Positions 1-28,401 of a stretch of 28,401 nt of DNA are shown piece by piece (position 1 is the first letter of the stretch; each line of letters opens with the position of its first letter). The stretch comes from a virus. Both the position numbers and the translations under genes were made by a program. The notes under the pieces are model-generated. The model ran no database searches. It saw nothing but the letters and a program-made list of their open reading frames with translations, and was not told where the DNA came from. The stretch is from the IMG/VR virus record IMGVR_UViG_3300032116_001038, positions 1-28,401 of that record; one strand, given 5' to 3'.

Positions 1-1
1 C

Positions 2-577
2 CTCAAGGACTTCCCCTGGAAGGCCAGCAAGTTCGAGAGGGACGACTACGACAAGGGTCGTGACGGTGGCGAGGTCATGCTGCCGTGCGCGAACTGCGCC
101 CTCAAGGAGTGGGGAACCAACCCGCGCGGTGGCACCCCCTGGTGCTCCGAGCAGCACACCTTCCCGCTCCTGATGCTGGACGAGCACGGCAACACGTCTC
201 CCGCCGTGCTCACCCTTCAGCGCTCCGCGATCAAGGCGTCCAAGAGCTACGTCACCGGGTTCGCACGGACTCGGACCCCGCTCTACACCGCCGTCACGGA
301 GATCAGCCTGAACGCGATGAGGCGCGGCAGCGTGGACTACGCCGTGCCCTCGTTCGTGAAGGCTGGCGAGACGGATCGGGAGGACTGGTCGGGCTTCGCG
401 GACCAGTACCGCTCGATCCGCGAGTTCCTCACGTCGAAGCGCAGCAAGGCCGATGAGCAGGACGAGGCTTCCGAGCCCGCTGCTGCTCCGGCCCGCAGCG
501 ACTCGCGCGAGGAGTCTCGTCGTCGTGATGAGCCTTCCCCGGCTCCCCGTTACGACGACGAGGAGCCCCCCTTCTAA
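2..577 (+). CDS. Putative phage single-stranded DNA-binding protein, C-terminal part (5' truncated)
   Basis: The frame is open to the left edge, so the gene begins outside the window; 191 residues are visible. The ATG at 77 is probably internal, because the codons before it read as a normal protein. A cysteine cluster (CANC at the visible N-terminal third, then WCSEQH) looks like a metal-binding knuckle and is followed by a globular region. The last 60 residues are low-complexity, rich in E, D, R, S and P, and end in YDDEEPPF. That end resembles the acidic tip of bacterial SSB (E. coli DDDIPF), which recruits replication proteins. The position at the head of a replication block fits. The SSB role is inferred from architecture; no OB fold can be proven by eye. 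Confidence 0.6.
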   Translation, partial: LKDFPWKASKFERDDYDKGRDGGEVMLPCANCALKEWGTNPRGGTPWCSEQHTFPLLMLDEHGNTSPAVLTLQRSAIKASKSYVTGFARTRTPLYTAVTEISLNAMRRGSVDYAVPSFVKAGETDREDWSGFADQYRSIREFLTSKRSKADEQDEASEPAAAPARSDSREESRRRDEPSPAPRYDDEEPPF

Positions 578-588
578 GGGGCTGGCTC

Positions 589-633
589 GAGAGCCGGTCG
601 GTCCTTACTCCCACGTCGGGCCGACCGGCTCTC
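589..633 (+). terminator. 13-bp perfect inverted repeat between genes (terminator or mRNA hairpin)
   Basis: GAGAGCCGGTCGG at 589-601 is exactly complementary to CCGACCGGCTCTC at 621-633, with a 19-nt loop. It lies in the gap between the SSB-like gene and the next ribosome binding site (GGAAGGAG at 641-648). No T-run follows, so it may be a weak or factor-aided terminator, or an mRNA-stabilising hairpin. Confidence 0.55.
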
Positions 634-653
634 CCGTCTCGGAAGGAGACGCC

Positions 654-776
654 ATGAAGTTCTTCGTAGTACTGCTCTACATCATTCTGTGGCTGTTCAT
701 CGGGATACCGCTGTTGCTGACCATGATCTTTCTTTCCCTGATCCTGCTCATTCTCGTGTTTGGAGCCTTCGTATGA
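654..776 (+). CDS. Small hydrophobic membrane protein (40 aa)
   Basis: The start is the ATG at 654, preceded by a strong ribosome binding site (GGAAGGAG) at a normal distance. After the first Lys almost every residue is hydrophobic (Phe, Val, Leu, Ile), so the protein is probably one or two membrane helices with a Gly-Ile-Pro turn near residues 17-19. The stop overlaps the next start (ATGA). Function is unknown. Small membrane proteins in phage early blocks often act in superinfection exclusion or host takeover, but nothing here specifies that. It is too hydrophobic to be a frame artefact. Confidence 0.7.
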   Translation: MKFFVVLLYIILWLFIGIPLLLTMIFLSLILLILVFGAFV

Positions 777-1348
777 GCGAGCACTTCTTCTCATTCGATG
801 ACTTGCCCGATGAGGTCAAGGAGTCGATGCGTGCCGCTTACGAGCGGCATCAGATGGAGCACGACGTAGTAGCGCACGAACTGGTGCGCGCCCTGATGGA
901 GATGGACGTGGATCACTTGTCCGCGCTCCACCGCATCCTCGGAATCTGCAAGGACGACACGACCGCTATCGCCTACTACATCGGCGTCGTGTCCGTCCTT
1001 CGTTCCACCCGAACGAAGTTGTGCCTAGCGTGTGGCAAGAACCATGACGAGGCCCTTCACGCGATGTTCCAAGACGAGTCGGGAGCCCCGAAAGCGGACC
1101 CAAATGCGCCGGCTACGCCGGGCATTTCGCCGGCTATTGCTGGGCAGGATGGCGAAAGCGACTCGACTGAGCTCAGCGACGCGGATCGCGCTGACCTCAT
1201 GGAGCTCTACAACTTGATCCAGCACCCGAACGGCCGCATCTTCTGTGGAGGATGCGGACAGAAGTACGTCAGCCTTGAGGATCGGATGCTTCGTGAGCCC
1301 GGTCCCGCTGGCTGCGATTCCTGTCAACAGAAGGCGAAGTGGGGATAA
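773..1348 (+). CDS. Hypothetical protein with three CxxC pairs
   Basis: The ATG at 773 overlaps the preceding stop by ATGA, which favours it over the more upstream in-frame ATG at 689. The product is 191 residues. Residues 1-80 look helical and acidic. CxxC pairs sit at 84-87, 158-161 and 181-184, the last two forming a zinc-ribbon-like unit near the C terminus. Residues 100-135 are a Pro/Ala/Gly-rich linker. It is not a family I recognise. Zinc binding and a nucleic-acid or protein contact role are inferences from the cysteine spacing. Confidence 0.7.
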   Translation: MSEHFFSFDDLPDEVKESMRAAYERHQMEHDVVAHELVRALMEMDVDHLSALHRILGICKDDTTAIAYYIGVVSVLRSTRTKLCLACGKNHDEALHAMFQDESGAPKADPNAPATPGISPAIAGQDGESDSTELSDADRADLMELYNLIQHPNGRIFCGGCGQKYVSLEDRMLREPGPAGCDSCQQKAKWG

Positions 1349-1350
1349 CC

Positions 1351-1689
1351 GTGACCGACACCACGAACGTAGAAGCGGTGGACGTAAAAGACACCGAGCA
1401 GTACGAGGTTCTGATGAAGTTGATGAAGCAGAACGAGCGCCGCGAGGCCGACCTGGCCGAGCGATACGGCGTTCGGGTTGACCAGGCTCAACTCATCATG
1501 GCTCGGATCAACCTGCTGATCGAGATGGTCATGCCGAGCGATTCGATGAACCGCGTTGGCTTCGAGACGAACTTCCACGTCATGATCTCCAAGTCCCTGG
1601 ATGAACTCGAGGGCGAGATCAGGAAAGCCCAACTCGCCGGCCAGATGCGAACGCCGAGCAAGGCCGGCCTGATCGTCCCTGGGATGTGA
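1351..1689 (+). CDS. Hypothetical helical protein
   Basis: I chose the GTG at 1351, two bases after the previous stop, with a GGGG ribosome-binding remnant just upstream. The GTG at 1339 would add four residues and overlap the previous gene. The product of about 112 residues is charged and mostly helical (for example MKLMKQNERREADLAERYGV), with no cysteines, membrane segments or signal peptide. It may form a small helical bundle or coiled coil. No family is recognised; its place in the operon suggests an accessory early function. Confidence 0.65.
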   Translation: MTDTTNVEAVDVKDTEQYEVLMKLMKQNERREADLAERYGVRVDQAQLIMARINLLIEMVMPSDSMNRVGFETNFHVMISKSLDELEGEIRKAQLAGQMRTPSKAGLIVPGM

Positions 1690-1693
1690 TCGC

Positions 1694-1945
1694 ATGTCCA
1701 CTCTCGCGAAGTGCGAGTTCTGCGGCAAGCCCGTAGACCTCGACCAGCCCAACCACTACAAGCGCGTGCTCGTGTGGGTCGGCGGCCCGAAGAAGAACTC
1801 GTCCAAGATGAGTACCGAAACTGGCGAGTACGGCCACTCCGACTGCGTTCACAAGGCAGCACGCGGGATCGCCCCCGACCAGGAGGCCATGTTGTTCGAC
1901 GATGGAGGTGACGACGATGGAGAAGGAGCCAGTACAACTCTTTGA
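1694..1945 (+). CDS. Small zinc-finger-like protein (83 aa)
   Basis: The ATG at 1694 follows the previous stop by four bases; the ribosome binding site is weak. The protein has C7-x2-C10 (CEFCGK) and later H48, C51 and H53 (GHSDCVH), a pattern that could hold one zinc ion in a treble-clef or knuckle. The C terminus is acidic and Gly-rich. Its end overlaps the next gene by 29 bases. The family is not recognised; metal binding is inferred. Confidence 0.65.
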   Translation: MSTLAKCEFCGKPVDLDQPNHYKRVLVWVGGPKKNSSKMSTETGEYGHSDCVHKAARGIAPDQEAMLFDDGGDDDGEGASTTL

Positions 1946-2198
1946 CGGCTACCGGATCGTCGGAGAAACGCTCGTACCACTCGAGGACTTCGAAGTTACT
2001 CCTGGCCTCATGGTCCGGCTGACTAAGCCGACGCAGATCAAAGTCAAGCGTAAGCCTCGCGGCAATCGGCTGTGGATCATGGTGGCTGGAACCGTCGTTC
2101 CCTACCCTGTTGTCATCACCACCGACTTTCTCAAGGGTGACACCGTGACCATTGGCGAACTGGTGACTGGCCTTGGGCTTGCCCCGAGGGGGAGGTGA
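1917..2198 (+). CDS. Hypothetical small beta-rich protein (93 aa)
   Basis: The ATG at 1917 is preceded by GGAGGTG six bases upstream and is better supported than the in-frame ATG at 1902. The sequence alternates hydrophobic and polar residues (for example LWIMVAGTVVPYPVVITTDF), suggesting a small beta barrel. There are no cysteines and no membrane segment. The stop overlaps the ribosome binding site of the helicase gene, so translation of the two may be coupled. The family is unrecognised. Confidence 0.65.
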   Translation: MEKEPVQLFDGYRIVGETLVPLEDFEVTPGLMVRLTKPTQIKVKRKPRGNRLWIMVAGTVVPYPVVITTDFLKGDTVTIGELVTGLGLAPRGR

Positions 2199-2203
2199 CG
2201 ACG

Positions 2204-3661
2204 ATGACCCCCGCTGAAACCGACCGCAAGAGCCTCCGCTACATCCCTGATGATCTGAAGTTCTACGGCCATCAGGTGTCCGGCGTCCGTAAGCTCTGTC
2301 GCATGGGGTCGGCCATTCTGGCTGACGAGATGGGCCTGGGGAAGTCGCTGCAGGCGCTCACCGTGTTCGCGGTGGACGTGCAGGCTGGGTTCGCTGACTC
2401 GATGTTGGTGGTCGCCACGCCCACGCTCAAGGGGAACTGGTACGAGGAGATCGGGGCCAACACCCTCTTCGAGAACGTGATGATCCTCGAGGGCTCCCCC
2501 GCCAACCGGCGCGAGGCCCTCAAAGACTTCCATGCCATGAGCAGTCCGAAGATTCTGCTGGTCAACTACGAGCAGGTCGTGGCGCACGTCGATGAACTGA
2601 ACGACCTGAAGTTCTCGATCATCGCGTATGACGAGGCCCATCTGATCAAGAACCCGAGGTCAAAGCGCACAAAGGCGTGTCAGCGCCTCGTGGCCGAGCG
2701 ACACCTGTGCTTGACCGGATCGCCCATGCTCAATCACGTCGATGAGTTGTGGTCGCTGCTCCACCGTGTAGACCCCAAGGGGTTCCCCAACTACCACAAG
2801 TTCGTCCAGCGGTACTGCGTGTTCGGCGGCTTCAAGAACAAGCAGATCGTCGGCGTGAAGAACGAGCAGGAACTTCACGAGCGACTCAAGGCCGTCATGG
2901 TCCGCCGCCTCAAGAGGGAGGTTCTCGACCTGCCGGACAAGATGTACGTTCCGGTGCTGGTGGACCTCACTCCCGAGCAGCGCAAGGTGTACGACACCGT
3001 GCGAAACGAGATGATCCTCCCGTCGCCCGACGAGGCCACCAGCGAGGACATCGACAACGCCCTGACCATGTTCCTGCGTCTCAAGCAGATCACCGGCACG
3101 ACAGCGTGCCTCGAGGACTACCCAGACCATTCCTCCAAGTTGGACCGAGCGGTCGAGATGATTACCGAGTTGTCCGAGAACGGGCACAAGGTCGTGGTGT
3201 TCACGCAGTTCCGTGGCGTGCTCCACGCGCTCGAGAATCGCCTCGCTGCTGTTGCTGTGGACGGAGCCCCGATCCCCGTCTGGGCGCTCCACGGCGACGT
3301 GCCGAAGGAGGAGCGCGTGCCGCGTGTCCGTCAGTGGACTGATCACAAGGGTCCTGGCGTCGTGGTTGCGATGCTGCAGGTCGCTGCGGTGGGACTCAAC
3401 ATGACGGCTGCGCGCCACGCGATCTTCCTCGACAAGTTGTTCGTTCCGAAACTGAACGAGCAGGCCGAGGACCGCCTGCACCGCATCGGTGCCGACAAGA
3501 CCCAACCCATCGAAATCTTCTCGCTGATCGCGAGGGGCACGGTGGAGTATCGCGTGGAACAGATTCTCAAGAGGAAGGTCCGCATCTTCAACGAGATCGT
3601 CGAGGAGCAGACCCCCGCATCCAAGGCCGCTTTGTACGCGGCAATCTACGAGGAGGAGTGA
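2204..3661 (+). CDS. SNF2-family DNA helicase/translocase
   Basis: The start is the ATG at 2204 with GGAGG eight bases upstream. The product has 485 residues, a compact SNF2/SF2 core without extra domains. Motif I is DEMGLGKS at 41-48, motif Ia VVATPTLKGNW at 69-79, motif II DEAH at 143-146, and motif III LTGSP. In the second RecA lobe are KVVVFTQF (motif IV region), the AAVGLNMT motif V, and the motif VI arginine-finger segment QAEDRLHRIG. These features define an ATP-driven duplex-DNA translocase. Phage members of this family are thought to act in replication, recombination or strand remodelling. The neighbours (SSB-like protein, clamp, resolvase, nuclease) agree. Confidence 0.93.
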   Translation: MTPAETDRKSLRYIPDDLKFYGHQVSGVRKLCRMGSAILADEMGLGKSLQALTVFAVDVQAGFADSMLVVATPTLKGNWYEEIGANTLFENVMILEGSPANRREALKDFHAMSSPKILLVNYEQVVAHVDELNDLKFSIIAYDEAHLIKNPRSKRTKACQRLVAERHLCLTGSPMLNHVDELWSLLHRVDPKGFPNYHKFVQRYCVFGGFKNKQIVGVKNEQELHERLKAVMVRRLKREVLDLPDKMYVPVLVDLTPEQRKVYDTVRNEMILPSPDEATSEDIDNALTMFLRLKQITGTTACLEDYPDHSSKLDRAVEMITELSENGHKVVVFTQFRGVLHALENRLAAVAVDGAPIPVWALHGDVPKEERVPRVRQWTDHKGPGVVVAMLQVAAVGLNMTAARHAIFLDKLFVPKLNEQAEDRLHRIGADKTQPIEIFSLIARGTVEYRVEQILKRKVRIFNEIVEEQTPASKAALYAAIYEEE

Positions 3662-3663
3662 GC

Positions 3664-3867
3664 ATGGCAGACGAGCCCATCAGAATCGGCCGAACGACCC
3701 AGGCCGAAGAAACCGAAGCGATCAAGCAGTTCACCAGGAGCGTGCGCCCGTCTCCGGCAGCGAGGTTTGCTACCGCTGTCGTCGGATCGGCGCTGGTCGT
3801 ACTGGCGCTGGTGACCATCCTGGGTGCCGCAGCGCTGGTGCTGGACTTCGTGGTGGACCGGCTGTGA
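3664..3867 (+). CDS. Small single-pass membrane protein (67 aa)
   Basis: The ATG at 3664 lies just after the helicase stop, with the GGAGGAG ribosome binding site inside the helicase end. Residues 1-34 are charged, with an acidic then basic character. Residues 35-61 are an uninterrupted hydrophobic stretch, followed by DFVVDRL. This predicts a cytoplasmic N-terminal tail and one membrane helix. The stop overlaps the next GTG (GTGA). The function is unknown. Confidence 0.7.
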   Translation: MADEPIRIGRTTQAEETEAIKQFTRSVRPSPAARFATAVVGSALVVLALVTILGAAALVLDFVVDRL

Positions 3868-4016
3868 TCTGCCACGACTGCAAGGCCCAGAACCACAAGC
3901 CGTGTAAGAAGCGGACGAAGGACATGATCGCCAGCGGTGGCTACGGCTCATGCGATTGCCAGCACAAGGAAGGCGCGCTGATCCAGAAGCCAGTCAAGAA
4001 GAAGGAGGATGCGTGA
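3864..4016 (+). CDS. Very small Cys/His-rich protein (50 aa)
   Basis: This short gene uses the GTG at 3864, overlapping the preceding stop, and ends in a GTGA overlap with the next gene, so it fits the operon exactly. The 50-residue product has C3, C6, C14, C30 and C32 with H4, H11 and H34, dense enough for one or two zinc sites, and a Lys-rich tail (KKKEDA). Its function is unknown; nucleic-acid binding is plausible from charge and metal ligands. The perfect GTGA junctions at both ends are the main evidence that it is real. Confidence 0.7.
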   Translation: MICHDCKAQNHKPCKKRTKDMIASGGYGSCDCQHKEGALIQKPVKKKEDA

Positions 4017-4258
4017 GCACCCCCGAGAAGCTTTACACGAGCCACGAGGTCGCGGACCTGTTTCGCGTCCACGTCACGACAGTCAGAGAATGGGTCAAGG
4101 GCGGCAAGATCGCCGTGATCCGTACTCCCGGCAGCAACCGCATGAGGTTCACCGAGTCGGAGGTTCGTCGGCTCGCCGGCGACTTCGCCGACGGCTCGGC
4201 TAAGTCGGATGCCTGGGAGCGAACCGGATACCGTCCGAACGGAGGCGACGGAGCATGA
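4013..4258 (+). CDS. Excisionase/MerR-type helix-turn-helix DNA-binding protein
   Basis: The GTG at 4013 overlaps the previous stop, with a GGAGG ribosome binding site. The 81-residue protein carries the winged HTH seen in excisionase-type proteins: YTSHEVADLFRVHVTTVREW at about 8-27, then a wing (KGGKIAVIRTPGSNRMRF) at about 29-46, and an ESEVRRL helix. Such proteins bind DNA as recombination directionality factors or regulators. No integrase is seen in the window and the gene sits in the replication operon, so a regulatory role is more likely than excision. Confidence 0.85.
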   Translation: MSTPEKLYTSHEVADLFRVHVTTVREWVKGGKIAVIRTPGSNRMRFTESEVRRLAGDFADGSAKSDAWERTGYRPNGGDGA

Positions 4259-4854
4259 CCCAGATGGAACTGCCATACCCAGACTTGCCTGCCAGGCTCC
4301 ACCGCCGCCCCACGTTGGCGTGGGTGGACATCGAGACAACCGGACTCGAGCCGAGCAAGGACCTGATCCTTGAGGTCGGAATCGTCGTCACGGACGATGA
4401 CCTCGAGATGATTGACCAGCAGTTCTTTGTGGTCAAGCAGCACCTCTCGGTCGAGTCGATCCACAGGCAGACCAACGCTTTCGTTCAGGACCTTCACGCC
4501 CGCAGCGGCTTGTGGAAGGATCTGGAGAACGCGAAGCACGGTTACGAAGAGGTCGAGAATCTCATGCTCGACTTTCTTCACCGGCACGCGCTTGACGGTG
4601 CGGTCAGCCCGATGGCTGGATCGTCCGTGGCGTTCGACCGCGCGTTCCTCGACCGCCAGATGCCGTCGCTGGCCCAGCAGTTCCACTACCGGAACCTGGA
4701 CGTGAGCGCAGTAAAGGAGTGGCTCATGCGAGTTCACCCCGCTGCCGTCGCCAGCAAGCCCGACCCGTTCGCGCATCACCGCACCCTTGCCGACCTGCAC
4801 GACTCCATCGCAGAGCTCAGGCACTACACCACCTACGTCAAGGAGAACTCGTGA
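4255..4854 (+). CDS. Oligoribonuclease-like DEDDh 3'-5' exonuclease
   Basis: The start is the ATG at 4255 overlapping the upstream stop (ATGA), with a GGAGG-type ribosome binding site. The 199-residue length is close to bacterial oligoribonuclease (about 180). Exo I is WVDIETTGL with D25 and E27; Exo II is SVAFDRAFL with D128; Exo III is HHRTLADLHDSIAELR with H175 and D180. This is a complete DEDDh set. Orn degrades 2- to 5-nt RNA to mononucleotides; a phage copy could recycle nucleotides or clear abortive RNA. It could instead act as a DNA proofreading-type exonuclease, but the spacing and the SIAELR helix favour Orn. It lies directly before the clamp gene. Confidence 0.88.
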   Translation: MTQMELPYPDLPARLHRRPTLAWVDIETTGLEPSKDLILEVGIVVTDDDLEMIDQQFFVVKQHLSVESIHRQTNAFVQDLHARSGLWKDLENAKHGYEEVENLMLDFLHRHALDGAVSPMAGSSVAFDRAFLDRQMPSLAQQFHYRNLDVSAVKEWLMRVHPAAVASKPDPFAHHRTLADLHDSIAELRHYTTYVKENS

Positions 4855-5972
4855 GCAGCAAGGTCGTCTTTGAAGTCGGGGCTATCGCCTCGGCCGTAGC
4901 CCGAGCGGCACGAGTCGCCCCGTCGAAGGGAATGGCCTTCGACAAGGCGGCTGGTGTGCTGATCGAGGGTGACCCCGACAGCAAGTACCAGATCACCGTC
5001 CGAGCAACCGACATCGAGGTCGGCTACTTGGAGCGCCTGACCCCCAATGAGATCGAAACCGACGAGAAGTTCTTCTGGCGCATCCCATCTGGGGTGTTCG
5101 CTGGCCTGCTCTCCTCGTTGCCCCCGAGCAGCACGGTCGAGATGACCGAGCACAAGGGGACGCTCTACATCGTGTGCGGGAAGGTCAAGGCGAAGTTGCA
5201 GACCATCCGTGGCGAGGGCGACAGCCTGGGTGCGCTCTATTGGGAGCCGTTCGACGGCGAGGACCTGTCCGAGATTGCCGGACTCGCCACGAAGATCACC
5301 CAGGTTTCATGGGCCTGCGATAAGCAGACGGTCCCGTTCTCGGGCGTCCACATGAACGGCACCCACCTGATTGCTACGGACAAGTACAAGTTGGTCCGCG
5401 TGCCCTGCCCGCTGGCTCTCGAGCACAGCATTACCGCCCCGCTGGATGCGGTGAGCCCCATCCTTGCCAAGTTCGATGACGTGCGCCTCGGGGTCGAGGG
5501 TGGCTTGCTGCAGATCGAGATTGACGAGTACACCCAGATCACCAGCACGGTGTTCGGAAACGAGTACCCCAACGTCGAGCGCGCGATGCGTACCGACTAC
5601 CCGCACTCGTTCATGATCGAGAAGGCCGCGCTGGCTGAGGCCGTAGGTCGGATGCTGGCCCTCATGGGCCGCACCGAGCGCTATCCGGTGGTGAACCTCA
5701 CCATCAAGCCCGATGATGCTGCGCTGGACCTGCGTCTCGAGGTGCCGGTCCTGGGCGAGATGCAGGACGAACTCGAGATCACCGGAGCCTCTGGCCCCGA
5801 GACGACCCTCTCGTTCTCGCCTGACTACATCACGAACTGCCTTCAGCACGTCGGATCATCGGTGGTCACCATCGCCTATGACCCCGACAAGACCACGAGT
5901 GCCGTGCTGTTCACGGACGGCCTCGGGTTCGAGGCGTGGATCATGCCCCGTCGTCCTGGCGGTGGCTCGTGA
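4851..5972 (+). CDS. dnaN: DNA polymerase III beta subunit-like sliding clamp
   Basis: The GTG at 4851 overlaps the exonuclease stop by GTGA; a longer reading from 4719 would run inside the exonuclease gene and is rejected. The product is 373 residues, the usual DnaN length. Clamp-like signatures are FSGVHMNGTHLIATDKYKLV in the middle domain (compare ATDGHRLA of DnaN), NEYPNVERAM before the third domain, and the C-terminal AWIMPRR replacing the usual ILPMR end. It should form a ring on DNA that tethers polymerase and repair enzymes. A likely partner is the RusA-like protein at 6900, which ends in a clamp-binding motif. No clamp loader or polymerase is in the window. Confidence 0.92.
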   Translation: MSSKVVFEVGAIASAVARAARVAPSKGMAFDKAAGVLIEGDPDSKYQITVRATDIEVGYLERLTPNEIETDEKFFWRIPSGVFAGLLSSLPPSSTVEMTEHKGTLYIVCGKVKAKLQTIRGEGDSLGALYWEPFDGEDLSEIAGLATKITQVSWACDKQTVPFSGVHMNGTHLIATDKYKLVRVPCPLALEHSITAPLDAVSPILAKFDDVRLGVEGGLLQIEIDEYTQITSTVFGNEYPNVERAMRTDYPHSFMIEKAALAEAVGRMLALMGRTERYPVVNLTIKPDDAALDLRLEVPVLGEMQDELEITGASGPETTLSFSPDYITNCLQHVGSSVVTIAYDPDKTTSAVLFTDGLGFEAWIMPRRPGGGS

Positions 5973-6544
5973 AGCGCCGATTGGCACTTGGATCGGCGGC
6001 GGCAGCGGCGGCAGCGATCCTTGCCGCCTCGGCCTACGGATACGCGACGCTGGACAAGCCACAGAACGGGGCTGTGAGCGCCGCCACGACCACGAAACCG
6101 CTGTCCACGTCGTATTACTCGCTGGAACGGGAGCATCACACAGAACGCGCCGAGCGGTCACAGACCAGGCCGACCCCAACCCCGACGAAATCGTCGAAGC
6201 CGAAGCCAACGCCAACCAAATCGACGAGCCCATCAGCTCGCTCGACGAACAAGCCTCCGACTTCGACTGTCGGGCACGCCGCGACTTTGGCATGTATCCG
6301 CAAGCATGAGTCGGGTGGCAACTACAAGGCGATCAACTCGACCGGGAAGTTCCGTGGCGCGTACCAGTTCCACCAGGGATACGCACCGGCCTGGGCTGAG
6401 CGGTACGGCTACCCCGAGTGGGCAGGCAAGCCGTCGAACCTGTGGCCGCCCGCCGTGCAGGACTCCATCGCGTATCAGATGGGGAAGAACAACCGTTACG
6501 CGCCCTGGCGCGAGCACACCTCCTACGACTGTCCGGGGTTCTGA
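5969..6544 (+). CDS. Secreted Rpf/transglycosylase-like cell-wall enzyme
   Basis: The GTG at 5969 overlaps the clamp stop. The 191-residue protein starts with MKRR and an Ala-rich hydrophobic stretch (about 5-25) typical of a signal peptide or anchor. Residues 65-100 are a Thr/Pro/Lys/Ser-rich linker. The C-terminal domain (about 103-191) has the lysozyme-like CIRKHESGGNYKAIN signature with candidate catalytic Glu114, then GAYQFHQGYAPAW. C109 and C188 may form a disulfide, as in Rpf domains. It probably cuts peptidoglycan glycan strands outside the membrane. Its place in the replication operon rather than the lysis cassette is unusual. Wall remodelling, infection exclusion or an accessory lysin are possible roles. 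Confidence 0.85.
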   Translation: MKRRLALGSAAAAAAAILAASAYGYATLDKPQNGAVSAATTTKPLSTSYYSLEREHHTERAERSQTRPTPTPTKSSKPKPTPTKSTSPSARSTNKPPTSTVGHAATLACIRKHESGGNYKAINSTGKFRGAYQFHQGYAPAWAERYGYPEWAGKPSNLWPPAVQDSIAYQMGKNNRYAPWREHTSYDCPGF

Positions 6545-6903
6545 TGACACGCCTGAATCGGGCCTACATCGCTGGCCCCATGACCGGCCACGAGGACTTC
6601 AATCGCCCTGCCTTCGACCGATGCGAGCGGTGGCTAATGGGAGAAGGCGTCGTCCCTACCTCGCCTGCCCATCTGAACGAGGTGATTGGCGACCTAGCCG
6701 GACACGAGCGGTTCCTTCGGCTGGGGATCAGGATGCTGCTGGCGTGTGACTGGATCGTGCTTCTCCCCGGCTGGGCTCAGTCAAAGGGGGCATGTCTTGA
6801 GTTGGAAGTTGCCGACGCTTGCGGCCTTGAAGTGTTCGAGTGGATCGAGGATGAAGAGGACGAGCCCTACTTGCGTCCACTGGTGGCGGTGAAGCACGGG
6901 TGA
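6544..6903 (+). CDS. DUF4406-family protein (nucleoside deoxyribosyltransferase-like fold)
   Basis: The ATG at 6544 overlaps the previous stop (TGATG). The 119-residue product begins with RAYIAGPMTG, followed by FNRPAFDRCERWL, and contains CDWIVLLPGWAQSKGACLEL. These are the marks of DUF4406 proteins, which resemble nucleoside 2-deoxyribosyltransferases. The LLPGWxxSxGAxLE segment holds the usual acidic residue. Family members are common in phages and their substrate is generally unproven. A role in nucleotide handling would suit the neighbouring replication genes. Confidence 0.85.
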   Translation: MTRLNRAYIAGPMTGHEDFNRPAFDRCERWLMGEGVVPTSPAHLNEVIGDLAGHERFLRLGIRMLLACDWIVLLPGWAQSKGACLELEVADACGLEVFEWIEDEEDEPYLRPLVAVKHG

Positions 6904-7427
6904 CGTACTTCGTGATCGAGGGCGTCAACCCCGAGCCTTGGACAGCCCCCGGCCTTGGCGTCATCAGGCGGGCGGGGAAGGCTGTTCCAATCGCGTACAA
7001 GGACGGTGGCGTCGCCGCCTACCAGGATGCCGTGCGCGATGCGCTGGAGTCCCAGGTAGAAGGCGACCCACCGGAAGATGATCTGTTCGTGACGTTCTTC
7101 CTGTGGCGGCAGTTGCCCGCCTACGAGGGAGACAAGCGGAAGGTGCGGCGTCACGTCGCTGACGCCACCAACATGCAGAAGTCACTCGAGGATGCGTGTC
7201 AGGGCCTGCTGTTCAAGAACGACCGTCAGGTCAAGCGGGTCGTGACGCACATCGTTGAGCAGGACTACGAGACGAACCCGCTGATTGTGGTCAAGGTCGA
7301 GAAGTTCGACAACGACCCCGACTGGTGGAAAGAAGCAAAGCGGTTCGCGGATAAGGCGACTCGGGTGGCACCCGACAGCAGCCGGGCCGGCTCCGGCGAG
7401 CGCTATGACCAACTCGACTTGTTCTAG
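6900..7427 (+). CDS. RusA-like Holliday-junction resolvase with C-terminal clamp-binding motif
   Basis: The GTG at 6900 overlaps the previous stop. The 175-residue protein carries the RusA signature around 84-111: RRHVADATNMQKSLEDACQG then LLFKNDRQVKRV, with acidic D88, D98 and D108. The second Asp of the usual DxDN is Thr90 here (DATN), a variant to note. RusA enzymes cut four-way junctions symmetrically. The last residues are YDQLDLF, and QLDLF (171-175) equals the consensus bacterial beta-clamp pentapeptide QL[SD]LF. A clamp gene lies about 0.9 kb upstream, so tethering of the nuclease to the phage clamp is likely. Confidence 0.85.
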   Translation: MTYFVIEGVNPEPWTAPGLGVIRRAGKAVPIAYKDGGVAAYQDAVRDALESQVEGDPPEDDLFVTFFLWRQLPAYEGDKRKVRRHVADATNMQKSLEDACQGLLFKNDRQVKRVVTHIVEQDYETNPLIVVKVEKFDNDPDWWKEAKRFADKATRVAPDSSRAGSGERYDQLDLF

Positions 7428-7441
7428 GAAGGGGGTAAGAA

Positions 7442-7762
7442 ATGTCTGATCAACGCTACTTGTCAGTAGTCAGCGATGGAACTCCTGGCAACAGTTTCAT
7501 CTCGATGATCGACCCGACGACTGGCAAAGAGTTCACCGTAGAAGGCGTCGTTGAGTGTGTAGTAGAGATGGGTCCTAAGATGATGGTGAGCGCGCAGATC
7601 ACCGTGCGGCCGAAGGCGGTCCAGGTAGAGGTCCGCGCTGACCACACCCACTGGTCATTCGATTGCCCAGCGTGCTCCGAGCACGTCGATCACGAGTGTC
7701 GTCCACCCGACTTTGCCACCCCGCTGACCCGCATCATGGAAGCCACGAAGGAGCACAAGTGA
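7442..7762 (+). CDS. Hypothetical protein with C-terminal Cys/His cluster
   Basis: The ATG at 7442 has a strong purine-rich ribosome binding site (GGAAGGGGG) upstream. The 106-residue product has a beta-rich N-terminal half (SVVSDGTPGNSFISMIDP, then EFTVEGVVECVVEMG) and a Cys/His cluster at about 75-86 (FDCPACSEHVDHEC) that may bind zinc. I do not recognise the family. It ends in a GTGA overlap with the methyltransferase gene, so it may be co-translated with it. Confidence 0.65.
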   Translation: MSDQRYLSVVSDGTPGNSFISMIDPTTGKEFTVEGVVECVVEMGPKMMVSAQITVRPKAVQVEVRADHTHWSFDCPACSEHVDHECRPPDFATPLTRIMEATKEHK

Positions 7763-8463
7763 GCACTACTCAAGAAATCTGGCACGGCGATAGCCGTGAA
7801 CTCGCTGGCAAGGTGCCAGATGGTGTGAACTGCATCATCACCGACCCGCCTTACGGCGTGGGGTATCGGTCGAGGCACGCGACCACGCCCGAAGGGCTGC
7901 GGTACGTCGCGGACGTGGCGCACGATGGCGACCTGCTCATGGCTCGTGGACTGTTCCTCGAGGTCATGGACGAGCTCTTGCCGCGTACCGCTGACGAGTG
8001 CGAGATGTACGTCTTTACCCGCTGGGACATCGTAGGTGACTGGATCGAGACTGTTCGCTCGCTGGACAAGCATGGATTCACCTACAAGATGATGCTTGTG
8101 TGGGATAAGGGCGGGCCTGGGACTGGTGACATTGACGCGAACTGGGGTTGCGGTCATGAGATCATTCTCTACCTCAAGAAGGGTCGCCGCCCCATCCCGT
8201 CCCGCCGCAGCGGCGTCATCGCCTGCGACATGGTTCACCCGCTGAAGATCGTCCACCCCACAGAGAAGCCGGTTCCGTTGCTGACCACGCTGATCGAGAT
8301 GAGCACCAACCCTGGCGATCTGATCGTGGACCCGTTCTCGGGTTCAGGCTCGACCGCCGTGGCAGCCCAGCGCACCGGCCGTTCGGCCATCGGGATCGAA
8401 CTCGAGGAGCACTACGCGGAGATCGGGCTCCACAGGCTCGATGCTCAGGCGTTCGACTTCTAG
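7759..8463 (+). CDS. Beta-class DNA methyltransferase (N6-adenine or N4-cytosine)
   Basis: The start is the GTG at 7759, overlapping the previous stop; the frame is open upstream to 7663 but that would overlap the preceding gene. The 234-residue product has catalytic motif IV DPPY at 29-32 near the N terminus and the SAM-binding motif DPFSGSGSTAVAA at about 191-203, preceded by HPTEKP at 166-171. This order (catalytic motif first, SAM motif last) defines the beta class. DPPY favours N6-adenine but N4-cytosine is possible. The short region between gives little room for a target domain. With no paired endonuclease visible, it probably protects phage DNA from restriction or regulates expression. 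Confidence 0.9.
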   Translation: MSTTQEIWHGDSRELAGKVPDGVNCIITDPPYGVGYRSRHATTPEGLRYVADVAHDGDLLMARGLFLEVMDELLPRTADECEMYVFTRWDIVGDWIETVRSLDKHGFTYKMMLVWDKGGPGTGDIDANWGCGHEIILYLKKGRRPIPSRRSGVIACDMVHPLKIVHPTEKPVPLLTTLIEMSTNPGDLIVDPFSGSGSTAVAAQRTGRSAIGIELEEHYAEIGLHRLDAQAFDF

Positions 8464-8515
8464 CACTTTGCGTCCTACTATCCATTCGACTTCACCTCCT
8501 AGAAAGGGCACCCAC

Positions 8516-8734
8516 ATGGGAGCACAAGAGATTCATCCCTGGACCTACGGCGGCAAGGATGTCGTCAACTTCGGTCCATCGGTCCTTCCGGTTTCAGACT
8601 CGACTTTGCCTGATGTCGAGCCGCCTGCCGAGGACCTCGCAAAGATCGAGTCGGGCGTGCTCGACGATGACCCGGCAGTGCCGGCTGTCGAGCCGGAGCC
8701 TGAGTCGAAGCCGGGAAAAGTCCCTCCGGCGTAG
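8516..8734 (+). CDS. Acidic Pro/Glu-rich ORF, possible N-terminal part of a frameshifted WhiB-like protein
   Basis: The ATG at 8516 follows the ribosome binding site AGAAAGGG. The zero-frame product has 72 residues, with a short globular start (HPWTYGGKDVVNFGPSVLPV) and then an acidic Pro/Glu-rich linker ending KPGKVPPA. It has no family of its own. Near its end is the heptamer GGGAAAA in canonical -1 slippery phase (8713-8719). A -1 shift there bypasses the stop at 8732 and continues without interruption into the WhiB-like frame. It may therefore be the front half of a larger regulator as well as, or instead of, a free protein. Confidence 0.65.
   Translation: MGAQEIHPWTYGGKDVVNFGPSVLPVSDSTLPDVEPPAEDLAKIESGVLDDDPAVPAVEPEPESKPGKVPPA
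8713..8719 (+). other. Candidate -1 ribosomal frameshift slippery site (GGGAAAA)
   Basis: In the reading frame of the acidic ORF the codons are CCG GGA AAA GTC, so the heptamer reads G GGA AAA, fitting X XXY YYZ. After a -1 slip the next codon is AGT at 8719, in the frame that is open from there to the whiB-like stop at 8994. The zero-frame stop is only 13 nt downstream. A weak hairpin (CCTGC with GCGGG) lies downstream, and a GGAG is 14 nt upstream. Confidence 0.5.
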
Positions 8735-8778
8735 ACCTGCCTGCTCCTGCGGGCTTCATCTACCAGCCTGAATCGTGG

Positions 8779-8994
8779 ATGGAGCGAGCAGCCTGCGCGG
8801 GCCAAGACCCGGAACTCTTCTTCCCCGAGCGCGGCGACTCGCACCGACCTGGCAAGGCTATCTGCGCCGGATGTGAGGTAGGACCGGAGTGTCAGACCTA
8901 CTCTGTTCTGACTGGTTCTGAGTACGGCATGTGGAACGGCAGCATCAAGAAGCGACGGCGCACCGCGAACGGGAATGTCGGACCCACCGAATAG
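8779..8994 (+). CDS. WhiB-like Fe-S transcription regulator
   Basis: From the ATG at 8779 the product has 71 residues with the four cysteines of WhiB proteins: C6, C29, C32 and C38 (AACAGQDPELFFPE, then CAGCEVGPEC). The turn motif is GMWNG (50-54) instead of GVWGG, followed by a basic KKRRRT tail that would contact DNA or sigma factor. Wbl proteins hold a 4Fe-4S cluster and bind the principal sigma factor. The start is doubtful: there is no ribosome binding site, and the conserved Trp six residues before the first Cys (ESWMERAAC) lies just before this ATG. A frameshifted fusion with the upstream ORF would include it; a CTG start at 8737 is the other option. Confidence 0.88.
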   Translation: MERAACAGQDPELFFPERGDSHRPGKAICAGCEVGPECQTYSVLTGSEYGMWNGSIKKRRRTANGNVGPTE

Positions 8995-9034
8995 CGTGTG
9001 AGCCACCACCCATCAACCAGGAAGTGAGCATCCT

Positions 9035-10174
9035 GTGATCCCTAAGTCTCTGTCTGCGACAGCAATCGCAAACTTCGAGGGATGTCCCGCGCGCTACGTC
9101 GCGGAGTCATTCCATAAGGTTCCGAGCATGAGCGGCGACGCTGCTCAGGTCGGCACCGTCATTCACGCCGGGCTCGAGGAGTTCGTGCGCGAGACGTTCA
9201 TCCTCGGCAAGCCTGACGGCGGACCTGGGTCGGTGATTGAGGCGTGCCGCGAGCCCTACCGTTCCGCGTTCGGATCGGACGACCAGTATTGGGCCGACGT
9301 GGAGTGGATGGCCGAGCGCTGGCACGCCCGAACGGCGCATCTGCTGGCCGAGCGAGAGGTCCTGCAGGTCGAGACGAAGAACGCCTTCGCCCTCAAGACG
9401 AGCGTGGGCGACATCCCGGTCAACTACATCTTCGACCGGATCGACCGGCTCCCCGACGGCAGCATCGAAGTCACCGACTACAAGAGTATCCGTGCTCGCC
9501 TTGCCCCCGCCGACCTCGAGGGCAAGATTCAGCCTCGGCTCTACGCGCTCGCCGCGCAGTTGGAGCACCCAGAAGCGGAAGCGGTCTGGGTGAACTTCGA
9601 CCTGCTCAGGCACGACCCCATCGGATTCAAGTTCACGCGCGATCAGAACCGCGACACGTTCCACCACTTGAAGAAGGTGGCCGAGGACATCATCGCCACC
9701 GACGAGCAGAACCCGCCCGAGACAATCAACCCCGACTGCCGCTGGTGCCTCAAGAAGCTCACCTGTTCGGCGCTGCAGGAGAACGTCCTGGCGGGCACGT
9801 CGCTGGCGATCAGCGACCCGCTCGAGGCCGCCAAGTTGCGCGTGCGCCTCGACCAGCAGGCCAAGGCCCTCGCCCTGGCGGTGGACGAGCTCGACTCGAT
9901 CATCCTCGGCTCGGCCAAGGCAGAGGACGTGACCGAGTTCGAGGACGACGAGGTGTACGTCAGCATCGGCGGCCGTCGCACACGGTCCATCGACCCGAAG
10001 CGCGTGGCCGAAATCGTCCCAGCGGAGGTCATGGCGAAGTACTCCGGTCTGACCGTGACGAACTTCGACAAGATGCTGAAGGATGATGACCTGGACCCGC
10101 AGCAGAAGTCGCTGCTCGGTGGGCTCGTCGCGTGGAAGTCGGGCGCGTCCAGCGTGTCCGTCAAGCAGAAGTGA
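9035..10174 (+). CDS. Cas4/RecB-like PD-(D/E)XK nuclease with predicted Fe-S cluster
   Basis: The start is the GTG at 9035 with GGAAG upstream. The product is 379 residues. The N terminus reads LSATAIANFEGCPARYVAE, the RecB/Cas4 helical start with C17. GTVIHAGLEEF carries His44, FDRIDRL the Asp134/137 region, and EVTDYKS the D148-x-K150 catalytic pair, followed by the QPRLYALAAQL helix. C235, C238 and C244 (CRWCLKKLTC) with C17 make the four ligands of a 4Fe-4S cluster as in Cas4 and AddB. The last 110 residues are helical and then charged. It is likely a single-strand exonuclease used in end processing or recombination. There is no CRISPR context, so it is not an adaptation Cas4. Confidence 0.87.
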   Translation: MIPKSLSATAIANFEGCPARYVAESFHKVPSMSGDAAQVGTVIHAGLEEFVRETFILGKPDGGPGSVIEACREPYRSAFGSDDQYWADVEWMAERWHARTAHLLAEREVLQVETKNAFALKTSVGDIPVNYIFDRIDRLPDGSIEVTDYKSIRARLAPADLEGKIQPRLYALAAQLEHPEAEAVWVNFDLLRHDPIGFKFTRDQNRDTFHHLKKVAEDIIATDEQNPPETINPDCRWCLKKLTCSALQENVLAGTSLAISDPLEAAKLRVRLDQQAKALALAVDELDSIILGSAKAEDVTEFEDDEVYVSIGGRRTRSIDPKRVAEIVPAEVMAKYSGLTVTNFDKMLKDDDLDPQQKSLLGGLVAWKSGASSVSVKQK

Positions 10175-10974
10175 GTCTGCAGATCGGCTCGCTGTGCTCC
10201 GGCTACGCCGGACTCGACCTCGCGGTGGAAAGCGTGCTCGAGTCTGAGACAGCGTGGTTCGTTGAGTATGACGCGGCCCCATCAAAGATTCTGTCCCACA
10301 ACCGGCCCGGCGTCCCAAATCACGGTGATGTCATGACGACTGACTGGTCCGAGTTGCCCCCCATCGACATTCTTACGGCTGGCTACCCATGTCAGCCCTT
10401 CTCGCTTGCCGGACTTCGGAGAGGACCTGAAGATGAGCGAAACATCTGGCCCTACGTCCACGACGCGGTTCGCGTCCTACGACCCCGTATCGTCGTGTTG
10501 GAGAACGTCACAGGGCACCTTTCCCTGGGCTTCGGACGAGTTCTCGGAGACTTGGCCGGAATCGGGTATGACTCAGAATGGCGTTGCCTTCGAGCGTCCG
10601 ACGTTGGTGCTCCCCACAGCCGAGCACGACTGTTCATCGTTGCTTCCGACTCCAACCACGCGCGACTGGAAGGACACAGGAAACTTCACGCCCCGACCGG
10701 AGAAGGTGAAGCTCCCGCACACGCTGGCGGTCCTTGGCAGGAGTTCGGTCCCGCGATCCGACGATGGGAAAAGGTGATGGGCCGTAGTGCGCCTCCGATC
10801 ATGGGCGCAGATGGCAACCACAACCCCGCGCTGGTCGAATGGATGATGGGACTCCCCGAAGGCTGGGTTACCGACGTGCCTGGGCTGTCCCGCAAGGACA
10901 AGATCAAGGCCCTCGGAAACGGTGTAGTCCCGCAGCAGGCGGCAGCGGCAATCGAACGGATGGTGCCAGCATGA
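10171..10974 (+). CDS. C5-cytosine DNA methyltransferase (first of two)
   Basis: The GTG at 10171 overlaps the nuclease stop (GTGA). The product is 267 residues. Motif I is GSLCSGYAGLDLA; motif IV GYPCQPFSLAG holds the nucleophile Cys74; motif VI is ENV at 111-113; motif VIII is HSRARLF at about 149-155; and motif X is GNGVVPQQAAAAI near the C terminus. The target region between VIII and X is short, and NPALVEWMMGLPEGW precedes the final motifs. It makes 5-methylcytosine, probably against host restriction. A second, well-formed ORF overlaps its middle in another frame. Confidence 0.93.
   Translation: MSLQIGSLCSGYAGLDLAVESVLESETAWFVEYDAAPSKILSHNRPGVPNHGDVMTTDWSELPPIDILTAGYPCQPFSLAGLRRGPEDERNIWPYVHDAVRVLRPRIVVLENVTGHLSLGFGRVLGDLAGIGYDSEWRCLRASDVGAPHSRARLFIVASDSNHARLEGHRKLHAPTGEGEAPAHAGGPWQEFGPAIRRWEKVMGRSAPPIMGADGNHNPALVEWMMGLPEGWVTDVPGLSRKDKIKALGNGVVPQQAAAAIERMVPA
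10433..10777 (+). CDS. Possible overlapping gene inside the cytosine methyltransferase (114 aa)
   Basis: The frame +1 relative to the methyltransferase is open through 10777. The ATG at 10433 has GGAGAGG eight bases upstream, a better ribosome binding site than most genes here. The product has the segments SSCWRTSQGTF, ETWPESGMTQNGVAF and LLPTPTTRDW, patterns I recall from hypothetical phage proteins found with cytosine methyltransferases. This cannot be verified here. The same bases encode conserved methyltransferase motifs VI-VIII, so the similarity could be a shadow of a conserved nucleotide sequence. Real but unproven is the fair reading. Confidence 0.35.
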   Translation: MSETSGPTSTTRFASYDPVSSCWRTSQGTFPWASDEFSETWPESGMTQNGVAFERPTLVLPTAEHDCSSLLPTPTTRDWKDTGNFTPRPEKVKLPHTLAVLGRSSVPRSDDGKR

Positions 10975-12098
10975 CGATCATCGACCTGTTCGCCGGTCCT
11001 GGGGGCTGGGACGTTGGGCTCGAGATGCTGGGACGTTCGGCCTACGGAATCGAGTGGGAGAAGTACGCCGTCCAGACCCGCATCATGGCCGGACACGCCA
11101 CAGAGAAGGCGGACATCGCCCTGCTCGACCCCACCAACTACCTGGCCGGCGGCCCAGTGGAGGGCTTGATCGCCAGCCCCCCGTGTCAGGCGTTCAGCCT
11201 TGCGGGAAAGAGGCTGGGCCACGACGACAAGCCCCTGTGCTACAAGGCGGCTGACGAGTTGGCTGAGGGGGGTGACCCTCGTGAAGATGTACTGCCTTTG
11301 TGTGGCGACCCCCGAAGCCTGCTTGTTGTGGAGCCGGTCCGCTGGGTTCGTGACCTGCGGCCGACGTGGATCGCTCTGGAGGAGGTGCGCGCAGTCGAAC
11401 CGCTCTGGGAGCACTACGCGACGATCTTCCGCGCCTGGGGATACCACGTCTGGACTGGCGTTCTGAACAGCGCTGACTACGGAGTCCCGCAGACTCGCGA
11501 GCGCATGATCCTCATGGCGCACCGCGAGAGGGAAATCGGACCTCCTCCCCCGACCCATTCCCGCGACGGTGGAGCGGGGGAGGACCTTTTCGGTGACGAC
11601 CGGAAGCCCTGGGTCACGATGGCTCAGGCGCTCGGGTGGGGCATGACAGCCCGACCCAGCGTGACGGTCATGGCGCGCACCCACGACCCCGAGACGGGCC
11701 GAACGTCGGGCGGCGTGCGTCCGCTTGACGGCGGCTCAGGTGCGCGGGCCACGCTCGCCAGCGCCAGGGAAACCGGCGAGTGGGAATCGAAGCCAGCCTG
11801 GGCGCACGAGCGTCCCAGCACGACCATCGTCGGGTCTTTTCGTCCCGATAAGGTGGCAGCACCAGGATGGCGCAAGCCCGGCGATCCGCCCCGACAGGAC
11901 ACGCCCGACTCGGTGACTATCGACGTGACCGAGGCTGGCGTCCTTCAGTCGTTCCCCGCCGACTACCCCTGGCAGGGGCCGCGCACCCGGCAGTTCGAGC
12001 AGGTCGGGAACGCCGTTCCACCTCGACTTGCTGCCCACGTTCTCGCTAGGCTCCTGGGTATCGACCCGACTGAGCCAATCGAGAAGTTCTATGAATGA
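10971..12098 (+). CDS. C5-cytosine DNA methyltransferase (second of two)
   Basis: The ATG at 10971 overlaps the first methyltransferase stop (ATGA). The product is 375 residues. Motif I is DLFAGPGGWDVGLE at 5-18; motif IV SPPCQAFSLAG holds nucleophile Cys72; motif VI is EEV at 137-139, where the usual ENV has Glu for Asn but keeps the catalytic Glu; motif VIII is QTRERMI at 174-180; and motif X is QVGNAVPPRLAAHV near the end. The target region is longer than in its neighbour and includes ERPSTTIVGSFRPD. The two enzymes differ in sequence and probably methylate different sites. Confidence 0.93.
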   Translation: MTIIDLFAGPGGWDVGLEMLGRSAYGIEWEKYAVQTRIMAGHATEKADIALLDPTNYLAGGPVEGLIASPPCQAFSLAGKRLGHDDKPLCYKAADELAEGGDPREDVLPLCGDPRSLLVVEPVRWVRDLRPTWIALEEVRAVEPLWEHYATIFRAWGYHVWTGVLNSADYGVPQTRERMILMAHREREIGPPPPTHSRDGGAGEDLFGDDRKPWVTMAQALGWGMTARPSVTVMARTHDPETGRTSGGVRPLDGGSGARATLASARETGEWESKPAWAHERPSTTIVGSFRPDKVAAPGWRKPGDPPRQDTPDSVTIDVTEAGVLQSFPADYPWQGPRTRQFEQVGNAVPPRLAAHVLARLLGIDPTEPIEKFYE

Positions 12099-12333
12099 GA
12101 CGGAAGCCTTCTTGAGCGCCCTACATTCCTGCTGCTACTGCGGCAGCACCAGCATCGTCCCGTCGTTCGTTGCCGACCATGAGCGGGAAGCGCACATTGA
12201 CTACGGCGAAACCGAGAAGGCTTGCCCCCACGTTGCCATCAGGGAGCGCGACAACCGGCCTAAGCCGGTCATTCGCCCGCAGCACGACACGTCGTTCACC
12301 CCCGAGGCGCAAACGCGCTCACAGCGGTTCTAG
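12091..12333 (+). CDS. Small zinc-ribbon-like protein (80 aa), last gene of the early block
   Basis: The ATG at 12091 overlaps the methyltransferase end by eight bases. The product is 80 residues. C14, C15 and C17 (SCCYCGS) with C45 and H47 (ACPHVA) could bind one zinc ion. The C-terminal third is polar and probably disordered (RPQHDTSFTPEAQTRSQRF). The family is not recognised. It is the last + strand gene; the opposite-strand gene ends 10 bases beyond its stop. Confidence 0.65.
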   Translation: MNETEAFLSALHSCCYCGSTSIVPSFVADHEREAHIDYGETEKACPHVAIRERDNRPKPVIRPQHDTSFTPEAQTRSQRF

Positions 12334-12342
12334 GGGCTCCGC

Positions 12343-12555
12343 TTAGGCGGCATCTTCGGGCTCGTCCACCACGAACTTGATCGCGCGGCTAGTGCTGCTG
12401 ACGTTGAGCTCAAACGCCATCCGGCCAGCGTGCGTCTTGTCGGTGTAGCCCTCACCGGACGTAGCGACGATCTCGCCGTTGTCGGCCTGACGCCGCCAGC
12501 GCCACTCGCCGGCCTCGTCCTGGTAGACGGTTACGGTGTCGGTGGTCTGAGGCAT
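12343..12555 (-). CDS. YegP/DUF1508-like protein (70 aa)
   Basis: The ATG at 12555 has AGGAG seven bases upstream (AAGGAGAACGAGATG). The 70-residue product contains DEAGEWRWRRQADNGEIVA and then SGEGYTDKTHAGRMAF, the core of DUF1508 (YegP), a small beta-alpha domain widespread in bacteria. Its biochemical role is not established. It is the last gene of the late leftward transcript, after the receptor-binding genes, an odd site for this bacterial family. Confidence 0.8.
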   Translation of the reverse strand: MPQTTDTVTVYQDEAGEWRWRRQADNGEIVATSGEGYTDKTHAGRMAFELNVSSTSRAIKFVVDEPEDAA

Positions 12556-12565
12556 CTCGTTCTCC

Positions 12566-13030
12566 TTATGGCTGCTTGACGACGATCATCTTGCGCTGCT
12601 GGTAGGTCGTGACGTGAACCCGAGGCAAGTTGACGGTGATCTCGATAAGGCTGTCGTAGGGCAGGTTCGTTCGGCCCACCACGAGCGCGCCGGCGGTGAT
12701 GCTGGAATCGACGCTTGCGTACTTCGGCTCAGATGAACCGGCCAGGATGAAGGTTTCGGCGGTGACGACAGAATCGACTTCTGCGAAGCCATGAACCTCT
12801 TGCTCGGCCTCGACAATCTCGCCGGCGACAATGGTCGAGTCAATCTCTGTGAACCAGTACACGTCCTGAGACGCCTCCACGACCGAACCGGCCGTGATGG
12901 AAGAGCCCCGTTCCGCAAACGATGGATTCGGGACGATGGTCCGACTTTCGACACCAGGATCAGAGTCGAACCAGTCATCGGGCTCATTGAAGGAAGCCCC
13001 GAGCGAGTACCAGTCAAGTGCCGTAGACAA
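12566..13030 (-). CDS. Tail-associated protein built of 22-residue repeats
   Basis: The likely start is the TTG at 13030, with GAGGGCGG upstream; no nearby ATG or GTG is in frame. The product is 154 residues. After an aromatic, acidic N terminus (DWYSLGASFNEPDDWFDSDP) come four tandem repeats of exactly 22 residues (40-127) with the core DSxITAGxVV, then a C-terminal beta-like segment. The ESRTI and TAGxVV strings recur in the 1482-residue protein encoded upstream. It is probably a small structural protein of the tail tip or fibre, but this is inferred from position and the shared repeat. Confidence 0.65.
   Translation of the reverse strand: MSTALDWYSLGASFNEPDDWFDSDPGVESRTIVPNPSFAERGSSITAGSVVEASQDVYWFTEIDSTIVAGEIVEAEQEVHGFAEVDSVVTAETFILAGSSEPKYASVDSSITAGALVVGRTNLPYDSLIEITVNLPRVHVTTYQQRKMIVVKQP
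12650..12913 (-). repeat. Four tandem 66-bp (22-residue) repeats
   Basis: The units, in coding order, are residues 40-61, 62-83, 84-105 and 106-127 of the protein at 12566-13030. They begin ERGSSITAGSVV, EIDSTIVAGEIV, EVDSVVTAETFI and SVDSSITAGALV. Spacing is exact with no gaps, and the pattern of Ser/Thr and small hydrophobic residues suggests a beta-solenoid or beta-roll. Confidence 0.75.
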
Positions 13031-13049
13031 GGTTCACCGCCCTCTAGGA

Positions 13050-16000
13050 TCAGCGAATCGCCGCTCGGCGCATGAGGTCGGTGCCGATGGTCGCCGCCAG
13101 CCTCTCGGCCGCGTAGGAGTATCCGGCCTGGGTCAGGTGGTAGCGGTCAGCGCTTGCGTACCTGTCCGAGTTGCCGTTGCCAATCGGAGTTCCGAAGTCT
13201 CCGGTTCCATTCGTAAAGTCTGTCGCCTTGACGAAGGTACATCCGTAGTTGGCGCAAGCCGTCTGAATGTAACCCTCAATGGACTCCATCGCGGAACGGT
13301 ACTGGCTTCCGGGCACGATGCCACCGATGCCGTAGATCGTGGCGTTAGGCAGCAAGGCCCTTGCGTTCGCGAAGTAGGAGTTCACGGCAGTCTGCACGGT
13401 TCCGAGCGAGTAGCCAGCGTCATTGACAGAGCCAGCCACGGTGACGACATCTGGGTTCAGGGGCACTACCGATGCGGCGAAGCGCGCCTGGAACGTCTGG
13501 ACGGTGCCGCTCTGGTTGTTGACGAAACCGGAACCGGAGACGACATCGTTGTGGACGTTCATGCCCATCATCTTCAGCGCTCGGTTGTAGAGCGACCAGT
13601 GCCCGAAGATGCTGGCACCGCCACCTTCATTCGAGTAGTCGTAGCCGAAGGAGTCAGACTGGCAAACCGCACGCAAGCCGGCGTATCGCTGCGAGCTCCA
13701 AATCGTGTAGGTGTAGGGCACCTTGACTTGGGCCATGAGAGCGCCTTGGAGCATGAGGCGGACACGACGGTTCTTTGCCGAAGCCCAGGTGATCTTGATT
13801 CGGTGAACCGTGTTAGGCGTTCCCGAAAGGATCTGGGCGTGGGCGTTGATCCATTCGTCGTTCTCGTGGACCTGATACCTCGCCTGCAGCGGGTCACCGT
13901 TGCCGGCTGTGGTAATGACCGTGAACTCGATAGCGTTTGTATCAGTCTCGACCTCTACCTCGATGAAGTCACCGATGGTGTAAGTCCCGCCCCGCAACGG
14001 ATAGGTAGAAAGTTGCTGCCTCATGCAGTTCGTGTAGCCGAGGCTCTGGTAGTTGCCGACGTTCTCTACGGGTGATCCGAAGTACCGGAGTCGCGTGTCG
14101 TTTGCTGGCACGTCGTAGCCGGTGATCGTTGTGGCACCAGTCGTGACGGCGACAGTCGGGATCGTGGCGACCTGGATCGGCAGCCGGTTGGAGCCGTTGA
14201 TGAACGCAGTTTGCGTCGTGGTCTTGGTGATCTGGCCGTCACCACGAAGCACGTCAGACTTGCTGCCGGTCAGCGTAGGAACCAGACCAGGGGTGTTCGT
14301 GTTCGCGGGGAGCGCCTGGCTGATGACGTTGTTGCAGTTGGACCTCTTGATGAGGTTCGCGTCGGTAGGACCGTTCGTGCCACGCTGCAGGTCAAGGACG
14401 GCGTTGTTGACGTAGGTCAGATCGACTGCGCTACCAGCGTTGCCTGGGTACTGGGTGAACACGCCCGAGACGCGAACGTCGATGATCGGGTTGGTTGCCG
14501 AGCCAATCAGGCGGACACCACAGGTGTTGCTGCCCGATGTGGTGCTGTAAGGCGAGAACTGGATGTCGTTGATCTGGATGTGGAAGAACGAACTCGTCGA
14601 TGCCTTGGTGGCGTAGACGCCGACCTCAACGCCCTCACAGCCCATCCCGCTGACCTGCAGATTCGACGAGCCCGCTCCAGTCTGGAAGTCGGAGTAGATG
14701 CCGTAGGCCATGCCGGTCTGCTGCGACCCGCCACCACCAGGAGCACCCATGCCGGAGAACGCGGAGGACGTGACCCACATCCCGCCACCGGATTCCCACT
14801 GAATACCGCGAGTGCCCTGCGAGTACTTCGGGTTGCCGAAGTAGAAGGACTTGTCGATGTTCGTCCCACCGGCATCCACCCAAGCCTCGTTACGGATGCG
14901 GTGGCCGTAGCGCACCGGAGCCCAAGACTGGAGGCTTTCGATGATGACGTTGACGCCAGACACCTGATCCAGGTTGTCGTAGAACCCGGCGATCATGACG
15001 TTGTGGAGGTAGAACCCGTCTCCCACGGTGACCTTAAGGCCGCAGCCCGCCGTGGGGAGCGATCCGACAAGGGCCGTCGGAAGTGGCACCGGGAACCCAC
15101 CAAGTCCAGGCGAGACGCTGAGTGCTGCTGGCGAGTAGTTCTTGTTGTGGAGGGTGATGTTCTCGATACTGCAGGAACGAGCAGCGAACTCGAACAAGGT
15201 GGAGTTCGTCGAGGTGGTGCTGACCTTCGACACCGACTCGGAAACGCTGTACCACTCGGAGCGTCCGTCGCCACGGATCGTACAGCGCTTCGTGATCGGA
15301 GTTGTCGATCCAATGACCTTGTAGTCACCAGCAGGGAAGTAGAGCACGCCGCCGTAGGTGTTGGCGTTCAAGGCGGCGATGGCAGCGTTGATGGCGGCCG
15401 TATCGTCGGTCGAACCGTCTCCTACCGCGCCATACGTCTTGACATCCCAGACTCGAGCAGTTCCACCAGTGAGCGAGTCGGCGTAGTTCTTGTTCACCGC
15501 GTCGGTGCCAGCAGTCGGATTCGCTAGACCAGTGAGCTTGCGTCCACCGAACGCCACGTCGGCGGTTGGGGTCGCCATCTGATCGAGGCGGTTAGCGCGA
15601 ACGGCAGTATTGAAGTCACTGATGGTGGCGGCGAGCTGCGTCCCGGTGTGGTTCGACCGCTGGACGACTGAAGATGCCAGGGAAGAAATCTGCGCCCAGA
15701 CGCCACGGATCGCGAGCGTCATGCTGCCGAAGCCGGTTCCTTCGTCCTTTGCCGCGCGAAGGTCGTTACTGATGGCCTCGACCTCGGGGGCAATCGAACG
15801 GATCGAGACGGGGCCGCCCTTGATGGCATCCCAGGGAGCGTCCTCGTTGACCGGCCTCGGGTGAATCTTCGTACTAGCCGGATAGAAAGCGGAGCCCTCG
15901 GTGTAGGCGTTCACGATGGCCGTGGCAGTTACGGCGCCGGTGACCGTGGCGTCGCCAGTTCCTGGCGAGGATGCAGACCCGACGACGGTCGTGCCAGCGG

Positions 16001-17498
16001 TGACAGCGGCGGTGATCGTGCGCGACTCGGTGCCTGAACTGGCAGCGCCAATCCAGTCGGTGTCGCTAATCGCCATCTCGTCCATCTTGAGCGTCTGGCC
16101 AGAAGCGAGGATGTGTGACCAGCCAGTGCCCGAGACATACGACTGAGCGCCAAAGCGGTAGTCGTCGAAGGCACCGACGCTGCTTGTCGTGATGACGCCG
16201 GAATCGAAGTCAGGAGCGCCGTTGCTGTCTGGGTCAGTCGTCCAGACCTCCATCTGGATCGTGGTCGCGGTTACCTTCGTCTCGACCCTGAACCAGGCAT
16301 TGAGCGGCATGGAGTTGGAAGCAGACGCCCAGTTGGTCCCACCACCAGCATCCGTCGTAAAGACATCGTTGCGTCCACCAGAGACGAAGAAGGCCCTGTT
16401 GGCCTTGACGCCGGCCTGGTGGCTCTTGGTGAAGCCAGCGGCCATGAGATCAGAGAAAGATGTGTCGTTCGCCACGGCCGCCGTGAGCTTGTAGTACGCC
16501 CTGGTGTGGAAGGTTGTACCGATCTCGGACAGGTTGGTGTAGACGGCTGCCGATGCGCCGTAGGTGACAGTGGATGCCTTCGTGCCGATCTTCGCATCAG
16601 AGGTCTGAACCTGCCAGAATGTCTTCTGTAGGAAGTCGCTTGACGTGTCAAGGCAGTGAGCCGACAGCCCGCCGCGAAACAGCCCGGCGTTGACGGGATT
16701 TCCGCCGATCACCTGGGCAGCCGAGTAGCCTTCCCAACTGATCTCAGTCAGGCCGCCAGCGGTCCCCCCGCCAACCGGGTTCAGCCAAGACATCGTGTTG
16801 GGCGAGTGCGCGATGGCGTCGATGTAGGCGAAGTTGCCGGACCCGATGCAGGCGTACCCGCCAGCCGGACTCGCCTGGAAGGTGCAGATGCCAGTGAACA
16901 TTCCGCCGTTGCCACCGGAGCCGTCAATGGTTCCGTGAGTCACCAGGCCAGAATCGAAGTCTGGAGTGCCAATCGACTGCGGATCGGTCCACCAAATCTT
17001 CCCTCGGAAGGTGGTGGGGGTGTACTGCATCTCGTACCTGATCCACTGATTCAGCGGGATCGAGTTCGCAGCGCCCTCGCTGTTTCCGACGGTGCCAGCG
17101 CCCTTGCGAGTGGAAGAACTGGCGTAGCCGATGGCGTAGGGCTTGCGGTCGGTGCTGATGCCGATGCCAGAAAAGATCGTCCAGGTAGCACCCCAGTTCA
17201 TCGCCAGCAAGAAGTCGTCGCTGGGTGCGGCCGTGAGCTTGACGTAGCCCCTGACCGTTCCGGTGTTGACACTCTGGTAGTGGTAGTTCATCTCGCGCGT
17301 ACCAGAGCCACCACGGAAACAGGTGGAACCCTTGAACGGACTCGTGTTACTGAACTGGACGGTCGTGCCGTCGAACGGCTCGATGTTGACGTACCTAGTG
17401 CCGCTTACGTCGCCTTCAGCAAAGCCGACCCCGGTGTTGATCTGGGTGACCGGCCCAGTGCCGTTCGTACCCTCGAAGCTTGACCATGTAATAGCCAC
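13050..17498 (-). CDS. Receptor-binding/depolymerase tail protein (lectin-like x2, pectate-lyase beta-helix, SGNH hydrolase)
   Basis: The start is the GTG at 17498 with GGAG seven bases upstream. The product is 1482 residues. Residues 1-490 hold two lectin-like modules about 250 residues apart; NSIPLNQW (Trp152) matches NSMPLNAW (Trp402), and each has a TPDFDSG or APDFDSG string later. Residues 491-540 are Thr/Val/Gly-rich. At 683-700 VWDVKTYGAVGDGSTDDT begins a pectate-lyase-type right-handed beta-helix. The C-terminal ~200 residues are an SGNH/GDSL hydrolase: Ser1283 in SDSFG, GSVND with N1359, and D1451/H1454 in DRYHLTQAG. It probably binds host surface glycans, with the hydrolase removing acyl groups. 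It sits in the tail operon. Confidence 0.87.
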   Translation of the reverse strand: MAITWSSFEGTNGTGPVTQINTGVGFAEGDVSGTRYVNIEPFDGTTVQFSNTSPFKGSTCFRGGSGTREMNYHYQSVNTGTVRGYVKLTAAPSDDFLLAMNWGATWTIFSGIGISTDRKPYAIGYASSSTRKGAGTVGNSEGAANSIPLNQWIRYEMQYTPTTFRGKIWWTDPQSIGTPDFDSGLVTHGTIDGSGGNGGMFTGICTFQASPAGGYACIGSGNFAYIDAIAHSPNTMSWLNPVGGGTAGGLTEISWEGYSAAQVIGGNPVNAGLFRGGLSAHCLDTSSDFLQKTFWQVQTSDAKIGTKASTVTYGASAAVYTNLSEIGTTFHTRAYYKLTAAVANDTSFSDLMAAGFTKSHQAGVKANRAFFVSGGRNDVFTTDAGGGTNWASASNSMPLNAWFRVETKVTATTIQMEVWTTDPDSNGAPDFDSGVITTSSVGAFDDYRFGAQSYVSGTGWSHILASGQTLKMDEMAISDTDWIGAASSGTESRTITAAVTAGTTVVGSASSPGTGDATVTGAVTATAIVNAYTEGSAFYPASTKIHPRPVNEDAPWDAIKGGPVSIRSIAPEVEAISNDLRAAKDEGTGFGSMTLAIRGVWAQISSLASSVVQRSNHTGTQLAATISDFNTAVRANRLDQMATPTADVAFGGRKLTGLANPTAGTDAVNKNYADSLTGGTARVWDVKTYGAVGDGSTDDTAAINAAIAALNANTYGGVLYFPAGDYKVIGSTTPITKRCTIRGDGRSEWYSVSESVSKVSTTSTNSTLFEFAARSCSIENITLHNKNYSPAALSVSPGLGGFPVPLPTALVGSLPTAGCGLKVTVGDGFYLHNVMIAGFYDNLDQVSGVNVIIESLQSWAPVRYGHRIRNEAWVDAGGTNIDKSFYFGNPKYSQGTRGIQWESGGGMWVTSSAFSGMGAPGGGGSQQTGMAYGIYSDFQTGAGSSNLQVSGMGCEGVEVGVYATKASTSSFFHIQINDIQFSPYSTTSGSNTCGVRLIGSATNPIIDVRVSGVFTQYPGNAGSAVDLTYVNNAVLDLQRGTNGPTDANLIKRSNCNNVISQALPANTNTPGLVPTLTGSKSDVLRGDGQITKTTTQTAFINGSNRLPIQVATIPTVAVTTGATTITGYDVPANDTRLRYFGSPVENVGNYQSLGYTNCMRQQLSTYPLRGGTYTIGDFIEVEVETDTNAIEFTVITTAGNGDPLQARYQVHENDEWINAHAQILSGTPNTVHRIKITWASAKNRRVRLMLQGALMAQVKVPYTYTIWSSQRYAGLRAVCQSDSFGYDYSNEGGGASIFGHWSLYNRALKMMGMNVHNDVVSGSGFVNNQSGTVQTFQARFAASVVPLNPDVVTVAGSVNDAGYSLGTVQTAVNSYFANARALLPNATIYGIGGIVPGSQYRSAMESIEGYIQTACANYGCTFVKATDFTNGTGDFGTPIGNGNSDRYASADRYHLTQAGYSYAAERLAATIGTDLMRRAAIR

Positions 17499-17541
17499 TT
17501 GGCGACTCCTGTGTTACTCAGGCCGAGACGGCAAGCGGGCG

Positions 17542-17937
17542 TCAGGCAGCGACGGGCGTGAACGTGAAGGTGATGGCGGTGATGTTGAGGGTGTTGCCCG
17601 TTGCCATCACGACGGGAGCGGAGAGCGCGGCCGAACGCTTGAAGTTGCCGGTGCCGGACGAGGCGGTGTGGAACGAGACGTGTGTCACCGACTCGTTGTT
17701 GGTTCCGGCCCAGGTCGGCCAGGAGGGAAGCGTCCCGTTGGCCGACATCGAACCGGAGGCCGCTGCGGCGAAGGTGATCGCCTTGCGAGTCGTCACGGAC
17801 GAGATGTTGGCGCTGCCGGCTGCGCCGGGATCGCCAGTATGAATCTGGAGGAACGGCGTGGCGATTGCCGGTGGTGCGATGTTCCGCCACTGATCCAAGA
17901 GCTCGTTTGCGTGAGCCGGAGCGAGTCCTACTGCCAT
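17542..17937 (-). CDS. Tail fibre-associated protein (HTGDPGAAG family)
   Basis: The ATG at 17937 has AGGAG upstream. The 131-residue product has the pattern of a protein often found in actinophage tail operons: GLAPAHANELLDQW at the N terminus, IHTGDPGAAGSANIS, TRKAITFAAA, VTHVSFHTASS, and a beta-rich end. I recall this pattern from phage proteins annotated as tail fibre or hypothetical. It probably forms a small beta-structured part of the tail tip. The gene sits directly upstream of the depolymerase gene in transcription order. Confidence 0.75.
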   Translation of the reverse strand: MAVGLAPAHANELLDQWRNIAPPAIATPFLQIHTGDPGAAGSANISSVTTRKAITFAAAASGSMSANGTLPSWPTWAGTNNESVTHVSFHTASSGTGNFKRSAALSAPVVMATGNTLNITAITFTFTPVAA

Positions 17938-17948
17938 GAGATGTTCTC

Positions 17949-18128
17949 CTACTCAGGATTCGTTGTCTGGACGAGGTTTCCATCCGGGTCACGGACCTCG
18001 GCGTGGACGGTGATGACCATTTCGGCAAGGTAGCCGTCAGGGACATCGGGCAGAACGAGGTTCCCGTCGCCGTCGAAGGCGTCCTCGGCGGGGACAGTGA
18101 CCGAGACGGGTGCCTGCGGGTCGCTCAC
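17949..18128 (-). CDS. Small hypothetical tail-operon protein (59 aa)
   Basis: The GTG at 18128 overlaps the previous gene's stop (GTGA) and the stop at 17949 sits just before the ribosome binding site of the next gene, so it fits the operon exactly. The product is 59 residues, acidic and beta-like (VSVTVPAEDAFDGDGNLVLP, then AEMVITVHAEVRDPDGNLV). DGDGNLV and DPDGNLV are a short internal repeat. The function is unknown; a small tail structural or assembly role is likely from position. Confidence 0.72.
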   Translation of the reverse strand: MSDPQAPVSVTVPAEDAFDGDGNLVLPDVPDGYLAEMVITVHAEVRDPDGNLVQTTNPE

Positions 18129-18757
18129 GGCGTCACATCTCCTTGGACATCACAGTCTCCTGTGACAATGGTCAAGACATCATTCGTGCTATTGCTGGTC
18201 GCCTGAACATCGTAGACGCAACTGTTCGTGCCCAGCGGTAGCACAGCGGTAAGTGTATGGGGAAAGCGGACCCGAAGGACAGCATTGTCCATGTCCTCCC
18301 AGACCACCTCGAGGCTACCGATGGGAGCAGTCTGTCGATCAACCGCGACCGCGCCGCTCAAGTCCCAGTCTCCGGGGTTGGCGATGGGCTCGCCGGCGAC
18401 CTGCCACGTCACCCAGAAGTCACGGTCGTCACCCTGGTAGAGCCCAAGGTTCTGGGTGATCGGGAAAGCGTCGGGGTCATCGACGCCCGTCCAGAGGTCA
18501 ACCGTGACTGACCCGTCGTTCTCCAGCGTCGCCACGACGGGTCCGGTGAAGTTCACGACGCCCGCTCGGCCCACCTCAACGCCGTTTGTGGCGATGGTGG
18601 CGAACATGACCACCGTGTCGTTGTGGATGACCTGGACGACCTGAGTCGTCTCGTCATCGTGGAGAATCTCAGCGAACACGGCTCCGGTGCCGTCCGGCGC
18701 GACCTCGGTGATGAGGACCGTGCCTTCACCTGAATACTCTTCGACGATGACGGTCAT
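18125..18757 (-). CDS. Tail structural protein with LYQGDD module (210 aa)
   Basis: The ATG at 18757 overlaps the upstream stop (ATGA). The product is 210 residues. Residues 1-100 are beta-rich and acidic (VEEYSGEGTVLITEVAP and later VVATLENDGSVTVDLWTG). From 106 it holds GLYQGDDRDFWVTWQVAG, then PLGTNSCVYDVQATS and a TGDCDVQGDVTP end. The LYQGDD start and the CVYDVQ-like end are shared with the neighbouring protein at 18754, so the two contain related beta modules. It resembles the baseplate or tail modules of other phages but no specific family is certain. Confidence 0.7.
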   Translation of the reverse strand: MTVIVEEYSGEGTVLITEVAPDGTGAVFAEILHDDETTQVVQVIHNDTVVMFATIATNGVEVGRAGVVNFTGPVVATLENDGSVTVDLWTGVDDPDAFPITQNLGLYQGDDRDFWVTWQVAGEPIANPGDWDLSGAVAVDRQTAPIGSLEVVWEDMDNAVLRVRFPHTLTAVLPLGTNSCVYDVQATSNSTNDVLTIVTGDCDVQGDVTP

Positions 18758-19167
18758 CGCGTCACCTGGGCCTCGCAGCGGACCTTGCCCTTGAGGTAGG
18801 TATCAACCAGCCCACCAGGAGCGGTGATCTGAACGTCCCAGACCCAGTTCGGGCACTTGGAGTCCAGGGTGCGACCGCTGGCGTGCGTAGCCTGCACAGC
18901 GGCCGTCTCGAGCCCGCTCAACGTCAGCAGGCATCCACCAAGAGTCGCGCCTGACTGCGCCGCGAGCGTCGGCGTGAACTCAGCCATGACGCTCTCGTCG
19001 GATTCTGACTTTCGCACCTGTGCCTTGATGACGTGGTTGGTCAGGTCGAGGTAGGCACCAGGAACCCAGACCTCGTTGATGTCGTCCCAAGTGGCCGAAC
19101 GAAGGCGAAAGAAGTACGAGTAGTCATCGCCCTGGTACAGGGTGATGTGTGACGCGCCTGGAATCAT
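18754..19167 (-). CDS. Tail structural protein with LYQGDD module (137 aa)
   Basis: I chose the ATG at 19167 with AGGAGGCGGAAG upstream; a longer reading from 19239 would enter the intergenic region and the neighbouring gene. The product is 137 residues: ITLYQGDDYSYFFRLRS at 8-24, YLDLTNHVIKAQVRKS in the middle, and NWVWDVQITAPGGLVDTYLK before a GKVRCEAQVTR end. It looks like a single beta-sandwich module, paralogous to the second half of the neighbouring 210-residue protein. It probably forms part of the tail tip. Confidence 0.72.
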   Translation of the reverse strand: MIPGASHITLYQGDDYSYFFRLRSATWDDINEVWVPGAYLDLTNHVIKAQVRKSESDESVMAEFTPTLAAQSGATLGGCLLTLSGLETAAVQATHASGRTLDSKCPNWVWDVQITAPGGLVDTYLKGKVRCEAQVTR

Positions 19168-19189
19168 CTTCCGCCTCCTACGAGGTTCG

Positions 19190-19223
19190 AGGCTAACACA
19201 GTCTTTTGGGCGGGACCAGCATC
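19190..19223 (-). promoter_or_regulatory. Candidate late promoter/regulatory element GATGCTGG-N20-TAGCCT (copy 1)
   Basis: On the - strand GATGCTGG (19223-19216) is followed after exactly 20 bases by TAGCCT (19195-19190) and then CGAACCTCG. The same layout occurs at 21305-21272. It starts at the stop codon of the upstream gene and ends just before the ribosome binding site of the next. TAGCCT fits a TANNNT -10 hexamer, but a standard -35 is not obvious. Confidence 0.4.
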
Positions 19224-19579
19224 TATGCGGGGTCGGCATTACCCTTCAGGCTGGCGATCTCGTCGCGCAGATGCCGAACCTCTTTGCGAAGGTCCTCGAG
19301 TTCTGTGGACAGCCTGGCGATCATGTACTCGGACTGGAGAGCCTTGGACTCGGCGGCAATCCGCAGCCTAACCTCGGCCTGGAGTTCGTCCCGCAGGGTT
19401 TCAGCGTCCTCTACGGCATCGTTGCGCTCCTTCGTGAGCCGGTCCATGTGGTCACGAGTCTCGCCCGACAGTTGCGCGCGATCCGAAGATCGCGCCTTGA
19501 TGAGGGTGACGATGATGACGGCAAGAGCGCCGAAGAACCCGCCTGGGACGAGGAGTTGGCCGAGATCAAGTCCCTCCAT
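19223..19579 (-). CDS. Membrane-anchored coiled-coil protein, lysis cassette
   Basis: The ATG at 19579 overlaps the end of the upstream membrane gene by 14 bases. The 118-residue product has one membrane helix at about 10-28 (LLVPGGFFGALAVIIVTLIK) and then a long charged helical segment (about 35-112) with heptad-like Leu and Ala spacing. It contains RDHMDRLTKERNDAVEDAE and ends in a short GNADPA tail. This is a predicted N-terminally anchored coiled coil. Its place beside the endolysin suggests a role in lysis (holin partner, antiholin or spanin-like protein); the role is inferred. Confidence 0.75.
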   Translation of the reverse strand: MEGLDLGQLLVPGGFFGALAVIIVTLIKARSSDRAQLSGETRDHMDRLTKERNDAVEDAETLRDELQAEVRLRIAAESKALQSEYMIARLSTELEDLRKEVRHLRDEIASLKGNADPA

Positions 19580-19991
19580 CAGGCACCGGCTTCCTGTTTG
19601 ACTTGCCGATCTTTGGCTGATCCGTACCGGCCCTGTAGTGCGAGAATGATACGAGAAGTTGGTAACCCGCCGCGAAGCCGACCAGGGGGAACCCCGTCAT
19701 CGTCGAGCCGATAGAAAGCGAAGCCGTCAAGAAGAAGTACCCAGCAAACAGCGCGTGGGCTACTCTCAGAGTCACTCCACCGATCCAAAAGGCGAGCAGG
19801 AGTGCGATCCCGCCGCCCATGTAGAAGTGTCCGAGCGCGTCTAGGGCGACCGTACTTGGATACGAAGCAAGCCACGTCGCCTGGGTGAAAACCTCTTTAG
19901 CGTCAGCCAGGACAAGAGTGAGGCCGAGCCAGAACTGAATGAACACGAGTAAGCCAAAGCGGAACAGTCGCGCTCCCTGTGGCCTATTCAC
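19566..19991 (-). CDS. Multi-pass membrane protein downstream of the endolysin
   Basis: I chose the GTG at 19991 with AAGG seven bases upstream; the GTG at 20006 would add five residues, and starts further upstream fall in the hairpin at 20015. The 141-residue product has about four hydrophobic segments: FGLLVFIQFWLGLTLVLA (about 12-29), GHFYMGGGIALLLAFWIGG, LFAGYFFLTASLSIG and VGFAAGYQLLVSF. The Lys-rich polar C-terminal tail probably faces the cytoplasm. It may be a second holin-like or accessory lysis protein. The family is not recognised. Confidence 0.7.
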   Translation of the reverse strand: MNRPQGARLFRFGLLVFIQFWLGLTLVLADAKEVFTQATWLASYPSTVALDALGHFYMGGGIALLLAFWIGGVTLRVAHALFAGYFFLTASLSIGSTMTGFPLVGFAAGYQLLVSFSHYRAGTDQPKIGKSNRKPVPDGGT

Positions 19992-20014
19992 CTCGACGCC
20001 TTTCACTCCGAGCG

Positions 20015-20061
20015 TTCGGTGGCCGGGCTGCTTCTTCCCCAAAGCAAGCCCGGCCACCGAA
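20015..20061 (-). terminator. Strong GC hairpin after the endolysin gene
   Basis: Plus-strand arms 20015-20033 (TTCGGTGGCCGGGCTGCTT) and 20042-20061 pair over 19 bp with one bulged A; the loop is 8 nt. It lies 8 bp beyond the endolysin stop and before the next ribosome binding site, on the - strand transcript. No T-run follows in either direction, so it may be a partial terminator or processing hairpin that lowers expression of the membrane gene. Confidence 0.65.
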
Positions 20062-20068
20062 ACCTTGA

Positions 20069-20785
20069 TCAGACCGGCAGGCCCATGCGCTGCGCCTGCG
20101 CCTTGTTCAGGCGGCCCGTCTGGGACAGGCCACGAGCGGCCTGCCACTTCTTGACGGCAGCGTGGGTCAGCGGCCCGTACCAGCCGGACTGCGTGACACC
20201 GAGCTGCGCCTGGATCATCTTCACCCACCAAGTATCGCGGGCATTGGCCTTGCCGTCGTGGACCGTCCAGCGGATCGCTGCCGACGCTGCGGCCTTGTAG
20301 CCGTAGGTGTGGCTGCCGATGCCCCAGGTGTACTTGTAGAGGTTCGACGGCGGGAAGATCACGATGGAGTTCTTGCCGTCGTTGCTCATGTAGGCGTAGC
20401 GGTTGGCTTCCGACCACGAGCCCCAGCCGGTAGCCAGGTGGAGGTGCGGGCCGGTAGACCACCCAGAGTTGCCCGAGTAGCCAAGCAACTGCCCAGCGAC
20501 GACGCTCTGGCCCTCGCGGACCTTCAGGCCAGGGCTCATGTGCTGGTAGTAGACCGTCGCGTAGCGACCCTTGTGCAGGACTCGCAGCAAGACGTAGTTG
20601 GACGGACGCTGCTTGTAGTTGTTCCGCACGCCGTCATTGGTGCCGATGATCTTGCCGTTCGCGATGGCGTACAGCGGGGTGCCGATTGGCATGGCGTAGT
20701 CGTAGGCGAAGTGGTCGCCTCCGTTGTTGTACCGCCATCCAGCGGTGAGATTCTGGAGCCTGTTTGCGGGAGCCGGGAGAGCCAT
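20069..20785 (-). CDS. Endolysin: M23 metallopeptidase with C-terminal peptidoglycan-binding domain
   Basis: The ATG at 20785 overlaps the upstream stop. The 238-residue product has the LytM/M23 zinc site: H25 and D29 (GGDHFAYDYAMPIGTPLYA) and H114/H116 (STGPHLHL), with H82 (YYQHMSPG) also placed as in the family. This part cleaves peptide cross-links. From about 178 the C terminus reads DTWWVKMIQAQLGV, then GWYGPLTHAAVKKWQAARG and GRLNKAQAQRMGL, a peptidoglycan-binding PG_binding_1 repeat. No signal peptide is seen, so the putative holin next to it is needed for export. It is the only lytic enzyme in the late cassette. Confidence 0.93.
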   Translation of the reverse strand: MALPAPANRLQNLTAGWRYNNGGDHFAYDYAMPIGTPLYAIANGKIIGTNDGVRNNYKQRPSNYVLLRVLHKGRYATVYYQHMSPGLKVREGQSVVAGQLLGYSGNSGWSTGPHLHLATGWGSWSEANRYAYMSNDGKNSIVIFPPSNLYKYTWGIGSHTYGYKAAASAAIRWTVHDGKANARDTWWVKMIQAQLGVTQSGWYGPLTHAAVKKWQAARGLSQTGRLNKAQAQRMGLPV

Positions 20786-21231
20786 CAGGCCACCCCGCCA
20801 TTCCCCGTCAGGTCGGCGGGCTGCTCGGCCTTCTCGATCAGATCGTCAGGGTTGTAACTTTCCTCTTCACCTGACTCTGCGAACACCACGTCGTCCAACG
20901 GTTCGCTGTCGTCCTTCACGCCGAAGCCGAACGATCCGGTCGCGGTGTTCACGGCCTCAGCGACTCCGGTGGGCTTGTAAGCGCCGTAGTAGGCCGAGAT
21001 CGAGGTCACGAAGGCGGTCAGCCAGGACCCCACAAAGGCGTTCAGTGCGAACGTGTCGCCAGGCCCCACGATGGTCAGCGCAGCGGACGCCAACGCGGTG
21101 ATCGCCAGGTTGAGGGCCACCCGAACTCCGTCTGGAGCGCCCGACTTGGCGAGAAGGCTCACCAGGATCGGGACAAGTGCGCCAATCAAGGCGGCGACTG
21201 TGGTGGGGGTCAGTGCTGCGGTGAAGTCCAT
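20785..21231 (-). CDS. Putative holin (three membrane segments, acidic tail)
   Basis: The ATG at 21231 has GGAGAGG six bases upstream. The product is 148 residues. Hydrophobic segments at about 11-28 (TVAALIGALVPILVSLLA), 37-56 and 63-82 predict three membrane helices, followed by a polar, acidic C terminus (for example ESGEEESYNPDD). It directly precedes the endolysin with a one-base overlap, the classical class-I holin layout. It could also be a holin partner rather than the hole-former. Confidence 0.75.
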   Translation of the reverse strand: MDFTAALTPTTVAALIGALVPILVSLLAKSGAPDGVRVALNLAITALASAALTIVGPGDTFALNAFVGSWLTAFVTSISAYYGAYKPTGVAEAVNTATGSFGFGVKDDSEPLDDVVFAESGEEESYNPDDLIEKAEQPADLTGNGGVA

Positions 21232-21271
21232 TGTGGACCTCTCCTTTCGGTCTAGGTTGTCCGTAGCGTTC

Positions 21272-21305
21272 AGGCTATCCGGTACGTCCGACTGATTCCA
21301 GCATC
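21272..21305 (-). promoter_or_regulatory. Candidate late promoter/regulatory element GATGCTGG-N20-TAGCCT (copy 2)
   Basis: On the - strand GATGCTGG (21305-21298) is followed by exactly 20 bases and TAGCCT (21277-21272), then GAACGC. It overlaps the stop codon of the tail protein gene and lies 41 bp before the putative holin start. See the first copy at 19190; identical layout in two lysis-region gaps suggests a shared promoter or operator. Confidence 0.4.
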
Positions 21306-21903
21306 ATGCCGCCTCGAACGAAATGCCACTCAGGCTGTACCAACCGACGGTCGATGACGGCGAACTAAGAGTGACTTCACCATTCGATTCGATTTCGCAG
21401 CGAGCCACAAGATTCCCCGCGCAGAGCGTAGAGAACACCTCGAGCCGCGACGGGCGATAACCAACCGGCAGGATGAACGCCGGCGCATTGAGCGTGCCAT
21501 CCTTCACCAGTCCGCGAAGTCGAACCGACCCGTCAGTCTGCATCCGGTACTGCGGCTGCTGGTAGGTGCCGGTCGTGCCGTACTCGACCCAATCATTGAG
21601 GTACTCAGGGTCATGCCACTCGAAGCCGTTGATGGCCTCGGTGACGTAGGTGTTGCCCGCTCGCCCTTCGACTCGGACGATGCTTCCGACTGTCGTCGGC
21701 TGTGCAGTTGCGTAGAACCTGCAGCGCACGGAGTCCTCGTCGCCAGGAAAGACGACATCGCAAGTCCGGCTACCCCTCTGGATCGCCTCCACGCGCCCGA
21801 ACATGGGCAGCGGCCGATCCCGAGCAAGGATGTCCACGACGAGTTCTTGGATCACGCCTCGCATAGCGAACGCGATCTCCTGTGAGCCAAAGCCCTTCTT
21901 CAT
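21304..21903 (-). CDS. Minor tail protein (199 aa)
   Basis: The ATG at 21903 overlaps the upstream stop (ATGA). The product is 199 residues. The N-terminal part (about 30-95) is beta-rich with GRVEAIQRGSRTCDVVFPG, SIVRVEGRAGNTYVTEAING, like an OB-type tail-tip domain. The C-terminal part resembles phage fibre and tail-tip modules: QYRMQTDGSVRLRGLVKDG, then ILPVGYRPSR and a beta-strand end. It is probably a tail-tip or baseplate component lying between the main minor tail proteins and the lysis genes. The precise role is unknown. Confidence 0.75.
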   Translation of the reverse strand: MKKGFGSQEIAFAMRGVIQELVVDILARDRPLPMFGRVEAIQRGSRTCDVVFPGDEDSVRCRFYATAQPTTVGSIVRVEGRAGNTYVTEAINGFEWHDPEYLNDWVEYGTTGTYQQPQYRMQTDGSVRLRGLVKDGTLNAPAFILPVGYRPSRLEVFSTLCAGNLVARCEIESNGEVTLSSPSSTVGWYSLSGISFEAA

Positions 21904-23717
21904 GCCGCGCTCCCGACAACCGTGACTCGCTTTGCCGAACCACTCATCGGGCCGAGACTAAGCGGGATGTTCAGGCCGCTCAAGAGGAACCGTGTCGGGA
22001 ACTCGGAAGTCTCCTCGTCGGGGTCAATGAACTCCACGATGTCGCCGGCTTCCAGCCAAGCGAACACGAGCGATTCGAAGTCAAGGGCATACTCCTCGAG
22101 GGCCAGAATCTTCATCCACCGGACGCAGTAGTCCATCGCCTGCTGATTGCTGGTGAACATAGCCGACTCGTAGAGCTTGGTGCGCTCGCTCATTCCGCCT
22201 GGCACACCGGGGACCTTCAGGCGAGTCGGTGAACTCGGCTCAGTGTTAGCCAACTCGGCATAGACCAGGATGTCGTTATTGGTGCCATTGTCCGAGGTTC
22301 CGGTGGCGATGATCTTGTTGAAGATCTCGGTGTCACTAGATGACTTGTCATACTTGACGAGGTTGCCCTGTGAATCGGCCCGGAGGACCATCGTGCTCGG
22401 GGACAGCAGCGGATCGCGGAACTTCCTCATCTGGAACACGCCATCGCCGTCGAAGAACACCTCGTAGTTGAAGACGGTGCAGACTTCGGAAATGACCTTC
22501 CAGCACTCCGTCCCCTTGGGGTAGAACACCGCCGTTCCCAGAGTCTCGTTGATCGTGGTCGGCACGTTGTAGGTCGTGATGCCGGAGCGGTCGAGCATCG
22601 CCAGCACAATCGACCGAACCGAAGTGCCAACGTCCCATCCGGTCGCCTTTGACAACTTGGCGAGCAGGCACGCCTTGGTCTGGTCGCGGCCGGTCACCTG
22701 GATCGACGTAGGGAAGTGCTTCTCCTTGATCTGGTCGATCATGAACACACCCAGCGCGACCTCCCAGTATGCGACGGAGGCGAAGTTGTGAATCCAGTCG
22801 AGCGCCCCCTTGTGGAGCAACTGTGCCTGCTGGCCGAAGAACGGGTACGAGAAGTGGACCCATCGGCCACCCGAAGCCTCGTCCGTGGCGTAGATGACTG
22901 GATACGTCGTCGCGCCGTAGACCCACTGAGCAGCCGGGGCGGCGCTACCCGTCAGTACGGTCGGAATCTTCCCGTAGACGGGCGCTGTGGGCTGACCGAA
23001 CCAATCAGGGGAGTCCGTCCAGTCGCCACCGAGGTCATACCAGGATTCGGCGGTTGTGCCCTGGTGTTCGGTCGTCCAACCGTTATTCAGCGGGTTGTCG
23101 AACGGGTAGGGGTTGATGTACCAGGCGTCGTCCGTGCTCTTGTTGACAGTCGTCGAGATCATGAAGGGCAGGTTGCTGGCCCCAGTGTTCGCTCCGATGG
23201 TGATGACGCCGTACCCCACGTCGTAAGCTTCCTTCAGCAGCGTGTATCGAGGTCCAGTCAGGGTGCTGGTGTCCATGTCTGAAACGATGATGTCGTAGCC
23301 ATTGAAGTCAGCCAGGACAGAAGCGGAGAGGTTGTAGGTGACATCGGTGTAGCCGGCGTTGCGGTAGATCGTCTTGAGGCGTTCGCCGCCCAGTTGGTCG
23401 TCGATGACCAGCACCCTCGGAACATCCATCTCTCGAAAGTACTGGATGCCACGGTACGCCTTGATGATCTTGTCGTACCAGAACCCGTCTGGATTGTGCG
23501 CGAGCACGCCATCGGCATTGTCCAGCGTGAGGTCGATTGACCTGCGCTCGGCTCGGCCATAGTCCACGCTCACGCCACCGTCGATCAAGCGAAGATCGGT
23601 CCCCTGAGTAGGGGCGAAGCGCGTAACGCCATCCGACTCGAAGATTTCGATTCGGCGGGTCACTGTGGACGAGGATTCGAGGATCGCCGCCAGGACTTCG
23701 TTCGGAGGGGCGGCCAT
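21900..23717 (-). CDS. Minor tail protein with an inserted Rossmann-like (amidotransferase-type) domain
   Basis: The start is the ATG at 23717, two bases after the upstream gene's stop. The product is 605 residues. The N-terminal 1-95 (RRIEIFESDG, SIDLTLDNADGVL, GFWYDKIIKAYRG) and the part after about 318 (YWEVALGVFMIDQI, TSIQVTGRDQTKACL) form the usual siphophage minor tail or baseplate-hub pattern. Between them, about 98-313 read as an alpha/beta domain: RVLVIDDQLGGERLKTIYR, YDIIVSDMDTSTL and GVITIGANTGASNLPF. It resembles glutamine-amidotransferase-like folds but lacks a nucleophile Cys at the ANTGA turn. The late part is a conserved hub region. Confidence 0.83.
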   Translation of the reverse strand: MAAPPNEVLAAILESSSTVTRRIEIFESDGVTRFAPTQGTDLRLIDGGVSVDYGRAERRSIDLTLDNADGVLAHNPDGFWYDKIIKAYRGIQYFREMDVPRVLVIDDQLGGERLKTIYRNAGYTDVTYNLSASVLADFNGYDIIVSDMDTSTLTGPRYTLLKEAYDVGYGVITIGANTGASNLPFMISTTVNKSTDDAWYINPYPFDNPLNNGWTTEHQGTTAESWYDLGGDWTDSPDWFGQPTAPVYGKIPTVLTGSAAPAAQWVYGATTYPVIYATDEASGGRWVHFSYPFFGQQAQLLHKGALDWIHNFASVAYWEVALGVFMIDQIKEKHFPTSIQVTGRDQTKACLLAKLSKATGWDVGTSVRSIVLAMLDRSGITTYNVPTTINETLGTAVFYPKGTECWKVISEVCTVFNYEVFFDGDGVFQMRKFRDPLLSPSTMVLRADSQGNLVKYDKSSSDTEIFNKIIATGTSDNGTNNDILVYAELANTEPSSPTRLKVPGVPGGMSERTKLYESAMFTSNQQAMDYCVRWMKILALEEYALDFESLVFAWLEAGDIVEFIDPDEETSEFPTRFLLSGLNIPLSLGPMSGSAKRVTVVGSAA

Positions 23718-23718
23718 G

Positions 23719-26700
23719 TCAGAACGCTACTTCCTCGTAAGGAATCTCCACATCGACGAACTCGTATGTCCCCATTCCAGCCAGGCGGCTGATCGAAAGA
23801 TTGCCAGTTGCTACCTTCCACACGTCGCCGAACGGGTTGCGGAGGTAGACGAAGGTTCGCTCGGCCTTCAGCCGCTCGAGTTCCTTCTTCTGCTCTCGAG
23901 CCGTCAGCCCGCCCTGGACATCGCGCAGTTGAGCGCTAAGGCTGCCCGCGTAGCCGAGACGCTGCCCGTAGTCAACGTGACGGCCTCGGCCGATCACCGT
24001 GTAGGACTCCTGCTCGTACTGCTCGGTGTAGTCGTCACCCGTGACGTGAATCAGCAGGATGTTCTTGGTGATGTCGGTCGGATGGATCAACCAGTAATCC
24101 GAGCCGACCCCGGTGGCTTCGATTGGCGCATGGATCGACTCAACAATCGAACCGTAGTAGTTGATGACCTGGGTGACCGAGTACTCGTAGGTGACGTTGG
24201 AGCCCGCCAGCCAGTCGTCAAAGGCGTAGTTGCTGGTGTTGCTGGTCTGTTCGTCGATCAGAACCCAGGTAGTAGTACCGGCTTCACGTCGGTAGACACG
24301 GTACGAGGAGAAGTTCAGGTCGATGGTGCTGTTCGTCCAGGTGACGCGCGTGTAGCCCATCGTCGCATAAGGCGCGGTACTGACAGCAAAGACCGGAGCC
24401 TGGGGCGGTGCCCATGACGTAAGGAAGGACTTAGAATCGCTTGCGGTGAGTCCCATAGTGTCCCAGACCTGCACGCGAACAGTGTAAGTCTGGCTGTTGA
24501 GGAGGATGCCGGTTGGAATCTGCATGGTGAACTGGTCATCTTCGGCCGGCGACACCATGTACTTCAGCGGCGACGTGTAGATCGTTACGCCCGCCTGGCT
24601 GACCTTGAGTTGTGCGTAGACGTTCACCCTGTTGCCACCGTTGACCACGTTGACACTGACAGTCGGGTTGGCCGTGGTAACCGTGGAGCCCTCGGTCGGA
24701 GACGTGACGGCGACCGTGGCAGGCGCACCGACCGTAAAGTTGGTGACGGCGCTGTACGGGCCGACAACATCGTCCTCGTCCCAGAGTCGAACCTTCCACG
24801 AGAGCGGAACGTCCAGATAGGAGTTCGAGATGGCGATGTCACGGTAGGTCGAAGTCGAGGAAACCTTGCCGCTGTCATGGACCGTGGCACCCGTGTCCGT
24901 GCGGACGATCAGAACCTGTTCGGCGGTCTGACTGTCGCCAACGGCCGGGTCGCTGAAGTTCCAGTCGAACCTGATGGTCGAAGCCTGCGGAACGAAGGCG
25001 TTGGCCGCCGGCGCAACAATCTGAGCCGTCGGCGGGTGCGACACCGTGAACAGGTTGACAGCACTCCACGGTCCGTAGCGGCCGTACTCGTCGAAACTGC
25101 GGGCTCGCACATACCAAGTCCCCTGGCCGACAATCGCGTCGGCCGTCGGGAGGGTTTCCTGTGCGACGACGTTTGCGCCCTGGGTCTTTGTCCCGTTGGC
25201 GATAACGTACTTGGAATCGCTCTGGGTCAGAACCTTGTCAGGCGAGGCGAAGCCGGAGCTCGTGTCGAGCTCCCATTCCATCTTGACGTAAGCCTCTACG
25301 CCGTCAATCGGCATCCGATAGGACGCCTTGAGGACTGGAGTCGAGGTGACGATGCTCGAGTTCGCAGCCGGGACGACATTCGCCGGAGCCAGCGGCTCTG
25401 CGATGTTGTGACCCCAGACCTGCCAGGTGTCAGTCGGCTCACCGAAGTACTCGAGGACGGGAATCTTGTCGAGTTGCTTGTTGCGGTTGTTGCCCGCCCA
25501 AATCCACTTGACGTTGTTGTTGCTGACCTTGCGAAGCCCGTCGAGGTAGATCGGCGTTGTGGTGGGGAACGCCCTCGTCCAGGTGCCGCCTGGAACATAG
25601 ACTTCGCGAACGCCGAACACGCGGACGCCGCTCGAGTTCCGAACCAACAGGCCACCGCCTGTCGTCTTGTTTTCGAGCGCCTGCCCCCAGAAGGCGGTTC
25701 GCCCCATCCCACGGATGCCGTAGGCGTTGATGTCGGGGTAGTCGCCCAGTGACTCGGAAAGCCCCTCGGCAATCTTGATCCAGAAGGAGTTGCTGGCCGT
25801 GTCCGGCGCAAACTCGACCTTGTAGTGGTACATCTTCATGCCGGTCGTTCCGATGGCACCAATGAAACTGAAGTCACCGTCGCCTGTGGAGAACACCCAG
25901 TAGTGGCGGTTGAAGGAACCGAGTCCGGCGTTGATCTTCTTGTGGTCGATGTAGTTGGTGATGGCTCCGGTGTCACAGTTGACTTCGAAGTGGTAGATGT
26001 GATCTTCGTCGGAGCCAGTACCAGCGGCTCCACCAGTCCCCTGCCTGAGTCCCCAGCCAAAGACGCCAGCCACCATGCCCTTGCGGGTGGTGGCGTCGGC
26101 ACCGTTGAGTTCGCACGCAAGAGTGATGTCCCAGAAGTACGGGTAGGCGTATCCAGCAGTGGCCCACACCTTCGGAACGGTGCTGATCCAGGTGTTGTCA
26201 CTGAGCCGCCGAACACCCGTAGCCATCGACAGGTAGTAGGGACTCAGGATGTCCGACCAGTAGGCCCCGAGGACCACGCAGTCGCCCGTGTATGCCCCCG
26301 ACGCCTGGTTCATGATGTCCATGTCCAGGCGACGCCAGCCGTCAGGGTCGCCGCCAGGAGCGGCCCACGCCGTCTCCTGTGACCCGACGGTCCAGGTTGG
26401 CCCCGAGGCCCACGTCAGCCGGTAGTATCGGATAGAGCCGTCGTTAGCGACGAACGCGATGTGGAGGTTGTCGTTCGCCACGCCGGAGCAGAACGCCGCG
26501 ATCAGTCCGTCATTTGAGTCGGTCTTGATCGGCGTCGTCGGGGTGATCGTGTTCTTCAGCGTCCAGGTGACGGCATCGGTCGAGTGGTAAATCTTGAACT
26601 TGCCGACGTTGGTGCCATCGCCGCCGTCTCCGGTCACGCCGGACTGGTTCCGGTCAACGATCAGCATGGCGAACGAACCATCGGACAGGACGGTGGTCGG

Positions 26701-26766
26701 ACGCTTGACCGCCATGCTCGTTTCGGCAGTTGCGCCGAATCCGACTGTTGTAACCAGGGTTGCCAT
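23719..26766 (-). CDS. Large minor tail protein with fibronectin-like repeats (1015 aa)
   Basis: The start is the ATG at 26766, three bases after the tape-measure stop. The product is 1015 residues. Residues 1-430 are beta-rich with motifs such as STDAVTWTLKN and WSDILSPYYLSM, which could be a beta-propeller or sialidase-like fold. From about 440 to 870 several fibronectin-III-like beta sandwiches follow (PLAPANVVPAANSSIVTSTP; HPPTAQIVAPAANAFV; ATVAVTSPTEGSTVTT). The C-terminal end (from about 890, YWLIHPTDITKNILLIHVTG and LRNPFGDVWKVATGNLS) resembles distal tail domains. It probably bridges the tape measure/tail tube and the hub. Confidence 0.83.
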   Translation of the reverse strand: MATLVTTVGFGATAETSMAVKRPTTVLSDGSFAMLIVDRNQSGVTGDGGDGTNVGKFKIYHSTDAVTWTLKNTITPTTPIKTDSNDGLIAAFCSGVANDNLHIAFVANDGSIRYYRLTWASGPTWTVGSQETAWAAPGGDPDGWRRLDMDIMNQASGAYTGDCVVLGAYWSDILSPYYLSMATGVRRLSDNTWISTVPKVWATAGYAYPYFWDITLACELNGADATTRKGMVAGVFGWGLRQGTGGAAGTGSDEDHIYHFEVNCDTGAITNYIDHKKINAGLGSFNRHYWVFSTGDGDFSFIGAIGTTGMKMYHYKVEFAPDTASNSFWIKIAEGLSESLGDYPDINAYGIRGMGRTAFWGQALENKTTGGGLLVRNSSGVRVFGVREVYVPGGTWTRAFPTTTPIYLDGLRKVSNNNVKWIWAGNNRNKQLDKIPVLEYFGEPTDTWQVWGHNIAEPLAPANVVPAANSSIVTSTPVLKASYRMPIDGVEAYVKMEWELDTSSGFASPDKVLTQSDSKYVIANGTKTQGANVVAQETLPTADAIVGQGTWYVRARSFDEYGRYGPWSAVNLFTVSHPPTAQIVAPAANAFVPQASTIRFDWNFSDPAVGDSQTAEQVLIVRTDTGATVHDSGKVSSTSTYRDIAISNSYLDVPLSWKVRLWDEDDVVGPYSAVTNFTVGAPATVAVTSPTEGSTVTTANPTVSVNVVNGGNRVNVYAQLKVSQAGVTIYTSPLKYMVSPAEDDQFTMQIPTGILLNSQTYTVRVQVWDTMGLTASDSKSFLTSWAPPQAPVFAVSTAPYATMGYTRVTWTNSTIDLNFSSYRVYRREAGTTTWVLIDEQTSNTSNYAFDDWLAGSNVTYEYSVTQVINYYGSIVESIHAPIEATGVGSDYWLIHPTDITKNILLIHVTGDDYTEQYEQESYTVIGRGRHVDYGQRLGYAGSLSAQLRDVQGGLTAREQKKELERLKAERTFVYLRNPFGDVWKVATGNLSISRLAGMGTYEFVDVEIPYEEVAF

Positions 26767-26769
26767 TAG

Positions 26770-28401
26770 TTAGGCCGCCTTCGCTGCGATTGCCTTGAGG
26801 TTGTCGATGAACTCCTTGGCGTCCTCGCCGCTGTTGATGTTCGGGAACTCGAGGTCGCCGTGGAAGTGAATCTCCGTGTTGTTCTCCACCTTAGCGGTGC
26901 GGACGAAGCCACTCTGGCTCTTGGCGCGTACCGCAGCGTTCATCGCGTTCTTGCGGAGCATCTGACCCTTGTCAACGTCTCCGATGGCTCGGGTCGCCTG
27001 TGCGAGCAACTTCAGGGCGTTCCCACGGTAAGCCGGGTCGGTCGGGATCACGAACTCTGGGAAGCGCTTACGGCCTTCGCCCACGAGCGCGGGACCGTTG
27101 GTGATGCCACCTGTCGCGAAGCGCGGAATCCTCGGCATCCCCACGTCAATCGTCGGGAAGGTGAAGTCACCGAAGATGGTGTCCACCTTCCAGCCGCCGA
27201 TCTTGATGCGTAGCCCGTTCCACTTGTCGATGATCCAGTTGAGGGCACTCTTGAAGGCATCCTTGATGCCGTCCCACATGCCAGCAACCTTGCTGGTGAT
27301 CTTCTCCTTGATGCCGCTGAAGGCGTTAGCGATCTTCTGGGGCAAACCAGTCGCCCAGGTCATGATGGCTGACCACTTCTCGACAGCCTTGTCCTTGAAC
27401 CACTGGAAGGCGTCTCGAGCGACGGCCGCAACCTTGTCTCGGAGCGACATCAGGGCTTCCCACGTCTTTGCGGGGCGCTCCTTCAGCCAGGTCCAGATGT
27501 TTGTCCAGCCCTCCTTCTGCCTGGTGATGAACCAGTTCCAGGCGTCGGCGGCGATCTGCTTCACCTTGTCGCGCAGCGTCATGAGCGCTTCCCACGTCTT
27601 TGCGGGGCGCTCCTTCAGCCAGGTCCAGATGTTTGTCCAGCCCTCCTTCTGCCTGGTGATGAACCAGTTCCAGGCATCCGTGGCGATCTGGGCAACCTTG
27701 TCGCGCAAGGTCATCAGGCCGTCCCACATGGCCTGCGGACGCTCGCTCACCCAGGTCCAGATGGTTGACCATGCGGTCTTTGAGTTCTCCCAGAACCAGT
27801 TCCAGGCTTCGGTGGCAAGCGTCGCGAGCTTTTCGCCGAGGGTCGCCAGGCCCTCGATGAACTTGCCGGGCAACTCGGTGATCCAGGTCCAGGTCGCATC
27901 CCACGCGATGCCGAGCGCGGTGGTGAACATCCCCCACGCGGCGGTGATCCAGTCCCACAGCATCTGCCCGAACGCGGCAATCGCAGAGATGATCTTGCCT
28001 GGCAGGTCGATGAAGAACTGCAGGATGGCCGGCCAAGCCTTCACGATGGCGTCGAGGAGCTTCGCCATCATCTCGACTGCCCAACTGACGAGCATCTGGA
28101 TGAGGCTCCACACCGCGTCGATGACCTTCTTCGGCAGCGACAGGAACCAGTCGATGATCGCCATAATCATGTCGGGGATGATCGAGTGACCGACCAACTC
28201 GTCCCACAGGAACGTGAACAGGCCGATGATGCCGTCGATCAGACCGCGCACGATGCCGATGAGAACGCCGGGGATCGCCTTGAACAGACCCCAGATAGCG
28301 TCGAGCGCGCCGGAGAAGATGAGCTTGATGCCCTCCCAGGCGGCGCTCAGGTCGCCGGAGAAGATTCCGGTGATGAACAGAATGATTCCGTGGAAGATGT
28401 C
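26770..28401 (-). CDS. Tape-measure protein, C-terminal part (5' end outside the window)
   Basis: The frame remains open beyond the GTG at 28251 to the right edge, so the gene starts outside the window. The 543 visible residues are helical and aromatic-rich, with WDELVG, AWGMFTTALG and many Trp/Phe. Seven 44-residue repeats run from about 28167 to 27244. The C-terminal part is a hydrophobic and then polar domain with a beta-rich ending (NTEIHFHGDLEFPNI, DAKEFIDNLKAIAAKAA), a common tape-measure end. It sets tail length and is expelled during DNA entry. The tail genes follow directly. Confidence 0.9.
   Translation of the reverse strand, partial: DIFHGIILFITGIFSGDLSAAWEGIKLIFSGALDAIWGLFKAIPGVLIGIVRGLIDGIIGLFTFLWDELVGHSIIPDMIMAIIDWFLSLPKKVIDAVWSLIQMLVSWAVEMMAKLLDAIVKAWPAILQFFIDLPGKIISAIAAFGQMLWDWITAAWGMFTTALGIAWDATWTWITELPGKFIEGLATLGEKLATLATEAWNWFWENSKTAWSTIWTWVSERPQAMWDGLMTLRDKVAQIATDAWNWFITRQKEGWTNIWTWLKERPAKTWEALMTLRDKVKQIAADAWNWFITRQKEGWTNIWTWLKERPAKTWEALMSLRDKVAAVARDAFQWFKDKAVEKWSAIMTWATGLPQKIANAFSGIKEKITSKVAGMWDGIKDAFKSALNWIIDKWNGLRIKIGGWKVDTIFGDFTFPTIDVGMPRIPRFATGGITNGPALVGEGRKRFPEFVIPTDPAYRGNALKLLAQATRAIGDVDKGQMLRKNAMNAAVRAKSQSGFVRTAKVENNTEIHFHGDLEFPNINSGEDAKEFIDNLKAIAAKAA
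27244..28167 (-). repeat. Seven tandem 44-residue repeats in the tape-measure protein
   Basis: Counting from the GTG at 28251, a conserved Pro after Leu or Arg sits at 40, 84, 128, 172, 216, 260 and 304, always 44 apart, and Trp marks the unit starts at 73, 117, 161, 205, 249 and 293. The fifth and sixth units are nearly identical in DNA: 27455-27543 and 27587-27675 match base for base with an offset of 132 bp. That pair is a recent duplication; the other units have diverged. Confidence 0.85.

Follow-up and report, generated by a model that had tools for sequence, protein, structure and literature searches.

Among double-stranded DNA phages, tail assembly genes supply most known cases of conserved -1 frameshifting. 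Programmed -1 frameshifting in the phage tail assembly chaperone genes was described by Xu, Hendrix and Duda (2004, as cited in PMC4524720 and PMC5506516). The locus analyzed here comes from an IMG/VR virus record (28,401 bases, 62% G+C), and this whole stretch of DNA is hereafter called the window. The locus resembles the tail chaperone system in the X XXY YYZ heptamer late in an upstream ORF, in the predicted -1 fusion product, and in being carried by a tailed phage. It differs in that the predicted product is a WhiB-type regulator encoded in a region of DNA metabolism rather than beside the tape measure gene. The tape measure gene of the window is found at 26770-28251 on the opposite strand, and the WhiB locus sits between a methylase and an exonuclease.

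The WhiB-like (Wbl) family, including the WhiB protein of phage TM4, has been reviewed (PMC6282962), and TM4 WhiB lowers expression of the host whiB2 gene (PMC6282962). Proteins of the window type share with this family (PF02467) a Trp residue, four Cys residues, a G[IVM]W turn, and a basic tail. They would differ from known Wbl proteins in being made by frameshifting, in being extended by an acidic N-terminus, and, for the majority of members, in having an extra Cys module. A 2021 survey of actinophage WhiB genes (PMC8612146) does not mention frameshifting. No report of WhiB frameshifting was found in the open-access literature, in agreement with the preliminary description of this DNA, which knew of no WhiB-like protein made in this manner.

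The acidic ORF and the WhiB frame in the window

The features of the locus and its two neighbours are as follows.
7756-8463, + strand: DNA N6/N4 methyltransferase, the upstream neighbour, also near the locus in many relatives
8501-8508, + strand: Shine-Dalgarno-like AGAAAGGG, read from the sequence, which would start the acidic ORF
8516-8734, + strand: upstream acidic ORF in the zero frame, 72 amino acids, from the ATG at 8516 to the TAG at 8732-8734
8695-8698, + strand: GGAG, 14 nt 5' of the heptamer, a possible Shine-Dalgarno-like internal stimulator (suggestive)
8704-8994, + strand: -1 open frame with WhiB, opening after the TGA at 8701-8703 and ending with the stop at 8992-8994
8713-8719, + strand: slippery heptamer GGGAAAA, in phase as G GGA AAA
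8726-8800, + strand: possible downstream RNA structure beginning 6 nt past the heptamer, -33.3 kcal/mol, z -1.25, not significant
8732-8734, + strand: stop of the unshifted frame
8749-8778, + strand: AGFIYQPESW, the family motif AxFxxxxExW before the first WhiB Cys, encoded only by the -1 frame and upstream of the ATG at 8779
8776-8961, + strand: predicted WhiB (Wbl) domain with Trp, four Cys, and a GMWNG turn
8779-8781, + strand: ATG that a gene finder would pick, without a ribosome binding site; its use removes the conserved Trp
9035-10174, + strand: Cas4-type PD-(D/E)XK exonuclease, the downstream neighbour and the syntenic gene used to find relatives

The preliminary description placed GGGAAAA in exact slippery phase inside the acidic ORF, and the codons CCG, GGA and AAA (X XXY YYZ) bear this out. 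It was also correct that a -1 slip enters an uninterrupted frame running to the WhiB stop, this frame being open from 8704 to 8994; the shifted product of the window would be read in the -1 frame from 8719 to the stop at 8992-8994. Between 8704 and the Trp codon at 8776 the WhiB frame contains no ATG, GTG or TTG, and the CTG at 8737 is the sole near-start ahead of that codon. Direct reading of the window sequence found no Shine-Dalgarno-like sequence ahead of the ATG at 8779, as had been stated. The further claim that the conserved Trp is encoded only by the shifted reading holds as well, with the Trp codon at 8776 preceding this ATG and the PF02467 match starting there. In a codon-usage scan the favoured frame changed from 2 to 1 within 8710-8740, and frame 1 was already favoured upstream of the ATG at 8779.

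The putative -1 product of the window is a Wbl protein by its profile match, the arrangement of its Cys residues, the G-M-W turn, and the predicted fold. The Pfam WhiB (PF02467) match has an E value of 2.8e-18 and a score of 61.5-61.7 bits against a family cut-off of 23.6, and its beginning at the Trp codon falls outside the ORF that starts with the ATG at 8779. Four Cys residues are present, the second to fourth with C-x2-C-x5-C spacing, and the G[VI]W turn of the family reads YGMWNG in the window; the Cys, Trp and Gly columns are invariant in the alignment with the window included. The AlphaFold model (mean pLDDT 68.6) matches a Streptomyces WhiB structure (8dy9_H, E 1.3e-4) and WhiB1 (6onu_G, E 7.6e-4).

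In-phase XXXYYYZ heptamers occur eight times in the 7015 codons of the window genes (0.11%), with strong heptamers at about 0.03%, and the chance of an in-phase heptamer in a 10-codon overlap is p ~0.003-0.011. The lysine codon AAA accounts for just 9 of the 265 Lys codons in the window genes. The in-phase heptamer in the window is real, but by itself only mildly improbable.

Relatives in phages and metagenomes

A tblastn search with the WhiB part matched Gordonia phages, and each match crosses two annotated genes. The acidic protein alone found no relative as a tblastn query, and a DNA-level search of the window region against phages gave nothing useful. The window exonuclease has 118 phage relatives, from Gordonia (105), Tsukamurella (6), Rhodococcus (6) and Bacillus (1) phages. 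The layout shared with relatives is an acidic ORF followed by WhiB in the -1 frame, usually near a Cas4-type exonuclease, and is found in Gordonia, Tsukamurella and Rhodococcus phages as well as in metagenome phages. More than 100 sequenced phages of the three genera appear to share the frameshift-WhiB arrangement. At E 1e-8 or better, 113 phage records match the -1 product of Orchid, and 94 records cover at least 80% of the -1 product of Monty. The N-terminus of the acidic ORF in the window, EIHPWTYGGKDVVNFGP, aligns with the xxPxxF...DFRP N-terminus of relatives. The genes around the locus belong to DNA metabolism, with a methylase or a RusA resolvase upstream and the Cas4-type exonuclease downstream.

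All 22 phage loci that were read place WhiB in the -1 register relative to the upstream ORF and have an in-phase heptamer. The heptamer is CCCTTTA in Woes, PokyPuppy, Monty, SteveFrench, GTE7, TIN2, TIN4, Demosthenes and Katyusha, and CCCAAAA in Reynauld, Orchid, RobinSparkles, Gibbles, Trogglehumper, ReqiDocB7, GMA3, Jumbo, GordDuk1, GordTnk2, Camerico, Mbo2 and Perlina. A start codon ahead of the conserved Trp is lacking altogether in most relatives. An ATG is present four residues ahead of the Trp in GMA3, GordDuk1, GordTnk2 and Jumbo, and a GTG 28 residues ahead of it in Orchid-type phages, so that separate initiation of WhiB is also possible in these. Compared for a one-frame fusion, a normal start, or a kept heptamer, as had been proposed at the outset, the relatives with this gene all keep the -1 register and the in-phase heptamer, and no one-frame acidic/WhiB fusion was found in any relative examined.

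Sampling that was blind to the heptamer yielded a total of 31 loci (22 phage, 9 metagenome), and 31 of 31 carry an in-phase CCCTTTA or CCCAAAA at the junction. Five loci (L074, L120, L127, L136 and L140) were found only by search patterns that contained the heptamer and were therefore left out of this count; L138 was matched by a heptamer pattern and was also found without the heptamer. A WhiB-alignment scan found L148 and L152, and a Trp-motif scan found L144. A scan with the exonuclease alone (alignment A5), blind to both WhiB and the heptamer, returned ten loci, eight of them with a complete WhiB upstream; in all eight testable loci no start precedes the Trp, WhiB is in the -1 register, and CCCAAAA is in phase. 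New among these were L309, L311, L312, L314 and L316 (n=5). The exceptions were L313, which is truncated, and L315, which is without WhiB. The L315 phage contig (1-1640) carries a methylase and the same exonuclease with a short basic ORF instead of WhiB, a gene order that we read as loss of the frameshift gene. As a single-sequence query the Cas4-type exonuclease found no viral contig relative; the alignment query succeeded. Alignment A1 was too divergent for scanning, and a scan of genome contigs returned mainly host WhiB genes and no further frameshift member. The comparison set, 152 WhiB ORFs each having its own start, included seven with an in-phase XXXYYYZ, mostly of the GGGCCC/CCCGGG types and of the A-type in only two.

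In the 22 phage loci, the -1 frame directly after the heptamer encodes C[TNS]G[IVA]C and then C-x-C-G-E/H-G; in most of them these Cys motifs are followed by the AxFxxxxExW motif and then WhiB. A conserved C-x3-C...C-x-C module precedes WhiB in nearly all relatives, and a short form without it is found in the window and in L148. The module, C-x3-C...C-x-C-G-E-G, could be metal-binding; no claim is made on its fold because the pLDDT is below 50. An ACSCG string encoded by the window's third frame (~8742-8756) was considered as a relic of the module; no single event accounts for this frame, and chance is the probable cause. The Cys-rich insert between CTGIC and CTCGHG is much longer in Trogglehumper (L048, 857-1495) than in other members.

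L148 (1256-1698, IMGVR_UViG_3300034137_000009) is a sister of the window, with CCCAAAA in the place of the window GGGAAAA. Its order is an acidic ORF with ...FDFRPRPVDEPEVEPEPVPK, the CCCAAAA heptamer, a short overlap, no Cys module, and then WhiB and the exonuclease. GGGAAAA is absent from the close relatives of the window contig, of which L148 is the nearest. The frameshift members cluster in a tree of WhiB domains (2 label changes vs 22 in shuffles), in which internal resolution is weak and the window takes no definite place.

The heptamer as the probable point of entry and the rival explanations

In Orchid, Gibbles, GordDuk1, GordTnk2 and L138 a -1-frame TGA abuts the heptamer (TGACCCAAAA), and therefore no earlier entry into the -1 frame exists there; the Cys module of these five genomes starts at most four codons past the heptamer. 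The seven heptamer bases are invariant in both alignments, though they include wobble positions of both frames, and -1-frame third positions just outside the heptamer mostly vary. CCCTTTA invariably contains the Leu codon TTA, although these phages use it at a frequency of only 0.5 per 1000. Among the more diverged pairs, conservation is mostly higher in the -1 frame than in the zero frame (0.50 vs 0.28 for GTE7/Monty, and 0.73 vs 0.51 for ReqiDocB7/Perlina), and close pairs have similar conservation in both frames. Possible RNA stimulators were also considered. The 24 nt 5' of the heptamer pair with the anti-Shine-Dalgarno sequence at a median of -9.3 kcal/mol vs -3.7 kcal/mol for random windows, but the signal weakens to p = 0.015 against codon-order shuffles of that stretch, for sequences that are not independent. 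Pseudoknot-free folding found no conserved downstream hairpin among relatives.

The gene structure, its conservation, the register, the in-phase heptamers, and the constraint on the -1 frame were established computationally. Programmed -1 frameshifting is almost certainly the best explanation for this family of actinophage loci. At the window locus, ribosomal frameshifting of this kind very probably yields a fusion of the acidic N-terminus with WhiB, and it is highly likely to operate in the window contig despite the contig's distinct heptamer and its short form, the rarer of the two. An alternative is that WhiB is a separate gene read from the ATG at 8779 (or the CTG at 8737) and coupled to termination of the acidic ORF, with the heptamer being incidental. 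The ATG does open an ORF of 71 amino acids, and annotators chose starts of this type in Mbo2, Reynauld, Demosthenes and others. This start, however, lacks a ribosome binding site and drops both the conserved Trp and the AxFxxxxExW motif, and the Mbo2 record marks ribosome binding sites for nearly all neighbouring genes but none for the WhiB ORF. Separate initiation also fits poorly with relatives, most of which are startless before the Trp and have a conserved -1-frame Cys module far upstream, and with the in-phase heptamer of 31/31 loci; we consider it improbable.

The preliminary description had cautioned that an error in the G/A run would look the same, and in one sequence a single-base indel or assembly error that splits an ordinary one-frame fusion gene is indeed indistinguishable from a frameshift site. 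The same register nevertheless recurs in many independently sequenced phages and contigs with three different heptamers, and no relative has a one-frame fusion. Because register and heptamers are found in more than 30 independently obtained sequences, a one-base sequencing error was ruled out as the cause, and such an error in the window contig itself is very unlikely. Slippage of RNA polymerase on the run, rather than of the ribosome, would likewise give mixed frames from a homopolymer. Tracts prone to such slippage are far longer than the runs of merely three or four bases seen here, and the conserved X XXY YYZ codon phase is needless for a transcriptional event, making this the least probable explanation, with next to no weight.

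Under programmed frameshifting, the locus would be one gene decoded two ways. Most ribosomes would read from the ATG at 8516 to the TAG at 8732 and make the 72-amino acid acidic protein, and some would shift back by a single base at the G GGA AAA of 8713 and read on in the -1 frame as far as 8994. The shifted protein would have about 159 amino acids, comprising the acidic N-terminus and a complete WhiB-like domain including the conserved Trp; in most family members the C-x3-C...C-x-C-G-E-G module would be inserted between the slip site and WhiB. The occurrence of slippage, its efficiency, the binding of an Fe-S cluster, and the regulatory role are inferred. The likely function is that of a predicted [4Fe-4S], sigma-A-binding phage regulator made in a constant, low proportion relative to the acidic protein. 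A likely role of the WhiB-type product in the window, by analogy with TM4 WhiB, would be to redirect host transcription. Rather more tentatively, and with well under even confidence, this actinophage lineage may set the dose of a regulator by frameshifting, with the shifted frame adding a second Cys cluster, decoding choosing between a two-module metal-binding regulator and the acidic N-terminus, and slippage efficiency possibly serving as an infection switch. A conserved frameshift at this position would determine how much of a transcription factor is made, and the Wbl family would gain a new Cys module. The cultured phages Monty, Woes, Orchid and TIN4 allow direct testing.

Annotation of the locus and other genes of the window

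Public records name the zero-frame ORF 'hypothetical' or 'endonuclease', and no support was found for the endonuclease label. The zero-frame ORFs of Monty and GordDuk1 match phrog_6890 ('endonuclease') and phrog_14812, and phrog_11832 (33 amino acids, function not given) matches the C-terminal end of the WhiB product. By these matches, three families treated as unrelated would be fragments of a single frameshifted gene. WhiB is unannotated in the PokyPuppy, GTE7, TIN4, SteveFrench and Camerico records, and in the Woes record it is started too late, leaving 33 amino acids, the length of phrog_11832. Wrong gene calls at the locus are found, for example, in records L035, L036, L038, L050, L053 and L305. 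The frameshift reading would change the annotation of more than 100 genomes, in which WhiB is absent, shortened or split and the N-terminus is sometimes called an endonuclease, and surveys of phage WhiB genes built on such annotation will have miscounted these loci.

Three further observations concern other parts of the window. An isolated CCCAAAA is located at 19204-19210 (- strand), ahead of where the 18754-19239 ORF likely starts, and is probably intergenic and meaningless. Tandem C5 cytosine methyltransferase genes are found at 10132-10974 and 10839-12098 (+ strand), with an apparent ATGA-type overlap if the second gene starts near 10971. A protein of 1482 amino acids encoded at 13050-17498 (- strand) has a pectate-lyase-like region and a C-terminal GDSL lipase domain, and is probably a tail or capsule-degrading protein.
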